64,000 nucleotides of DNA. Origin: Persephonella hydrogeniphila (GTDB lineage: Bacteria > Aquificota > Aquificia > Aquificales > Hydrogenothermaceae). Position 1 is the first letter of the stretch. Each line of letters opens with the position of its first letter. The stretch lies in assembly GCF_900215515.1 (NCBI RefSeq), contig NZ_OBEI01000001.1:186001-250000 (forward strand), given 5' to 3'. The position numbers and the translations under genes are program-made. Of this stretch, positions 1-64,000 are shown piece after piece. Under the pieces are notes generated by a model. That model did no database searches. It saw only the letters and a program-made list of their open reading frames with translations, and had not been told where the DNA came from.

Positions 1-393
1 GGTATTGTCCTGTTTAATATTTTTGATGTTCCTATTAACGGTAATTTCTGGGTTTTTATGCTTTTTACATTTGTTTATCTTTTTGCTGTCAGTGGTATAG
101 GTCTTTTTATTGCCTCTGTTGCAAAAGATATGCTTCAGGTTGCACAACTTTCTGTAATTATAATGATGCCTATGATCTTTTTAAGTGGAGCATGGACTCC
201 TATCTACTCGATGCATCCGGTTATACAGTACCTTTCTTATCTTTCTCCTCTCAGATACTACATAGAAGGAAGTCTGAGTATATTCTTCAGAGGAATCTCA
301 TCTATAGATCTGATTCCTTATTTTTCAGCCTTGGCAATACTCAGCCTTGCCCTATATATCTTTGGATTCAAGAAAATAGGCAAACTGTTTTGA
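1..393 (+). CDS. ABC-2 type transporter permease, C-terminal part (5' end outside the window)
   Basis: The reading frame is open from base 1, so the gene starts upstream of the window. The visible 130 residues are hydrophobic with about four membrane segments. The stretch around SGAWTPIYSMHP, followed by a short amphipathic loop and a final helix ending in a basic tail, is typical of ABC-2 membrane permeases (drug or polysaccharide exporters of the YhhJ/DrrB kind). It would pair with an ATPase encoded outside the window, and the substrate cannot be told. The stop lies five bases before a tRNA gene on the other strand. The family call is fairly sure, the role is not. Confidence 0.75.
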   Translation, partial: GIVLFNIFDVPINGNFWVFMLFTFVYLFAVSGIGLFIASVAKDMLQVAQLSVIIMMPMIFLSGAWTPIYSMHPVIQYLSYLSPLRYYIEGSLSIFFRGISSIDLIPYFSALAILSLALYIFGFKKIGKLF

Positions 394-397
394 AGAA

Positions 398-469
398 AGG
401 CGGGGGCGGGAATCGAACCCGCGCATAAGGGATTTGCAGTCCCCTGCCTTACCACTTGGCTACCCCGCC
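398..469 (-). tRNA. tRNA-Cys (GCA)
   Basis: Read on the minus strand, the sequence folds as a full cloverleaf. The 7-bp acceptor stem is GGCGGGG/CCCCGCC, the T-arm carries GGTTCGATTCC, and the anticodon loop reads CTGCAAA with anticodon GCA at 435-437. The base after the acceptor stem (398) is U73, the discriminator expected for tRNA-Cys. The terminal CCA is not encoded. The gene sits between the convergent ends of the ABC permease and thioesterase genes. Confidence 0.97.
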
Positions 470-511
470 GTAGGAAGATATATTATAGCACAGATTTAGT
501 TTTATGCCAGA

Positions 512-904
512 CTACCTCTCAAGTACATGTTTTTCAGGTATTACGCAGTAGAACTTACCGGTGAAAACTATCTCATTTTTCTCATTCTTTGCATTCACTT
601 CAACAGTCCTTCTGTTTCCTTCTTTTTCTATAACAATACCTTCAAAAAACAGGTGTTCTCCAACCCTAACAGGTTTCAAAAACTTTACCTCTGCCTTTGC
701 GAGAACTACATTTGGATGGTTTACAGCAAGCATGGCACAGTAATCTCCAGCGGAAAATATAAAGCCACCATGGACAAGCCCTTTCTCATCGGCTCTCATC
801 TGATCTGTTATTTCAAGGATCACAGAGGCAAATCTGTCTGTTTCTACGGCTGTTGGAACTCCTGATAACGACTGGTCAATCTCTTTGTGAGTTTTTATTT
901 CCAT
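512..904 (-). CDS. PaaI-type hotdog-fold thioesterase
   Basis: A 130-residue hotdog-fold protein of the 4HBT/PaaI group, which hydrolyses acyl-CoA or aryl-CoA thioesters in the cytoplasm; the substrate is unknown. The central segment GLVHGGFIFSAGDYCAML is the typical hotdog helix region, followed by the strand motif VKFLKPVRVGE. I chose the ATG at 904 because a GGAGGG ribosome site lies about six bases upstream; an ATG four codons earlier has no such site. The gene overlaps the end of ftsI by 29 bases and is the last gene of the long division/efflux operon, so it is probably co-translated with ftsI. A direct role in cell division is not implied. Confidence 0.8.
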   Translation of the reverse strand: MEIKTHKEIDQSLSGVPTAVETDRFASVILEITDQMRADEKGLVHGGFIFSAGDYCAMLAVNHPNVVLAKAEVKFLKPVRVGEHLFFEGIVIEKEGNRRTVEVNAKNEKNEIVFTGKFYCVIPEKHVLER

Positions 905-2597
905 TTCGCCCTCCATTTTTATCTGGTTTCTGTTTGTAGTAAAACATTATACGATCAACAAGTTTCCTAAGTACAGGGGCAGAAACTGTACCTCCTCCGA
1001 TAAATTCCCATTTTCTAATTTTTTTTGGTTCGTTGGCAAATATCACAACTGTAAATTTTGGATTTTCTGCAGGGAAATAACCGGCAAACCATGTGTAAAA
1101 TTTTTCATTGGAGAGAGCTTTTATTTTTGGATCGTACTTCTGGGCAGTTCCTGTTTTTCCGGCTATTGTAAAAAATTCAGATTTACCTTTCTTTGCTGTT
1201 CCTATTTCAACGACATCTTCGAGAACTTTCCTGAGTATCTTTACCGATTTCTCTGATAAAACTTTTCTTAAAACTATTTTTTCTGGTTTTATTGTTTCTC
1301 CTGTTTCTCTATCTATCATCTCTTTTACAAAATTTGGTTTGAGGAGATATCCTCCATTTGCGATTGCAGAGTATGCCATTGCTATCTGAATAGGTGTTGC
1401 TGTCCAGTTCTGTCCAATTGAAGCATAGGCTACTTCTACGGGTCTTTTATCCTTTCTTAATAGTCCTGAAGCTTCCCCGGGAAAGGTTTTTGTTGAGTCT
1501 CCGAAACCAAGCTGGTACAGTTTTTTGTAAAATTTATCGTAGTCAAGACTTAGGGCTATTTTTATAGCTCCTGCATTTGATGAATATATGATAATCTCAT
1601 CAGCTTTCAGATACTTAAATTTTTTGTGATCCCGTATTTTTATTCCGTCTACTACTATCTTCCCTTCTTCGCAGTAGTACTCTTTTGTAAATGATACTTT
1701 TCCTTCGTCTATAGCTTCTGCAAGAACAAATGGTTTTGCAAGAGATCCCGGTTCATAGGCACTGTGAAACGAGATATTCCTGTGGGATTTGTATTTCCAA
1801 TATTTGTTCGGATTGTAGTTAGGGTATGTTGCATTTGCTATTATATTACCGTTGTTAGGATCTACAATAAGAATTAAGGCTTCTTTTGGTTTTCTTTCCT
1901 TAACAAACTCCCTCAGAACGTCCTCTGCTATAAACTGGATATTACTATCTATAGTCAGTTTTATATCATAACTTTTTGTACCCTTTTGATCTTTTTCTAT
2001 AGTAAACGGATTTCCGAGGGCATCTTTCATAAGAAGTATACTTCCTGTCCCTCCTCCAAGTTTTTTGTTAAACTTCAGTTCGAGACCTTCCATTCCTTTT
2101 CCTGTTGTTCTGCTTACAAATCCCAGCGTCGAACCTGCTATCTGGTTTAGAGGGTAATATCTTTTTGAAGACTCAATTAGTCCTAAGTTCCATTCCTGTA
2201 GATCTCTCCTGAGTTTTAGAAGTCTTTTTTTAAGGGATTTATCTACTCCCCGGGCTATTACCACATAATGTCTGTTGGAGTTTAGCTTCTTTAAAATTTT
2301 GCTGTAAGGCTGTTTTATTATATAGGATAGCTCTTTTGCGAGCCTATTCCTGTCTTTGATATATCTGGGAATAACAAAAAGGTCTATAGTAGGAATACTT
2401 ATTCCTAAAATTTTACCGTTAGAATCGTAAAAGGTTCCCCGTGGCAGTACAATTTTTTCTTTTGTGTAATACTGCTTTTTTATGTAGGATAAGTACTCAT
2501 CTCTGTTAAGGATCTGGAAGTAAAAAAGCCTGATAATAACGGCTAAAAAGCCTAAAACTACAAGGAAAGAAAGAAAGTAAACCCTATTTTTTACCAT
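876..2597 (-). CDS. ftsI: Peptidoglycan D,D-transpeptidase FtsI (PBP3 family)
   Basis: A 573-residue class B penicillin-binding protein that cross-links septal peptidoglycan. One N-terminal membrane helix (about residues 7-27) anchors it, with the bulk in the periplasm. The pedestal domain starts near LPRGTFYDSNG. The transpeptidase motifs are all present: SLAK with nucleophile Ser285, SSN at 339-341, and KTGTA at 481-485. The length is usual for FtsI. It follows rsmH and ftsL, which is the conserved dcw-cluster order, and overlaps the downstream thioesterase gene. No mur genes follow, so the dcw cluster is broken here as in other Aquificota. Confidence 0.95.
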   Translation of the reverse strand: MVKNRVYFLSFLVVLGFLAVIIRLFYFQILNRDEYLSYIKKQYYTKEKIVLPRGTFYDSNGKILGISIPTIDLFVIPRYIKDRNRLAKELSYIIKQPYSKILKKLNSNRHYVVIARGVDKSLKKRLLKLRRDLQEWNLGLIESSKRYYPLNQIAGSTLGFVSRTTGKGMEGLELKFNKKLGGGTGSILLMKDALGNPFTIEKDQKGTKSYDIKLTIDSNIQFIAEDVLREFVKERKPKEALILIVDPNNGNIIANATYPNYNPNKYWKYKSHRNISFHSAYEPGSLAKPFVLAEAIDEGKVSFTKEYYCEEGKIVVDGIKIRDHKKFKYLKADEIIIYSSNAGAIKIALSLDYDKFYKKLYQLGFGDSTKTFPGEASGLLRKDKRPVEVAYASIGQNWTATPIQIAMAYSAIANGGYLLKPNFVKEMIDRETGETIKPEKIVLRKVLSEKSVKILRKVLEDVVEIGTAKKGKSEFFTIAGKTGTAQKYDPKIKALSNEKFYTWFAGYFPAENPKFTVVIFANEPKKIRKWEFIGGGTVSAPVLRKLVDRIMFYYKQKPDKNGGRNGNKNSQRD

Positions 2598-2604
2598 CCA
2601 TTTC

Positions 2605-2907
2605 CTACTGATCTATAAAACGAACATTTGAATAATCCACAGGTTTCATTTTAAGATTTTGCTTTGCAATTTTGCCTATTCTCTCAGGAGAAGAGAGCTT
2701 GCTTATCTCTTTTTTTAAGAGCATATTTTTTGCAGTAAGCTGGTTTTTTATTTCTGTGAGCTGTGTTATCTCTTTTTCTACACTGAAGTAGTACTGGTTA
2801 TAAACTACAAGTGTTCCGCTTACAGCCATAAAAAATAGCCAGTATTTAATGTATTTTTTTATATATGAAAAATCCTTTTTCAGTTCTAACGCTTTTTCTC
2901 TTATCAT
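2605..2907 (-). CDS. ftsL: FtsL-like cell division protein
   Basis: A 100-residue bitopic protein. It has a basic N-terminal cytoplasmic tail, one membrane helix at about residues 22-40 (YWLFFMAVSGTLVVYN) and a periplasmic coiled coil rich in Lys, Glu and Leu. This layout and the position between rsmH and ftsI identify it as FtsL, which joins FtsB and FtsQ to activate FtsWI at the septum. The primary sequence of FtsL is poorly conserved, so the call rests on topology and gene order. The start overlaps the rsmH stop as ATGA. Confidence 0.8.
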   Translation of the reverse strand: MIREKALELKKDFSYIKKYIKYWLFFMAVSGTLVVYNQYYFSVEKEITQLTEIKNQLTAKNMLLKKEISKLSSPERIGKIAKQNLKMKPVDYSNVRFIDQ

Positions 2908-3791
2908 ACCTTTTTACCTGCTCTTAGTTTTGCACTCCGGGAAGGTGGATTTTCCTTTATTTCCTCCTTTCCCGGTGTAATAGGTTTTTTCGTCAGTATA
3001 TCAAGTTTCTTTAATTTTTTTGCCTCTCTGAATATATTTTTTACTATTCTGTCTTCAAGGGAGTGGAAAGATATAACCTGTATAATTCCCCCTTTATTCA
3101 GTATATCTATGGCCTTTGAGACTCCTTCCTTTATCTCTGAAAGCTCGTTGTTTACCTCTATTCTTATTGCCTGAAACGTTTTTGTAGCAGGATGAATTCT
3201 CCCTCTTCTTAAGGCTGGTGGATATGATCTGTACACTATATCTGCAAGCTGTTTTGTTGTTTCTATCGGTTTTTTCTTCCTCTCTTCGATAATATTCTTT
3301 ACTATTCTTCTGGCGAATTTTTCCTCTCCATACTCAAAAATAATTTTTTCAAGGAGATCTTTAGGGTATTTGTTTACAACTTTGTATGCTGTTAAATGCT
3401 GGCTTTTATCCATCCTCATATCTAAGAACTCATCTCTCTGAAAGGAAAAACCCCTTTCTGTTTTTAGATGGAATGTAGATACTCCAAGATCAAAAAGAAA
3501 ACCAGTTATATCTTTTATCCTCAGATCCTCTAATATCCTGTCTATATCCTTAAAAGAGGATTTAACAAGTATATATCGTCCTTTAAAAGTTTTTAGTTTT
3601 TCCTCTGCTTTTTCAAGGGCGTACTCATCTTTGTCTATTCCTACTATTTTTACCTCAGGCAAATTTTTCAGAATTAGATAAGAATGACCACCTCCCCCTA
3701 CTGTCGCATCTACTATATATCCTTTCTTTATCTGTTTAAAAAATTGGAGTACTTCTCTGTGTAAAACTGGATAATGTTCTATCTCACTCAA
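2904..3791 (-). CDS. rsmH: 16S rRNA m4C1402 methyltransferase RsmH
   Basis: A 295-residue SAM-dependent methyltransferase that N4-methylates C1402 in the 16S rRNA decoding site. It starts with the family signature HYPVLHREV, followed by the SAM-binding loop VDATVGGGGHS. Later family landmarks are FDLGVST, the RGFSFQRDEFLDMRMD segment, and PPSRSAKLRAGKK at the C-terminus. The length is close to the usual 300. It overlaps ftsL downstream and the di-iron protein gene upstream, each by four bases. mraZ, which often precedes rsmH, is absent; the upstream neighbour is a beta-lactamase-fold gene. Confidence 0.96.
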   Translation of the reverse strand: MSEIEHYPVLHREVLQFFKQIKKGYIVDATVGGGGHSYLILKNLPEVKIVGIDKDEYALEKAEEKLKTFKGRYILVKSSFKDIDRILEDLRIKDITGFLFDLGVSTFHLKTERGFSFQRDEFLDMRMDKSQHLTAYKVVNKYPKDLLEKIIFEYGEEKFARRIVKNIIEERKKKPIETTKQLADIVYRSYPPALRRGRIHPATKTFQAIRIEVNNELSEIKEGVSKAIDILNKGGIIQVISFHSLEDRIVKNIFREAKKLKKLDILTKKPITPGKEEIKENPPSRSAKLRAGKKV

Positions 3792-4564
3792 CCTTCAAAT
3801 CTCTGGGTAGGTATCCTATAAATATCTTCCATAATGTCTATTCCGCACTCCAGAGTTTCAAGCCAGTCAAAGAATTTATTCACATTTTCTTTTCCTTTTA
3901 TTATTGCTCCATGTTGTGGAGCTATAACCTCTACATCTAGCTGTCTTGCCATCTTTACCCATGCTTTCAGGATTTTCGATGTTGGGATGTATCTTCTATG
4001 AAAGCCTTCCATATACTTTATGTGTTCTTCAAAGTTTTCGACGTATATATAGTCCTGTCCAAGGGATGCACCTAAATCTCCTGAATAAAGGGTCTTTGAT
4101 ACAGGATCATAAACCTGGAGATTTCCCGGAGCATGCATAAAATGTGCAGGAAGTATATACAAATCAGTATTTCCAAGTCTTACAATTGTTCCCTCATCCT
4201 GTATGCCTTTTATTCTGTTTACAACAAGTCTATCAACACCAAAATGTGGTATAAATCTTGTCCACAATACAGAAGATAATGCTATGGCTTTTGTTGTCAT
4301 AAGCCATCCGTTGATGGCAGCAACTATATCAGGATCTTGATGGGACAGAAATATATATTTTAGATTATCTATTCCAATGAGAGCTCCTACTTCAGAAAGA
4401 AGATGTTTAAATACCTTGTGTCCACCCGGATCCAAAATCATTCCCTGACCGTTATCTACAATAAAGTGAACATTTGCCTGTACCATCTCTCCGTGTCCGT
4501 AGTCTTCAAGAAGAATATTCTGATGGGAACCGTTGTCAAATATTTTTCTTTCTTCTGGTACCAT
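3788..4564 (-). CDS. Di-iron metallo-beta-lactamase-fold protein (ODP-like oxygen-binding/reducing)
   Basis: A 258-residue metallo-beta-lactamase-fold protein. The metal ligands follow the flavodiiron/ODP pattern rather than the hydrolase one: SHQDPDI gives H75, D77 and D79, then H144, D163 (SGDLG) and H218 (PQHG). Oxygen-binding di-iron proteins and the N-domain of flavodiiron proteins share this H-x-D/E-x-D series and handle O2 or NO. No C-terminal flavodoxin domain is present, which suits a stand-alone ODP that needs a separate electron donor. It lies in the operon between a degenerate HD gene and rsmH. Substrate (O2, NO or a signal role) is an inference. Confidence 0.75.
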   Translation of the reverse strand: MVPEERKIFDNGSHQNILLEDYGHGEMVQANVHFIVDNGQGMILDPGGHKVFKHLLSEVGALIGIDNLKYIFLSHQDPDIVAAINGWLMTTKAIALSSVLWTRFIPHFGVDRLVVNRIKGIQDEGTIVRLGNTDLYILPAHFMHAPGNLQVYDPVSKTLYSGDLGASLGQDYIYVENFEEHIKYMEGFHRRYIPTSKILKAWVKMARQLDVEVIAPQHGAIIKGKENVNKFFDWLETLECGIDIMEDIYRIPTQRFEG

Positions 4565-4568
4565 GAAC

Positions 4569-5042
4569 TTACCTCTCCTTGTTTATTTTTCTAAATTTCT
4601 GGAGTTTCATAAATATTTTAGTATCAAGTTTTATAATACTGTCGTATACAGTTATTTCAATCGAAGGTTTTTTCCTGCTTTTTAAAAATAAAAACTGTAC
4701 CACCTCCGGATAATCTTTTATTTTCTCATAACATTCTTTTTTTGGAAAAACCCCGCAGAACAGATTCAAAATTATAGCCGTCAAAATCAGGTCTATATCT
4801 ATCTCCGGATAATTATCATATATGCAGAGAGCTATAGAAAGCGTTGAAGCTGTTCTTTCTAATAATCCTCCCTCATAGTTTCTTCCTGATTTTTTATCTC
4901 TCAGTTTTTCTGCTTTTTCTCTTAATTTCGGATTAAATAAAAATTCCTTTACTAATGTTTTATATCTATTTTTTCTTATTTCTTTATACCCTATCTCTAT
5001 CTGGTTCCATAAAAAATCTATAGCGTAGGGAGTCTTTTCCAA
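4569..5042 (-). CDS. Degenerate HD-domain-like protein, function unknown
   Basis: A 157-residue soluble protein starting at a TTG that directly follows the stop of the upstream chaperone gene, with AGGAGG about 11 bases before it. The segment GGLLERTASTLSIAL, then YPEIDIDLILTAIILN, resembles the HD fold seen in YhaM-type proteins (GGLLEHT...YP..R..LL..A.LLHD.GK). The expected metal-binding His is Arg in GGLLERT, and the HD dyad is replaced in ILNLFCG. It is therefore probably a non-catalytic HD relative with a scaffold or ligand-sensing role. The similarity is by eye and moderate. It may be a lineage-specific protein; I cannot name a function. Confidence 0.55.
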   Translation of the reverse strand: MEKTPYAIDFLWNQIEIGYKEIRKNRYKTLVKEFLFNPKLREKAEKLRDKKSGRNYEGGLLERTASTLSIALCIYDNYPEIDIDLILTAIILNLFCGVFPKKECYEKIKDYPEVVQFLFLKSRKKPSIEITVYDSIIKLDTKIFMKLQKFRKINKER

Positions 5043-6437
5043 TTACTGAAGAAACCTCCTGTTAATAACAATCTCAGACTCTTCTTTTAGCTTGTCTATA
5101 AGCATCTGTATAACTGTTTTGTACTTGTTTTCTGTTAGTATCGGCTTGAGAATTTTTTCCATTTCCTTTTTTCTCTCTTTCTCAGGAGCTTCTATTTTTT
5201 CTAATTTTCCTATTAGAATACCTGTTGTTGTTCTGAAAGGACCTAAAATCTCTCCTTTTTTTCCTCTTACTATCCTGCCTAAATCCTCCTGTGATATACC
5301 GAACTCCATAGCAAGGGATTGAGCTGTTTCTCCTTTTATACTTTTGATTTCTCCTTTGTAGTTGTAAGCAAGGTTTTTCAGATCTTTTATCTGAGGAACA
5401 ATTCCTTTCAGTTCCTCATAAATCTCTTTTTCCTTTTTCTTTTTGTACTCCCTTACTATTTTTCCTGCAATCTCTTCTCTGACTTTTTCAAGAGGGAGGG
5501 GCTTTGATACTTCTTTTACATATTTGATCAGGTAGTAATGTTCTTCATCAGAGACAAGGAGGATTTTTTTCTTATCTGAGAGATTTTTCAGCTCTTTTAG
5601 AAGTTTTTCAGATAGCTTTGCTTTGTTATCGTAAACAACATCTTCAAATATCTTTTTGACACCCTTTTCTGTTTTAACAGGTGTGTTGTTTTTTAGAGAT
5701 TTATATATTTCCTGCGCTTTTTTCTGAGCTTTTTCAGTACCGAGACCTTTTATATCTATCTGGTATACTACTATCAATTTTCCTTTTTTTCCCGAAAAAT
5801 CTTTTATGTTTTTGGTGTAATACTCTTTTATTTCTTTTTCTGAAGGCTTATACTCAGGGACTTTTATTAAAACAAACTTTCCTGTTATTTTTGCAAGCTG
5901 TTTGTTTATAAATGTGTTCAGTTCATCTTCCGATACATAAAAACCAACCTTTTGAAGAGTCAAAAGATGTCTTACAGAAAGCTCTTTTCTCAGTATTTCT
6001 TCAAAAAATGAAGGGGTCAGGTTTACCTGTGATAAAAATGCAAGGTATCTATCCCGTGAAAATTTGCCGTTTTCTTTGAAAGCTTCTATGTCAAGGAGGT
6101 ATCTTTTTACCTCTTCTTTTGTTGCTTCAACACCTTCTTTCTGGGCCTCCTGAAATAAAAGCTCCTGTTCTATAACATTTCTCAAAGCATCTCTGTATAT
6201 CTGCTTTTTCAGAGGAGCAGTATCTATACCTTTTGATTCCATCTGATTTGTTATAAGTGTTACCTGATAGTAGAATTCTGCCACAGGAATATCTTTCCCA
6301 TTTACCTGAGCAACTCCCTGGATATTTCCTGAAAGTTTATACAGAACAAGAGCTACAAAAGCTGTTCCTACAAAGGCAAATGTTGTTATGAAAAGAATTA
6401 CTTTCATCCATTTCGATTTCCCTACATTTATGAACAT
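5043..6437 (-). CDS. PpiD/SurA-like periplasmic chaperone with SurA N-terminal domain
   Basis: A 464-residue protein with a short cytoplasmic start, one membrane helix at about residues 10-33 and a long periplasmic part. After the helix comes VNGKDIPVAEFY, the usual start of the SurA_N domain, then the helix series YRDALRNVIEQELLFQEAQKEG found in SurA and PpiD. The C-terminal half is Lys/Glu-rich, with stretches reminiscent of parvulin domains (LSEKLLKELKNLSDKK..., GILIGKLEKIEAPE), but a catalytic parvulin signature is not clear. The likely role is folding of outer-membrane or periplasmic proteins at the inner membrane. It sits between the efflux genes and the division genes. Confidence 0.75.
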   Translation of the reverse strand: MFINVGKSKWMKVILFITTFAFVGTAFVALVLYKLSGNIQGVAQVNGKDIPVAEFYYQVTLITNQMESKGIDTAPLKKQIYRDALRNVIEQELLFQEAQKEGVEATKEEVKRYLLDIEAFKENGKFSRDRYLAFLSQVNLTPSFFEEILRKELSVRHLLTLQKVGFYVSEDELNTFINKQLAKITGKFVLIKVPEYKPSEKEIKEYYTKNIKDFSGKKGKLIVVYQIDIKGLGTEKAQKKAQEIYKSLKNNTPVKTEKGVKKIFEDVVYDNKAKLSEKLLKELKNLSDKKKILLVSDEEHYYLIKYVKEVSKPLPLEKVREEIAGKIVREYKKKKEKEIYEELKGIVPQIKDLKNLAYNYKGEIKSIKGETAQSLAMEFGISQEDLGRIVRGKKGEILGPFRTTTGILIGKLEKIEAPEKERKKEMEKILKPILTENKYKTVIQMLIDKLKEESEIVINRRFLQ

Positions 6438-6485
6438 TCAGCTCCCCTTAACGGTAATTAGAATAAATATTTTACGATATTTTTT

Positions 6486-7157
6486 TCATGTTGTAATCTT
6501 GCCGTCAGATATTTTTATTATTCTGTGTGCATAAGAGGCTATCTGGGGGTCGTGGGTAATTAGTATTATTGTTTTTCCCTTTTTGTTCAGATCAACAAAA
6601 ATATTCATTATCTCCTTTGCTGTTTTTGAGTCTAAAGCTCCTGTAGGTTCATCGGCTAAAATCAGCTCAGGATTATTGATTAAAGCTCTGCCTATAGCAA
6701 CCCTCTGCTGCTGACCTCCAGAAAGCTGGGAAGGTTTGTTATTTTTTTTGTCTTTAAGACCGAGCATATCAAGTAGCTTTTCTGCTTCTTTTTCCTTTTC
6801 AGAAAATTTTTCTTTTGAGTATACAGCAGGAACAAGGATGTTTTCTAAAGCTGTAAGATATGGAATAAGGAAAAACTGCTGAAAAACAAAACCTATATAC
6901 CTGTTTCTTATCTCTGATAGATGGTCATCGTCAAGCTGAGACACATCTTTCCCCAGCAGATAGTATTTCCCTGAGGTTGGGGTATCCAAACATCCGATTA
7001 TATTCATCAGTGTTGTTTTTCCTGAACCTGAAGTTCCCATTATGGAGAGAAATTCCCCTTCATAAACGGTAAGGGATATACCCTTTAATGCTTCTGTTTT
7101 TATGCCTGCTGTTTCGTAGACTTTTGTTATATCTTCAAGTTTTATTATCTCTTTCAT
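6486..7157 (-). CDS. MacB/LolD-type ABC transporter ATP-binding protein
   Basis: A 223-residue ATPase with Walker A GTSGSGKTT near residue 42, signature LSGGQQQRVAIGRAL, Walker B LILADEPTGALDS and the switch histidine in ITHD. The sequence style (EDITKVYETAGIKTEALKGIS...) matches the MacB/LolD group that powers tripartite efflux or lipoprotein release. Its start overlaps the upstream adaptor gene by four bases, so ATPase, adaptor and TolC-like channel probably form one machine. The MacB membrane domain (FtsX-like permease) that should follow is not encoded here; the next gene is the PpiD-like chaperone. Confidence 0.9.
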   Translation of the reverse strand: MKEIIKLEDITKVYETAGIKTEALKGISLTVYEGEFLSIMGTSGSGKTTLMNIIGCLDTPTSGKYYLLGKDVSQLDDDHLSEIRNRYIGFVFQQFFLIPYLTALENILVPAVYSKEKFSEKEKEAEKLLDMLGLKDKKNNKPSQLSGGQQQRVAIGRALINNPELILADEPTGALDSKTAKEIMNIFVDLNKKGKTIILITHDPQIASYAHRIIKISDGKITT

Positions 7158-8386
7158 TTGAAGACCTTTGTTTTAACGGGAGCTGAGAATTTTACAGCTA
7201 TCAGTTCTCCTTCTTTAAGACCTTCAACAACTTCTGTGTAGTTCTCGTCTATCCATCCTGTTTTAATATATCTTATGACAGGCTTGCCATTTTTTATTAC
7301 ATATACATACTGTTTTCCTTTCTCAAATCTTATCGCAGAATTAGGAACGATTATAGCGTTTTTCTTGACTCCTGCTATGATTTTTGTATAAACAGTCATC
7401 TCTGGTCTTAGATAAAGGGCGTATTCCTTTCTGACAGGAACTATTGCAAGGTAGTAGACTATATTTTGCTTTACTATAGGTTCTGGGTATATTTTTGTGA
7501 TTTTTCCTGTAAAGATCTTATCTGGGAATGCGTCAACATGGTATTCTACTTTTTGTCCCGGTTTTATCTTTCCTATATCTGTTTCATCTACAAATATCTG
7601 TATCTCTAATTTATCAGGCTTTAGTATTGTCACAAGTTCTGCTGCTTGAAGTCCTGCAACGAGTGTTTCTCCTTCCCTCGCAACAATATTCGATACTATA
7701 CCGTCAATGGGAGAATAAATTTCTGTGTATGATAATCTTACTTTCTGTCTCTCTAACTCTTTCTGAAGTACTTTTATATCATCTTCTGCTATCTTTTTTT
7801 CTGTTTCATACTCAAGCTTAAGTTTTTTTAACGTTTCCTGTGCAAGTTTCATCCTTGCTTTTTTTGTTTCAAGCTCTCTACGGGCTATCTCAAAACTTTC
7901 TTCCGTTGTAAACTCCTCTTTTAAAAGTTCCTTTTCTCTCTTAAATTTCCACAGTGCATACTCGTACTCTGCTCTGGCAACTTCAAGATTTTTCTCCGCC
8001 TCTCTTATTCTTGCAGGGTATACTTTGTTTATCTGCTCTAACTTATTTTTTGCCCTTTCAATCTGGTATTCTGTCTTCTCTATATTTTTTTTAAACTCCC
8101 TCTGATCTATTATTGCAATAAGCTGACCTTTTTTAACGTAATCTCCTATATCTATAAACATCTTCTGGACAAGACCTGTAGTTCTTGTCCCAATTTTCAG
8201 ATAGGCATTTACCTGCGTCTTTACAATGGCTGTTGCATTAATAATATTTTTTATCTCTCCTCTTTTTACTTTTTCTGTTTTAAATACTTTTACCTGCTGT
8301 TTTTCTGTTCCTTTAAGTTTTGTATATAAAAACAATCCACCTATTCCTGTTAAAAGAACGAAAATCAGTACTGCTATCTTTTTCAT
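7154..8386 (-). CDS. MacA/HlyD-type periplasmic adaptor (membrane fusion protein)
   Basis: A 410-residue membrane fusion protein. One N-terminal membrane helix (residues 3-23) is followed by a lipoyl-like half (NAYLKIGTRTTGLVQKMFI, DYVKKGQLIA), then a long helical hairpin from about residue 105 to 215 rich in Glu, Lys and Arg, then the second lipoyl half (SPIDGIVSNIVAREGE), beta-barrel and membrane-proximal domains. It links an inner-membrane ABC transporter to the outer-membrane channel encoded just upstream. It overlaps both neighbours by four bases. The MacA-like assignment rests on the neighbouring ABC ATPase. Confidence 0.88.
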   Translation of the reverse strand: MKKIAVLIFVLLTGIGGLFLYTKLKGTEKQQVKVFKTEKVKRGEIKNIINATAIVKTQVNAYLKIGTRTTGLVQKMFIDIGDYVKKGQLIAIIDQREFKKNIEKTEYQIERAKNKLEQINKVYPARIREAEKNLEVARAEYEYALWKFKREKELLKEEFTTEESFEIARRELETKKARMKLAQETLKKLKLEYETEKKIAEDDIKVLQKELERQKVRLSYTEIYSPIDGIVSNIVAREGETLVAGLQAAELVTILKPDKLEIQIFVDETDIGKIKPGQKVEYHVDAFPDKIFTGKITKIYPEPIVKQNIVYYLAIVPVRKEYALYLRPEMTVYTKIIAGVKKNAIIVPNSAIRFEKGKQYVYVIKNGKPVIRYIKTGWIDENYTEVVEGLKEGELIAVKFSAPVKTKVFK

Positions 8387-9633
8387 TTTTCTTTACCTGA
8401 GGGAATTTTTTCCATTCCTATCCCCCTTTCTAAAACTGCTCTGGTTATGGCAATATTCAGCAAGGATTGGACGTATGTTTCATGGGCATCGGCAAGGGCG
8501 CTTTCTGCTGTAACAAGGGATATTATATCACCTTTACCTACTTTATACTCTCCAAGAGCCTGCTTGTAGTTATGTTCTGCTTCTTTTAAGAGGGTTTTTG
8601 CAACATTCACATTTTTATATGCTGTTTTTAGATCAAGATAGGTACTATACAGGTTCAGTATTATCTGTCTTTTTAACTCTTTTAGTCTGTACCTGTAAGA
8701 TCTTTCATTTTCTCTGGCAGAAAGGTAGTTGTAATACCTTTTTAGACCTTCAAACACAGTCCATGAAAGGCCTACTCTAAAGGTGTTGTAATCTGAAGAA
8801 CCGTATAAAGAACTGTAATCTCTATTTATAGAGTATGACAGGTAGACAGATGGCGTAAAAGAAAGTAAAGACTGTTTTACCTGAAGCTCAGACGCCTTAA
8901 GGTCATACCTGTACTGCTTGAAAATAGGTCTTTTTAAAGCTAACTTTTTAATAGTATCAAAATCAGGGATTTTATCATCCTCAAACTTTACTATAACTGT
9001 AGAGTCAACTTCTGTTTTTCTGTCTATAGGAAAACCTATCAGGCTGTTTAGGTTTGCTATTGATTTTTTGTACTCATTTTCTGCCTGAACAAGCATGTAT
9101 CTCACATTTTCAAGTCTGACCTTTGCTTGCAGGTAATCAGATTTTTTAACGAGACCTAATTTGAGTTTTTTCTTTGCCATATCAAAGTTCTTCTGGGCGG
9201 CTTTTAGCTGAATTTTTCTGAATCTGAGGATCTCTTTATCTGCACAGGCCTGATAGTAAGCTTTTTTTACCTGATAATGTATGTCTAAAAGGGTTTCTTC
9301 AAAATTCTTTTCAAAAGAGCTAAACATAGCTTTTTTTATTCTGTTTATCAGAATATTCTGTCCTGCATTGTAAACTGTCCAATAAAAGGTAAGTGAGTAA
9401 TTTCTTGAAAAGTAATCTTCAGAGTTCCTGTAGCGGCTGTATGTGTAGTCAACAGACACAGAAGGTAAAAAACTACCGTAGCTTGAGATGTAATCGTACC
9501 TGTAAGATCCGAGTGTAGACTTTTGTTGGAGTAAATACGGATGATTTTTTTCTGCCAGTTGGATTGCCTCCTCTACCGTAAGACTGTAAGCCGTACAGAA
9601 AAAGATCAGGAAAAAGGTAAAAATTTTTCTCAT
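8383..9633 (-). CDS. TolC-family outer-membrane efflux channel
   Basis: A 416-residue protein with a cleavable signal peptide (MRKIFTFFLIFFCTAYS) followed by LTVEEAIQLAEKNHP, the classic opening of the TolC/OEP family. Two internally similar halves contain long coiled helices and aromatic beta segments (VDYTYSRYRNSEDYFS; PSVYLSYSINRDYSS). The closing repeat with GEYKVGKGDIISLVTAESAL is a family hallmark. It acts as the outer-membrane exit duct for the MacA-like adaptor and ABC ATPase encoded downstream. It begins one base after the upstream Spy-like gene ends. Confidence 0.9.
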   Translation of the reverse strand: MRKIFTFFLIFFCTAYSLTVEEAIQLAEKNHPYLLQQKSTLGSYRYDYISSYGSFLPSVSVDYTYSRYRNSEDYFSRNYSLTFYWTVYNAGQNILINRIKKAMFSSFEKNFEETLLDIHYQVKKAYYQACADKEILRFRKIQLKAAQKNFDMAKKKLKLGLVKKSDYLQAKVRLENVRYMLVQAENEYKKSIANLNSLIGFPIDRKTEVDSTVIVKFEDDKIPDFDTIKKLALKRPIFKQYRYDLKASELQVKQSLLSFTPSVYLSYSINRDYSSLYGSSDYNTFRVGLSWTVFEGLKRYYNYLSARENERSYRYRLKELKRQIILNLYSTYLDLKTAYKNVNVAKTLLKEAEHNYKQALGEYKVGKGDIISLVTAESALADAHETYVQSLLNIAITRAVLERGIGMEKIPSGKEK

Positions 9634-10110
9634 CTAAATTATGCTCTGTTCTGTGAGATTTTTCAGTTTTTCAAACTGTTCTTTTGTAAGTGCACTCTGT
9701 ATTGTTCTGACTTCTTTTATATTGTAAACAGTCAGTTCAGCTTTTTCTTTGGCTATCTCTATTATCAGATCTTTTATTTTTTTTGAATCTCCTCCATTTA
9801 TAACAAGATCTGAGAGCTGTTTTTCCTTTTCCTGTATTGATTTTGCCAGCTCTTCCATCTTTTTGTAGTACTTGGAATAGAAGCTGTTGATTATTTTTAG
9901 CTGTTCATCAGTGAGACCCAACTCATTTTTATGTTTTTTCAGCACTGGAAGAAAGTTAAATCTTTTTATAAGGAATGCACTGTCCATCCAGTTATCATCA
10001 TTTATGGTGTCTATTGTGATCTGGTTATTTTCTTCCGGTGTTGGTTCCTCCTGAGCAATAGACATACTTCCTACAACTAATACTACCAGCAAAGATAATA
10101 TTATCCTCAA
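9634..10110 (-). CDS. Spy/CpxP-like periplasmic protein (LTxxQ family)
   Basis: A small periplasmic helical protein with two LTxxQ-type motifs, LTDEQLKIINSFY and LTKEQFEKL, as in Spy, CpxP and CnrX-like proteins. Members bind unfolded proteins or metals and often regulate envelope stress or efflux. The mature part is highly charged and helical. I place the start at TTG 10110: AAGGAG lies six bases upstream and the product begins MRIILSLLVVLVVGSMSIAQ, a clean signal peptide. An in-frame ATG at 10137 has no ribosome site and sits only a few bases from a TATAAT box. It is the first gene of the efflux/division operon, so it may sense the stress that the efflux genes answer. Confidence 0.75.
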   Translation of the reverse strand: MRIILSLLVVLVVGSMSIAQEEPTPEENNQITIDTINDDNWMDSAFLIKRFNFLPVLKKHKNELGLTDEQLKIINSFYSKYYKKMEELAKSIQEKEKQLSDLVINGGDSKKIKDLIIEIAKEKAELTVYNIKEVRTIQSALTKEQFEKLKNLTEQSII

Positions 10111-10141
10111 TTTCAACTCCTTAAGTTTTTTTAACATTAAA

Positions 10142-10171
10142 ATTATACTAAAGTTGATAATGGCTTATAAT
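10142..10171. promoter_or_regulatory. Overlapping divergent sigma-70-type promoters between the Spy-like gene and ileS
   Basis: On the plus strand TTATAC (10143-10148) and TATAAT (10166-10171) are 17 bases apart, pointing at ileS. On the minus strand TTATAA (10165-10170) and TATAAT (10142-10147) are also 17 bases apart, pointing at the Spy-like gene. The -35 of each overlaps the -10 of the other, so the two promoters should compete for RNA polymerase. This is pattern matching against the consensus only. Confidence 0.5.
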
Positions 10172-10205
10172 ATTATTTTCTGATAAAAGATTGGAGGTCA
10201 GTCTG

Positions 10206-13049
10206 TTGGATTGGAAAGATACGCTGAATCTGCCTAAAACAGCCTTTCCTATGAAGGGAAACCTTCCTAATAGAGAACCGGAGATACTAAAAAAATGGCA
10301 GGAGCTGAATATTTATGAAAAGTTAAGGAAGGAGAGAAAAGGAAAAGAAAAATATATTCTCCACGACGGTCCTCCGTATGCAAATGGGAATATACATCTG
10401 GGACATGCTTTAAATAAAATTTTGAAGGATATTCTTGTTAAGTACGAGTCTATGAAAGGAAAAGATGCTCCTTTTGTTCCCGGATGGGACTGCCATGGTC
10501 TTCCTATAGAACAGCAGGTAGAAAAACAGCTTCAAAAAGAGAAAAAAAGAAAAGAAGATCTTTCTAAATCACAGTTCAGAAAGCTATGTAGAGAATATGC
10601 CTCTAAGTATGTGGATATACAGAGGGAGGAGTTTATAAGATTAGGGATAATAGGAAACTGGGAAAAACCGTATCTAACGATGAGACCTTCCTATCAGGCT
10701 CAAGAAATAAGGGAGCTTGGGAAGATTTTTAATTCTGGTATAGCTTACAGAGGTAAGAAACCTGTTTACTGGTGTATATACGACAAAACTGCAGAAGCAG
10801 AAGCAGAAGTAGAGTACAAAGATAAAAAAGACCCTTCTATATATGTTTCTTTTGAGCTTGTGGAAAATCCCTTTGGAATAAAAGAAAAGACATACGCTGT
10901 TATATGGACTACAACCCCATGGACACTCCCTGCAAACTTAGGAATAATGGTAAATCCTGAGTTTGATTATGATTTTCTGAGATCAGGAGAAAAAGTTTTT
11001 ATCGTTGCAAAGGAACTTCTGGAAAGCTTTAAAGAAAAAACTGGCATAGAAGGAGAAATAATAAAAACAGTAAAAGGAAGAGAATTAGAGTTTATAGAAT
11101 ACAGACATCCATTCATAGACAGAGTCTCAAAAATATACCTTTCTGAGTTTGTTGAGCTTGGAACAGGTACAGGTCTTGTTCATATGGCTCCCGGGCATGG
11201 TCAGGAAGACTATATCATAGGGCAGAGATATGGTGTTGAGCCATTTGCTCCTGTTGATGACGAAGGAAGATTTACTTCTGAAGCTCCAGAGTTTATACAG
11301 GGATTAAAAGTTTTTGAGGCAAATGAGCCGATTATAGAAAAATTAAAAGAAGTGGGAGCTTTGCTTCACCATGAAGTAGTTGAGCACTCATATCCCCACT
11401 GCTGGAGATGTAAAAATCCTGTAATATTCAGGGCAACTCCCCAGTGGTTTATATCCATGGATGCGATACTTGAAAATGGAAATACACTGAGAGGAGAAGC
11501 TATAAAAGAGATTGAAAGGGTAAAATGGATACCCCATTGGGGAGAGAACAGAATAAAATCAATGGTTGAGAACAGACCTGACTGGTGTATATCAAGACAG
11601 AGAAGCTGGGGTGTTCCTATAGCTGTTTTTTACTGTAAAAAATGCGGGGAAATCATAAAAGATATAGAAGTTTTTGAGCATGTAGCAAAGCTTGTTGAGA
11701 AGGATCCTTATGGTGCTGATATATGGTTTGAAAAAGATCCCCATGAGCTTCTCCCGGAAGGATATAAATGTCCAAAATGTGGCTCACAGGATTTTGAAAA
11801 AGAAGAAGATATCCTTGATGTATGGTTTGATTCAGGTGTTTCCCATGCTGCCGTCTTAAAAACAGGCTTCTGGGATGAACTTAGATGGCCTGCAGATATG
11901 TATCTTGAAGGTTCAGATCAGCACAGAGGATGGTTCCAGTCCTCCCTTCTTGAAGGTGTTGCCTCTTACGGAAGAGCCCCTTATAACAGCGTTCTGACCC
12001 ATGGTTTTATACTTGACGAGAAAGGAAGAAAGATGTCCAAGTCTGAGAGGAATGTTATCCCTCCAGAAAAAGTGATAAAACAGTACGGAGCGGATATACT
12101 CAGACTGTGGGTCGTTTCAGAAGATTATACAGAAGATATAAAGATAGGAATGAACCTGCTTAAAGGAATAGCTGATGATTACAGAAAAATAAGAAATACC
12201 TTTAGATATTTCCTTGGAAATCTATACGATTTTGATCCAGCTAAAGATTATGTTAGATACGAGGATATGTTAGAGATAGATAGATGGATATTATCAAAAC
12301 TGCAGAGGGTTATAGATATAGCCCATTCTTCTTACGGGAATTACAGATTTCACCGCATATATCACGAGATAAAAAGATTTATCATAGTAGACCTATCTGC
12401 TATATATCTGGATATACTAAAGGATAGACTGTATGTTTATGCTCCGGAAACTGTTGAAAGAAAATCTGCCCAGACTGTACTGTACAACCTTTTAACAGGC
12501 TTATCAAAACTTCTTGCTCCTATACTGTCTTTTACAATGGATGAGGTCTGGGATTATGTAAGAAATTTTGATAAAAATGCTAAAGAAAGCATACATCTTG
12601 AAGAGATGCCTGTTGTCAATGAAGATCTGATTAATTCTGAGCTTGAAAGTATATACAAAGAGCTTTTGCTGGTTAGAGATGATGTTTTAAAAGCATTAGA
12701 AGAAGCGAGAAAAGCAGATATAATAAGACATCCATATGAGGCAAAAGTGATTTTAAGCCTGCCTGAGAAATACAGAAAACTTGTTGAAGAGAGAAAAGAC
12801 TGGATTAAATTTTTCTTTACAGTTTCACAGGTGGAACTGTCTGAAAATCCTGAAGGGAAGGTTGTTATAGAAGGAGAAGGAATAAAAGGTTCCAAAGTGG
12901 CTGTTAGAAAAGCTGAAGGTGAAAAATGTCCAAGATGCTGGATTTATGATGTATCTGTTGGGAAAAATGGTCAACCTGTCTGTGACAGATGTATGGAACA
13001 ACTAAGAATCATGAATATAGATATAAATCAAATAGAGGAGGTCAGATGA
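10206..13049 (+). CDS. ileS: Isoleucyl-tRNA synthetase
   Basis: A 947-residue class I aminoacyl-tRNA synthetase that charges tRNA-Ile. The HIGH motif appears as HLGH in PPYANGNIHLGHALN and the KMSKS motif is intact at residues 609-613. The editing (CP1) domain is present, with TTTPWTLPAN. The C-terminal zinc finger has CPRC and CDRC. I prefer TTG at 10206 because GGAGGT lies seven bases upstream and the protein then begins like other IleS (M-DWKDTLNLPKT); an upstream in-frame TTG at 10191 would overlap that site. The gene overlaps the HU gene as ATGA. Confidence 0.97.
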   Translation: MDWKDTLNLPKTAFPMKGNLPNREPEILKKWQELNIYEKLRKERKGKEKYILHDGPPYANGNIHLGHALNKILKDILVKYESMKGKDAPFVPGWDCHGLPIEQQVEKQLQKEKKRKEDLSKSQFRKLCREYASKYVDIQREEFIRLGIIGNWEKPYLTMRPSYQAQEIRELGKIFNSGIAYRGKKPVYWCIYDKTAEAEAEVEYKDKKDPSIYVSFELVENPFGIKEKTYAVIWTTTPWTLPANLGIMVNPEFDYDFLRSGEKVFIVAKELLESFKEKTGIEGEIIKTVKGRELEFIEYRHPFIDRVSKIYLSEFVELGTGTGLVHMAPGHGQEDYIIGQRYGVEPFAPVDDEGRFTSEAPEFIQGLKVFEANEPIIEKLKEVGALLHHEVVEHSYPHCWRCKNPVIFRATPQWFISMDAILENGNTLRGEAIKEIERVKWIPHWGENRIKSMVENRPDWCISRQRSWGVPIAVFYCKKCGEIIKDIEVFEHVAKLVEKDPYGADIWFEKDPHELLPEGYKCPKCGSQDFEKEEDILDVWFDSGVSHAAVLKTGFWDELRWPADMYLEGSDQHRGWFQSSLLEGVASYGRAPYNSVLTHGFILDEKGRKMSKSERNVIPPEKVIKQYGADILRLWVVSEDYTEDIKIGMNLLKGIADDYRKIRNTFRYFLGNLYDFDPAKDYVRYEDMLEIDRWILSKLQRVIDIAHSSYGNYRFHRIYHEIKRFIIVDLSAIYLDILKDRLYVYAPETVERKSAQTVLYNLLTGLSKLLAPILSFTMDEVWDYVRNFDKNAKESIHLEEMPVVNEDLINSELESIYKELLLVRDDVLKALEEARKADIIRHPYEAKVILSLPEKYRKLVEERKDWIKFFFTVSQVELSENPEGKVVIEGEGIKGSKVAVRKAEGEKCPRCWIYDVSVGKNGQPVCDRCMEQLRIMNIDINQIEEVR

Positions 13050-13336
13050 AAAAATCAGAGCTTATAGAAATGCTTCAGGATGAGTTTCCTGAGATAGACA
13101 GAAAAACAATAATTAATATTGTAAACGGGACTTTTGAAGCTATGATTGAAGCCCTTTCAGAAGGTGAAAAAATAGAGATAAGAGGTCTCGGGACATTCAA
13201 GGTAAAATCCAGACCGGCAAAGATAGCAAGAAACCCTAAAACGGGAGAAAAAATTAAAGTCCCTCCAAAAAAAGTAGTCCATTTCAAAATAGGCAAAGTA
13301 CTGAAGGCTAAACTCAACTCGAAGGCTGGGGTTTAA
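13046..13336 (+). CDS. HU/IHF-family DNA-binding protein
   Basis: A 96-residue histone-like protein. The core GEKIEIRGLGTFKVK and the beta-arm region RPAKIARNPKTGEKIKVP, with the conserved RNPKTG tip, mark the HU/IHF family that bends DNA and compacts the nucleoid. The ATG at 13046 overlaps the ileS stop and follows GAGGAGG, so a longer in-frame extension upstream is not real. The choice between HU homodimer and IHF subunit cannot be made from this window. The stop lies inside a hairpin shared with the convergent mnmG gene. Confidence 0.93.
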   Translation: MKKSELIEMLQDEFPEIDRKTIINIVNGTFEAMIEALSEGEKIEIRGLGTFKVKSRPAKIARNPKTGEKIKVPPKKVVHFKIGKVLKAKLNSKAGV

Positions 13337-13355
13337 TTCTCCCCAACCTTTGTTC
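13322..13355. terminator. Bidirectional terminator between the HU gene and mnmG
   Basis: AAGGCTGGGG (13322-13331) and CCCCAACCTT (13341-13350) form a ten-pair stem with one C-A mismatch and a nine-base loop. A T-rich run follows on the plus strand (TGTTCTTTT). The stem spans the stop codons of both convergent genes, which themselves overlap by four bases. Confidence 0.7.
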
Positions 13356-15201
13356 TTTTAATTTTTTCAAGGTAGATCATAATAGCTGTTATAGCTGCAG
13401 GTGTAATACCTTCCAGTCTTGCAGCATGTCCCAGTGTTATAGGTCTGGCTTTTGATAATTTCTGGACAACTTCTTTGGTGAGTCCAGGTATCTTTGAGTA
13501 ATCTATATCATCAGGCAGTTTGATATTTTCTAAATGCCTCATCTTTTCATTCATCTTTCTTTCTCTTTCAAAATAACCTGAGTATTTAACATTAATATCT
13601 ACCTCTTCCTGTATGTAGTTCTTATCTGGTAGATCAGCTCCGTATTTTTCAAGATCTTTGACGTGTATATCAGACCTTTTTAAAAGTTCAATTACCTTTA
13701 CACCTTTTCCGTTTATCTTTATTTTTTCCTGCTTGTATCTTTCCAGCCAGTATTTTATCTCTTCTTCTATATCTTTTACAAACCTGTACTGTTCTTCTGT
13801 AATCATTCCAAGATCATAAGCTTTTTTGTAAAGCCTTAGTACAGGGTTGTCCTGCCTGAGATGTAATCTGTACTCTGATCTTGATGTAAAAAGTCTATAT
13901 GGCTCTATCACACCTTTTGTCGTCAGGTCATCTATCATAACACCAATGTACGCTTCGTCCCTTCTGATATAAAACGGTTCTTTCCCGAAAGCTCTTAAAG
14001 CGGCATTTATCCCAGCTACAATTCCCTGTCCCGCTGCCTCTTCATAACCTGTAGTACCGTTAAAATTTCCTGCATGATAAAGACCTTTTATCTTTTTTGT
14101 TTCAAGAGTAGGATAAAGCTCTGTAGGGGGGACTATATCGTACTCTATGGCATAGGCTGGCTTTAAAAGAATAACATTTTCAAGCCCCGGAATAGATCTG
14201 TACATCTCCCACTGAACTTCTTCAGGTAAAGATGTGGAAAGCCCGTTAGGATAAATACTTATACCATCTTTTGTCTCCGGTTCAAGCCATACTGTATGTC
14301 TTTCTTTGTTTTCAAATTTAACTATTTTGTCTTCTATAGAAGGGCAGTATCTGGGACCGATACCCTTTATAGCACCTCCATATAAAGCAGTCCTGTGAAG
14401 ATTCTCTCTTATTATTTTGTGGGTTTCTGGAGTTGTGTATGTGATGTAGCACGGTATCTGCTTTTTCTGTCCTTCTTTAAACCAGTATGAGCCGTAAGGC
14501 TCCGTCCAGAAGGAAAACTTTGGTGGTGGCTCATCTCCTGGAGCCTCTTCAAGACCTGAGAAATCTATACTTCTTTTATCAAGCCTTGCAGGTGTTCCTG
14601 TCTTAAATCTCTGGAGGGGAAATCCTGCTCTCCTGTAAAAATCAGGGAGTTTATTTGATGGTTTTTCTCCCATCCTCCCTGCTGGAATCTGTTTGTCTCC
14701 TATATGTATTACTCCTTCTAAGAATGTTCCTGTAGTAACAACAACAGATTTTGTTTTTATTTTTATCTTTCCATCTACTTCCACACCTTCAATCTCATTC
14801 CTGTTCTTCTTCAAGAATATATCTGTTGCTTCACCTTCTATTAATGTCAGGTTTTCTGTGTTCGAAACCCTGTTGACCATATATTTTCTGTACTCTTCTT
14901 TATCAGCCTGTGCCCTTGGTGAACGAACGGCAGGTCCTTTCCTTGTATTTAATGTTTTGTACTGAATTCCCGTTGCATCTATAGCTTTTCCCATCTCACC
15001 CCCAAAGGCATCAATCTCCCTGACAACAATACCCTTTGCTATTCCACCAATTGCAGGATTACATGGCATGAGACCTATTTTCTCTTTGTCAAGGGTTATC
15101 AGGGCGGTTTTTGCCCCTAACTTTGCAGAGGCAAGAGCTGCCTCAATACCAGCGTGTCCTCCACCTATTACTACAACATCAAATTCTGCGTCGTAAATCA
15201 T
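13333..15201 (-). CDS. mnmG: tRNA uridine-34 carboxymethylaminomethyl-modification enzyme MnmG
   Basis: A 622-residue FAD protein that, with MnmE, installs the cmnm5 group on wobble U34 of certain tRNAs. The N-terminus has the dinucleotide-binding motif VIGGGHAGIEAALASA. Other family hallmarks are CNPAIGGIAKG, GTFLEGVIHIG, GRMGEKPS, the GLYHAGNFNGTTGYEEAAGQG segment and the C-terminal MnmE/tRNA-binding helices (SKARPITLGHAARLEGITPAA). The length matches the family. It is the last gene of a minus-strand group after the DUF501 and diguanylate cyclase genes, with a 55-base gap that may hold its own promoter. Confidence 0.97.
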   Translation of the reverse strand: MIYDAEFDVVVIGGGHAGIEAALASAKLGAKTALITLDKEKIGLMPCNPAIGGIAKGIVVREIDAFGGEMGKAIDATGIQYKTLNTRKGPAVRSPRAQADKEEYRKYMVNRVSNTENLTLIEGEATDIFLKKNRNEIEGVEVDGKIKIKTKSVVVTTGTFLEGVIHIGDKQIPAGRMGEKPSNKLPDFYRRAGFPLQRFKTGTPARLDKRSIDFSGLEEAPGDEPPPKFSFWTEPYGSYWFKEGQKKQIPCYITYTTPETHKIIRENLHRTALYGGAIKGIGPRYCPSIEDKIVKFENKERHTVWLEPETKDGISIYPNGLSTSLPEEVQWEMYRSIPGLENVILLKPAYAIEYDIVPPTELYPTLETKKIKGLYHAGNFNGTTGYEEAAGQGIVAGINAALRAFGKEPFYIRRDEAYIGVMIDDLTTKGVIEPYRLFTSRSEYRLHLRQDNPVLRLYKKAYDLGMITEEQYRFVKDIEEEIKYWLERYKQEKIKINGKGVKVIELLKRSDIHVKDLEKYGADLPDKNYIQEEVDINVKYSGYFERERKMNEKMRHLENIKLPDDIDYSKIPGLTKEVVQKLSKARPITLGHAARLEGITPAAITAIMIYLEKIKRTKVGEN

Positions 15202-15256
15202 TCCTACCTCTGTTGATTTTCTTTAGGGAAAAATAATATATGAAACAGGAGATTTA

Positions 15257-15688
15257 TTACAACTTATTTATTTCTTTTAAAACCCATTCTCCGATGGGAT
15301 TTTCAAACTCAGGATCTCCAAGGTGGTATGCAGTCCATAAATGCAGACATTTTACTTTAAATGGTTTCTGATTGTAGCTTTCTATTCCGCCAATCCCTGT
15401 GTTAAGAAGCTTTTTAATGATATATTCTGGATATTCTTTTTCTTCAAGAAATTTTTTTCTTCTTTCAATCTCTTTTTTGTGGAGAGAGATAAAAAACCGG
15501 AACAGTTTTTCATCATTTGTTACCTTTTTTTCCCATTTTTGTATCCATCCCTTTTCCTCAAGTCTTGATATTTTTTTTCTAAGCTCTTTATCTAAAATCC
15601 AGAATCTTGTAGGTTGAGGGATAAAGATTTTTTTCTTCTTATCAAATATAACAGGAGGGTTTTCTACTACTTTATCAGTACTCTTCAT
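15257..15688 (-). CDS. DUF501-family protein
   Basis: A 143-residue soluble protein. The segment VKCLHLWTAYHLGDPEFENP followed by IGEWV matches the C-terminal hallmark of DUF501 (KCLH....A..L...NP.G..V), and the N-terminal part (PTRFWILDKELRKKISRLEEKGW) matches its PT..WL...L...VSRLE..G pattern. DUF501 has no established biochemical role that I know of; in other bacteria it often sits near ppx/gppA or eno, which is not the case here. Its start overlaps the end of the diguanylate cyclase gene by 14 bases, so the two are translationally coupled. Confidence 0.75.
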   Translation of the reverse strand: MKSTDKVVENPPVIFDKKKKIFIPQPTRFWILDKELRKKISRLEEKGWIQKWEKKVTNDEKLFRFFISLHKKEIERRKKFLEEKEYPEYIIKKLLNTGIGGIESYNQKPFKVKCLHLWTAYHLGDPEFENPIGEWVLKEINKL

Positions 15689-17522
15689 TCTCCCACATCT
15701 CGTGCTGAAATCTTACAACCCTGTTTCTTCCCTCTTCTTTTGCTCTATAAAGGGCTATATCTGCGTATTTTATACACTGCCAGAACTTGTCAGAGTCAAC
15801 AGGAAATTCACTGACACCAATACTGACTGTTTTTTTGAGAGAAACTCCTTCTGCAGATATTGTGCTTTGCTCAACTTTTTCCCTTATTTTTTCAGCGATC
15901 TTTTCTGCATCACCTTTATGCACATCAATAGCGATAACAAGAAACTCTTCTCCTCCGTATCTGACGACAATATCAGACTGTCTTACATTGCTTTTTATAA
16001 TAGAAGCTACCTTTTTAAGAACAGCATCTCCTACAGTATGTCCGTACTGGTCATTTACCTGTTTAAAGTAATCCACATCAATCATAAGTATACCTACTAC
16101 TATATTCTTTCTTAAGGCATAAGCTGTTATTTTTGGTCCAAGTTCCTCTAAAAATCTTCTGTTGTATACACCTGTAAGCTGGTCTATAAGGGACTGTTTC
16201 CTTAGTTTTTCCATGTAAGATTTAGCTTCAATAACAGGCGCAACTTCCCTGAGATAGGCTTCTATGAATGGCATTTTCTGTTTTATCTCTTCTTTTTCTT
16301 CTTTAGAGTAGACAAGCTGAAGAATTATACCTACCCTTCCTCCAACATAAATAGGAATGCATGAAAACAGTTCTTCAGCTTCTCCATCTTCACAGTTTAT
16401 AAAATTAGGACATACACATGCGTATTCTTCAGATATTACTTCCGAGCCTGTTCTTTTTACACGGCATTTGTCTGCATTAGAAAACACAATCTCTTTGCAC
16501 CACTTTACAGACTCATCAATATCTATCAGTCTATTCTTTTCGTAATCAACTTCGTAAATAGAGTATTTTTTTATTTTCATATCCCTCATCAGTTTTCTCA
16601 GTCTCATGTATATATCTTCTTTTGAGGCATCTTTTTCTACTATTTTTTTCAGATTGTATATTTTGACAAGCTCATCGACTATACGGTATGTATCTTTCAG
16701 GGCGTTTGTAGACTTACCGGGAGTTTCCCCTATAAGATATGAAACCTTTTTCTCTATAGAGGTTAATGTGTTACACAGCTTGTCCATTGTTTCATTGTAT
16801 GTGTCTGCCACTTCCTTTGCTTCGTCATTTGTGTTAATAAACACTCTTTTTGTAAAATCTCCCTCTCTGGCTCTCGACAGCCCTTTTTTCAGTCTGGAGA
16901 AAAACTCTGTGTATGGCTGGAAGAATCTTATTATCACAAATATTGTTGCTATAAAAATGATAAGAGATACTATCGAAGTTCCAAGCAGATTTTGAAGAGA
17001 AGAAGCTCTTATTTCTGTAAGATCTGTTTTTATATAAATAGCTCCCAAAACATCGCCAGCATCTACATTATGGCATTTAAGACAGTCTATTTTCCCTTTA
17101 GGAACAGCTTTGTAAGGTATTATTAAAATGTAGCTTACTTTATCTATACTTTCTTCAAGTTTTTCAAAGGGTTTTCCTGTTTCTAACACCATTTTTTCTT
17201 CAGGCGATCTTATCTGTTCGTAAGGATTCCCTTTTCCAAACTGTTTTATGACTTTTTCTCCTCTTATTACCCTTATCTCCTCGATATTTCTTTTATTCAT
17301 CCGGATATTCTTCAGGAATATCTCCCTTTTATCTATCTGTCCTATATCCATGAGTGTCGTAAGGGAGTCCCTTACCATCTCAGCAACGATACCTGACTGA
17401 TTTTTTGCGTGGTAGATGTTTATCTCCCTGAAACTTTTATATTCCAGTATCTGGTTGATAATAAATAGAATGACAAGAAGGAGGCCTACCCTTATAAGTA
17501 GTCTTGTTCTTATAGATTTCAT
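15675..17522 (-). CDS. Membrane diguanylate cyclase with c-type heme motif and Cys-rich GAF-like domain
   Basis: A 615-residue sensor. The N-terminal membrane helix (residues 8-26) and a second at 180-200 bracket a periplasmic domain carrying CLKCH (147-151), a c-type heme attachment motif. A HAMP-like linker follows, then a GAF-like region with six cysteines (342, 353, 369, 371, 377, 388). The GGDEF domain is intact, with GGEEF at 523-527 and the metal-binding LMIDVDYFKQVND, so it should make c-di-GMP from two GTP. The heme motif in a DUF3365-like sensor suggests redox or gas sensing; the cysteines could bind metal or a cluster. Those ligand roles are inference. It heads the operon with DUF501 and mnmG. 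Confidence 0.85.
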   Translation of the reverse strand: MKSIRTRLLIRVGLLLVILFIINQILEYKSFREINIYHAKNQSGIVAEMVRDSLTTLMDIGQIDKREIFLKNIRMNKRNIEEIRVIRGEKVIKQFGKGNPYEQIRSPEEKMVLETGKPFEKLEESIDKVSYILIIPYKAVPKGKIDCLKCHNVDAGDVLGAIYIKTDLTEIRASSLQNLLGTSIVSLIIFIATIFVIIRFFQPYTEFFSRLKKGLSRAREGDFTKRVFINTNDEAKEVADTYNETMDKLCNTLTSIEKKVSYLIGETPGKSTNALKDTYRIVDELVKIYNLKKIVEKDASKEDIYMRLRKLMRDMKIKKYSIYEVDYEKNRLIDIDESVKWCKEIVFSNADKCRVKRTGSEVISEEYACVCPNFINCEDGEAEELFSCIPIYVGGRVGIILQLVYSKEEKEEIKQKMPFIEAYLREVAPVIEAKSYMEKLRKQSLIDQLTGVYNRRFLEELGPKITAYALRKNIVVGILMIDVDYFKQVNDQYGHTVGDAVLKKVASIIKSNVRQSDIVVRYGGEEFLVIAIDVHKGDAEKIAEKIREKVEQSTISAEGVSLKKTVSIGVSEFPVDSDKFWQCIKYADIALYRAKEEGRNRVVRFQHEMWENEEY

Positions 17523-17620
17523 CTATTCTCCAAAATATAAGCTTATATATTTTATATTTTCGATTTAAGCGTATATTTAATTAAAATTTTATATAATTTT
17601 TTAAAAAGCAAGGAGTTTTG

Positions 17621-18166
17621 GTGAAGAAAAGGATCTTTATAGGCAGCTTTGTAAATATCCCTGATTTTCGGAAAAAATACACAAGGATCAAAAAAGAATT
17701 TGGAGGAGTAATAGGAGGGCGCTGGATTCCTGAAGAAAATTTCCATATCACATTTAAATTCATAGGAGATATTTCAGATAATCAAATAAATCTGATAAAA
17801 CAAAGTCTTTCTGCAGAGTTAGACAAAGATATACAGGTAAGTCTTCAGTTCAAAGGATTAAATGCTTTTCCGAATATATATAACCCGAGAGTTTTCTTTA
17901 TTAACGTTTATGACAGCACAGGGGTTCTTGAACAGATGAATCAAAGCATAAACAGGAAACTCTCCTATCTGGGATTTCCTGCAGATAATAAACCTTTTAA
18001 ACCTCATATCACATTAAAAAGAATAAAATCTGTAAAAAAAGAGTTGTTTATAGAGAGAATAAAAGAGTTTGAAAATGCTTTATTCGGAGAACAAAAGAGT
18101 ATACAGATAAATATCATTGAAAGTATTCTCCGACCGGAAGGGGCGTTATACAAAAAAGTGGAATAA
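17621..18166 (+). CDS. thpR: RNA 2',3'-cyclic phosphodiesterase (2'-5' RNA ligase family)
   Basis: A 181-residue member of the 2H phosphoesterase superfamily. Both catalytic HxTx motifs are present: HITF in ENFHITFKFIGD and HITL in KPHITLKRIK. ThpR hydrolyses 2',3'-cyclic phosphate RNA ends to 2'-phosphates. I prefer GTG 17621 over TTG 17618 because AGGAG at 17611-17615 leaves a workable five-base gap. It is divergent from the diguanylate cyclase gene, with a 14-bp perfect palindrome at 17535-17548 in the shared gap. Confidence 0.88.
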   Translation: MKKRIFIGSFVNIPDFRKKYTRIKKEFGGVIGGRWIPEENFHITFKFIGDISDNQINLIKQSLSAELDKDIQVSLQFKGLNAFPNIYNPRVFFINVYDSTGVLEQMNQSINRKLSYLGFPADNKPFKPHITLKRIKSVKKELFIERIKEFENALFGEQKSIQINIIESILRPEGALYKKVE

Positions 18167-18204
18167 TATCATATTTAGGTATATATTTATTTAGCAGAAT
18201 AAGA

Positions 18205-18277
18205 CCGCGGGGGTAGCCATAAGGCTTGAGAACATACCCTTCGAACCTGATCCGGCTAATACCGGCGTAGGGAGCGG
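18205..18277 (+). promoter_or_regulatory. TPP riboswitch (THI element)
   Basis: The core is clear: GGGGGTAGCC, a P3 hairpin AGCC/GGCT, the TGAGA turn, ACCCTT, then GAACCTGATCCGG...CCGGCGTAGGGA. Outer stem P1 pairs CCGC (18205-18208) with GCGG (18274-18277). It lies about 110 bases before thiC and should repress it when thiamine pyrophosphate is bound. I see no clean intrinsic terminator between the aptamer and the GGAGG of thiC, so control is probably at translation or through a structure I could not resolve. Confidence 0.93.
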
Positions 18278-18374
18278 ATTATGGATGTTTTCAGATTTTA
18301 TCCCCGATTTATGACCATTTTCATTTTTAGATGGGTCTAAAAGTGATACAAGGGTTATTATAAAACGGCAATAA

Positions 18375-19748
<1,374 letters not shown>

Positions 19749-19752
19749 AATA

Positions 19753-19775
19753 CAGGCGGGTTTCCCGCCTTTTTG
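19753..19775 (+). terminator. Intrinsic terminator after thiC
   Basis: AGGCGGG (19754-19760) pairs perfectly with CCCGCCT (19764-19770) around a three-base loop, followed by a run of five T. It lies directly between the thiC stop and the next gene's start. Confidence 0.9.
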
Positions 19776-19779
19776 AAAA

Positions 19780-20760
19780 ATGGAAAAATTTGAAAAAATA
19801 TTAGAAAGTATTGATGATCCAATAGTAGTTGTTTCGAAGAATGGGAAGATACTATATATAAATCAGGCAGGATATACACTAAAATCTCAGCTGGGGAATA
19901 AAGGATTTTCAGAACTGGTAAACTCTCCTTTAAATCTAAACTTCATAAAAAAAGGTATGTCTGTTAAAGGTTTATTTAAAGAGATAAACAATAATAGATT
20001 TCTTATAGATGCTTTTCCTTACGAAGATGGGATTACGCTCCTGATTCGAGATATCACAAGATTCATAGAGTTAGAAGAACTTTCAAAAAAGGAAGGCCTT
20101 ATAATAACAGTATCAAAATTACTCTCCTCTGTATTCCACGACATGAAAGGACCTATAGGTGGAATAAAAGGGGCTGCTCAACTTCTGAAGGAAGATATTC
20201 AGGATAAAGAGCTTATAGATGACATTCTTTATGAGACAAAAAGAATAGAGAATATGATCAGTGAGATTACTCTCCTGGCAAAACCAGTTCAACTTTCTAA
20301 AAAAATGATAAATATACACAAAGTGATAGATGATGCTATAAAAACTCTTGAAAAATCATTTCCAGAAGTCTATTTTGAAAGACTTTATGATCCAAGTTTA
20401 CCTGATCTTTACATTGACCCCGACTATATGTATAGAGTACTGGTCAATATAATAAAAAACGGGATTGAAGCAATTAAAGGAAAGGGTAAAATAAGAGTCT
20501 CGACAGGGATATCATGGGATAAAATATACTCTCCGAAAGGGAACAAAGTATTTATAAAGATAAAAGATTCAGGAAAAGGAGTTTCTGAAGATATGATAGA
20601 TAAACTATTTATACCCTTTGTTTCTACAAAGAAAAAAGGTATGGGAATAGGACTCTCCTCATCTTATAAAATAGTAAAAGAACATGGAGGAATTTTAAGG
20701 TATATAGGTGACGCAACATTTGAGATACTGTTACCTATTCCTGAAAGAGGTGAAAAATGA
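19780..20760 (+). CDS. NtrB-like sensor histidine kinase (PAS-HisKA-HATPase)
   Basis: A 326-residue cytoplasmic kinase without membrane helices. An N-terminal PAS domain (ILESIDDPIVVVSKNGKILY) is followed by the H-box FHDMKGPIGGIKGAAQLL, close in form to NtrB, and an ATP-binding domain with N-box VNIIKNGIEAI and G-box GMGIGLSSSYKIVKEHGG. It should phosphorylate the sigma-54 activator encoded next, which it overlaps as ATGA. The stimulus could be nitrogen status or something else; no glnB or glnA lies nearby. The start is close behind the thiC terminator. Confidence 0.9.
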   Translation: MEKFEKILESIDDPIVVVSKNGKILYINQAGYTLKSQLGNKGFSELVNSPLNLNFIKKGMSVKGLFKEINNNRFLIDAFPYEDGITLLIRDITRFIELEELSKKEGLIITVSKLLSSVFHDMKGPIGGIKGAAQLLKEDIQDKELIDDILYETKRIENMISEITLLAKPVQLSKKMINIHKVIDDAIKTLEKSFPEVYFERLYDPSLPDLYIDPDYMYRVLVNIIKNGIEAIKGKGKIRVSTGISWDKIYSPKGNKVFIKIKDSGKGVSEDMIDKLFIPFVSTKKKGMGIGLSSSYKIVKEHGGILRYIGDATFEILLPIPERGEK

Positions 20761-22133
20761 AAGCTCTTGTATTTGATGATGAAAGAACAATAAGAAAAGT
20801 ACTTGAAAAAATACTAAAAAAAGAAGGATTAGAAGTGAAAACTTTCGAATCTGGAATAAATGCCACGGATATCATTAAAAAAGAAAAACCAGAAATAGTT
20901 TTCCTTGATATATCCCTTCAGGATGCCAACGGCATGGATATCCTGAAATCAATGCTGGTAATGGAGAACAGACCCTATGTGATAATGATATCTGGGCATG
21001 ACGAGTATAACTACCTTATTGAAGCGATGAAACTTGGAGCTTTTGATTATATTCCAAAACCCTTTGATATAGACAAGATAAGAAGAGTGATAAAAGAGAT
21101 CAGGGAGATACTGTCAGCCAAAACTGTTTCTGACTCTTCAGAAGTAGATATTGTAGGAAAAAGTCCTGCGATGAAAGAAGTATTTAAGATTGTAGGAAGA
21201 GCAAGTGCAAGTAATCAACCCGTCTTAATTACAGGAGAAAGTGGGACAGGAAAAGAAGTAATCGCAAATCTAATCCACAGGTACAGCAACAGATCAGATA
21301 AACCGTTTATCGCTATAAACTGTGCTGCAATCCCATCTGGACTTATAGAATCAGAACTGTTTGGCTATGAAAGAGGAGCATTTACAGGAGCAGACCGTAG
21401 CCGTCCCGGAAAATTTCAGGCTGCCGATGGAGGAACTATATTTTTAGACGAAATAAGTGAACTTCCCCTTGAAGCTCAGGGAAAACTTCTAAGGGTTCTT
21501 CAAGAAATGGAAGTAACCCCAGTAGGTTCCAATAAAAGAGTAAAAGTAGATGTAAGAGTTATAGCTGCAACAAATAAAGATCTTATAAAACTTGTTGCAG
21601 AAAACAAGTTCAGAGAAGACCTGTTCTATAGATTGTCTGTTATAGAGATAAATCTCCCTCCTTTAAGAGAAAGAAAAGAAGATATACCAGAGCTGGTTGA
21701 ACTGTTTACAAAACAGGCTTTAAAAATACACGGTCTAAAAAAGGGAGGTTTTACAGAGGAAGCTGTAAAACTTCTTGCCGAGTACGACTTTCCTGGAAAT
21801 ATAAGAGAACTCAAAAACTTAGTTAATAAGCTTATTGCAATTTATAGAGATAGACCTATTACACCTGATCTTATTCAGATACAAACAGGTGCAGAAAATA
21901 AAAATTCATTTGACTGGAAGGAAGGAATAAAAAAAGAAGTATCTGAGATGTTTATTCAGGAGAAAAAAAATATATACACAAAAATTATAGAAGAAGCAGA
22001 AAAAGTTGTAATTGAAGAAATTTTAAAATACACTAAAGGTAATATATCTGAAGCTTCAAAGTATCTTGGAATTCATAGGAATACAGTTCACAAAAAGATT
22101 GAAGAACTTAATATTGATAAGGGAAGGGAATGA
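20757..22133 (+). CDS. NtrC-family sigma-54-dependent response regulator
   Basis: A 458-residue activator with three domains. The receiver (residues 1-115) has the acidic pair DDE, phospho-acceptor Asp in VFLDIS, and the Lys of IPKPF. The AAA+ domain has Walker A GESGTGKEV, the sigma-54 contact loop GAFTGA and Walker B GGTIFLDEI. A C-terminal Fis-type helix-turn-helix ends NISEASKYLGIHRNTVHKKI. It opens sigma-54 promoters when phosphorylated by the upstream kinase. It overlaps both neighbours by four bases. Its targets are not visible; I found no convincing -24/-12 promoter close by. Confidence 0.93.
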   Translation: MKALVFDDERTIRKVLEKILKKEGLEVKTFESGINATDIIKKEKPEIVFLDISLQDANGMDILKSMLVMENRPYVIMISGHDEYNYLIEAMKLGAFDYIPKPFDIDKIRRVIKEIREILSAKTVSDSSEVDIVGKSPAMKEVFKIVGRASASNQPVLITGESGTGKEVIANLIHRYSNRSDKPFIAINCAAIPSGLIESELFGYERGAFTGADRSRPGKFQAADGGTIFLDEISELPLEAQGKLLRVLQEMEVTPVGSNKRVKVDVRVIAATNKDLIKLVAENKFREDLFYRLSVIEINLPPLRERKEDIPELVELFTKQALKIHGLKKGGFTEEAVKLLAEYDFPGNIRELKNLVNKLIAIYRDRPITPDLIQIQTGAENKNSFDWKEGIKKEVSEMFIQEKKNIYTKIIEEAEKVVIEEILKYTKGNISEASKYLGIHRNTVHKKIEELNIDKGRE

Positions 22134-23359
22134 AAAAGATTATTTTACTGCTGACAGGGATTGCGGTTTTAATTTTTACTTCTTGTGCTCCTAAAGTACA
22201 AAAAGAGGAAATCTCTCAAAATGCCAGATACTACTACAAAATTGGTCTTTCCTATCTAAACTCAGGAAATAACTCACAGGCTCTCTACTACCTTAATAGA
22301 GCGTATCAGATAAATCCTGAAGACCCGGAGATACTTAATGCCTTAGGCATAGCATACAGCAATGTAGGGGAGTTTGAAAAAGCTAAAAAATTCTTTTTAA
22401 AAGCCATAGAAAAAAATCCAGATAAAGCAGAAACATACACCAATCTTGGAGCATTACTTGCAAGGGAAAAACAGTACGACAAAGCCCTGTGGTATTTCCA
22501 GAAAGCTGCTGAGAACCCTTCTTACATGAAAAAAGATATAGCCTTTTATAACATAGCCCTTATCTACAAACAAAAGGGAAATATGAAACTGTATGAGGAA
22601 AACCTGAAAAAAGCCATATCTTACAACGCATTTTTACTTCCTGCGTATGTATCTTTAGGTGATTACTATCTGTCTCAAAAAAAATATGAAGATGCTCTCG
22701 TTGTGTATTTAACAGCAAAAGACAAAGGTCTTGTTAGTCCTGATATATTTTTCGGACTGGGAAAAGTATACTACTACATAGGCGATTATGATAAATCAAA
22801 GGAATATCTCCTGAAAGCAAAAAAACTTGCAAAAAATAACGATTTACTTCTTATACAGATAAACAGATTTCTTAAGCTTGTTGACAAAAAGATCATAGAA
22901 GAAGCAGAAAGCAAATTAGAGAAAGAAGATAAGAAACAGACAGAGATGGTTATTCCTCCAGTTAAGACAGAAAAAAAGGAAGTTAAACAGATAGAAAAAC
23001 AGATAACTGAAAAAGAAGAAAAGAAAGAAGAAAAACAAGTTGAGGAGAAAAAAGAAGAATTAAAGACAGAAGTAGCAAAAAAAGAAGCACCTAAGATATC
23101 CAAGAAAGTTATAAGACCTAAAATAAGATTTTATGTTCTGGTAGGTAGATTTTCTGACCAGAAAAAAGCTATGGAGATTGTTGAAAAACTTAAATCAAAA
23201 GGTTTTTCACCTGAGATAAAAGAAGATTTTATAGACGGTACACCTGTATATTCTGTTATAATAGGGTACTTCAGGGAGTATAGAGAAGCATCCCGATTTT
23301 ATAGAAAAAATTTGAAACCTCTTGGACTGAGAGGAATAGTGAAATTTACAAGAAAGTAA
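22130..23359 (+). CDS. TPR-repeat lipoprotein with C-terminal SPOR domain
   Basis: A 409-residue envelope protein. The signal peptide ends in lipobox FTSC (lipidated Cys near residue 19). Residues 30-250 hold about six tetratricopeptide repeats (for example ALYYLNRAYQINPEDPEILN). A Lys/Glu-rich linker of about 60 residues leads to a C-terminal SPOR domain (RFYVLVGRFSDQKKAMEIVE... YSVIIGYF), which in other proteins binds denuded septal peptidoglycan. It could tether a complex to the division site. It overlaps the NtrC-like gene as ATGA, an unusual partner that may mean shared regulation rather than shared function. Confidence 0.85.
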   Translation: MKKIILLLTGIAVLIFTSCAPKVQKEEISQNARYYYKIGLSYLNSGNNSQALYYLNRAYQINPEDPEILNALGIAYSNVGEFEKAKKFFLKAIEKNPDKAETYTNLGALLAREKQYDKALWYFQKAAENPSYMKKDIAFYNIALIYKQKGNMKLYEENLKKAISYNAFLLPAYVSLGDYYLSQKKYEDALVVYLTAKDKGLVSPDIFFGLGKVYYYIGDYDKSKEYLLKAKKLAKNNDLLLIQINRFLKLVDKKIIEEAESKLEKEDKKQTEMVIPPVKTEKKEVKQIEKQITEKEEKKEEKQVEEKKEELKTEVAKKEAPKISKKVIRPKIRFYVLVGRFSDQKKAMEIVEKLKSKGFSPEIKEDFIDGTPVYSVIIGYFREYREASRFYRKNLKPLGLRGIVKFTRK

Positions 23360-23368
23360 AGGAGAGAA

Positions 23369-24367
23369 ATGGAAAAGGTAGATCTATCAGTAGTAATACC
23401 TATCTATAATGAGGAAGAGAATCTTCCTATCCTGTATGAGAGATTAAAAAAAGTTTTAGATCAATTAGGAAAAACTTACGAGATTATACTGGTAAATGAC
23501 GGCTCTACAGATAGATCATGGGAGATAATAAAAGAACTTTCCCAGAAAGATCCCCATGTAGTCGGCGTTAATTTTAGGAAAAACTTTGGGCAGACGGCAG
23601 CGATGTCTGCAGGATTTGAGACAGCAAGGGGAGATATTATAATAACTATGGATGGAGACCTCCAGAATGATCCTGAAGATATACCCAAACTCCTTGAAGT
23701 TTTAGATGAAGGATACGACATAGTCAGTGGATGGAGAAAAAATAGAAAAGATGCATTTATAAGCAGAACATTACCCTCAAGGATAGCAAACTGGCTTATA
23801 TCAAAAGTAACAGGCGTACATCTCCACGATTACGGATGTTCTCTTAAGGCTTACAGAGCAGAAGTCGCAAAAAATCTTGATTTTTACGGAGAGATGCACA
23901 GGTTTTTACCTGCTCTGTCAAAAGCTATAGGAGCAAAGGTAACAGAAATTCCTGTAAAACACCACCCGCGAATATATGGGAAATCAAAATACGGAATATC
24001 TAGGACTTTTAAAGTCCTACTGGATCTTATACTTGTGAAGTTTTTGCTTGATTACCGGACAAAACCTTTGAGAATCTTAGGAGGCTCAGGTGCTATTCTT
24101 TTTATGTTCGGGACATTAATTCTTCTATATCTTATAGGAGTAAAGATATTTGGTGGGGAAGATATAGGAAACAGACCATTACTTATTTTTGGAACGCTCT
24201 TTTTCCTTTCTGGAATCCAGCTAATATCAACAGGAATAGTAGCAGAGCTTATAACAAGAACTTACTATGAGTCTCAAGGAAAAAGACCTTACATCATAAA
24301 AGAGATTATAAGAGACCAGAAATTTGAAGTGGTAAACAGAGGTCTTGTTGAAGAAAAAGTTCATTAA
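23369..24367 (+). CDS. Family 2 glycosyltransferase, dolichol-phosphate-mannose-synthase-like
   Basis: A 332-residue enzyme. The GT2 N-terminal motif VVIPIYNEEENLP, the NDGSTDRSWE loop and the catalytic MDGDLQNDPED are present. Two membrane helices follow near residues 230-255 and 270-290, as in ArnC/GtrB/DPMS-type polyprenyl-phosphate glycosyltransferases. It probably moves a sugar from a nucleotide donor to undecaprenyl phosphate. The next gene encodes a flippase-like membrane protein and overlaps it by 23 bases, which supports a lipid-sugar pathway. Which sugar is not determinable. Confidence 0.9.
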   Translation: MEKVDLSVVIPIYNEEENLPILYERLKKVLDQLGKTYEIILVNDGSTDRSWEIIKELSQKDPHVVGVNFRKNFGQTAAMSAGFETARGDIIITMDGDLQNDPEDIPKLLEVLDEGYDIVSGWRKNRKDAFISRTLPSRIANWLISKVTGVHLHDYGCSLKAYRAEVAKNLDFYGEMHRFLPALSKAIGAKVTEIPVKHHPRIYGKSKYGISRTFKVLLDLILVKFLLDYRTKPLRILGGSGAILFMFGTLILLYLIGVKIFGGEDIGNRPLLIFGTLFFLSGIQLISTGIVAELITRTYYESQGKRPYIIKEIIRDQKFEVVNRGLVEEKVH

Positions 24368-25214
24368 ACTGTTTGAGTTATTTATATCTATAGCTGTCTC
24401 TGTAGGTTTCATTTACCTGTTTTATGTAATTATAGGTTTTGATAAGTTTGTCAGTTTTTTTTCTCAGTTAAGTATTATTAATATATTTCTGGCATTTGTT
24501 CTTTATACAGGCTCTTATATAACAAGAGCTTTAAGGTGGAAAATTGTTCTGTCTATTAAAGAGTTTAAAAAACTTTTTAAAATCACCGCCTTTAATACTG
24601 TATTCAATATATTCCTCCCTTTTAGAACCGGAGAACTTTCTTTTTTTTACATGCTGAAAAAAGAAAACATCCCTTTTTCTGAGTCAGCCATAAGCTTTTT
24701 TTCAGTAAGGATATTTGATGCTATATCCCTTTTTGCTGTTTTTGGATTTTCATTCTTCCTTTTCTACAGTAAACCTTTTTTCGCGATATTAACTCTAACA
24801 CTAATGCCTTTTTCTTTTTTGGTACTGAGATATATAGTCTCATTTCTAAAGCACGAAAAGATAAAAGAGTTTCAGAATACAAAGCTAACTCTCAAAAATA
24901 TATCTGTTCTTTACGTACTATCTGTTTTTACTTTTTTCTTGAAGTTTACCGCTTTTTACCTCATTCTTCCTAAAGGAGTTGATTTATCTTTTATACAGGC
25001 CTTTTTTGCTTCAGCGGCAGGAGACCTGACAACAATACTTCCTGTTCACGGAATTGCCGGAATAGGCACATATGAAGGAGGATATGCAGGTATTTTAATC
25101 CTTTTTGGAGTGGATAAAGAAAAAGCTCTCCTTGCCTCTGTATTTGTTCATCTTTTTATGCTTCTTGGAGCTGCTATTATTGCTGGTTTTTCATATCTTT
25201 TTTTAAGAAAGTAG
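24345..25214 (+). CDS. Lysylphosphatidylglycerol synthase TM region / UPF0104-type membrane protein
   Basis: A 289-residue protein with about seven to eight membrane helices. The motifs NIFLPFRTGELSFFYMLK and HGIAGIGTYEGGYAGILILFG are typical of the AglD/MprF-N/YbhN group, thought to flip lipids. No MprF-type synthase domain is present. Start codons TTG 24345 or 24348 are possible; both overlap the glycosyltransferase gene. With the upstream GT2 it could move a polyprenyl-linked sugar across the membrane; that is inference. Confidence 0.8.
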   Translation: MLKKKFIKLFELFISIAVSVGFIYLFYVIIGFDKFVSFFSQLSIINIFLAFVLYTGSYITRALRWKIVLSIKEFKKLFKITAFNTVFNIFLPFRTGELSFFYMLKKENIPFSESAISFFSVRIFDAISLFAVFGFSFFLFYSKPFFAILTLTLMPFSFLVLRYIVSFLKHEKIKEFQNTKLTLKNISVLYVLSVFTFFLKFTAFYLILPKGVDLSFIQAFFASAAGDLTTILPVHGIAGIGTYEGGYAGILILFGVDKEKALLASVFVHLFMLLGAAIIAGFSYLFLRK

Positions 25215-25230
25215 GCCAGAGAGCCTACTT
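25209..25230. other. Inverted repeat spanning two convergent stop codons
   Basis: AAGTAGGC (25209-25216) and GCCTACTT (25223-25230) form a perfect eight-pair stem with a six-base loop. It contains the stop codons of both convergent genes. No T-run follows in either direction, so it is a poor intrinsic terminator and may instead protect mRNA 3' ends. Confidence 0.5.
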
Positions 25231-26193
25231 GTTACCAAAAACCTGATCTAACTTTTCTTTGACAAGTTCAGTTGTGATTTTTGTTACATCTTCTTTAATA
25301 CTTTCTTTTATTTTCTCTTTTAAGTCTGCTTCTACAGTCTCAAATAATTTTTCTTTTATCTGTATTTTAATTTCATCGGTTGATTCTTTAAGTTCTTTTT
25401 CCAGTCTATCAAAGAAATCTTTCTGGAGATCTTCTTTTAGCTTCTGTATATCAAGGTCATTTTTTATCTCTTCAATAAGTTTTTCAACAGCAAGTTCAAT
25501 TACACTTCTCTGTATTTCTTCAGGGGATATCTCTACAGTGATTTTTAATGAACCTGAATTAGACTGAACCGGTTCAGCTACAGCTGGTTGAGGTTCTGGA
25601 GCTGCTTTTCTGGGGGGCTCTTCCTTTTTTGAAGGTTCTGGAGAGATATTTTCCATCTCCTTTAGAAGCTCTGATACATCTTCTAAACCTTCGTCCATAG
25701 AAAGCTCTAACTCTTCTGTAGGATTAGAGCCCATTGTTTCTCCAAGGATTGCTTCCATGTCCTGAGGGGGCTGGTATGCTTCCTCAAAGGACTCTATAGA
25801 AGCAGGTTGTTCTATATTTTCCTGTACAGCAGGTTCTTTAGTTGTTTTACCGGACTTTTTAATATCTTCCACAAGTTTTTCAATATCAGACTCCCTATCG
25901 TAAAAATCCAGACCTGAGAACTGGGATAGCGTTTCCTGATCAATAGGATTTTCTTTCGATATCAATACTTTTACATTCTTTCCTTTTACCTGTTCTCGGG
26001 AGAGAAAAAACTCAAGTGCATTAAGAGCAAGTTCTCCACCAGACGCATCGTAAATGATCACATCAGGTTCAAAAAAAGAGATCTCCCTTAATAAACTTAA
26101 GCTATCTGTATAGCCTTTTACTGTAAAATCTGCCAGCATCTTTGCCAGTTTTGTGATTAAATCCTGATCAAAACTGATTACAGCTATATTCAT
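25225..26193 (-). CDS. Pseudo-receiver protein with long acidic/helical tail, function unknown
   Basis: A 322-residue soluble protein. Residues 1-112 look like a response-regulator receiver: SFDQD at the acidic site and the acceptor-like Asp in DVIIYDASGG. The usual Thr/Ser-Lys switch region is poorly kept, and no Lys-Pro pair is seen. Residues 115-215 are a low-complexity acidic and Pro-rich linker. Residues 215-322 are a continuous charged helix pattern (VEKLIEEIKNDLDIQKLKED...), probably a coiled coil. No output domain is visible. It is a single-gene unit divergent from parA. I do not recognise the family; a role in polar localisation or motility control is possible but unsupported. Confidence 0.6.
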   Translation of the reverse strand: MNIAVISFDQDLITKLAKMLADFTVKGYTDSLSLLREISFFEPDVIIYDASGGELALNALEFFLSREQVKGKNVKVLISKENPIDQETLSQFSGLDFYDRESDIEKLVEDIKKSGKTTKEPAVQENIEQPASIESFEEAYQPPQDMEAILGETMGSNPTEELELSMDEGLEDVSELLKEMENISPEPSKKEEPPRKAAPEPQPAVAEPVQSNSGSLKITVEISPEEIQRSVIELAVEKLIEEIKNDLDIQKLKEDLQKDFFDRLEKELKESTDEIKIQIKEKLFETVEADLKEKIKESIKEDVTKITTELVKEKLDQVFGNK

Positions 26194-26277
26194 AGCTCCC
26201 TCCAGATAGTTTATAAAAGTTATATAAAAGTTGATATTAATTATAATCCTTTTTTATTATTTTGGCATTTTCAATTT

Positions 26278-26297
26278 TAAGACAGTCTGCTGTCTTA
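26278..26297. promoter_or_regulatory. Inverted repeat upstream of parA, candidate operator or partition site
   Basis: TAAGACAG (26278-26285) and CTGTCTTA (26290-26297) are perfect eight-base arms around TCTG. The motif TTAAGACA at its left end recurs at 26331, 28 bases before the parA start. Small ParA systems often have such repeats before parA, bound by ParA or ParB. The binding role is inferred from position. Confidence 0.4.
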
Positions 26298-26358
26298 GTT
26301 AAAGAGATAAAAATTTTTTACGAATAGTTTTTAAGACAATCATTTTAAGGAGCGTAAT

Positions 26359-27210
26359 ATGGGCAAAATTATAGGAGTCGTTAATCAAAAAGGTGGGGCA
26401 GGCAAAAGCAGTATCACAAATGCCCTTTCCCATGAATTTGCACGGAGAGGATACAGAGTCCTTGTTGTTGACTATGATCCTCAAGGAACACAAACTATGC
26501 TGTTTGGATTCAATAAACTATCTCAGTTCATAGACACAGAGCATGATATAACAAATATTTTTAACAATGAAGATATAAACCCGATAAATGTAAAAGAAAA
26601 TCTGTATCTTATTCCAGCAAACCAGAGTCTGAGGGAAGAAGCAGAAAGCGGAAGAATGGGAAAAGAACTTGTTTTATCTAACTTTTTGAGAGGCGGATTC
26701 GGTAAGAAAGGTATAGCTGAGGAGTTTGATCTTATCTTTATTGACTCTCCTGCAGATTCAGGTGCCCTTACTGTCGGGACTATAGCGGCCAGTGATTATA
26801 TACTCATTCCAACCAGACTTACATTTGTAGACTCTACAGGTCTTGTTGGAACATTACAGACAATTATTCAGGCGGTCATTACCTTTAGACTTGAGCTTTC
26901 TATTTTAGGGTTTATACCTGTAGCATATAAATCAAGGCTAAAAGAACATAACGATGTGCTTTCCTCCTTAAAGCAGACTATTCCTCAGATACTTGAAAAA
27001 CATAGCTTTATAAAAAAAGCTTCCGATGAACTTTTTTTAGAACCAATAAGAGACAGAATAGCATGGGCTGAAGCTGCAGCAAAAAGAGTATCTATAAGGG
27101 AATACATAGAAAAAGAGAAAAGAGCTCAAAAAGATATTATCTTCTCCATAGAAAATCTTACAGATGAAATTACAAGAAGAGTATTACTACCTGCGGAAAT
27201 AAATGTATAA
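26359..27210 (+). CDS. parA: ParA-family partition ATPase
   Basis: A 283-residue deviant-Walker ATPase. The start MGKIIGVVNQKGGAGKSS carries the KGGAGKS motif with the signature lysine, followed by VDYDPQGTQTMLFG and FIDSPADSGALT. It lacks an N-terminal helix-turn-helix. ParA proteins form ATP-dependent gradients on the nucleoid to move DNA carrying ParB. It is longer and different in style from chromosomal Soj, which suggests a plasmid-derived or accessory pair. AAGGAG precedes the ATG. parB follows ten bases after the stop. Confidence 0.9.
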   Translation: MGKIIGVVNQKGGAGKSSITNALSHEFARRGYRVLVVDYDPQGTQTMLFGFNKLSQFIDTEHDITNIFNNEDINPINVKENLYLIPANQSLREEAESGRMGKELVLSNFLRGGFGKKGIAEEFDLIFIDSPADSGALTVGTIAASDYILIPTRLTFVDSTGLVGTLQTIIQAVITFRLELSILGFIPVAYKSRLKEHNDVLSSLKQTIPQILEKHSFIKKASDELFLEPIRDRIAWAEAAAKRVSIREYIEKEKRAQKDIIFSIENLTDEITRRVLLPAEINV

Positions 27211-27220
27211 GGAGAGTATT

Positions 27221-28171
27221 ATGGATACAGGAATTTTTGATGATATTTTTGAAACACCAAAGGTGAAAAAAATAAAAGAAGCTGTCCAGACAATAAAAGA
27301 AGTTAAACCTCAGGAAATAGAAATATCAAAAATCAAAAATCCCAGATTTCATGATAGAAGCTATGTAAGTCCTGAAAGAATAGTGTCCCTCGCTGAGAAC
27401 ATAAAAGAGTATGGACTGGCTCAACCAATAGTAGTAAGAAAGCTACCTGATGGTAGTTATGAAAGGATAATAGGGTATATCAGGATAAAAGCTTTTGAGT
27501 ATTTAAAAAAAGACAAAATCCCTGCAATAGTGTTGGATGTAGATGAAGAAACAGCCCTTGCTCTAATGATATCAGAAAATGCACAGAGAGAAGACCTTAA
27601 CGATTATGACAAATTGATGTCCCACCTTGATTATTTGTCTTTTATTCTGAAAAAAGACAGACAGGAAGTGATAAAACTTGCAAGAAAAGTCTTTAATTAT
27701 ATATCCGGTAATATAAAAGAGTTGTCTTCAGAAGAAAGAAAAGAAGCACAGATCATAGAAAAAACGCTTCACAGATTATCAGGAACAAATCTCAGGACAT
27801 TTATAGAAAGATTAAAAATGCTGAATGTAGTACCTCAAATAAAAGAAGCGATTAGAAAATACGGATGGTCTTACTCCCTTGCCATTGAGGTAAACAAACT
27901 CAGGGAATATCCAGATAAGATGGATAGTTTAATAAAGAAAATAGTTAATGAAAATTTAAGTAAAAAAGAAGTAGAAAGATTGGTAAAAGAAATGTTAGGA
28001 GAGGAAGCAGAGAAAAGGGTAAAAAACCCATTTAAAGAAGCATTTAAAGATATAAACAGGAAAGTATCCTCAGTATACAGAAAATTACCTGAACCAGAAA
28101 AGAAAAAAATAGAAAGAGAGATAGAGAAGAAGTTAAGTGAGATTTACAGGCTTTTAGAAAAGTATGACTGA
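27221..28171 (+). CDS. parB: ParB-family DNA-binding partition protein
   Basis: A 316-residue protein. The N-terminal ParB/sulfiredoxin-like domain includes ISKIKNPRFHDRSYVSPERI, LAENIKEYGLAQPIVVR and RIIGYIRIKAF (the GERRxxA box, altered here), then ISENAQREDLNDYD. A central helix-turn-helix region and a Lys/Glu-rich C-terminal dimerisation helix follow. I use ATG 27221 because GGAGAG lies just before it. The altered box 2 (GYIRIKAF rather than GERR) may affect CTP use. Its target site is probably one of the repeats on either side of the operon. Confidence 0.88.
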   Translation: MDTGIFDDIFETPKVKKIKEAVQTIKEVKPQEIEISKIKNPRFHDRSYVSPERIVSLAENIKEYGLAQPIVVRKLPDGSYERIIGYIRIKAFEYLKKDKIPAIVLDVDEETALALMISENAQREDLNDYDKLMSHLDYLSFILKKDRQEVIKLARKVFNYISGNIKELSSEERKEAQIIEKTLHRLSGTNLRTFIERLKMLNVVPQIKEAIRKYGWSYSLAIEVNKLREYPDKMDSLIKKIVNENLSKKEVERLVKEMLGEEAEKRVKNPFKEAFKDINRKVSSVYRKLPEPEKKKIEREIEKKLSEIYRLLEKYD

Positions 28172-28423
28172 TATTGTAATGAGTCTCAACTATGGAAATC
28201 GACGGAAATCCGCATTTTTTTGAAAATCTGTACAGATTTTCGGGCATTTTTTTGAGTGTGAAATTTGTAAGTCATTGAAAAATAAAGAACTCACAGTTGA
28301 GACTGTACTGAGACTTTAGAATTGACAATTTTTCGATTTTATCGTATTTTAATAAGAAGTCTGTACAAAAAACGGCTATTTGGAAAATGAATATGTTGAT
28401 ATTCAAGGCTTCCAAAGGGGTCT
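28172..28423. other. Palindrome-rich gap between parB and the repeat array; candidate parS or CRISPR leader
   Basis: No credible gene lies here. The stretch holds a perfect 20-bp palindrome GAAAATCTGTACAGATTTTC (28222-28241), flanked by two exact copies of GCATTTTTTTGA (28212-28223 and 28244-28255). A 10-bp inverted repeat, AGTCTCAACT (28182-28191) and AGTTGAGACT (28295-28304), encloses that core. It is AT-rich and ends at the first array repeat. Position behind parB suits a centromere; position before the array suits a leader. It could serve both. Confidence 0.55.
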
Positions 28424-29125
28424 CTTGCAATTGACCCGTCTAATGAGGGTATTGCGACAGTATTTTTGATTATCTTTAGTATTTCATTATATTCATCTTG
28501 CAATTGACCCGTCTAATGAGGGTATTGCGACAGTATTTTTGATTATCTTTAGTATTTCATTATATTCATCTTGCAATTGACCCGTCTAATGAGGGTATTG
28601 CGACAGTATTTTTGATTATCTTTAGTATTTCATTATATTCATCTTGCAATTGACCCGTCTAATGAGGGTATTGCGACCATCAATTGTATTTCCTCCTCAT
28701 ATTTGAGGAGTGAATTTCTTGCAATTGACCCGTCTAATGAGGGTATTGCGACGAAAATACAGGAATTACTGATGATTTAAATGCAGAAGTCTTGCAATTG
28801 ACCCGTCTAATGAGGGTATTGCGACCGTAAATGTTAGTTTTGTTATATTTTAATAAAAATTTCCACTTGCAATTGACCCGTCTAATGAGGGTATTGCGAC
28901 CGTAAATGTTAGTTTTGTTATATTTTAATAAAAATTTCCACTTGCAATTGACCCGTCTAATGAGGGTATTGCGACCGTAAATGTTAGTTTTGTTATATTT
29001 TAATAAAAATTTCCACTTGCAATTGACCCGTCTAATGAGGGTATTGCGACTTTTACAGGATTTTTGTTTTTATAATACTACTACTATTATTCTTGCAATT
29101 GACCCGTCTAATGAGGGTATTGCGA
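28424..29125. CRISPR. CRISPR-like array, 10 repeats and 9 spacers, with triplicated spacers
   Basis: A 35-base repeat begins CTTGCAATTGACCC and ends GGGTATTGCGAC. Starts are at 28424, 28497, 28570, 28643, 28718, 28791, 28866, 28941, 29016 and 29092. Nine copies are identical; the tenth differs only in its last base. Spacers are 38-41 bases. Spacers 1-3 are identical and 6-8 are identical, so the order is A-A-A-B-C-D-D-D-E. The repeat is partly palindromic: GCAAT and ACCC pair with GGGT and ATTGC. On the minus strand the repeat would end ATTGCAAG, a common CRISPR 3' end. No cas genes are in the window. The array stops 12 bases before the ribosome site of the next gene, so a leader is possible only on the left. 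Confidence 0.85.
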
Positions 29126-29147
29126 TTACAAAAATCCGGAGGTGTTT

Positions 29148-29555
29148 GTGGAGTTTAATGTTCATCATATTGCCATATCTGTCTCTGATATAAATAAAGC
29201 TGTTGAGTTCTACAGCTATTTTGGATTTAGGGAAGTTGTAGATTTTACCGCTGGTGATAATTCTTTTAGAATAAAACATCTGAAATCTGGAGATTTCATA
29301 ATTGAGCTCTTCTGGTTTAGAGATAGGGTAAAAACAGAAAAAAAGGAGTTATGGGAAGATCTGAAAATAAATGGATACAGACATATAGCCTTCAAGGTGA
29401 ATGATATCCATAAAGCCCTTGAAAAACTCAAACAAGACGGTATAGCCGAAGAAGATACAGAGGTAAGCACAGGAAAAACAGGTATTTTATATTTCTTTGT
29501 AAAAGATCCTGACGGAAATTTTGTAGAGATTGTACAGGATAATAGAAATCTATAG
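29148..29555 (+). CDS. VOC/glyoxalase-fold protein
   Basis: A 135-residue single-domain vicinal oxygen chelate protein. It opens VHHIAISVSDINKAVEFYSYFGF and ends FVKDPDGNFVEIVQ, the standard VOC pattern; candidate metal ligands are the His of HHIA, the His of RHIAFKV and the Glu of FVEIVQ. The family includes glyoxalase I, dioxygenases and isomerases, and the substrate is unknown. GTG 29148 is chosen because GGAGG lies five bases upstream. The gene starts only 22 bases after the last array repeat, so its promoter must lie within or before the array. It overlaps gmhB tail to tail by six bases. Confidence 0.82.
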   Translation: MEFNVHHIAISVSDINKAVEFYSYFGFREVVDFTAGDNSFRIKHLKSGDFIIELFWFRDRVKTEKKELWEDLKINGYRHIAFKVNDIHKALEKLKQDGIAEEDTEVSTGKTGILYFFVKDPDGNFVEIVQDNRNL

Positions 29556-30119
29556 TTTTGCTGTTTTTTCTTTTAGTATAAAGTTTTCTACAACATCAAG
29601 TATATTTTCCCCAACGAAATCTGCTTCAGTATTGTCAACATATTTCAATCCCTGTCCTGTCTTTACAAGGGCAGCTTTTATACCCTCCTTATGTGCTGCT
29701 TTTATATCGTTCTCTTTATCTCCTATCAGGAAAGATTTAGATGGATCTATATTAAACTCTTTAATCCCCTGCCTTATCATTCCGCTTTCAGGTTTTCTAC
29801 AATCACATTTTATAGTGTATTCCGGCACAACACCTTCAGGATGATGGGGACAGTAGTAGACCTTATCTATCTTTATACCTTCTTTTTTAAACACCGAAAG
29901 CATATAATCTGTGACTTTTTTAAAATCTTCTTCTGTATAGTATCCAACAGCTATACCTGATTGATTTGTCACGATAAGGAGTTTAAATCCTGCTTCCTGA
30001 AGTTTTTTTAATGCAGGAAACACCTCAGGATATATGAAAAAATCCTCTATTCTGTGAACAAATCCATAATCTTCGTTTATAACCCCGTCTCTATCTAAAA
30101 AAACAGCTTTGTTTCTCAA
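29550..30119 (-). CDS. gmhB: D-glycero-D-manno-heptose 1,7-bisphosphate 7-phosphatase (HAD family)
   Basis: A 189-residue HAD phosphatase of the GmhB/HisB-N type. The nucleophile motif is FLDRDGVIN, motif II is IVTNQSG, and motif IV is LIGDKENDIKAA. The zinc loop is present, with YYCPHHPEG and KCDCRKPESGM giving Cys-x-His and Cys-x-Cys ligands. GmhB makes ADP-heptose precursor for LPS core. The real start is TTG 30119, which overlaps the tldD stop as TTGA and follows GGAGG; a longer in-frame reading inside tldD is not real. The other heptose genes are not in the window. Confidence 0.9.
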   Translation of the reverse strand: MRNKAVFLDRDGVINEDYGFVHRIEDFFIYPEVFPALKKLQEAGFKLLIVTNQSGIAVGYYTEEDFKKVTDYMLSVFKKEGIKIDKVYYCPHHPEGVVPEYTIKCDCRKPESGMIRQGIKEFNIDPSKSFLIGDKENDIKAAHKEGIKAALVKTGQGLKYVDNTEADFVGENILDVVENFILKEKTAKL

Positions 30120-31501
30120 ACTGTTCCTCCTACAACAAGAGATTTTATTTTTATCGTAGGTTGTCCGTCTCCTACCGGAGCTGCCTGTCCACTTTTTCCA
30201 CAAGTTCCAATAGCCCATCCAAGATCATAGCCGACAGCCTCAACATCTCTCATAGCTTGAGGTCCATTTCCCAGTAAAGAAGCACCTTTTACCGGATATG
30301 TTATCTCTCCTTTTTCTATCATATATCCTTCAATAACCTCAAACATAAAATCACCATTTACAGTATTTACCTGACCTCCTCCCATTTTTACAACATAAAG
30401 ACCTTTTTTGATGTCTTTTATAAAATCATGTGGATTGTCTTTACCGGGGGCTATGTATGTGTTTCTCATACGGACTATAGGTATATTTCTGTAAGTGTCC
30501 CTTCTCCCGTTCCCTGTGGAACTTTTTCCTGTTTGCATTGCTGTCAGTCTGTCGTATAAGAAACTTTTTAGGTATCCGTTTTCTATAAGCACAGTCTTTT
30601 GTGCAGGAACTCCTTCATCATCAAAATTATAACTTCCCATTTTAGCGGGAATCGTTCCATCATCTATAACAGTAATTAACTCTGAAGCAACTTTTTCTCC
30701 TATTTTGCCAGCATATACCGATAGACCCTTTTCTGCGAGATCAGCTTCAAGGCCGTGCCCAACAGCCTCATGTATCATTGTGCCTCCTGCTTCAGATGAT
30801 ATAACTACCGGCATACTTCCTGCTGGAGGATGTTTTGCATTCAATCCCAAAACAGCCCTGTGGGCAGCCTTTGAGGAAATATAATCGATAATATCTATAT
30901 CATCTCTTTCAAAAAATTCGTATCCGGAAAGCCCCCCTGCAGATTCGTAACCTCTATACATATAACCGTTTTCTTCAGCGATAGCTTCTACGTATAGAGC
31001 AACTCTTATCTGGGTATCTTCTACTATTTCCCCTTCTGTGTTTATTATTAGAATTTCTCTTTTTGAATCTTTTAAGGTTATACCTGCCTGTTTAATTCTA
31101 CTATCGTAGCTTCTTACAATGTCATTTGCTTTTAGAAGTATCTCTTTTTTTCGTTCTGGAAAATAATCTTCCGGATCCAGTATTACCTTTGTGTATCCGG
31201 TCATATATCTTAGGCCAACTTTTGTTTTTCCTTCCCCATCTATTTTTACGAGAGATCTGACAACTTCCTCAAGGGAGTTTTTGGATAAATCGCTTGTATA
31301 TCCGTAATATGTTTTGCCATTTTTTATTAATCGTATTCCTACTCCTTTATCAAAGCCTTCGCTTCCTTTCTGAATTCTGTTATCTTCAAAGTTCAAAAAA
31401 GTAGAGAAATGTTTTTCATAAAATATTTCCCCGTAATCTCCTCCCTCTGACATAAGCTTTGTCAAAAGATAAGGTGAGATTTCTCTGATAAAATTTTTCA
31501 T
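30116..31501 (-). CDS. tldD: TldD metalloprotease
   Basis: A 461-residue member of the TldD/PmbA (U62) family. The zinc motif HEAVGH is present in TMIHEAVGHGLEADLAEKG. Other family segments are KGVGIRLIKNGKTYYGYTSD near the start, RNTYIAPG, and the closing region GNGPQAMRDVEAVGYDLGWAIGTCGKSGQ. TldD and TldE form a heterodimer that degrades unfolded peptides and matures some peptide antibiotics. No tldE partner is in the window. It overlaps gmhB as TTGA and starts one base after the next upstream gene ends. Confidence 0.93.
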   Translation of the reverse strand: MKNFIREISPYLLTKLMSEGGDYGEIFYEKHFSTFLNFEDNRIQKGSEGFDKGVGIRLIKNGKTYYGYTSDLSKNSLEEVVRSLVKIDGEGKTKVGLRYMTGYTKVILDPEDYFPERKKEILLKANDIVRSYDSRIKQAGITLKDSKREILIINTEGEIVEDTQIRVALYVEAIAEENGYMYRGYESAGGLSGYEFFERDDIDIIDYISSKAAHRAVLGLNAKHPPAGSMPVVISSEAGGTMIHEAVGHGLEADLAEKGLSVYAGKIGEKVASELITVIDDGTIPAKMGSYNFDDEGVPAQKTVLIENGYLKSFLYDRLTAMQTGKSSTGNGRRDTYRNIPIVRMRNTYIAPGKDNPHDFIKDIKKGLYVVKMGGGQVNTVNGDFMFEVIEGYMIEKGEITYPVKGASLLGNGPQAMRDVEAVGYDLGWAIGTCGKSGQAAPVGDGQPTIKIKSLVVGGTV

Positions 31502-31502
31502 C

Positions 31503-31997
31503 TTACAGTCCCAGTAAGAAAGCTATCTCTTCAGCTGACTTTCCTTCAAGAAGGTAATTAAGAGCTTGAAGACCTTTTTCATCTATTGATATGTACAACG
31601 CCTTATCTCCTGTCTGGAAAGGAACAACCAAAACAGGAACTCTCCATGTCTGAATATATCTTTTCCATTCTGGTTTAAAATCAGCCAGTAGAAACTGAGC
31701 CTCTCTAAATTTTCCTAAAACTATATTTACAAGGGCAAACATATATTTTGCTTCTGGAATTTTTGAAGCACTTTTTGCAAGTTCTCTACGGGAACCTTTA
31801 AAATCTCCATCTATATATTTGTTAAATCCTTCAACGAATGCTTTTTCTTCTTCTGGGAGATCAAGATAAAACTCAAACGGAACTTCCATGTAAGACTCAG
31901 AGTTGTCTATTTCGAACACAGGAGCAACCTGTGTTTTCACTCTTTCTGGGTGTCCTTTGAAAATAAAAATCTGTATTTTTTTGTCTGCTGTAACCAT
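31503..31997 (-). CDS. Hypothetical soluble protein, function unknown
   Basis: A protein of about 164 residues without signal or membrane segments. It begins MVTADKKIQIFIFKGHPERV; the middle (EEEKAFVEGFNKYIDGDFKGSRRELAKSASKIPEAKYMFALVNIVLGKFREAQFLL) looks like one to two TPR-like helical pairs. The C-terminus ends in LNYLLEGKSAEEIAFLLGL. I choose ATG 31997 because GAGGTG lies about eight bases upstream; two earlier in-frame starts overlap that site. It directly precedes tldD. I do not recognise the family. Confidence 0.65.
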   Translation of the reverse strand: MVTADKKIQIFIFKGHPERVKTQVAPVFEIDNSESYMEVPFEFYLDLPEEEKAFVEGFNKYIDGDFKGSRRELAKSASKIPEAKYMFALVNIVLGKFREAQFLLADFKPEWKRYIQTWRVPVLVVPFQTGDKALYISIDEKGLQALNYLLEGKSAEEIAFLLGL

Positions 31998-32042
31998 AGT
32001 CATCACCTCTTTTTTAGCACATTTTATGCAAAAATAATATTT

Positions 32043-32210
32043 TTATGTGTGATTTATCTCATCTGAGTCTTTATCTTTTGTATAGTATTTTTTGTCTCTC
32101 TCATCTACGACAGTGTTGTTCTTACTCCAGTAAACCATAAGACCAACAATAACCAGTACAGCAATGAAAAATATAATTATAGTCATAATAAGCTCAACAG
32201 TTTCGTTCAT
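32043..32210 (-). CDS. Small single-pass membrane protein, 55 residues
   Basis: A short frame of 55 codons with ATG 32210 and a GGAG ribosome site about eight bases upstream. The product has one strong membrane helix (about residues 6-27, LIMTIIIFFIAVLVIVGLMV), then YWSKNNTV and a highly charged tail ending in KDSDEINHT. This form recalls CcoQ/CcoS-like or other small oxidase-associated subunits, but no oxidase genes are nearby, so I give no function. It fills the gap before trmH. Confidence 0.65.
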   Translation of the reverse strand: MNETVELIMTIIIFFIAVLVIVGLMVYWSKNNTVVDERDKKYYTKDKDSDEINHT

Positions 32211-32263
32211 ATCATACTCCCGAAAATCAAGTTATAAAATAAAATTATAACAGGAGGTGGAAA

Positions 32264-32905
32264 ATGTTTATCACAGAAAAAAGAGCACAGAAAATAAGGA
32301 ATATCCTGAAAAAAAGACAGAAAGATCTACAGATTTTTTCAGATAACGTAACAAACCAGCATAATTTTTCGGCTATTTTAAGAACATCTGATGCTGTGGG
32401 AGTTTTATATCTGTATTATAGATACTTAGGAGAGGGTGAACTTATTAATGAAGAGATCACCATGGGTTCACATAAATGGGTTATACATCAGGAAGTAAAA
32501 GATATTAATAGTTTTTTCAAAGAAAAGAAGAAAGAAGGTTTTCAGATAGTAGCTACTTATCTTTCTGAGGATAGTGTTCATTTTAGAGAGATAGACTATA
32601 CAAAACCAACTCTAATAGTTGTGGGAAATGAGATACAGGGTGTAAGTAAGGAAGTTCTGGAATATGCTGACAACAAAATTATAATTCCGATGTACGGTAT
32701 GGCTCAGAGTCTAAATGTTTCAGTGGCAACAGGAGTTATACTATACGAAGCCCAGAGACAAAGAGAAGAAAAAGGAATGTATGATAAACCATCTCTATCT
32801 GAAGAAGAAATAGAAAACATTCTGCATAAATGGTCAACAGAAGAGCTAATTAAATACAAAATGCAGGAAAGCGCCATAAGGCATATCAAAAAAATTAATA
32901 ATTGA
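32264..32905 (+). CDS. trmH: SpoU-family RNA 2'-O-methyltransferase (TrmH-like)
   Basis: A 213-residue SPOUT methyltransferase. Motif 1 is NFSAILRTSDAVGV with the catalytic Arg, motif 2 is VVGNEIQGVSKEVLEYAD, and motif 3 is IPMYGMAQSLNVSVATGVILYE, which forms the trefoil knot. The N-terminus (RAQKIRNILKKRQKDLQIF) and the C-terminal basic helices match TrmH, which methylates G18 of tRNAs. AGGAGGTGG precedes the ATG. Target assignment as tRNA Gm18 rests on overall similarity to TrmH. Confidence 0.9.
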   Translation: MFITEKRAQKIRNILKKRQKDLQIFSDNVTNQHNFSAILRTSDAVGVLYLYYRYLGEGELINEEITMGSHKWVIHQEVKDINSFFKEKKKEGFQIVATYLSEDSVHFREIDYTKPTLIVVGNEIQGVSKEVLEYADNKIIIPMYGMAQSLNVSVATGVILYEAQRQREEKGMYDKPSLSEEEIENILHKWSTEELIKYKMQESAIRHIKKINN

Positions 32906-32970
32906 TTATTGACTTTCTCAATTCAACTTATATATTTATCCATATATAAGGATAAATAGGAGAAGATAAA

Positions 32971-33429
32971 ATGATTACCGTTCAGAGCCCATCAATAGAA
33001 GAGGGAGGGATAATTCCTGTTGAGTATACCTGTGATGGCTCAGATATATCACCGGAACTAAGATGGAGTGGTTTTCCTCCTGAGACCAGAAGTTTTGTTG
33101 TCATCATGGATGATCCTGACGCTCCACTTGGAACTTTTACCCACTGGGTAGTATACGATATTCCGGCAGGAATTAGTTATTTACCTGAGAATTTTCCTAA
33201 AGTGCCGGAGGTGGAGGGAATAAAACAGGGAATAAATGACTTTGGAAAAGTAGGATACGGGGGACCCTGTCCCCCACTGGGAAAACCTCACAGATATTTT
33301 TTCAAAGTTTTTGCATTGGGAGAGGCTGTTTTAGGGCTTCCTCCGGGAGCTTCGAGACAGGAAGTTGAGATGATAATGACCGGAAAAGTTTTAGATGAAG
33401 GATATCTTATGGGAATTTACGGTAGATAG
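32971..33429 (+). CDS. YbhB/YbcL-type PEBP-family protein
   Basis: A 152-residue phosphatidylethanolamine-binding-like protein (Raf-kinase-inhibitor-like in bacteria). It has the family segments VEYTCDGSDISPELRW, VVIMDDPDAPLGTFTHWVVY, GYGGPCPP and PHRYFFKVFAL. The anion-binding pocket residues of the DPDAP and GGPCPP loops are intact. No signal peptide is present, so it is cytoplasmic. The bacterial role is unsettled. It ends one base before the convergent cytochrome gene. Confidence 0.93.
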   Translation: MITVQSPSIEEGGIIPVEYTCDGSDISPELRWSGFPPETRSFVVIMDDPDAPLGTFTHWVVYDIPAGISYLPENFPKVPEVEGIKQGINDFGKVGYGGPCPPLGKPHRYFFKVFALGEAVLGLPPGASRQEVEMIMTGKVLDEGYLMGIYGR

Positions 33430-33789
33430 TTATCTAAAATTTTTATACATCCAGAGAGCGACAGACTGTTTTTCTTCTTCCGTTAAATCTTTTACAGGGG
33501 GCATTACTCCCCATCTTTCAATGCAGGGTTTACACACTGATTTTTCAGGAGACGGATCTGATATATAATCAACTAAATATTCTGTAAATTTATCTTTTGT
33601 TCTGTAAAAATACTTAATCTGTCTTGTTAGAGCATCTATAGGGGGTGCTTTTATAGTGCTCTGATCAGATCCTGTTTCTAATTTTTCTGCATGGCAGGAT
33701 GCACAGTATTGTCTGTATATCTGATAGCCATATTCCTGAGCAAAAGCATTAAAAACTAAAAGGAAAAAAACTATCGCAACTCTACTCAT
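33430..33789 (-). CDS. Monoheme cytochrome c with signal peptide
   Basis: A 119-residue secreted protein. The signal peptide MSRVAIVFFLLVFNAFA precedes YQIYRQYCASCHAEKLETG, a c-type heme CxxCH. A later VCKPCIERWGVMPPV holds a second CxxC without His and the likely axial Met in GVMPP. LTEEEKQSVALWMYKNFR ends the fold as in class I cytochromes. I start at ATG 33789 because GGAGG lies eight bases upstream. It overlaps the upstream pilin gene's stop by eight bases and is the last gene of the pilus operon. Its electron partner is not evident. Confidence 0.88.
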   Translation of the reverse strand: MSRVAIVFFLLVFNAFAQEYGYQIYRQYCASCHAEKLETGSDQSTIKAPPIDALTRQIKYFYRTKDKFTEYLVDYISDPSPEKSVCKPCIERWGVMPPVKDLTEEEKQSVALWMYKNFR

Positions 33790-35284
33790 CAGATAGACCT
33801 CCATTATACTTCACGGTGCAATCGTTATCTGCATCTGCACTAAGTGCATCATTATAAGTAATAATTCCTATAAAATTTCTGCATCTTCCCCACCAATTTC
33901 TACTTTCATACAGAGCTACACATTCACCACTTGACATAGCCACAGATGAATTATTGGAAAATAAAGTACAGGAGGAGGTTCCGATACAAAAGCCAAGTAG
34001 AACCTGACCTTTGATATAGTAAATATCAGAGCCAGTTCTATTAAAAAGATTTATACTGGAGCAGCTTCCCCCTGAGCCTCCAGAGGCTGTAGATGAGCAA
34101 TCCGGGTCTATAACAGTCAAAGAGAAGCCTTTGTAAGCTGTCATTCCACAGGATTGTGCAGACACTGTGAAATTATAAGGGGACGAATTGCTGCATCCTG
34201 TATCCGAGCCAACTGTTCCTGAGATTTCCCCTGTTGAATTGTTTAAAGACAGACCATCAGGAAGAGTTCCATTTGTTAGGTTCCAGGAGTAAGAATCTCC
34301 TCCTCCCATGGCATACAGCGTAACATTGTAATCACTTCCTTCATAGGCTGTAGGCAGAACTTCTGTAAGAATTTTAACAGGTTGCGGTTTTACTTTGATT
34401 GTAATACTGCTCGGGGTGTTTATTTCGTCTCCTAAAGAGTCCTTAACGCAGACATTGTCTACTGTAATTTCACCACTGCAATCTGTAATTGAGCCGGCAT
34501 TAGAATCATTATCAAAATTAACTGTTCCTGTTATATATCCGTCAGATTGAAGGGATAAACCGTACCCTGACCATCTACTCCCTGTATTACAACTTCCACT
34601 GTTCCATGTTCCGAAGGTATAGGGAGGTTTTCCCCCGGAAACACTTACTTTTGCAGAATAGGGAGTATCTTCCACCGCATCAGGAAGATTTTGATAATTA
34701 TCTATTTTTAGTGGTTTACAGGCTTCTTTTTCGTGAAGTTCTTCTATTGTAACCCATTTTACTATGTCATCGTATGCTTCTACCCTTGCAAAATCTCCGC
34801 TGTAATTATCAACATTAACACCGTACTCGTAAACCTTTATAGTTTTATCAGTACTCACTTCTTCTGAACCGGCAGTCTGGTTATTAAAATTTCCATCTCC
34901 ACTCAAAACAATAAAAGCAACATTTTCAACAGTTTGGGTTGGAGATGTACACGCTGCATCGGAACATATTTCTACAGTTATATGAGTATTTAGCCTTCCA
35001 CAGTAGTCTGTGAGACCAGAATCGTATATGTATACAAGATCTTTTCCATAAGCGTCTTTTTTTTCTCTTACTATTGATGAAAACTTTGTCAGGTCAGGAA
35101 GTTTAGAGGTTGAGTATGTATATCCAAGGACTGCTTCCACAGCAGCATTCACTTTTTCTTTAGTCTCTTTTACTTTGGCTCTCTTTACTAATATAGAAAA
35201 AGCCGTAAGACCAAGACCTAAAAGAAGTCCTACTATAACCAGAACCATAGCAAGCTCTATCAGGGTGAATCCTTTTTTATTCAT
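33782..35284 (-). CDS. Large type IV pilin-like protein with Ig-like (He_PIG) domains
   Basis: A 500-residue prepilin-like protein, far longer than normal pilins. The N-terminus NKKGFTLIELAMVLVIVG is a class III signal, cleaved after Gly and with Glu5. The globular part holds two putative Ig domains with the pattern PYSAKVSVSGGKPPYTF...GLSLQSDGYITGT and NVTLYAMGGGDSYSWN...GLSLNNSTGEISGT. It is rich in Cys, suggesting disulfides. It may be a tip pilin or adhesin of the MSHA-like pilus (MshO/Q position). The ATG at 35284 follows GGAGG and overlaps the TPR gene end. Confidence 0.85.
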   Translation of the reverse strand: MNKKGFTLIELAMVLVIVGLLLGLGLTAFSILVKRAKVKETKEKVNAAVEAVLGYTYSTSKLPDLTKFSSIVREKKDAYGKDLVYIYDSGLTDYCGRLNTHITVEICSDAACTSPTQTVENVAFIVLSGDGNFNNQTAGSEEVSTDKTIKVYEYGVNVDNYSGDFARVEAYDDIVKWVTIEELHEKEACKPLKIDNYQNLPDAVEDTPYSAKVSVSGGKPPYTFGTWNSGSCNTGSRWSGYGLSLQSDGYITGTVNFDNDSNAGSITDCSGEITVDNVCVKDSLGDEINTPSSITIKVKPQPVKILTEVLPTAYEGSDYNVTLYAMGGGDSYSWNLTNGTLPDGLSLNNSTGEISGTVGSDTGCSNSSPYNFTVSAQSCGMTAYKGFSLTVIDPDCSSTASGGSGGSCSSINLFNRTGSDIYYIKGQVLLGFCIGTSSCTLFSNNSSVAMSSGECVALYESRNWWGRCRNFIGIITYNDALSADADNDCTVKYNGGLSDE

Positions 35285-36263
35285 CACTTCCTCCGAGAAC
35301 TCTAATTCGTTCAGAAATAATTTCTCTAAGTCTATTATCGGTATAGGGAAGCTGTATTAGATATCTGTAAATCCTGACTGCAAGAGAATGTTTTCCTAAA
35401 ATCTCTGACAATCTAGCATAGGCGTATCCGATATAGGGATCGGAAGGCTTTAGATTAAATGCTTTTTTATAGTAGTAGAATGCATCTTTGAGCTTACCTT
35501 CTTTTTCTTGAAGGATTCCTGCTACATAGTATAGATCTCCAGATTTTCTGTTTTTTATGTTTTTTTCTAAAAATGAGCGTACAACTTCTATATTTCCTTT
35601 TTCTAAAAGGGATAAAAGTATATCAGACAGGATCTTGTCATCCTGAATTTTGTTTAAATTTTTTATAGCTTTATCCTCTTCACCTGTATATATCTGCAGT
35701 ATGATTATATTTTTTAATAGATTTTCCGAAGGCATTACATTGAAAGCTTTTTTGTAGTATTCAAGACTTTTTTTGTACTGTTCTTTTTCAAGATATCTGT
35801 TGGCAAGTGATAAGTATGTTGAGTACAGATATGAGTTATCTACTTTTTTGTTTTCTGATTTTTCCTTAATTTTATCTTCAGAAGTTTCTTTGTGTTCTTT
35901 TACAGGAGATAAATCTTTTTCTATTTTTGCTCTGTTGGTTATCTTTTTTTCCTGAACTACTTTTTCTTTCTCTTTTTTTTCTACAGGTATCTTATCAGTA
36001 GAAGTAGGATTATCTTTTTGTTGAACAGTAAATTCAGTATTTGGACGGGAGATAGAAGTGGTTAGTAGATTATTCTCTTGATACAGAAAAACATCCTGAA
36101 ATATATACAGCAAAATAACAGAAAGGGAGAGTAAAACAGTGATGAAACCCAGTATTATATATCTGATTTTTCTGTTGTCTTCTGTAGTTTTCAGACCGGG
36201 AGGAACAGGTTTTCCTTTTTTCTCCCTTTTCATTTTTTTAAGCGTGTCCATCAAAAGACTCAT
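35277..36263 (-). CDS. TPR-repeat inner-membrane protein of the pilus locus (MshN-like)
   Basis: A 328-residue protein. A basic N-terminal cytoplasmic part (SLLMDTLKKMKREKKGKPVPPG) precedes one membrane helix near residues 35-58. A Lys/Glu-rich linker follows, then about five TPR motifs (for example KSLEYYKKAFNVMPSENLLKN, DAFYYYKKAFNLKPSDPYIGYAYARLSE). This is the layout of MshN in MSHA pilus clusters. I start at ATG 36263 since GAGGT lies upstream and the gene then begins just after the secretin stop. The MshN label comes from topology and position. Confidence 0.75.
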   Translation of the reverse strand: MSLLMDTLKKMKREKKGKPVPPGLKTTEDNRKIRYIILGFITVLLSLSVILLYIFQDVFLYQENNLLTTSISRPNTEFTVQQKDNPTSTDKIPVEKKEKEKVVQEKKITNRAKIEKDLSPVKEHKETSEDKIKEKSENKKVDNSYLYSTYLSLANRYLEKEQYKKSLEYYKKAFNVMPSENLLKNIIILQIYTGEEDKAIKNLNKIQDDKILSDILLSLLEKGNIEVVRSFLEKNIKNRKSGDLYYVAGILQEKEGKLKDAFYYYKKAFNLKPSDPYIGYAYARLSEILGKHSLAVRIYRYLIQLPYTDNRLREIISERIRVLGGSDE

Positions 36264-36271
36264 CCTGAACC

Positions 36272-37828
36272 TCAATGAACTTCAATAAGGTGTGGTCTTA
36301 AAAAGATAATCAGTTCCTTTTTTTGTTTGATTATCTCTTCCTTCCTAAATAATGCTCCTATTCCGGGAATATCAGCAAGTCCGGGTACTTTGCTGATGAT
36401 TTTCTTTTTATCTGTTCCAATAAGACCACCTATTATGATAAGGTCTCCATCTTTTACTTTTATTACTGTGCCGGCTTCTTTTATATTTAAGACAGGAGCT
36501 TCTGCGACCACTTTGTTTTCTTCAACAAGCTGTCTTATATCTTCTATCTTTGTTGAAACAGGAACTATATTCATCATGATCTCTTTATTTTCTATATAAG
36601 GTGTAACTCCCAGAAGTATTCCGTTAAGAACATTAGTCCGTAAGTATGCAACCTGCTGGGCTGTTGCCGTACCTGTAACAGTACTTATCTGTTTTTCCCA
36701 GAAAGGAACTATTACTCCAGAAGATATGAGAGCTGTCTGACCGTTTAGAACCCTAATTCTTGGGCTTGACAATGTTTCTATTTTTCCTGTTTTTTCAAGT
36801 GCATTTAAAACAGAGTTAAAGTCGGCACTTGTTACTACAAGCTGTCCGTAGCTTGTTCCCAGTGCAAGTGTCTGGGATATGCTTACAGAAGCACCTGTAT
36901 TCAGGAAGTTCCTCATTAGTAGATTCCAGTCAACTCCATATCTAAACTCTTTATCAAGGGTAACTTCTATGATCTTTGCTTCAATAAGAACCTGCTTTTT
37001 CACCTCTTTTTTCAGCTTTTTTATGAGATCTTCTACTTTTTTCATTTTATCTTTTGTAGCAGTTACGATCAGAATACCTGCAAATCTGTTTAGTGTGTAA
37101 CTGTTTAAAGGTCTTCTGTTTATAGGGATTGCACCTCTTAGACCAAGTATGTTTTCAAGAGCATTTTCAAGCTCCTGATAGTAAGCGTTTATATCTTCAG
37201 GATTTTCGTATTTTAGAGAAAAGTCTCCTTTAAGATTAGACACAGCAGGAGATACTGTAGACGTCCCTCCGGTTCCAGTTGTTCCCCCTGTTGTTCCGGT
37301 TGTTCCTCCAGTTGTACCTGAACTGCCTAAAACATCTCCTCCAAGATCTACTTTATAACTGGATTTTGTGTGTACATACGGAAGATGGAAAACTTTCGTT
37401 TTTGTTGCTTTGATGTATATAACGTTGTCTTTTATCTCATAGTAGACACCTGCAAGATCAGTTATTATTTCGAGGGCTGTCTTTATCGGGGTGTTATTAA
37501 AGTTCGCTGTTATGGTTGTATCTGTATCTACATTAGGGTCTATGGCAAGATTAAGACCTGCGTCTTTTGCTACAGCATAAAGAACAGTTTTTAAAGGAGC
37601 TTTATCTGCACTGAATGTAAAGAATTTGTTCTCAAGGGGAGATACCTTTGTTAAAGAAGGTCTTATTATAAGAGGAGGAGGTTGTGTTTTTTCAGGTAGT
37701 TTGTATTTTTCTACAAAAGGGGCTGGTTCTTTCTCCGCTTCAACAGTTTTCTGAGTATTTTGAGCCACATAACCACAGGATGCCGTAAGGAACAACAACA
37801 AAAAAGCTATTTTAAAAATTTTATCCAT
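36272..37828 (-). CDS. mshL: MshL/PilQ-type secretin lipoprotein
   Basis: A 518-residue outer-membrane secretin. The signal peptide ends in a lipobox (LTASC). A short N-terminal secretin-and-TonB-like domain (FSADKAPLKTVLYAVAKDAGLNLAIDPNV) and an N1-type domain come before the C-terminal secretin domain with VLIEAKIIEVTLDKEFRYGVDW, TLSSPRIRVLNGQTALI, GILLGVTPYI and the closing ELIIFLRPHLI. A Gly/Thr-rich low-complexity stretch of about 30 residues near 170-200 is a likely flexible insert. It forms the pilus exit pore. It overlaps the upstream small gene by 22 bases. Confidence 0.92.
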   Translation of the reverse strand: MDKIFKIAFLLLFLTASCGYVAQNTQKTVEAEKEPAPFVEKYKLPEKTQPPPLIIRPSLTKVSPLENKFFTFSADKAPLKTVLYAVAKDAGLNLAIDPNVDTDTTITANFNNTPIKTALEIITDLAGVYYEIKDNVIYIKATKTKVFHLPYVHTKSSYKVDLGGDVLGSSGTTGGTTGTTGGTTGTGGTSTVSPAVSNLKGDFSLKYENPEDINAYYQELENALENILGLRGAIPINRRPLNSYTLNRFAGILIVTATKDKMKKVEDLIKKLKKEVKKQVLIEAKIIEVTLDKEFRYGVDWNLLMRNFLNTGASVSISQTLALGTSYGQLVVTSADFNSVLNALEKTGKIETLSSPRIRVLNGQTALISSGVIVPFWEKQISTVTGTATAQQVAYLRTNVLNGILLGVTPYIENKEIMMNIVPVSTKIEDIRQLVEENKVVAEAPVLNIKEAGTVIKVKDGDLIIIGGLIGTDKKKIISKVPGLADIPGIGALFRKEEIIKQKKELIIFLRPHLIEVH

Positions 37829-38262
37829 CTCTCACCCCATTTACCATTTAATAAAATTCCGTCCTTTGTAATTCTAACAATTTTTTCGTCAGGAGAAATC
37901 CTGTCTCCTTCTTTATATAACCTGTTATTTATAATTACATATCTGTTTTTTCCTATATATATAAAGCTAATTTTGTATTCTGGCGGAGGTTTTTCTAATG
38001 TTTCTTTTTTGCGTATTTCAGGTATGGAAAAAGGTTTTACAGAGATCAAAGAGTCTAATAGAGTCATATCTATCTTGAATTCATTTTCTTTCTTCTTAAA
38101 ATGTATCTCTGCTATCTGCGGTCTGTACTCAAAGTAATCTGACCATATATCTATCACTTTTTCTCTGACTAAATTTGAAAAAAATATATAAACAAATATC
38201 CCCACAATGAGAGGTGAAACAAGGATTATAAGCTCTTTTGTTCCAAGTTTTTTTACATTCAT
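37807..38262 (-). CDS. Small bitopic pilus-assembly protein (MshK/PilP position)
   Basis: A 151-residue protein with one N-terminal membrane helix (residues 10-28, ELIILVSPLIVGIFVYIFFS), a linker and a small C-terminal domain (ISFIYIGKNRYVIINNRLYKEGDRIS...ILLNGKWGERWIKF) that resembles the HR/PilP or GspC beta domain. Such proteins link the inner-membrane complex to the secretin. It overlaps mshJ-like and mshL genes. The sequence is too divergent for a firm name; position supports MshK or a PilP analogue. Confidence 0.65.
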   Translation of the reverse strand: MNVKKLGTKELIILVSPLIVGIFVYIFFSNLVREKVIDIWSDYFEYRPQIAEIHFKKKENEFKIDMTLLDSLISVKPFSIPEIRKKETLEKPPPEYKISFIYIGKNRYVIINNRLYKEGDRISPDEKIVRITKDGILLNGKWGERWIKFLK

Positions 38263-38765
38263 TGTGTTTCACCTTCAAAAAAAGGCTGGATAAGTTTCAG
38301 TACTACCGATGTTTCTGTTCCCTGAGGTGTATTTCTTAGTTCAAATCTTTTTACTACAAGTACAGGAGATTTTTCCTTCTGAAAATCTATAAGAAGTTTG
38401 AATATATCCTCAGGAGTCTCAGGATAATACTTAAAACTTAGAGATATAGTGAGACTGTTGTTTTCTTCTTTTAAAGTTTCTGCTATCTGTGCGTCATACA
38501 GTTTTATGAGAGTGTCTGCTTTTCTTAAAATAATACCTTCTGCTTCCTTTCTATTGACTATTTTTATATTTTTTCTTTTTATCTCTCTGTCTAATTTATC
38601 AAGCTCTTCTTCAAGCTTTAAAGCTTTAGTATATGTTCTTTCTAAAAAAAGTATCTTGTCAGAAAATCTCTCATCGGCAGCTCTCATACCAGAATAGACC
38701 ATAAGTAGAAAGACAGCTACAATCACTCCCACTGCATAAGCTATGTAATACCTGTTAATCTTCAT
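38259..38765 (-). CDS. PilO/MshJ-like inner-membrane protein
   Basis: A 168-residue bitopic protein. A membrane helix (residues 5-24) is followed by a coiled coil (RTYTKALKLEEELDKLDREIKRKN) and a ferredoxin-like domain (NSLTISLSFKYYPETPEDIFKLLIDF...). This matches PilO/GspM/MshJ, which dimerises with the PilN part of the alignment complex. It overlaps the mshI-like gene by 11 bases upstream and the next gene as ATGA. The name is set by topology and order. Confidence 0.72.
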   Translation of the reverse strand: MKINRYYIAYAVGVIVAVFLLMVYSGMRAADERFSDKILFLERTYTKALKLEEELDKLDREIKRKNIKIVNRKEAEGIILRKADTLIKLYDAQIAETLKEENNSLTISLSFKYYPETPEDIFKLLIDFQKEKSPVLVVKRFELRNTPQGTETSVVLKLIQPFFEGETQ

Positions 38766-40080
38766 AGATATTCCTTTCGATTTTTATAAACAGTTTTACC
38801 GATAGTTTTTTTTCATTTTCGGTAGTTTTTATGCTGATATTTTTTATCTTTGAAATAATATTCCTCAGAGTTTCTTTAAAACTTACATACTCTGACAAGC
38901 TATCAAACTGGTGCTCAGATATGATCTCAACAATCTGCTTATCATTGTCAAGAAAGACTTTAAGCTCTTTTTCATTCAGTAATCTAAAAAGAGAGGGATA
39001 TCTGTCAAATATAAGCACAGGATTTATTCTGTTTGATAGATATATCTGCTCAAGGTAATTCTTATAATAATCAACCTCTCTTATATCTAATTTTCTGTTT
39101 ATTTTATTTATTTTGTCTTCTATCTTGGATTTTAGCCGGAGAAAGTCTTCCTTTTTACTGGATATATCTGAGTAAGCCGAGAGTATGCCAAATGCAGCAC
39201 CTACAATTAAAATTCCACTTATAGCAGATAAACCTGCTGATATCTTGTTAAATGCTCTTTCTTTTTTCAGCTCAAATGGGGAAAAATCGAACTTTTCATC
39301 TAAAAGAGCTGTTCCTATCTGCAAGGTATACTCTGTAAAATCGTTATCAGACAGTCCTTTTATAAAACCTTCTTTTTTTAGTGTATGTATCTCCATACCG
39401 GTAAGATTTCTACACAGATTTATAAACTCCTCGTTCTGTGAAGCATTTCCTGAAATCAAAATAACATCTATATCTATTCTCTTATTCCTTGTGGCAAACA
39501 TATATGTCATATTAAAGTTTTCGTAGTAAATATTGGACATCTCTTCTAAGGAAGCTATGTCTGGGATAGAATTCGCTCTTATGTACAGTGGAGTGTTATT
39601 TTTTGATATTGTGGTGAGAATTTTTTCTTCATCTCCGTAAAAATGAAACACATTTTTTTCCGGAAATGATGCTTCAGAAAAAGGAACTAAGGAAAAATTA
39701 TCAAGTGTAAATATACTCAATCTATCTAAATCCGTTTCTAAAAGCTCTATTATAGTATTAAATCTGTCTAATGGGAGGGCATAAATGTCGTATAAAAACT
39801 CATTTTCTGATATTTTTTCCTGAAATATGTAAACAAAAGTGTAATCCTTTCCTTCTTCTATCAAACCCCCTATACGGGATCTTATTATAATAGAAAGAGT
39901 TTCAATATCATCAACAGGAGGCAAAATCACAGACGAGTATACAATATCAGGATAAAAAATAGAAACGGCAACTTTCTTACTTTTTTGCTCAAAGGAGACA
40001 AACTCTGCCTTTTTATTTTTAATATTCAGCGTTATTCCTTTTCTTATTTTTCTGCCTACTTCAACCGAATATATTTTCAT
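38755..40080 (-). CDS. PilM/PilN-type alignment protein (MshI-like)
   Basis: A 441-residue protein. Residues 1-265 resemble an actin-like PilM/GspL cytoplasmic domain (IYSVEVGRKIRKGITLNIKNKK; SIIIRSRIGGLIEEGKDYTFVY). A membrane helix near residues 275-297 is followed by a coiled coil and a PilN-like periplasmic domain. A fused PilM-PilN form corresponds to MshI of MSHA systems or GspL of type II secretion. It is the first gene of the minus-strand pilus operon, divergent from the pilin gene. The family-level call is based on architecture. Confidence 0.75.
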   Translation of the reverse strand: MKIYSVEVGRKIRKGITLNIKNKKAEFVSFEQKSKKVAVSIFYPDIVYSSVILPPVDDIETLSIIIRSRIGGLIEEGKDYTFVYIFQEKISENEFLYDIYALPLDRFNTIIELLETDLDRLSIFTLDNFSLVPFSEASFPEKNVFHFYGDEEKILTTISKNNTPLYIRANSIPDIASLEEMSNIYYENFNMTYMFATRNKRIDIDVILISGNASQNEEFINLCRNLTGMEIHTLKKEGFIKGLSDNDFTEYTLQIGTALLDEKFDFSPFELKKERAFNKISAGLSAISGILIVGAAFGILSAYSDISSKKEDFLRLKSKIEDKINKINRKLDIREVDYYKNYLEQIYLSNRINPVLIFDRYPSLFRLLNEKELKVFLDNDKQIVEIISEHQFDSLSEYVSFKETLRNIISKIKNISIKTTENEKKLSVKLFIKIERNIYED

Positions 40081-40167
40081 GATTATTTCATTTTACCAGC
40101 ATATTATAATACTGAGTTTAATTTTTATAATTAAGGATTTAATAATATTGTAATCTTTTTATTAATG

Positions 40168-40185
40168 CCGATAATATTTTATCGG
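40168..40185. promoter_or_regulatory. Inverted repeat before the pilin gene
   Basis: CCGATA (40168-40173) and TATCGG (40180-40185) are perfect six-base arms with a six-base spacer. A possible plus-strand promoter, TTGTAA about 18 bases before TAATAT, overlaps it. It could be an operator for the divergent pilus operons. Confidence 0.35.
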
Positions 40186-40210
40186 ATAAAAAATCTAAAA
40201 GGAGGAGAGA

Positions 40211-40804
40211 ATGAAAAGAGAAAAGCAACAGGGTTTCACACTGGTAGAACTGGCGATTGTTCTTGTGATTATTGGAATTATTCTGGGAGCTGTTTTGAAG
40301 GGTCAGGAGCTGATAAACAATGCTAAACAGAAAAGAGTGTACTCTATCTACAAAGAAATGTTAGCAGCTGTTTACACATATTATGATAAATACAATGCTT
40401 TGCCTGGAGATGACTCTCAGGCAACTACCCATTTAAATAGTTCTACAACAGCAAATGGTGATGGAAATGGGAGGATCGATGATGGATTTATTTTTAATTG
40501 TACAAATACTTCTACAGAAGAGTCCTGTCTTGTTTTTGAGCACATGAGACTTGCAAACATAATCTCTGGATCTGGAAGACTTAATCCTCAAGGACCTTTT
40601 GGCCCAGTTTCAATAGCCTATTATGCTGGTGGAAGTACTGCGCCATTTGGAGCAGGGCACTGGATTGCCATGCAAAATATTCCTTATGATATGGCAAGAT
40701 CTATAGATGAAAAATATGACGATGGAACTTATAACACAGGAAGTATAACGGCAGATACTGATTATAGTAATACTGCAGATAAAACTCTTTACTTTAAATT
40801 CTAA
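40211..40804 (+). CDS. Type IV prepilin, MSHA-type major pilin candidate
   Basis: A 197-residue prepilin. The leader KREKQQG is cut before FTLVELAIVLVIIG, with the conserved Glu5 and hydrophobic assembly helix. The segment LKGQELINNAKQKRVYSIYK is common in MshA-like and related pilins. The globular part has DGNGRIDDGF, a Ca-binding-like loop, and two Cys that could bridge. GGAGGAG precedes the ATG. The stop overlaps the mshE start (TAATG), so pilin and motor are co-translated. It is probably a main subunit of the fibre. Confidence 0.88.
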   Translation: MKREKQQGFTLVELAIVLVIIGIILGAVLKGQELINNAKQKRVYSIYKEMLAAVYTYYDKYNALPGDDSQATTHLNSSTTANGDGNGRIDDGFIFNCTNTSTEESCLVFEHMRLANIISGSGRLNPQGPFGPVSIAYYAGGSTAPFGAGHWIAMQNIPYDMARSIDEKYDDGTYNTGSITADTDYSNTADKTLYFKF

Positions 40805-42480
40805 TGCCACACAAACCCATTGGCCAGCTCCTTAAGGAGCTGGGCTACATCACAGAAGAACAGATACAGGTTGCCCTCGAGGTTCAGGAAGTAAAAGGTG
40901 GGCTTTTTGGTGAGATTCTTCAGGAACTATCCTTTGTTTCTCCACGGGAAGTTGCTGAGGCTATAGCAACTCAGTCAGGAAAACCTTTTATTGATCTTTC
41001 CCAGTATCAGCCTTCTAAAGAGGCATTAAAGCTGCTTGACAAAAATATGGCTAAACAGTTCAGGGTTCTGCCTTTTAATGTGGAGAACGGGCAGGTTGAT
41101 ATAGCTATGGCAGACCCTTATGATCTGAATGCTATAGATATTGTCAGGAGAAGAACCGGTTTAGATGTAAATGTCTACGTTGCTGATACAGAAACACTTT
41201 TGAAAACAATTGAGATCCAGTATTTTTTACTTGAAAGACCTATAGATAAAGAAATAAAAGATATTATTGAAAAAGCCAAGGCAGGTGCTTTCGGAGGATC
41301 TGTACCTAAATTTGTAGAACTTATCATAAACCACGCGATAATAGAGAGAGCAACAGATATACATATATCTCCAGAAGATCTTGCTTCGCACATATTTTTC
41401 AGAGTAGATGGAATAATGCAGCATTACTATGCTTTTCCTAAAGAGATGCACAGCCCTGTTGTTTCAAGGATTAAAGTTCTTGCAGGAATGGATATTGCTG
41501 AACAGAGACTTCCTCAGGATGGTTCTTTTTCACACGAGTTTTTTAATGAATCTTACGATATGAGGGTTTCTTCTATTCCTACAGCGTACGGTGAAAATGT
41601 TGTTATAAGAGTTCTGTCAAAGAATTTATCTCTATTTAATCTAAAATCTCTCGGATTTGAAGAAAAAATTCTGAAAATATTAGAAGAAGAAATCTTAAAA
41701 CCTCAGGGAATTGTACTTGTAACGGGACCCACAGGCTCAGGTAAAACGACCACTCTTTATGCTGCTTTAAGAAAAATCAATGCGTTGAAAAGAAATATCC
41801 TTACAGTTGAAGACCCTATAGAGTATAAATTCCCTTTTATAAAACAAACACAGGTTAACGAAAAAGCTGGATATACTTTTGCAAGAGCAATAAGGCATTT
41901 TCTCAGACAGGATCCGGATGTTATATTGGTTGGTGAGATAAGAGATGAAGAGACTGCAGAGATGGCGATGAGAGCCTCCATAACAGGTCATCTGGTTTTA
42001 TCCACGCTCCATACAAATGATGCTGTTAGTGCTATACCCAGACTTATTGATATGAAAATAAGAGATTACATGGTGGCTTCAGGTATATCTGCAATAACAG
42101 CCCAGAGACTTGTAAGAAAAATATGTTCTTTTTGTAAAGAAGAAAAAACAGTGAATGCTACTTATTTACTTGATTACGGATTTGAGTTTGAGTCTATTAA
42201 GAAATTTGGCAATGTAGAAACTTTAGATGAAGAAGTGAAAATTTTCTATGGTAAAGGCTGTGGGCATTGTAGAGGAACCGGATATTTAGGCAGAACTGTT
42301 ATAGCAGAGCTGCTGAGAATAGACCATGAGATAGCAGATCTTATAGTAAAGGGTGCTACGCCATTGTCTATACTTGAAAAGGCGAGAGAAAAAGGAATGT
42401 GGACATTAAAAGAAGACGGCCTTATTAAAGTATTTAAAGGTATTACAACACCAGAAGAAGTAAAAAGAGTAACAGGCTGA
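40804..42480 (+). CDS. mshE: MshE/PilB-type pilus extension ATPase
   Basis: A 558-residue GspE-family motor. Residues 1-150 are an MshEN domain (PIGQLLKELGYITEEQIQVAL; RVLPFNVENGQVDIAMADPYD), which binds c-di-GMP in Vibrio MshE. The catalytic domain has Walker A GPTGSGKTTT at about 308-317, Asp box, Walker B DPDVILVGEIRDEET and the His box. A zinc-type pair, CSFC and CGHC, is kept. It powers pilin polymerisation. With two GGDEF proteins in this window, c-di-GMP control of the pilus is plausible. It overlaps pilin and mshG genes. Confidence 0.95.
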   Translation: MPHKPIGQLLKELGYITEEQIQVALEVQEVKGGLFGEILQELSFVSPREVAEAIATQSGKPFIDLSQYQPSKEALKLLDKNMAKQFRVLPFNVENGQVDIAMADPYDLNAIDIVRRRTGLDVNVYVADTETLLKTIEIQYFLLERPIDKEIKDIIEKAKAGAFGGSVPKFVELIINHAIIERATDIHISPEDLASHIFFRVDGIMQHYYAFPKEMHSPVVSRIKVLAGMDIAEQRLPQDGSFSHEFFNESYDMRVSSIPTAYGENVVIRVLSKNLSLFNLKSLGFEEKILKILEEEILKPQGIVLVTGPTGSGKTTTLYAALRKINALKRNILTVEDPIEYKFPFIKQTQVNEKAGYTFARAIRHFLRQDPDVILVGEIRDEETAEMAMRASITGHLVLSTLHTNDAVSAIPRLIDMKIRDYMVASGISAITAQRLVRKICSFCKEEKTVNATYLLDYGFEFESIKKFGNVETLDEEVKIFYGKGCGHCRGTGYLGRTVIAELLRIDHEIADLIVKGATPLSILEKAREKGMWTLKEDGLIKVFKGITTPEEVKRVTG

Positions 42481-43700
42481 TGTATACCTATATGATAGAG
42501 GCTTTAGATAGGGACGGAAATAAACAGAAAAAATTAGTTCAGGTTGAGCTTGAGGAAGATATATTTCGTTTTCTGGAGTTTTCCGGTCTTATCCCGTTAA
42601 AAATAAAAAAAGTTCCAGAGTTTTACAGATATATAAACATAAGAAAATACCTGTATCGTATAAAAAAACAGGAAATTATAGAAGTTTTAGAAAATCTTCA
42701 CCTTATTGTAAAGTCTGGAATTCCCGTTATAAATGGTCTTATGGATATTGCAGAAGATACAGATAATCCTCTTCTAAAAGATATGCTTTTGGATATGGCT
42801 TACAGAGTTCAGATGGGTTATACACTTTCAAGAGCTTTTCAGATCTATGAGAATTATTTTAGTTCTGTAGTTGTATCACTGGTAAATATAGGAGAAGAAA
42901 CAGGCTCTCTCGACAAGACATTAAAAGATGCTTCAGAACATCTAAAAAAGATAGAAGATATAAAAGCCAAAACAAAGCAGGCTTTAATATACCCTACCTT
43001 TGCTTTTGTTAGCGTTTTTGGTGCTCTTTTATTCTGGCTTGTGTATGTTCTGCCTAAAATTATAGATGCCTTTAAGCAGTTTAATATTACTCTTCCTCCG
43101 ACCACTATTTTTATCATGTATGTTTCTGATTTTACAAGGAAATATATGGTTTATTTTGCTGTTTTTCTGTTTATAGGAGGGATTATAGTAAAAATTCTAA
43201 GGGATAAAAATGAGAAATTCAGATATTACACAGATAAGATCCTTTTGAGACTTCCCGTCTTTGGTATTATTTTGACCAATTTCAATTATGCTTTTTTTGC
43301 TGAGTATATCAGATTGATGATCGTATCTGGAATCCCTCTATATCAGGCTTTGTACATAATGGAAAATGCATCAAAAAATATGGTTTTTAAAGTGGCTGTT
43401 AAAAATACTCGAGAAAAGATTGAACAGGGAAAATCATTTTCAGAATCTTTAAGGGAAGAAGATGTGTTTTCTCCTTTGATAATAAGAATGATATCTATAG
43501 GTGAACAGGCAGGCAGATTAGATGAACAGCTGGAATATATATCAAATTACTACTACAACAAGGTAGATTATCTTTCCCAGAATATAGCAAAGATGATAGA
43601 GCCTATTGTAATAGGAATTGTTGGTGGTTTTATGCTTGTAATAATGATAGGATTAGTAGGACCTATTTATGATCTTATTTCAGAAGTATCAAAGATGTGA
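42480..43700 (+). CDS. mshG: MshG/PilC-type inner-membrane platform protein
   Basis: A 406-residue polytopic protein of the GspF family. Two repeats of the T2SSF domain are visible, each with helices like LENLHLIVKSGIPVINGLMDIAED and AEYIRLMIVSGIPLYQALYIME, and three membrane segments near residues 170-190, 220-240 and 375-398. It anchors the motor ATPase and pilin in the inner membrane. It starts one base into the mshE stop. It ends where the patatin-like gene begins. Confidence 0.93.
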   Translation: MYTYMIEALDRDGNKQKKLVQVELEEDIFRFLEFSGLIPLKIKKVPEFYRYINIRKYLYRIKKQEIIEVLENLHLIVKSGIPVINGLMDIAEDTDNPLLKDMLLDMAYRVQMGYTLSRAFQIYENYFSSVVVSLVNIGEETGSLDKTLKDASEHLKKIEDIKAKTKQALIYPTFAFVSVFGALLFWLVYVLPKIIDAFKQFNITLPPTTIFIMYVSDFTRKYMVYFAVFLFIGGIIVKILRDKNEKFRYYTDKILLRLPVFGIILTNFNYAFFAEYIRLMIVSGIPLYQALYIMENASKNMVFKVAVKNTREKIEQGKSFSESLREEDVFSPLIIRMISIGEQAGRLDEQLEYISNYYYNKVDYLSQNIAKMIEPIVIGIVGGFMLVIMIGLVGPIYDLISEVSKM

Positions 43701-44458
43701 TGGAAAAGAAATTCGGTATTGCTTTGTCTGGGGGAGCTGTTCGGGGAGCTGCCCATATAGGTGTTTTAAAGGCTCTTAAAGAGTTTGGAATAAAACCTTC
43801 TATTATTACAGGAGCCAGTGCTGGCTCTATAATTGCCGTTTTTTATGCTTCTGGTTATGATCCTGTAGAGATGGAAGAAATCATATTAAAGACAAATGTT
43901 TTATCCTATATAAAGCCGGCTTTGAACTTTAGTTCTCTTTTTACCCTTGAAAAAATGGAAGATTTTTTTGACAAGTATATAGATAAAAAAGATCTCAAAG
44001 AACTTGATACTCCGGTATTTGTATGTGCTACAAATCTGAATTTAGGAGTTCCTGAATATTTTTCTACAGGAAATATACACCAGATAGTTTCTGCTTCATG
44101 TGCCCTGCCTTTTATATTTCGGCCTGTAAAAATTGGTGATTATCTATATATAGACGGCGGTGTGATGGACAATCTACCTGTAGAACCTCTCATTGGGGAG
44201 GTAGATTTTATAATAGGTTCAGAGGTAAATCCTCTGGGAAAAGAAGAAAATCTAAGTAATCCGTTCAGTATTTTATTGAGAAGTTTTTATCTTGCAGTCA
44301 GGGCAAATGTGGAAGCAAGAAAAAAATACTGCCATTTATTTATACAACCTCCTGAGTTGTTAAAAATCGGTATATTTTCAACATGGAAACTAAAAGAAGC
44401 CATTGATATAGGCTATAGATACACAAAAAAGATTATACAGAAAGAGCTTTCTATATAA
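43700..44458 (+). CDS. Patatin-like phospholipase (RssA type)
   Basis: A 252-residue patatin-family hydrolase. The oxyanion motif GGAVRGAAHIG, the nucleophile elbow GASAGS and the catalytic Asp in YIDGGVMDNLPV are all present. No signal peptide is seen, so it works in the cytoplasm, probably on membrane lipids. ATG 43700 overlaps the mshG stop; an in-frame GTG lies just before it. It is the last gene of the pilin-MshE-MshG operon; a role in pilus function is not known. A decayed transposase region follows. Confidence 0.9.
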   Translation: MEKKFGIALSGGAVRGAAHIGVLKALKEFGIKPSIITGASAGSIIAVFYASGYDPVEMEEIILKTNVLSYIKPALNFSSLFTLEKMEDFFDKYIDKKDLKELDTPVFVCATNLNLGVPEYFSTGNIHQIVSASCALPFIFRPVKIGDYLYIDGGVMDNLPVEPLIGEVDFIIGSEVNPLGKEENLSNPFSILLRSFYLAVRANVEARKKYCHLFIQPPELLKIGIFSTWKLKEAIDIGYRYTKKIIQKELSI

Positions 44459-44599
44459 CCGTGTAAACTGCATTTTTACCCTATAGTAAAAGTTCCCCAT
44501 AAGCTTTTAGGTATATATCATGTTAAGTTTAATGATTCGGTGGTAAAATTTAAAAATCTATTTATTGTTATCGTTATAAAGTTAAAAGATTTCTATAAG

Positions 44600-45161
44600 A
44601 AAGGTTCAGAAAGGTTTATATATTAATGGAAGAAAAGGGTCTGCTTTTGAAAAGAGCCAGTAATAAGAAGAAAAAAAGAGATAAAGAATTTTCAGTATTC
44701 CTACTACTACAAACCAAAAATGGAGTATAGATATAAAGATAGTGAAAGCTGCTGATGGGGATATAGGATATGTAATAGCTACAAAAGATTGTTATACAAA
44801 AGAAATTTTATCAGTTTGTGTTGAAAGAAGGCATACAGCCAAAGAGATTGAAAATGCTTTATACCAAGCTTTGGCAAACAGGAATTTAAAGGAATTTCCT
44901 TTTGATGAGATACACATAGTCAGTGATAATGGAACAGAGATAATAAAGGCGATGAGAGCTTTAAAATATATAGGGATTAAGCACTGTCGTATTACTCCTG
45001 GCAGTCCATGGGAGAATGGGGATATAGAATCATTTTTTTCATGTTTGGAGGGGGAAGTGATTCAGAGATTTGAGATAGAGGATTTTAATCAGATGAGAGA
45101 GCTTGGGATGTATTGGCTAATGTTGCATGATAGTTGTACAATTTTTAGGGGGTCAAACTAG
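44600..45161 (+). pseudogene. IS3-type transposase (orfB) remnant, frameshifted and truncated
   Basis: Pieces of an rve-type DDE transposase can be read. About 44610-44690 encodes VYILMEEKGLLLKRASNKKK, like the end of the HTH region. After a frameshift near 44690-44700, a second frame gives NQKWSIDIKIVKAADGDIG and continues through IHIVSDNGTEI and HCRITPGSPWENGDIESFF, holding the middle Asp and catalytic Glu. The frame then loses similarity near 45120 and ends at 45161. The first Asp is in WSIDIK. N- and C-terminal parts are missing, so the element is dead. TAGGTATAT occurs on both sides (44508-44516 and 45159-45167), perhaps by chance. Confidence 0.8.
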
Positions 45162-45177
45162 GTATATTGATATACCT
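45160..45177. other. Inverted repeat at the end of the transposase remnant
   Basis: AGGTATA (45160-45166) and TATACCT (45171-45177) form perfect seven-base arms around TTGA. T-rich sequence follows on the plus strand. It may be a hairpin terminator or part of an element end. Confidence 0.4.
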
Positions 45178-45201
45178 TCTTTCTCTTTAGCCTCCCCATA
45201 T

Positions 45202-45327
45202 TCATTGAGCGTATACTTTGTTTCTGTTGTGCTTTCTTATTATCATAGTTAGAGCAAGCAGTAATAATATTACCCCACCGATAATTTTTATTGAATAAAT
45301 ATTTATTCCAAAAGCTTTAAAATTTAA
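45202..45327 (-). pseudogene. Possible MarC/UPF0056-family membrane protein fragment
   Basis: A 41-codon minus-strand frame without a start codon reads FKAFGINIYSIKIIGGVILL followed by LLALTMIIRKHNRNK and a stop. MarC-family proteins have a FGI....RI.GG.LL...AL.M pattern in the same arrangement. The frame is closed upstream by a stop, and possible further remains lie in another frame. This is a degraded fragment at best. The rest of the 44459-45429 gap shows no gene. Confidence 0.35.
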
Positions 45328-45429
45328 TTACCTAAAAATATTGTTACTAAGTAAGCTATTGAATCTGTCAAACTTGTTTTTTTTCAAGGATGAAGCAGAA
45401 AGTCCCCCCATTTAAGTTAGTGAAGGATA

Positions 45430-46587
45430 TCACAATTTTGGTAGCTCATTTAAACTTTTTGGTAAACCCTTACCATTAAGAGTTATAACTCCAATTGCTG
45501 GTAAACCTAATTTTAATAACGGGTTTGGCTCATCTGGTTTTAAATGGACTGCATATACTCTCTGTATCCTATCTTCTCTAACTGCAACTTCTTTTGGGGT
45601 AAACTCTGCTCTTTTTGCTATTTTTACAACTGTTGCAGGGATTGGTCTGTCAGGAAAAGCATCTAAAAATATAACGGCTTTATCTCCTATCTTTATTTTC
45701 CCGTTATGGATTGTATCAACAAACATTTTAAGGTACAGCTCGTCAGGATTTATTGCTGTTACCACGGTCATCCCAGCTCCTATTACTTCCCCTTTATTTG
45801 CCACTTTGTCCACCACATATCCATTTAGTGGGGATCTGATTTTTAACTCCGAGATAATAATGTTTAACTCTCTTTTCTGTGCCCTTAGAGCATTAACTGC
45901 CTTTTTTAATCCGGATATAGCCTCCTCAAGAGCTTTTATTTTCAAAAGAGTGGTTTTTGCCTGATTTAGTGTACTTTTTGCAGAGTTTATGCCAGCTATT
46001 ACCTGTTTTTCTTTTTCTTTTAAGGCTTTCAATTTATCTAAGTCTGTGTCTAATTTTAGTTTTATCTTTTCTAACTTTTCCTCTGGAAATAAATTTTTCT
46101 GTGTTAATCTTTTGAATCTTTCATAATCTTTTCTATCCTGGGATACGACTTTTTCAAGAGCCCTTATGTTTTGTTTTAGTTCTGAAAGCACAGCTTTGTT
46201 TGCTTTCAGTGCTTCCTGAGCTTTTTTTACATCTTCAGGAAGACTTTCCTGCAGAATCTTCAGCTCGATTTCTTTAGCAGATATCTCTTTTTGTTTTGCT
46301 TTTATTGTTTCTTCGATAGCTTTCAGTTTTGCCTTATACTCGTCACTTTTTATCTCGGCTATTATCTGACCTTTTTTTATCTCATCCCCTTCATCAACAT
46401 AAAGTTTTTTAATTCTTCCGGGATACTTTGTGTTTATATTTACCAGATCTCCATCTATTCTCCCTGTTCCCATAACAAGATTTGGTGGTAGCTTTTTAGG
46501 GTTAAGTTTTAGATATATAAAATACGATGCCAGAACCACAAGGGATAAAGCTATAAAGCCTATCCAGTATTTTTTCAAAATATTCAT
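45430..46587 (-). CDS. HlyD/EmrA-type periplasmic adaptor (second adaptor of the operon)
   Basis: A 385-residue membrane fusion protein with an N-terminal membrane helix (residues 7-27), lipoyl half VNINTKYPGRIKKLYVDEGD, a long coiled-coil hairpin (about residues 75-235), and the second lipoyl half RSPLNGYVVDKVANKGEVIG. The C-terminal part (IFLDAFPDRPIPATVVKIA) is a beta-barrel domain. It overlaps the EmrB-like gene by four bases and is the last gene of the operon. It differs in length and sequence from the adaptor at 48147-49274, so it is not a recent copy. Confidence 0.88.
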   Translation of the reverse strand: MNILKKYWIGFIALSLVVLASYFIYLKLNPKKLPPNLVMGTGRIDGDLVNINTKYPGRIKKLYVDEGDEIKKGQIIAEIKSDEYKAKLKAIEETIKAKQKEISAKEIELKILQESLPEDVKKAQEALKANKAVLSELKQNIRALEKVVSQDRKDYERFKRLTQKNLFPEEKLEKIKLKLDTDLDKLKALKEKEKQVIAGINSAKSTLNQAKTTLLKIKALEEAISGLKKAVNALRAQKRELNIIISELKIRSPLNGYVVDKVANKGEVIGAGMTVVTAINPDELYLKMFVDTIHNGKIKIGDKAVIFLDAFPDRPIPATVVKIAKRAEFTPKEVAVREDRIQRVYAVHLKPDEPNPLLKLGLPAIGVITLNGKGLPKSLNELPKL

Positions 46588-48146
46588 GTATTTCTCCTTC
46601 TAAAAATATCATAATAAATCAAAATCAAAACCGGTAAAGCTCCAAGTACTCCATAAAGACCTGCAACAAAAAAAGTATCCTGAAATGACCAGTTCATACT
46701 GTAAAGATACTGAACTTTATAAATCAACGCCAGAGAGAGCTGTTTTGCTTTTTCTACAAATGTGATATGTGAAAAAAGATACTGTAGTTTATCTGCTATA
46801 AGTGAGACATAAGACAGATTTTGTTGGTCAGTTATACCTTCAAAATGTTCATACCCGTACTTGTACAGGTCATTTGTTGCAATCGCAGTCCCGAAGGATC
46901 CTCCTATAAATCTGGAATAATGAAGAAGACCGGTTCCCAGAGATGTTTTTGTTCCTAAATTTCTCAGCGCAAGTGTTGTTACAGGAGCAAAAAACATCCC
47001 CATTGATATTCCAAGAGGTATCGTCATTACTGCTGCCTGAACATTTGGTGTAAAATACTCAAGTTTAGGTAAAAAGTACAGAGAAGCGATAAGATAAAGA
47101 ATAACCGCTATGTAAAGAACTTTCTTTTCTCCTATTTTATCAGACAGAATTCCTGCTATTGGAGAAAATATCGCAATAAAAACAGCAAAGGCAAGTATAT
47201 GTAAACCAGCATCAAATGTAGACATACCTTTAAGCCTTTCAAAATAAAGGGGAAGTAGATAAAAAACCTGATACATTGAAAATCCAAGGAGAAGGAAAAA
47301 AATAGAAAATCCTACGAAATATTCCTTTATCCTGAAAATAGAAAAATCAATCAAAGGTTCTTTAGATAACAGTTCTGAAAGGACATAAAAAAGCAGTGCA
47401 AAGATAGCTATTACTGTCAGATATACGATGGTATCAGACATAAACCATCCTAACTGCTGTCCCTTTGAGAGAATAATCAGCGTTGTTATTGTGAAAGAAG
47501 ATAGGAAAAAGAACGAGATAAAATTCAGTTTTGCTTTTTCTCTGAAGACTGAAGTCTCAGGAAGATAAAAAAGGGCAAGAAGCACGGTAAATATCCCTAC
47601 AGGTAGATTTATAAAAAACACCCATCTCCAGTTTAGGTACTCTGTTATATAACCTCCCAGTGTTGGACCTATAGATGGGGCAAAGCTGACCCCAAGACCA
47701 AAAATGCCCATCGCAACTCCCTTTTTCTCAGGAGGATAAACAGAAAAAAGTATTGTCTGGGCTGTTGCCATAATAAACGCTTCACCAACTCCCTGAAAAA
47801 TTCTTGCTGTTACCATTGTCTCAAGGCTTTCTGATATCCCGCAGGCAAAAGATGAAACAGTAAAAAGTGCAACACCAAAAATATAAACTTTTTTCAATCC
47901 AAAATTTTTATCTAACCATTCTGCAAGGATAAGCATCGTTGCAGAAGCTATCATATATGCTGTTATTACCCACTGGACACCGTAAAGATCAGTTTTTAAT
48001 GGAGCGGTTATTTTGGGAACTATTATATCTACAATTGTAGTATCTAAAATTGCCATAAAAGCCCCAAGCATAACGATTACAGTAATAAGTATTCTTTCTC
48101 CTGTAGATATTTTTTCGTAAATTGGTATGGAGCTCTGTCCTGTCAT
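46584..48146 (-). CDS. emrB: EmrB/QacA-type MFS drug exporter (DHA2, 14 TM)
   Basis: A 520-residue permease with about fourteen membrane helices. DHA2 hallmarks are LDTTIVDIIVPKI in helix 1, the WVITAYMIASA segment, motif A-like LDKNFGLKKVY, and GLGVSFAPSIGPTLGGYI (motif C of proton antiporters). It exports hydrophobic drugs using the proton gradient, passing them to an EmrA-like adaptor and TolC channel. It starts one base after the upstream adaptor gene ends. Actual substrate is unknown. Confidence 0.92.
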   Translation of the reverse strand: MTGQSSIPIYEKISTGERILITVIVMLGAFMAILDTTIVDIIVPKITAPLKTDLYGVQWVITAYMIASATMLILAEWLDKNFGLKKVYIFGVALFTVSSFACGISESLETMVTARIFQGVGEAFIMATAQTILFSVYPPEKKGVAMGIFGLGVSFAPSIGPTLGGYITEYLNWRWVFFINLPVGIFTVLLALFYLPETSVFREKAKLNFISFFFLSSFTITTLIILSKGQQLGWFMSDTIVYLTVIAIFALLFYVLSELLSKEPLIDFSIFRIKEYFVGFSIFFLLLGFSMYQVFYLLPLYFERLKGMSTFDAGLHILAFAVFIAIFSPIAGILSDKIGEKKVLYIAVILYLIASLYFLPKLEYFTPNVQAAVMTIPLGISMGMFFAPVTTLALRNLGTKTSLGTGLLHYSRFIGGSFGTAIATNDLYKYGYEHFEGITDQQNLSYVSLIADKLQYLFSHITFVEKAKQLSLALIYKVQYLYSMNWSFQDTFFVAGLYGVLGALPVLILIYYDIFRRRNT

Positions 48147-49274
48147 TTATTTTTCCTTTTTTATTTCTACTTCTCCACCTAATCCAACTTTTAAAACAGA
48201 TGTATTCCCCTCTGTTATCCTTATCTTTACAGGAACTCTCTGAGCTACTTTGGTAAACTCACCTGCCGTTATATCCCTTGGTACGAGGGCAAATTTTGCT
48301 GCTGTAGCAGGATTAATCTCAAAAACTTCTCCTTTGAACTTTTCATCTGGATAAGCGTCTATATAAATATTTGCTTTGCTTCCTATTTTTATTCCATTGA
48401 GTTTTGTTTCCTCAAGGAGAACCAGTATATAAAGAGAGTTTTCTGGTACTATAGAGTATACAGGTCTCCCTGCCGGAACTACCTCTCCAACAGAAACGAA
48501 CTTTTTGGCTATATACCCGTTATAGGGTGATACCAGTTTTGTGTATCTAATCTGATTTTCTATATCTTCTTTTTGTTTTTCCAGAGATTTTATTTTCTTG
48601 GAGAGGCTTTCTATCTCTTTTCTCAGCTCTTTTACACTTTTTCTTTCATTTTCAGCAAGAGCTATTCCTTCCCTGGCTTTTTTTTGAGCCACTTTTAGTT
48701 CCTCTAATTTTTTCTGGGCGTATTTTTTCTTTTCTATTAGGATATCTAATTTTGTTTTTATTAGGTCATATTTCCTTTCTGGTATAAGTTCTTTTTTCAG
48801 TAGAGATCTAAATCTTTCTTCATCTTTTTTTGCAAGCTCTATCTCTTTTTCTATCTGCTTTATTTTGTGCTTTATCGCTTGTATAGATACATTTATCTGT
48901 TGTAGATTAAGCTTAGATGTTTTTATCTGAATTTTTACAGCTTCATTGATTTTTGAGAGTTTTTCTTTTAAAGCCTTTTTTTTCAGTTTCAGGCTTTCTA
49001 TCTGATTATTTACCTGCTCTAATTTCGTTATGTAATCTGTATCATCTAAAACAGCAATTATTTCTCCTTTTTTTACATAATCTCCTTCATTTTTTAATAG
49101 CTTTATTATCTTTCCCTTCACTCTGTAAAAAGAAAGATTTGCCATACTGTCAGACTCAACAAAAACAGCATCTGTTACGGCGTATTCCATTCTGTGCTTA
49201 ACCCATCTAAATGCAAAGACAGAAAAAACAGCTATAAGAAAGAGAATAACAACTATTCCTATTTTATTTTTCAC
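48147..49274 (-). CDS. emrA: EmrA-type periplasmic adaptor
   Basis: A 375-residue membrane fusion protein. One N-terminal membrane helix (residues 5-23) is followed by a lipoyl half (KGKIIKLLKNEGDYVKKGEI), a very Lys/Glu-rich helical hairpin of about 160 residues, then YTKLVSPYNGYIAKKFVSVG and a C-terminal barrel with FALVPRDITAGEFTKVAQRV, a segment typical of EmrA-like adaptors of MFS pumps. It overlaps the TolC-like gene by four bases. With emrB it should form a tripartite pump. Confidence 0.9.
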   Translation of the reverse strand: MKNKIGIVVILFLIAVFSVFAFRWVKHRMEYAVTDAVFVESDSMANLSFYRVKGKIIKLLKNEGDYVKKGEIIAVLDDTDYITKLEQVNNQIESLKLKKKALKEKLSKINEAVKIQIKTSKLNLQQINVSIQAIKHKIKQIEKEIELAKKDEERFRSLLKKELIPERKYDLIKTKLDILIEKKKYAQKKLEELKVAQKKAREGIALAENERKSVKELRKEIESLSKKIKSLEKQKEDIENQIRYTKLVSPYNGYIAKKFVSVGEVVPAGRPVYSIVPENSLYILVLLEETKLNGIKIGSKANIYIDAYPDEKFKGEVFEINPATAAKFALVPRDITAGEFTKVAQRVPVKIRITEGNTSVLKVGLGGEVEIKKEK

Positions 49275-50548
49275 TTTAGGCTTCCTCCGACAGCTTTTTC
49301 AAGATCAACAAATGCCTGTAATAGTCGGTAGTAGGAAATCTCTTTTCCTTTCTTTGCTGAGGTGAGGGCACTCTCTGCATCTAAAACATCGGTGGTTGTG
49401 GAAAGCTGGTTTTTGAACTGTTCGACCACCAGTCTGTAATATTCTTTAGCTTCTTCAAGAGAGCTTAAAGCTACATTGTAGTTTTCTTTTGCAGTTTGGA
49501 AATTTTCATAGGCTTTTTTTACTTCAAGTATAATTCCGTTTTCAATCTGTTTTAGCTTTAGTCTGGTTTGGGAAATCTCCGTCTTTCTCTGGAGTGCTGC
49601 ATACTTTGGTTTTAGACCCTGAAACTTCCATATCACTCCAAGAGTCAGTGCGTAATTTCCCTTTGGGTCAAGGTATGGATTCTGGTCTGTCCAGAAATAC
49701 TTTGCTTGAGCAAACAGTTTTGGTAAGAATTCAGAAATATAGATCTTTTCAAGATTTTCTATCTGCCTTTTTCTGTATCTGATAGATTTTATTATATTTC
49801 TATTTTCAAGGGCTTTACTGTATAGGTAGTTCAGATCTATTTTCTCAGGTATGTTTATTTTTACATCTTCTACAGAAAAATCAGAATCTATATCTTCATT
49901 TAAGATGTTATTTAGATATGCCTTCGCTACTTTAAGGTCTCCTTCAGCTTTTCTAAGATTCCTTTTTATCTCAGAAAGTTTTACTTTTGTCTGGAGTATA
50001 TCAATTTTTGTGACAAGACCTTCTTTGTAAAACTCTTTCACTCTGTATAAATGCTTCTGGACCGCTTTTAGCTGGGATCTGTATACTTCTACAACCGCCT
50101 TTGCCATTAATACATTCAGGTATGCTTTTTTTGTCTCGGCTTTTATTTGATTTACTGTTTCGTTAAAGTCCTCTTTAGAGGATTTTAACTGTAGCTTCGA
50201 GATATTCAGCTTGTACACCCTCGAAAGACCTGTAAAAATGTAGTAATTGATACCAAACTCTATATTTTTAAAATCTTTCTGGGACTGTTTAAAAGAAAAA
50301 GGAAAAGGGAAAGCTCCAGCAGGGACTGTCATATAAGGAGTGTCTTTCAAACTTGTGAAAGAAAAATCAAAGAAAAACTCCGGCATAAAGAGGTTTTTAT
50401 CTTCTTTTATCATATGTCTGGATTTTTCTATCTCTTTTTTTTGTATCTGTATCTGGATATTCTGTTGAATAGCCTTCTGGACTGCTTCATCAATACTCAT
50501 TCCGTAAGATATCAGGGGAATCATCATAAATGGTAAAAATTTTTTCAT
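49271..50548 (-). CDS. TolC-family outer-membrane channel
   Basis: A 425-residue OEP protein with signal peptide MKKFLPFMMIPLISYG and opening MSIDEAVQKAIQQNIQIQ. Long amphipathic helices and a C-terminal LSTTTDVLDAESALTSAKKG, the family's closing motif, are present. It is the second TolC-like gene in the window and pairs with the EmrAB pump. It overlaps both emrA and the tetR gene by four bases, giving a single transcript led by the regulator. Confidence 0.9.
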   Translation of the reverse strand: MKKFLPFMMIPLISYGMSIDEAVQKAIQQNIQIQIQKKEIEKSRHMIKEDKNLFMPEFFFDFSFTSLKDTPYMTVPAGAFPFPFSFKQSQKDFKNIEFGINYYIFTGLSRVYKLNISKLQLKSSKEDFNETVNQIKAETKKAYLNVLMAKAVVEVYRSQLKAVQKHLYRVKEFYKEGLVTKIDILQTKVKLSEIKRNLRKAEGDLKVAKAYLNNILNEDIDSDFSVEDVKINIPEKIDLNYLYSKALENRNIIKSIRYRKRQIENLEKIYISEFLPKLFAQAKYFWTDQNPYLDPKGNYALTLGVIWKFQGLKPKYAALQRKTEISQTRLKLKQIENGIILEVKKAYENFQTAKENYNVALSSLEEAKEYYRLVVEQFKNQLSTTTDVLDAESALTSAKKGKEISYYRLLQAFVDLEKAVGGSLK

Positions 50549-51084
50549 TTTTCTTCTCCGACTATCAGATCAACTGCAGACAAAAATTTGTTAATCACAT
50601 AATCTTTATCTCTTTTCTCAATTAAGAGATCAAATTCAACAACTCTTTTACCATAGCCTATAAGAATCTCAGCTTTTAGCTCATCTTTTATCTTCTTCTG
50701 GTAAAACTCTTTTATTTTCTGGGATGTTTCTATATTTATCTTTCTGAACTCTTCTTCCATGCATATAGCCTGAAAGAAAAATATATAGGCTATATCTTTA
50801 AATTTGTACAGAATTTCGAGAATCTCTCTGGCGAACTCTTTAATGATCTGTGTAGAATTACCTTCTTTTTCTTCAAACTTCCTGATTGTGTCCTCTATCT
50901 CGTAGACTACAAAATTAACAATCTCAGCAAAAATATCTTTTTTGCTTTTGAAGTAAATATAAAATGTTCCCTGAGCAAGACCTGCATCTTTTACTATGTC
51001 TGATATTTTTGTATTGAAATAGCCTTTGTTAGAAAAGACCTTTATCGCTGAGTTTATAAGTTTTTCTCTTGTTGACTGACTCAT
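50545..51084 (-). CDS. TetR-family transcriptional regulator
   Basis: A 179-residue repressor. The N-terminal HTH reads TREKLINSAIKVFSNKGYFN followed by TKISDIVKDAGLAQGTFYIY and FKSKKDIF, a standard TetR DNA-binding domain. The C-terminal ligand domain is unconserved. It is the first gene of the EmrAB-TolC operon and presumably represses it until a drug binds. No ribosome site precedes ATG 51084, so the mRNA may be leaderless. A perfect inverted repeat overlaps the start codon and is the likely operator. Confidence 0.9.
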   Translation of the reverse strand: MSQSTREKLINSAIKVFSNKGYFNTKISDIVKDAGLAQGTFYIYFKSKKDIFAEIVNFVVYEIEDTIRKFEEKEGNSTQIIKEFAREILEILYKFKDIAYIFFFQAICMEEEFRKINIETSQKIKEFYQKKIKDELKAEILIGYGKRVVEFDLLIEKRDKDYVINKFLSAVDLIVGEEK

Positions 51085-51090
51085 CAGTCA
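51073..51090. promoter_or_regulatory. Candidate TetR operator overlapping the tetR start codon
   Basis: TGACTGA (51073-51079) and TCAGTCA (51084-51090) are perfect seven-base arms around CTCA. The start codon at 51082-51084 lies inside. Short inverted repeats at the start of their own gene are common TetR sites; the assignment is by position. Confidence 0.55.
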
Positions 51091-51201
51091 TTAATCTAAA
51101 CAAAAATATTTGCTGTGTCAACTATCTAACCTGTATTTCAGTATCAATTTCAAAAACTCTTTACAAAACAGCCTTTAATTCCTATCTTATATAAGGCAGT
51201 T

Positions 51202-53922
51202 ATGAGCATTAGAAGACAGTTAATACTGATATTTTCAATAATCTTTCTGGTAGGGTTTTTAGCAACAACTATCATATTTAATGGTTTTCTGGTAAAAAGG
51301 CTGAAAGAGATTGAACTTTTTTCTATCAAAAGAGAGTTTGCAACACTATCACAGTTCTTAGATAATCATATAAGATACATCAGTTCCGTTGCAGAGAATG
51401 AGGCATACTGGGATAACATATACAACTTTGTAAACGGGAAAAATCCAGAGTTTGTTAAAAAAAATTTTGACCCTGAAAATGAGACATTAAAGAATTTAGG
51501 GATTGATTTTTTTGTGGTTTTTAATAAAAATTCTGAAATTCTCTTTAACAGATGTATTCAGAACAGAAAGATATGCAAAAAAATTGGTAGTGTCTCCACA
51601 AAAATTGTAAAAAACGGAAACGAAAAAACCGGATTTATCAGAGCTGGAAATTATCTGTTTTCCATATCAGTAAAGTATATTCTACCGACTAATGAACTGA
51701 AAGAACCGGCAGGTTTCTTAGTTGTTGGAAAGCTAATAGACAAAAATTTCTTTAACAGTTTATTAAAGGATAGTTATTTTGAAGTAAAAAACGAAAAACT
51801 TACTCTGAAAAAAAATGTTTTTACTTTAAAAGAGGGAAAGTACATTCTTTCTATATTTGACTCAGAAAATGACAGCAGGTATGTTTTTAGATTTTCCGTA
51901 CAGGATATATTCGGAAAAATACAGCCGGCATTTGACGGGATCATACACAGGGTGATTTGGGAAAATGCAAAAACTACTTTGCTGATCTTCCAGATTTTCC
52001 TTATAGCTATATTTACAGGTCTTTTTATCGTGACTTTTTACTCTATGGAAAAACTTGTTTCTGAACCTATTAACAGACTTATAAGAAAAATAAAAAGAAT
52101 AAAAACCGAGAAGGACTTTCCAGAAGACATATCAGAGGATTACGGTTCAAAAGATATCAATCTCTTATCATCTGAGATCCAAGAGATGGTAAACAGGATA
52201 AATGAACTTTTCCAGCAACTTTCAGAGAAAAATCAGATATTCAAAGTGATAGCTGAGAACACACCAATAGGAATATACATTTTCTCCCACAAATTTGAGT
52301 TTATAAATCGGGCTTTTGAAAAGATATCTGGATACTCAAAAGAAGAGATTTTAGGAAAAGATGTTTCTATCTTTTTGACAGAAGTTGATGAGAAAACGAA
52401 AAATAGAATTTTGGAAGCTATAGACAGAAGATTGAAAGGAGAACAGTTCAGAAATGAGTTTCAGATAGATATAAAAACAAAAGACGGCAAAAGAAAAACA
52501 GTCCTGATAATCGCAAACACAATATTTATCTCAGGAAAGCCATATGGTCTCGGAATAGCAATTGATATCACAGAAATAAAAAATCTCGAAAAAAGATTAA
52601 TAGAGCTTATAGAAAAAGACAGTCTAACAGGTCTCTACAGCAGATATGCTTTTACGAACAAATTAAGAGAGTTTATCGATCTCTACTCAAGGGATGGAAA
52701 AATATTTTTCCTTCTATTTTTAGATCTTAATAACTTTAAAAAGATTAACGACTCTTTTGGACACGCTATTGGAGATAAAGTTCTCCAAATTATAGCAGAG
52801 CGTCTTAAAAGCAGTTTTAGAAAAACAGATATTATCGGAAGATTAGGAGGAGATGAGTTTGGAATATTGATCACCACATACTCGAAATTTGATGACATTA
52901 AAGAGATCATCAAAAAGCTATTCTGGGAAATTGAAAAACCTGTAAAAATAGAAAATTCTGTATTCAACCTGACCACAAGCGTAGGTGTTGCAGTATTTCC
53001 AGAAGACGGTACAGACGCAGAAACTTTACTCAAAAGGGCAGATATAGCTATGTATCAGGCTAAGGAGCTTTCCAGAGAAACAGGAAAAAGTGAAGTTATG
53101 TTTTTCTCAAAGGAGTTAGAAAGGAAAATAAAACAGAAAATAGAGGTAGAAGGAGAACTAAAAAAAGCTATAGAAAACAATCCTGAAGAATTTTATCTTG
53201 AGTACCAGCCTATTGTGGACTTGAAAACTCTAAAAATTGAAAAATTAGAAGCTCTCATCAGATGGAATTCCTCAAAATTCGGTAAGGTCTATCCAGACTT
53301 TTTTATACCGATAGCAGAGGAAACAGGTATGATAAAAGACATAACAGATATTGTCATTGATAAAGCCGTATCCCAACTACAGGAGTGGAAAAGCAAAGGA
53401 ATAGAAACAAAAATATCGGTAAATATATCTCCCAGCGAATTTAAAGATAAAAATTTTGTAGATAGAATTAAGACAAAGATACCGGAAGAGTTTAGAAATT
53501 ATTTTGCACTGGAAATAACAGAAAATGTGCTTTTTGAACATACGCAATCTTCTATCGATAAACTAAAACAGTTGACAGATTTAGGTATTGAGATACTGCT
53601 TGATGATTTTGGAACAGGTTATTCATCCCTTACATATCTGAAAAAGTTCCCTATAACTACTTTAAAGATAGATAGAGCATTTGTAAAAGATATACCCGAT
53701 GATAAAGAAAACAGAGGTATAGTAATGACCATCATAAAACTTGCCAGACTTTTAGTTGTCAGATCTCTTGCAGAAGGAATAGAAACGAAAGAACAACTTA
53801 TATTTTTAAGAAAATCAGGCTGTCAATACGGTCAGGGTTATTATTTCAGTAAACCTAAAAATGCTTCTGAAATAGAGAAAGTGCTAAAAAAAGGATTTAC
53901 AGACCATGAACAATTTGATTGA
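51202..53922 (+). CDS. CHASE4-PAS-GGDEF-EAL membrane protein (c-di-GMP turnover)
   Basis: A 906-residue sensor enzyme. Two membrane helices (about 8-28 and 255-278) enclose a periplasmic CHASE4 domain (ENEAYWDNIYNFV). A HAMP-like linker, a PAS domain (FKVIAENTPIGIYIF), an intact GGDEF (549-553) and an intact EAL domain (EALIRW at 683; DDFGTGYSSL) follow. Both catalytic motifs are kept, so it could make and break c-di-GMP, and the net activity cannot be read from sequence. It is divergent from the efflux operon. c-di-GMP could act on MshE in the pilus locus; that link is inference. Confidence 0.93.
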   Translation: MSIRRQLILIFSIIFLVGFLATTIIFNGFLVKRLKEIELFSIKREFATLSQFLDNHIRYISSVAENEAYWDNIYNFVNGKNPEFVKKNFDPENETLKNLGIDFFVVFNKNSEILFNRCIQNRKICKKIGSVSTKIVKNGNEKTGFIRAGNYLFSISVKYILPTNELKEPAGFLVVGKLIDKNFFNSLLKDSYFEVKNEKLTLKKNVFTLKEGKYILSIFDSENDSRYVFRFSVQDIFGKIQPAFDGIIHRVIWENAKTTLLIFQIFLIAIFTGLFIVTFYSMEKLVSEPINRLIRKIKRIKTEKDFPEDISEDYGSKDINLLSSEIQEMVNRINELFQQLSEKNQIFKVIAENTPIGIYIFSHKFEFINRAFEKISGYSKEEILGKDVSIFLTEVDEKTKNRILEAIDRRLKGEQFRNEFQIDIKTKDGKRKTVLIIANTIFISGKPYGLGIAIDITEIKNLEKRLIELIEKDSLTGLYSRYAFTNKLREFIDLYSRDGKIFFLLFLDLNNFKKINDSFGHAIGDKVLQIIAERLKSSFRKTDIIGRLGGDEFGILITTYSKFDDIKEIIKKLFWEIEKPVKIENSVFNLTTSVGVAVFPEDGTDAETLLKRADIAMYQAKELSRETGKSEVMFFSKELERKIKQKIEVEGELKKAIENNPEEFYLEYQPIVDLKTLKIEKLEALIRWNSSKFGKVYPDFFIPIAEETGMIKDITDIVIDKAVSQLQEWKSKGIETKISVNISPSEFKDKNFVDRIKTKIPEEFRNYFALEITENVLFEHTQSSIDKLKQLTDLGIEILLDDFGTGYSSLTYLKKFPITTLKIDRAFVKDIPDDKENRGIVMTIIKLARLLVVRSLAEGIETKEQLIFLRKSGCQYGQGYYFSKPKNASEIEKVLKKGFTDHEQFD

Positions 53923-54015
53923 GTATAAACAAAATTTCATTAAATATCAAGATTGATTTAAACGAAAATTTCTTATAGATTGTTATTCCTCAAAACATAT
54001 AAAGAGGTTAGGAAG

Positions 54016-57000
54016 ATGTCCAGAGATTTTGTCCACCTTCACCTCCACACCCATTATTCACTACTTGACGGAGCTATAAAGATACCTGAACTTGCCCAGA
54101 AAGCTGTTGAGTACGGATATAAAGCTGTTGGAATGACAGATCACGGGAATATATTCGGGGCTGTTCAGTTTTATCAGGAGATGAAAAAAGTAGGAATCAA
54201 ACCTATTATAGGAATGGAAGCATACTTTACCTCCAACAGGTTTGAGAAAAAAGGTGAAGGTTCTGATGATATACTCTCTGATAAAAACTACCACCTTATT
54301 CTCCATGCAAAGGACAAGACAGGTTTTAAAAACCTTATGAAACTTTCATCCCTTGCATACACAGAAGGATTTTACTACAAACCAAGAATAGACTGGGAAC
54401 TTCTCGAAAGATATCATGAAGGGTTAATATGCCAGACAGCATGTTTGAAAGGGTTTGTTCCACATCTACTTGCACAGGGAAAGTTTGATGAGGCATACCA
54501 GCAGGCTAAAAGACTTAAAGATATATTTGGGGAAGATCTTTATTTTGAGATACAGATAAATGGGCTTCCTGAACAGGAAGAGGCGAACAAAGGGATTATA
54601 GAACTGGCAAAAAAATTAGGTGTAAAGATCGTTGCAACAAATGACTCCCATTACCTCAATCCAGAAGACCAGAAAGCCCACGACGTCATAAAAGCCCTCC
54701 AGATGAAATTAACTCTGAAACAGCTAAAGGAAAAAGGAAGAGCCTTTAAAGTTGGAGGTCTCCACTTTACAAGGCCTGAAGAGATGTATGAAAAATTCAA
54801 GGGATATGAAGAGGCTCTAAAAAACACTGTTGAAATAGCAGAGAAATGTAACGTAGAGATAGAAACGGCAGACACAAGGGGATACCTGTTCCCTAAATAT
54901 CAGATACCTGGACTCGAAAGGGAGGCAACACAGGAGGAAAAAGCAGAGTATTTTGAGAAACTTGCATGGGAAGGTCTTGAAAAAAGACTGTCTGAGAAAA
55001 AAGAACTGTCTAAAAAACAGATTGAAGAGTATAAAGAAAGACTTAGATATGAGATAGATGTAATAAAACAGATGGGATTTCCTGAGTATTTTCTTATCGT
55101 TCAGGATTTTATAAACCACGCGAAGAAAAATGGTATTCCCGTAGGTCCAGGGCGTGGAAGCGCTGCAGGATCTCTTGTTGCATATACCCTTGGGATAACC
55201 GATGTAGATCCTCTACAGCACGGGCTAATCTTTGAGAGATTTCTCAACCCAGACAGGATATCTATGCCTGATATAGATGTTGATTTTTGTATGGAAAACA
55301 GACCAAAAATAATAGAGTACGTAAAGGAAAAATACGGTGAGCAGTCTGTTGCCCAGATTATTACCTATAACTTTATGAAATCAAAGATGGTTATAAGAGA
55401 TGTAGCCCGTGTTCTTGGTTTTTCTTATGCAGAAGCCGACAAAATAGCAAAAATGATACTTCCTGGACCTGTTCAGGGTTCTACACTTTCTATAGAGGAA
55501 AATTTAGAGGCAAATCCTGAGTTCAGAAAGCTCTACGAAACAGACGACAGGGTGAGGGAACTTATAGAACTTGCAAAAAAACTTGAAGGTATGGCAAGGC
55601 ATACAGGTATACACGCGGCAGGAGTTGTTATAGCTCCGGGACCGTTAGATGAGTATGTACCTGTATATGTTGATAAGGACGGTACAAAAGCTACCCAGTT
55701 TGATATGAACACCCTTGAGATGCTTGGACTTGTGAAAATGGACTTTTTAGGATTGAAGACTCTCACAGAGCTTGACTATATGAAAAAATTAGTAAAAGAA
55801 AGACATGGTGTTGATATAGACTTTCTTAAACTGCCCATAGATGACCCTAATGTGTACAGATTATTACAGTCAGGGAAAACAACAGGTGTTTTCCAGCTTG
55901 AATCAAAAGGAATGCAAAATCTCCTTACAAGGCTGAAGCCAGACAAGTTTGATGAAGTTATAGCTATTCTTGCACTTTTCAGACCTGGTCCCCTTATGTC
56001 CGGAATGGTTGATGATTTTATTGATAGGAAACATGGAAGAAAACCTGTTGAGTATCCATTTGAGGAAGTAAAAGACATATTGGAAGAAACTTATGGACTC
56101 TGTTTAACAGGAGATACATTAGTAACTTTATCAGATGGCTCAAAAAAAACCATTAAAGAAATAGTAGATAAAAATCTTATAGGAACTGAAGTTTTAACTG
56201 TAGATATAAAAACTAATAAAATCATAAAAAGTAAAATAAGTCACTGCTTTGATAATGGAATAAAGGATGTTTATAAAATAACCCTTTCTAATGGATTGGA
56301 AATAAAAGCAACATCAGACCATAAATTTTTAACTCCTTTCGGCTGGAAAAAGGTAAAAGACCTATCTTTAAACAAAGATCTATTGGCTATTCCAATAAAT
56401 ATAGATATAGAAGGAAAAGCTTATAATGAGAACAAACTCAGGGTATTAGCATATTTATTAGCTGATGGCCATTTAGGAAAAAGTGGAATCTGTTTTGTAA
56501 ACAAAGACAAAGATTTGATAGAGAAATTTAGAAGATCTGTATTATCTGCTTTTGATAATGTTAAATTCAGTAAATACAAAAGAGAAAGAAATGTATGGAA
56601 TGTATATGTAATATCAGAAAAAAGAACTTCCTATAATAGCAATCAATTGATAAACTGGTTTAAGAAGCTTGACCTTTTCCATAAAAACAGCGAAGAAAAA
56701 TTTATTCCTGATTTTATTTTCACCCTTAATAAAGAAAGTATCGCAAAATTTTTGGCTTATTATTGGGATTGCGATGGATACATTGGTGAGAAACTATGTC
56801 ATATTAAGACAATTTCAAAAAAATTAGCATATGGACTATATTCTTTACTCTTAAGACTTGGAATAAAAGCCAATATATATAAATCTATCTATGGAGGTAA
56901 AACAGCTTATCAGGTAACTGTTTATGATTTAGAAAGATTTAAGAAAGATATTTTACCTTATATGACCTCCTCTAAAAAAGATAGAAAAATTCACAGTTCA

Positions 57001-58740
57001 AAAGGTAATACTTATTACTCAAAGAAAATAGTATATGAAAAAGTCAAAACTTATTGTGAAGAAAATAACGTTTCTCAAAGAAAATTCTCAGAAAAAACAG
57101 GAGTGCAGAGAAATAATTTTTTCAGCAATGCAAAAGAATTTATATCGAGTCAGGTGTTAGAAAAAATAGCACCTGTCATTGAAGATGAAGATATCTTTAG
57201 ATTATTAGATGGAGATATTGGATTTATTCCTATTAAAAACATAGAATATATAGGAAAAGAACATGTTTATGATATTGAAGTTGAGGGAACACACAACTTC
57301 ATAGCAAACGATATTATTTCTCATAACTGTATTTATCAAGAACAAATTATGTTTATAGCTAATATCTTATCAGGCTTTACAATGGCAGAAGCAGACACTC
57401 TCAGAAAAGCCATCGGAAAGAAGAAAGCCGATGTAATGGCAAAAATGAAAGATAGATTTATAAGTGGTGCAGTAGAAAGGGGATTTGATAAAAACAAAAT
57501 ACAAAAACTGTGGGATGACATAGAGAAATTTGCATCATACTCATTTAATAAGTCCCATTCCACAGCTTATGCCTATCTTACATATTGGACAGCCTACATA
57601 AAAACTTACTATCCTGAGGAATTCTTTGCTGTTAAGCTTTCTACCGAAGGAAACGATGATAAATTTTTAAATCTTCTACTTGATATGGAGGATTTTGGTA
57701 TCCAGCTTCTCCCACCTGATGTAAACAGATCAAAAGCCCAATTCAGCATAGAAGAAAAGGGAAAGATAAGATTTGGTCTTGCAAGAATAAAGAATGTAGG
57801 AGACCAGTCTGCCAGGGATATAGTCATAGAAAGGGAGAAAAACGGTCTGTACAGAGATATATTTGATATAGCTGAAAGACTCGATTCTAAGAAACTGAAT
57901 AAAAGAGTTCTTGAAGCTTTAATAAAAGCCGGTGCATTTGATTTTTCAGGTGTGGACAGAGGAGTTATGCTCGCCTCCGTAGACAAAGCCCTATCCTCTG
58001 GACAAAAGGCGAGAGAGCAGAAAGCTTCAGGACAGAACTCCCTTCTTGGTCTTATAGAAACTACCGATACACAGCCGGTCATCAGTTATGAAAAAGCAGA
58101 ACCTTTATCTGAAAAGAAAAAATTAGATTTTGAGAAGGAAGTTCTCGGCTTTTATATATCAGGACACCCGTTAAGAGCTTATGAGAAAGAACTCAAAGGA
58201 TACACAACAAAAATAAACAGACTTATAGAAAGAAAGACCGGAGACAAAGTAAGAATAGCAGGAGTTATAGCAGATGTTAAAAAGAAAAAAACACGTTCCG
58301 GTTCTACAATGGCAATTCTTACTGTTCAGGACGAAACAGGAATCATCGATGTCAGAGCCTTCATAGACAGGATGGAAGATACATCGTTTTTAGAAGAAAA
58401 CAGGATTGTTGTAATAGAGGGAAGTATAGAAATAAATGAAGAACAGGAGAGGGTTTCTATGAATGCTTCAGAAATAACACCTATCGAAAATATTAATAAG
58501 CAGGTAAATGCTGTAAGATTTATACTTTCAAAGGAAAAAGCTCTCAACGGAGTGGCAACAAAAATAAAAGAGATATGTGAAAAGTACAGAGGAGATAAAG
58601 ATGTTATTATAGAGATATACGAGCCAGGACAGTTTAGATGTGAGATCGCAGCAAACAGCAGTTATTCTGTTTCTATATCAGATGATTTTAAACAGGAAAT
58701 ATCTAAAATACTATCACCTGAAGAGTTCCACTTTGAGTAA
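54016..58740 (+). CDS. dnaE: DNA polymerase III alpha subunit, interrupted by an intein
   Basis: The replicative polymerase catalytic subunit. The precursor is 1574 residues; removal of the 409-residue intein leaves 1165, normal for DnaE. The PHP domain opens with VHLHLHTHYSLLDGA and holds TDHGNIFGA. The polymerase core has GPGRGSAAGSLVAY and the catalytic Asp pair in MPDIDVDF. The tail holds a beta-clamp/OB region (KVRIAGVIADVKKKKTRSG). ATG 54016 is chosen since homologous sequence starts at MSRDFVHLHLH; a longer frame from 53980 has no support. The intein lies after ETYGL, before CIYQEQIM. Confidence 0.96.
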   Translation: MSRDFVHLHLHTHYSLLDGAIKIPELAQKAVEYGYKAVGMTDHGNIFGAVQFYQEMKKVGIKPIIGMEAYFTSNRFEKKGEGSDDILSDKNYHLILHAKDKTGFKNLMKLSSLAYTEGFYYKPRIDWELLERYHEGLICQTACLKGFVPHLLAQGKFDEAYQQAKRLKDIFGEDLYFEIQINGLPEQEEANKGIIELAKKLGVKIVATNDSHYLNPEDQKAHDVIKALQMKLTLKQLKEKGRAFKVGGLHFTRPEEMYEKFKGYEEALKNTVEIAEKCNVEIETADTRGYLFPKYQIPGLEREATQEEKAEYFEKLAWEGLEKRLSEKKELSKKQIEEYKERLRYEIDVIKQMGFPEYFLIVQDFINHAKKNGIPVGPGRGSAAGSLVAYTLGITDVDPLQHGLIFERFLNPDRISMPDIDVDFCMENRPKIIEYVKEKYGEQSVAQIITYNFMKSKMVIRDVARVLGFSYAEADKIAKMILPGPVQGSTLSIEENLEANPEFRKLYETDDRVRELIELAKKLEGMARHTGIHAAGVVIAPGPLDEYVPVYVDKDGTKATQFDMNTLEMLGLVKMDFLGLKTLTELDYMKKLVKERHGVDIDFLKLPIDDPNVYRLLQSGKTTGVFQLESKGMQNLLTRLKPDKFDEVIAILALFRPGPLMSGMVDDFIDRKHGRKPVEYPFEEVKDILEETYGLCLTGDTLVTLSDGSKKTIKEIVDKNLIGTEVLTVDIKTNKIIKSKISHCFDNGIKDVYKITLSNGLEIKATSDHKFLTPFGWKKVKDLSLNKDLLAIPINIDIEGKAYNENKLRVLAYLLADGHLGKSGICFVNKDKDLIEKFRRSVLSAFDNVKFSKYKRERNVWNVYVISEKRTSYNSNQLINWFKKLDLFHKNSEEKFIPDFIFTLNKESIAKFLAYYWDCDGYIGEKLCHIKTISKKLAYGLYSLLLRLGIKANIYKSIYGGKTAYQVTVYDLERFKKDILPYMTSSKKDRKIHSSKGNTYYSKKIVYEKVKTYCEENNVSQRKFSEKTGVQRNNFFSNAKEFISSQVLEKIAPVIEDEDIFRLLDGDIGFIPIKNIEYIGKEHVYDIEVEGTHNFIANDIISHNCIYQEQIMFIANILSGFTMAEADTLRKAIGKKKADVMAKMKDRFISGAVERGFDKNKIQKLWDDIEKFASYSFNKSHSTAYAYLTYWTAYIKTYYPEEFFAVKLSTEGNDDKFLNLLLDMEDFGIQLLPPDVNRSKAQFSIEEKGKIRFGLARIKNVGDQSARDIVIEREKNGLYRDIFDIAERLDSKKLNKRVLEALIKAGAFDFSGVDRGVMLASVDKALSSGQKAREQKASGQNSLLGLIETTDTQPVISYEKAEPLSEKKKLDFEKEVLGFYISGHPLRAYEKELKGYTTKINRLIERKTGDKVRIAGVIADVKKKKTRSGSTMAILTVQDETGIIDVRAFIDRMEDTSFLEENRIVVIEGSIEINEEQERVSMNASEITPIENINKQVNAVRFILSKEKALNGVATKIKEICEKYRGDKDVIIEIYEPGQFRCEIAANSSYSVSISDDFKQEISKILSPEEFHFE
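56101..57327 (+). other. DnaE intein with LAGLIDADG homing endonuclease
   Basis: A 409-residue in-frame intein. Block A is C1-LTGDTLVTLSDG; block B TSDH places Thr71 and His74; endonuclease blocks C and E are LAYLLADGHLG (D122) and LAYYWDCDGYIG (D225), both with their Asp. A helix-turn-helix-like stretch NNVSQRKFSEKTGV (323-336) follows. Block F is HVYDIEVEGTHNF and the end is SHN before Cys+1. All splicing residues are intact, and the endonuclease looks functional. Base composition is more AT-rich than the host gene, which suggests later arrival. Confidence 0.95.
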
Positions 58741-58741
58741 T

Positions 58742-58766
58742 AGGGGCTTCTTAGCCCTTTATTTTC
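58742..58766. terminator. Shared terminator between dnaE and folE
   Basis: GGGCT (58744-58748) and AGCCC (58753-58757) pair around TTCT's loop, extended by one G-T pair, and are followed by TTTATTTT on the plus strand. It lies in the 18-base gap between the convergent stops and overlaps the folE stop. Confidence 0.65.
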
Positions 58767-60366
58767 CATTGTATATTAGATTAAGAAACTCATTTCTTGT
58801 TTTTTCGTTTTCCATAAACACACCGGTTAGTTTGCTGGTTACAGTGTAAGAAGATGGGTTTTTAACTCCTCTCATAGACATACAGTTTCCAGAAATGGCT
58901 ATCTTGCCGTTTCTCCTTACCATTATGTATCCTTCTGGCACTGTTACAGAGTATATATAATCGTTATAAGGGACGTCTTTTACTTCCCTGACCATAGAGT
59001 AGTATTTATCTCTTCCTTTTTTGTCTTTTCTTATTTCTAATCTGTAGTAAACTTTTCCGTCTTTATATTTATGATCATATACAGTTGTTGCTATTCCTAA
59101 TGTTGCATAGATTGCCTGAATACCATCTATAAGTTTTTTTGACTTACTTACAAAATGGAAAGTTTTTCCATCAGGTTTTTTATATCCATCTCCTAATATG
59201 AAATACTCTAAAAATAATTTTTTCTGTCTTTGGGAAGCTGAAAAAATTTCCTCAGGGATAAATTTATCCTCTGATTTTCCAAACCTTTTCATATATTTTG
59301 TAAGAACTTTTGAGTTAATCACAAACTCAATTGTGCCATTTTTTCTCTTTATAGAGAAATATTTAAACGGTAGCTCTTCCAATATCTCTCTTATTTTTTC
59401 TGCTTTTTCGCCTTCTTTTTGAACTATTCTTACTTTGTAGTATTTTCCATTTTCTATATAGAATGAACCTTCAGCAAGATATATGGCTAAAAGCTTGATA
59501 AATGTATCTCCTTTTATCTTTACTTTTTTCTTAGTTTTTGTAATGACACTTGAATTCGAGACTTCATACTCTTCCTCAAGCTCAAAAAATTCAATCTCTT
59601 TTCCTTCCATAATTCCAGCTTGAGGGATAATTATCTTAGATAAATCTTTTATCTGGTATGCAGGTTTTGATAACCATCTTTTATTTTTTGATTTGTAAAA
59701 AATCCATTCTGAAGAGTAGAGCATCTTATGGTCAGGGGATACAAGTAAATCAACAGATTTGTTTTTAAAATTAATCATCATTCCTTTAAATGGATATTTT
59801 ATATATGAAGCAGGTTTTACAAAAGAAACTTTAAGGGTTTCAGGGTTTACCTGCGCAACCTTATCTTCGGGTTCTAAATCTTTAAAGAGTTTCCACCCTT
59901 TATCTGTAAGGATTTCTGTATCCGAAGAATAACACAGGTGTTCAGCTTCTAAAACGACAGCAACTCCTTTAGGATTTAACTCTTTTTCTAAAAACTCAGC
60001 TATTTCTGCTGTAAGTCTTTCCTGAACCTGAGGTCTGTATGCAAATTTGTTAACAACTCTGACTAACTTTGATAATCCACATACTTTCTTATCAGGTATG
60101 TATGCTATATGAGCTTTTCCAAAAAATGGAAGTAAATGATGCTCACAGAGGGAATAAAATTGTATATCCTTTACAACAACCATCTCATTGTAGTCTCCCA
60201 CGTCCTCAAAAACAGTCATATTGAAATTCTCGTGGGATTTGAACTCTTCCCAGAGCCTTACAATTCTGTCTGGAGTATCTTTCAGTCCCTCTCTGTCTGG
60301 ATCTTCACCTATGGCTTCTAAAAACAGCCTTACAGACTTTCTCAGTTTTTCCCTGTCTATACTCAT
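58759..60366 (-). CDS. folE: GTP cyclohydrolase I, interrupted by an intein
   Basis: The enzyme that converts GTP to dihydroneopterin triphosphate, first step of folate synthesis. The precursor is 535 residues; the spliced enzyme is 185. N-extein motifs are [20 protein letters not shown], the zinc ligands SLCEHH (C74, H77) and [20 protein letters not shown]. The intein follows EAEHL. The C-extein begins [17 protein letters not shown]; its first Cys is the third zinc ligand (Cys181 in E. coli FolE). So activity needs splicing. It overlaps the next upstream gene as ATGA. Confidence 0.96.
58885..59934 (-). other. FolE intein with LAGLIDADG homing endonuclease
   Basis: A 350-residue in-frame intein. 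It begins [14 protein letters not shown] and has block B VSPDH (His69). Endonuclease blocks are [11 protein letters not shown] (Glu155) and [11 protein letters not shown] (Asp249). Block F is [16 protein letters not shown] and the terminus is AISGN before Cys+1, so the usual penultimate His is Gly, a form known in some active inteins. It does not resemble the DnaE intein beyond family motifs, so the two are separate acquisitions. Confidence 0.94.
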
Positions 60367-60680
60367 GTCACCTCACCTTCTATCTTTTTCCTGTACTCTT
60401 CAAACTCTCTCTTTATTCTTTCAAGCTCTTCTTTATGTTTTTCAGCTTCCTGTTTTGCAAGCTCAGCTTCCATTTTTGCCTGTTCTATTTCAATCTGAAC
60501 TTCTTTTTTCCATACATATCTCAGCGTAAGGGCGTATCCTATAAAAATAGCTGTGTAAAAAATCACAGCTACAGGTCTAACAAGACCTTCCCCATGTAGA
60601 ATGCTAAGATACATACTTACAACAAGTAATAAAAGAATAAAAAACATTGTGATACCAAAAAACTTAACAAACTTTATCAT
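60363..60680 (-). CDS. Small membrane protein with coiled-coil tail, unknown
   Basis: A 105-residue protein. Two membrane helices (about residues 7-27 and 38-56) are followed by a 45-residue charged coiled coil ([31 protein letters not shown] region). No catalytic motif is seen. It overlaps folE as ATGA and starts one base after the CoA-binding gene ends, so the three are one operon. I do not recognise a family. Such form suits a small scaffold or regulatory subunit. Confidence 0.7.
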
Positions 60681-60681
60681 C

Positions 60682-61104
60682 TTAATCCTCCAGCAGTCTC
60701 ATAGCTTCTACTTTCATGCATCTGTCAACTACTACATTATATCCCTTTTCTGAAAGCTCTTTTGCCACTTCCTCATTTACCGTTCCCGGCTGAAACCAGA
60801 ATGTTTTAAATCCCTTTTTCTGCGCTTCTTCTGCCACTGGAGGAACATCAACAGGTCTTCTGAAAACATCTACAATATCTATCTCATCCGGTATCTCGGA
60901 TATTTTCCTGTAAACTTTTTCTCCTAATATTTCCTGTCCTGCGTATTTAGGATTTACAAAATAGAGTTTAAATCCGTAATTCTTAAGTACCTCAGAAACA
61001 AAGTAGGAAGGTCTTGAAGGATCAGAAGATATACCTACTACAGCTACTTTTTTCTGCTTTTTTAAAATATCTTTTATCTCTTCATCACTTTTAATGATAG
61101 GCAT
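60682..61104 (-). CDS. CoA-binding domain protein (YccU type)
   Basis: A 140-residue Rossmann-fold CoA_binding_2 protein. Family signatures are VAVVGISSDPSRPSYFVSE, LYFVNPKYAGQEILGEKVY, DIVDVFRRPVDVPPVAEEA, WFQPGTVNEEV and the end VVVDRCMKVE. The family binds CoA or acyl-CoA; its role is unsettled. It is the first gene of a three-gene minus-strand operon with the small membrane protein and folE. The length is normal. Confidence 0.92.
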   Translation of the reverse strand: MPIIKSDEEIKDILKKQKKVAVVGISSDPSRPSYFVSEVLKNYGFKLYFVNPKYAGQEILGEKVYRKISEIPDEIDIVDVFRRPVDVPPVAEEAQKKGFKTFWFQPGTVNEEVAKELSEKGYNVVVDRCMKVEAMRLLED

Positions 61105-61222
61105 GACAGCTCTCCTTTTTCTTTTTATTTTAAGACCTGATAAGAAAATATTATATGAATGTTCTCATATTGTTTTGATTGTGGTCATTGTCAGTTCAGT
61201 TTATTGGAATTAATTTTTGAGT

Positions 61223-61597
61223 ATGGAAAAAATTCTTAGCCTTTTTGAAACCTATCCTCTTGAATACGATTTCAGCCAGATTATTCTAATTTTATTTTTA
61301 ACTGCTTTTTTTCTTTCTGTGATTTACTTTTTTATAAAGGTTCCACTCTACCTGAAACCTCTAAAAAACATTAAAAAGACAGAAAAGCCATTCCAGCTCA
61401 ATCTCTCCAACTCTAAAGAAACAGCTTACAGAGTAACATTCCTGATACACAAATACTCTACTCCCTATAATGAAGAGCTTCTTAAGAGACTTGAAAAATT
61501 CAAATATAAAAAAGATGTAGATGAGTTAGATAAAGATACTATTGATCTGATATCAAAATTTATGGAGTATGTGAGAAAGAATAATGGTGGAATTTAA
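61223..61597 (+). CDS. Small membrane protein of the Bat operon (DUF4381-like)
   Basis: A 124-residue protein with one membrane helix (about residues 17-39, LILFLTAFFLSVIYFFI) and a cytoplasmic helical domain with SKETAYRVTFLIHKYSTPYN. In Bat/aerotolerance operons a DUF4381-type protein of this shape precedes the VWA genes. ATG 61223 is preferred over an in-frame TTG six bases earlier, though no strong ribosome site is visible. It overlaps the VWA gene by 14 bases. MoxR and DUF58 genes, often present, are not upstream here. Confidence 0.65.
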   Translation: MEKILSLFETYPLEYDFSQIILILFLTAFFLSVIYFFIKVPLYLKPLKNIKKTEKPFQLNLSNSKETAYRVTFLIHKYSTPYNEELLKRLEKFKYKKDVDELDKDTIDLISKFMEYVRKNNGGI

Positions 61598-62480
61598 ATA
61601 TTTGATATTTTTAGTTCCGGGAGTTATCACAATTATATGTGTGATTGTATGCTCTATTATATATAGAAGCTCAAAGATTACTTACTTTCCCCACATAGAA
61701 CTTTTTGGAAAACCAGTGAGGTATATTTCCAGATACATACCGTACCTTGTTGTTATTCTGGTGATTCTTCTCACGGCTATTGCAGTACATCCATACAGAA
61801 CAGAAAAATTATTTACACAGAAAAAGGTTTATAACATCGTTGTATGTCTTGACGTAAGCAACTCCATGAAAGAAAAAAGAAAATTAGAGATAGCAAAAAA
61901 TGTGCTGAGGGATTTTGTTTTAGAAAGAGATATAGAGGATAGAATAGGGATAGTTGTTTTTGATAATCTTCCGTTCAGGGTTGTCCCTTTAACAACAGAT
62001 AGAGGAAAGATACTCAGACTGATACCTAAGATTCATCCTGCAATGGTTGATATTGGAGGAACTTCTATGTATGATGCCCTTATAGATGCACTTGATATGT
62101 TTAATCCTGCACTGAAAAATAAGATAGTTATCTTGCTGTCTGATGGAGGAGATATAAACAGTAAAAACACTATTGAAGATGTTATCCTGAAAAATAGAAC
62201 TGTAAAAGCCAAGATTTATACTATAGGAATCAGCAGTGGCATTCATTCTTTTGCGCTTGAGAGACTTGCTTACTCATCAGGAGCAAAGCCTTTTTTTGTG
62301 ACAGGAGATTACAGAGAAGCTCTTCAAGGGATCTTTAGAGAGATAAACAGACTTGAACCGTCTTTTGTGCAGGAGTATTCATACGAAGTAGAAAAGCCGG
62401 TAGATTTTTATCTGAAAATTCTTGCTTTTTTAGTAGGAAGTGTGATTTTAGTTAAAATTCTTACAAAAAGGGAAATATGA
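61584..62480 (+). CDS. VWA-domain membrane protein (BatA/BatB-like)
   Basis: A 298-residue protein. Two N-terminal membrane helices (about 5-25 and 50-68) precede a von Willebrand A domain with the MIDAS motif DVSNS in VVCLDVSNSMKE, the Thr of GGTSMYDALIDAL and the Asp of LLSDGGD. A final helix lies near residues 275-293. This is the BatA/BatB layout; Bat proteins act in envelope stress or oxygen tolerance, with MoxR-type chaperones. It overlaps the BatD-like gene as ATGA-type. Confidence 0.88.
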   Translation: MVEFKYLIFLVPGVITIICVIVCSIIYRSSKITYFPHIELFGKPVRYISRYIPYLVVILVILLTAIAVHPYRTEKLFTQKKVYNIVVCLDVSNSMKEKRKLEIAKNVLRDFVLERDIEDRIGIVVFDNLPFRVVPLTTDRGKILRLIPKIHPAMVDIGGTSMYDALIDALDMFNPALKNKIVILLSDGGDINSKNTIEDVILKNRTVKAKIYTIGISSGIHSFALERLAYSSGAKPFFVTGDYREALQGIFREINRLEPSFVQEYSYEVEKPVDFYLKILAFLVGSVILVKILTKREI

Positions 62481-63964
62481 AAGCTTTAATTTTGTTGTTA
62501 CTTTTTATAGGAATTTCTTCAGCTTATGAGATAAACTACAAATGGCTTAAGCTTGATGTAGTCAGAATGTATCCAGCAAAAACATCACTGTATGAAAAAG
62601 AGCCTATCTTTGTAAGATTCGATATATTTATAAAAGAAAACAGAACCGGACTTCAGAAAGAAGTTCTGTTAAGTTTTATACGGATGCGACCTGTAGACAA
62701 AAAACTTATATCGTACCAGCAGGAAAGATTTATACATCCTGATGAAAAAAAACTGAAAGTAAAAAATGTTTTGTACATGAAAAAAGGAGATACTTACTTT
62801 CCCTTTGAGATTTATTTTGATACATCTATGATGAAAGGTATTCTTGAAGAAGCAGTTTTAAAGGAACTGTCCAAAAAATTTGTTATAGAAAAAAGACAAC
62901 CTGTGTACATATCACCGATTCCATACAAAACTCCTTATGTAGGAAGCTTTCAGCTAAAAACAGAGCTACAGGAAGAAAACGGAACAGCAACACTTTATAT
63001 TTATATAACAGGAAAAGGTTTTCCAAAAATCCCAAATTACACAGTTGCTGTGAAAAATGGTTCAGCAAAAAAAACAGGATTCGATATAAAGAATGATATG
63101 GGGTATATAAAATCTGTTCAGAAATATAAAATCGTTTATATGGACAGTCTTGAAGTTTTGCCTGTCAGATTTACATTTTTTGATCCTTTTCAACAAAAGT
63201 TAGTCGAAAAAGAAACAAAAACAATAAAGATAACTTCTCCGGAAAAAGAGAAAAAAATACCGTTAGAAGAGCTTCCTGAGGAAAAAAAGATAGATTTTTA
63301 TCTGCAAAAATTTAAATCTCTGCATCCTGAATATTTTGAGGAAAAAAATCTACTTGAAGTTTCTATAAAGAAGATACACCAATACAGAAACCACATTCTT
63401 TCTTTTATTCTTCTTACTCTTATTGTTGCTGTAGTCTTATCAAGGAGAATTTTTGTTAAAGCAGTGCCTGAAAAAATTAAAGAGATACTTTCCTGTAAAC
63501 TTTTGGAACTTAACGATTTCAAAAAACTGTTCCGGTTCATACAGCCAAACTCCCGTACAGAAAAAGAGTATTTTGATGCTATAGATTTGCTGTTTTTTAG
63601 ATCAAAGATAGAAAAAGAAGGGGATTTCTTGAAGAGATTAGTAGCAGAGAACGCTTCTTACAGTCCTTCAAAGATAGTAAAGCTCTTTAATCGGATAAAA
63701 CTTTCCCTGATAGAAGAACAGTTAGAGCATCTTTCTCCTAAGAAAAAAGCAGTGGTAAAAACTTACATCTTTATAGAGAGCTACTTTGATATTCTGTTTA
63801 TAACAGGATTTATCATTTTCCTCTCACTTGTTTTACAGATAATGATAAACAGATTTCCCCAGTATTCACACATACTTTTGATACTAAATACTGTTGTAAT
63901 AATAGGAGGAATTACAGGGATTTTCCTGTTTAGAAAACCACTTATAAGGGTAAAAGATGATTGA
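62477..63964 (+). CDS. BatD-like envelope protein
   Basis: A 495-residue protein with signal peptide MKALILLLLFIGISSAYE, a periplasmic beta-rich region (RMYPAKTSLYEKEPIFVRFDI; GFPKIPNYTVAVKNGSAKKTG) typical of the BatD/oxygen-tolerance family, and three C-terminal membrane helices (near 310-325, 435-455 and 465-485) with a helical cytoplasmic loop between. The order VWA-BatD-VWA supports the call, though sequence identity to known BatD looks low. It overlaps the next VWA gene by eight bases. Confidence 0.7.
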   Translation: MKALILLLLFIGISSAYEINYKWLKLDVVRMYPAKTSLYEKEPIFVRFDIFIKENRTGLQKEVLLSFIRMRPVDKKLISYQQERFIHPDEKKLKVKNVLYMKKGDTYFPFEIYFDTSMMKGILEEAVLKELSKKFVIEKRQPVYISPIPYKTPYVGSFQLKTELQEENGTATLYIYITGKGFPKIPNYTVAVKNGSAKKTGFDIKNDMGYIKSVQKYKIVYMDSLEVLPVRFTFFDPFQQKLVEKETKTIKITSPEKEKKIPLEELPEEKKIDFYLQKFKSLHPEYFEEKNLLEVSIKKIHQYRNHILSFILLTLIVAVVLSRRIFVKAVPEKIKEILSCKLLELNDFKKLFRFIQPNSRTEKEYFDAIDLLFFRSKIEKEGDFLKRLVAENASYSPSKIVKLFNRIKLSLIEEQLEHLSPKKKAVVKTYIFIESYFDILFITGFIIFLSLVLQIMINRFPQYSHILLILNTVVIIGGITGIFLFRKPLIRVKDD

Positions 63965-64000
63965 GTTTTTAGATAAAAGCTATCTGTGGCTTATTATTCT
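63957..64000 (+). CDS. Start of a further Bat-operon gene (VWA protein likely), cut by the window edge
   Basis: ATG 63957 overlaps the BatD-like stop. The visible 14 residues, MIEFLDKSYLWLII, match the hydrophobic N-terminus of BatA-type VWA proteins. Everything beyond is outside the window. Confidence 0.6.
   Translation, partial: MIEFLDKSYLWLII

What the first reader, a model, noticed from the sequence alone, without database searches (positions are those of the whole stretch)
28424..29125. CRISPR-like array with two spacers each present three times in tandem
The array order is A-A-A-B-C-D-D-D-E. Identical units of 73 bases (28459-28677) and 75 bases (28826-29050) occur as exact triplets. 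Normal spacer acquisition gives unique spacers, so two separate triplications point to repeat-mediated recombination, replication slippage, or a function that selects for copy number. No cas genes are in the window, so the array is an orphan here. An assembly artefact is also possible but would have to hit two places equally.
Basis: partly seen in the sequence, partly recalled or inferred. Interest (0 to 1): 0.75.

Follow-up and report, generated by a model that had tools for sequence, protein, structure and literature searches.

The report
CRISPR satellite array with duplicated spacers
This is an ordinary bacterial immune-memory (CRISPR) array in a heat-loving Persephonella bacterium in which two memories are each written three times in a row, most likely through copying slippage between the repeats; the exact count of three is not secured by the short-read assembly.

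Summary
In detail: 28424-29125 holds ten identical 35-nt repeats and nine spacers in the order A-A-A-B-C-D-D-D-E, with exact 73-bp and 75-bp triplets. It is a real CRISPR array, not a dispersed element, and not a functional orphan. A 24-repeat sister array with the identical repeat and a nearly identical leader lies on another contig, in a type III-A locus (csm1-5, cas6, csx1, cas1, two cas2, CalpL/T/S). A third, 5-repeat array lies 40 kb away. The 240-bp leader with a conserved promoter is on the left, so A is newest. The sister array has a further triplet, one non-adjacent duplicate, and one overlapping pair (67 and 38 nt). Relatives also carry tandem spacer copies (n = 2, 2 and 4). Such duplications are known and usually put down to slippage or recombination. 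Re-acquisition is unlikely for the exact triplets, because spacer length varies freely in this system. Contig ends share exactly 95 bases, the mark of a K=96 assembler: tandem copies (n of 2 or more) are credible, but 'exactly three' is not secured. No protospacer was found. Ordinary kind, mildly unusual frequency. More novel, in passing: a conserved Cas1-like protein lacking catalytic residues beside a second Cas2.

The parts
28182..28423 (+). Leader, about 240 bp, nearly identical to the leaders of the two sister arrays (C6, C1b) and recognisably related to that of a congener (G024)
   Evidence: Alignment
28322..28350 (+). Promoter-like site TTGACA-17-TATTTT in the leader; both boxes conserved in the sister arrays and in G024, pointing into the array
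   Evidence: consensus match only
28424..29126 (+). CRISPR array: 10 repeats of 35 nt, 9 spacers, order A-A-A-B-C-D-D-D-E; the last repeat ends in T instead of C
28423..28677 (+). Exact tandem run of period 73: spacer A (38 nt) three times, leader-proximal
28678..28717 (+). Spacer B, 40 nt, single
28753..28790 (+). Spacer C, 38 nt, single
28791..29050 (+). Exact tandem run of period 75: spacer D (40 nt) three times, internal
29051..29091 (+). Spacer E, 41 nt, single, oldest (trailer side)

Best explanation
This is a satellite array of the type III-A CRISPR-Cas system of a Persephonella genome. It is transcribed rightwards from the leader promoter, cut by the Cas6 of the remote locus into crRNAs with the 5' handle ATTGCGAC, and loaded into the Csm complex (inferred from identical repeat, leader and promoter; processing not shown). 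Spacers A and D were each acquired once from an unknown invader. Their repeat-spacer units were later multiplied in place by misalignment of the 35-nt repeats during replication, or by unequal recombination; once a unit is doubled, further copies form more easily. At least two tandem copies are very likely real; the exact number three is uncertain because the assembly could not traverse the run directly.
For: Same repeat in three arrays, all one strand; shared leader with conserved promoter; type III-A genes, Cas6, Cas1 and Cas2 beside the 24-repeat array. The repeat folds into a strong hairpin (-12.6 kcal/mol, z -3.9). The exact triplets are at the leader end (A) and inside arrays (D; C6 spacers 8-10), as expected of duplication anywhere in an array. 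Spacer lengths vary from 35 to 47 nt with one of 67; two draws match in length with probability about 0.13, so nine identical copies in three triplets would need about 5e-6 even if re-acquisition always hit the same start. Tandem copies in congeners and relatives: n=2 in G024 and G028, n=4 in G040. Literature: 3.3% of 24,090 spacers are duplication candidates, 86% of these classed as duplications and only 1% as reacquisitions (PMC11472070); adjacent single-spacer duplications arose in carried group B streptococci and may result from slipped misalignment (PMC5641575); tandem spacer duplications in M. tuberculosis (PMC7968741); slippage as the likely mechanism (PMC8047081).
Against: No related strain without the triplets was found, so the duplication itself was not watched happening. 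The tandem frequency here is higher than in the rest of the family (6 extra copies among 37 spacers against 5 among about 348; 3 events among 31 distinct spacers against at most 4 among 349; Fisher p 0.0002 and 0.014), which plain slippage does not explain, although collapsed assemblies of the relatives bias this comparison. All three runs having exactly three copies, never two, is odd for slippage. Spacers 1 and 2 of the sister array share a start but differ in length (67 and 38 nt), so repeated acquisition from one site does happen in this genome.
Confidence: 0.75

Rival explanations
1. Assembly effect: the tandem duplication is real, but the assembler wrote a default number of copies, so 'three' three times reflects the assembly graph; the true number may be two, three or more at each place. 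(Not exclusive of the best explanation.)
For: Most contig ends share exactly 95 bases with another contig end, so K=96. At K=96 a run of two or more units is a loop; a 150-nt read cannot tell three from more; a fragment of at least 257-262 bp is needed to span three units. A JGI pipeline that re-assembles pairs simulated from Velvet contigs with ALLPATHS-LG is documented (PMC3814635); that it was used here is inference. Three loci all show exactly three.
Against: The simplest unrolling of a K=96 loop would give two copies, not three. Tandem units cannot appear at all unless reads cross an A-repeat-A junction.
Confidence: 0.4
2. Repeated acquisition: Cas1-Cas2 inserted the same protospacer several times in succession, because of a hot spot or a persistent invader.
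For: C6 spacers 1 and 2 start at the same base but are 67 and 38 nt long and read as one continuous frame, so they are best read as two acquisitions from one site. A is leader-proximal, where new spacers enter. The locus has an unusual adaptation cassette with two Cas2 and a Cas1-like protein.
Against: Exact length identity in nine copies is unlikely under the free length variation. D and the C6 triplet are internal. Reacquisitions are about 1% of duplicate candidates in CRISPRCasdb. Other arrays of genomes with the same cassette show only one tandem event in 78 spacers.
Confidence: 0.15
3. Copy number is selected: several copies raise the dose of a crRNA against a frequent virus.
For: Two arrays of the same system carry multiplied spacers; a phage-matching spacer is recurrently duplicated in group B streptococcus CC23 (PMC5641575).
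Against: No protospacer found for A or D in viral contigs, phages, plasmids or 41 related genomes, so no common target is known; slippage needs no selection.
Confidence: 0.07

Closest known systems
Tandem spacer duplications in the Mycobacterium tuberculosis CRISPR locus (DVR duplications, PMC7968741)
   Same: Single repeat-spacer units repeated side by side in an array of a type III-A system; short reads resolve them poorly
   Different: There mostly doublings known from many strains; here three triplets in one draft genome
Internal spacer duplications in group B Streptococcus CRISPR1 (PMC5641575)
   Same: Adjacent identical spacers, some arisen during carriage; slippage suggested
   Different: Type II-A system; doublings reported
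Type III-A CRISPR-Cas with CalpL/T/S (Sulfurihydrogenibium sp. YO3AOP1, PMC11417357)
   Same: Csm1-5, Csx1 and a CalpL homologue (E 1.7e-50 to 7qda) in the associated locus, followed by genes of the expected sizes for CalpT and CalpS
   Different: Arrays are split over three sites; CalpT and CalpS here rest on position and size, with only a weak HTH match for CalpS
Array of congener G024 (C25)
   Same: Repeat with 2-3 differences, related leader and promoter, one exact tandem doubling
   Different: Different spacers; doubling instead of triplets

Membership tests
CRISPR array | Identical repeats separated by unique spacers of similar size | tested here: met
   10 repeats of 35 nt, spacers 38-41 nt, 5 distinct sequences in 9 places
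CRISPR array | Leader at one end, degenerate repeat at the other | tested here: met
   Leader shared by three arrays on the left; last repeat altered at its last base here, strongly degenerate in the C1b array
CRISPR array | Spacers match mobile elements | tested here: inconclusive
   No protospacer for A or D; viruses of this genus may simply be absent from the collections
Type III-A CRISPR-Cas (array belongs to it) | cas10/csm1 and csm2-5 in the same genome beside an array of the same repeat | tested here: met
   Csm1 597 bits, Csm2 58, Csm3 216, Csm4 177, Csm5 111, all above NCBIfam cut-offs; same repeat at L010:8824-10608
Type III-A CRISPR-Cas (array belongs to it) | crRNA 5' handle of 8 nt resembling ATTGAAAS at the 3' end of the repeat | tested here: inconclusive
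   Repeat ends in ATTGCGAC; similar, not identical; processing not observed
Type III-A CRISPR-Cas (array belongs to it) | crRNAs complementary to transcripts | tested here: inconclusive
   Spacers are pyrimidine-rich (mean 58%, 21 of 28 informative, sign test p 0.013), the mirror of host coding strands (58% purine), as antisense guides would be; open-frame counts show no bias
Slippage or recombination duplication of spacer units | Ancestral single-copy state in a related strain | not testable with these tools
   No strain with the same spacers was found
   All 39 copies lie in three arrays

The most novel reading that the evidence does not exclude
The adaptation machinery of this system, a conserved cassette of a Cas1-like protein without catalytic Glu and His, two Cas2 proteins and an active-looking Cas1, tends to insert or re-insert the same prespacer, so that the triplets and the overlapping 67/38-nt pair are products of an atypical integration complex rather than of passive slippage.
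Probability: 0.05. Interest if true: 0.65.

Novelty: new member of a known kind. Interest (0 to 1): 0.25.

Why it matters
As it stands it adds a clear case of tandem spacer multiplication in a type III-A system of a deep-branching thermophile, and shows how a K=96 short-read assembly leaves such copy numbers open. If long reads confirm three or more copies at three loci, this genome would be a good place to measure how often spacer units multiply and whether the adaptation cassette contributes.

Tried and rejected
Spacer searches: A and D against IMG/VR with codon-degenerate patterns, the C6 triplet spacer likewise, A and D in 41 related genomes with 3 mismatches, phages and plasmids (only AT-rich chance matches with E of 0.04 or more). 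The repeat in genome contigs and viral contigs: nothing. An idea that the assembler used k=127, which would make 'exactly three' automatic, was dropped when the contig ends showed 95 shared bases. Open reading frames in spacers show no strand bias. Correlation of tandem copies with the X cassette: not seen outside this genome.

Full report
What is there. The window (contig C1, 186001-250000 of a 2.0-Mb draft in 19 contigs) comes from the genus Persephonella: the five nearest relatives of the neighbouring ParB-like protein are Persephonella or Aquificota MAGs with 72-79% identity. It lies between parA-parB and a glyoxalase-family gene. In all five relatives synteny is kept through parB and lost right behind it, and no array is seen in the DNA held there, so the array sits at a break in gene order.

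Which system it belongs to. The same repeat is found only in two other places of the genome: 24 copies at C6:80823-82607 and 5 copies with one fixed difference at C1:254590-254921, all on the same strand as numbered. The 240 bp to the left of each array are nearly identical and contain a TTGACA-17-TATTTT type promoter, whose boxes are kept in the related array of congener G024. The right end of the C1b array runs into a degenerate repeat. So the leader is on the left and A is the newest spacer. Beside the C6 array stand csm1-csm5, a Csx1-type CARF-HEPN protein, cas1, two cas2, cas6, and a CalpL homologue with the genes expected for CalpT and CalpS. Hence the window array is a satellite of a type III-A system. 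A separate type I-B locus lies on C11.

Is the duplication special? The C6 array shows the same habit: spacers 8-10 are an exact triplet, spacers 13 and 23 are identical, and spacers 1 (67 nt) and 2 (38 nt) share their first 38 bases. The C6 repeats 17-22 end in T while repeats 1-16 and 23-24 end in C, so unit 23 looks transplanted from the younger part of the array, which speaks for recombination between units (sequence; inference). Around the cas1 loci of related genomes, among about 349 spacers, tandem copies occur in G024 (two), G028 (two) and G040 (four). This genome is therefore enriched (Fisher p 0.014 by events, 0.0002 by copies), but not alone, and the comparison is biased by collapsed assemblies. 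Published rates agree that such events are scattered and mostly true duplications.

How it most likely arose. Either the units were multiplied in place, or the same protospacer was captured again and again. Spacer lengths in these arrays vary between 35 and 47 nt with one of 67, so two independent captures would agree in length only about 13% of the time, and three exact triplets would be expected at about 5e-6 even with a fixed start. This assumes that trimming is not dictated by the protospacer; the 67/38 pair shows that it is not always so. In-place multiplication by slippage or unequal recombination at the repeats is therefore favoured.

How far the count can be trusted. Most contig ends of this assembly overlap another contig end by exactly 95 bases, which is what an assembler with K=96 leaves (ALLPATHS-LG default, from general knowledge; a JGI Velvet, wgsim and ALLPATHS-LG pipeline is described in PMC3814635; its use here is inferred). 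At K=96 two or more copies of these units form a loop, 150-nt reads cannot separate three from more, and a fragment of about 260 bp is needed to span three units. Tandem copies are thus credible, since the A-repeat-A junction must be in the reads, but three at all three loci should be read as 'at least two'.

Function. The spacers as a set are pyrimidine-rich to the degree that host coding strands are purine-rich (58% each; 21 of 28 informative spacers, sign test p 0.013, t-test p 0.0002). This fits crRNAs complementary to viral messages, as a type III system needs, but the open-frame test was neutral. No target was found for A or D. Nothing supports a role beyond immune memory.

In passing. 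The cas cassette contains a 284-aa protein X beside a second cas2. X itself has no family hit (one relative has a weak Cas1 match, E 0.001), but its profile aligns nearly end to end with Cas1 (E 5.5e-5, 6e-4; hhalign probabilities only 66 and 28). At the catalytic positions it has Asn or Asp for Glu and Asn for His in all nine complete members, while the Asp and Glu of the third motif are kept. The order X-cas2-cas1-cas2 is seen in the eight complete loci from relatives as well as here, and X occurs in 9 of 136 Aquificota genomes, all in this family. One paper search found no description. This may be the more novel thing in this genome.

Noticed in passing
L010:12355-13209 (-), with cas2b 12117-12377, cas1 11239-12120, cas2a 10982-11242 (contig C6:84354-85208 and below): Conserved cassette X-cas2b-cas1-cas2a in the type III-A locus; X looks like a Cas1 homologue that has lost the catalytic Glu and His, paired with a second Cas2. 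Found in 9 of 136 Aquificota genomes, all in this family; no curated family matches it.
   Followed up: partly
L010:8824-9000 (C6 spacers 1 and 2): Newest spacer is 67 nt, nearly twice the usual length, and spacer 2 (38 nt) is its exact prefix; read in reverse it continues one open frame resembling an HTH protein. Looks like two captures from one site with different ends.
   Followed up: partly
L010:10061-10608 (C6 repeats 17-24): Repeats 17-22 end in T, repeats 23-24 in C, and spacer 23 equals spacer 13: trace of recombination between array units.
   Followed up: partly
L012:8787-10446 (C11): Type I-B locus (cas8b, cas7, cas5, cas3, cas4, cas1) whose cas1 is followed within 250 bp by what look like prophage tail and baseplate genes; no cas2 and no array in the 16.9 kb read, so an element may have cut the locus.
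   Followed up: partly
L175:8362-8649 (G040:C18): A relative's array with another repeat type carries one spacer four times in tandem at one end.
   Followed up: partly
L010:13285-16357 (-): CalpL homologue (SAVED plus Lon) followed by two genes of the sizes of CalpT and CalpS; cA4-triggered protease system known from Sulfurihydrogenibium.
   Followed up: partly
window 18199-18290 (+): TPP riboswitch in front of thiC.
   Followed up: no
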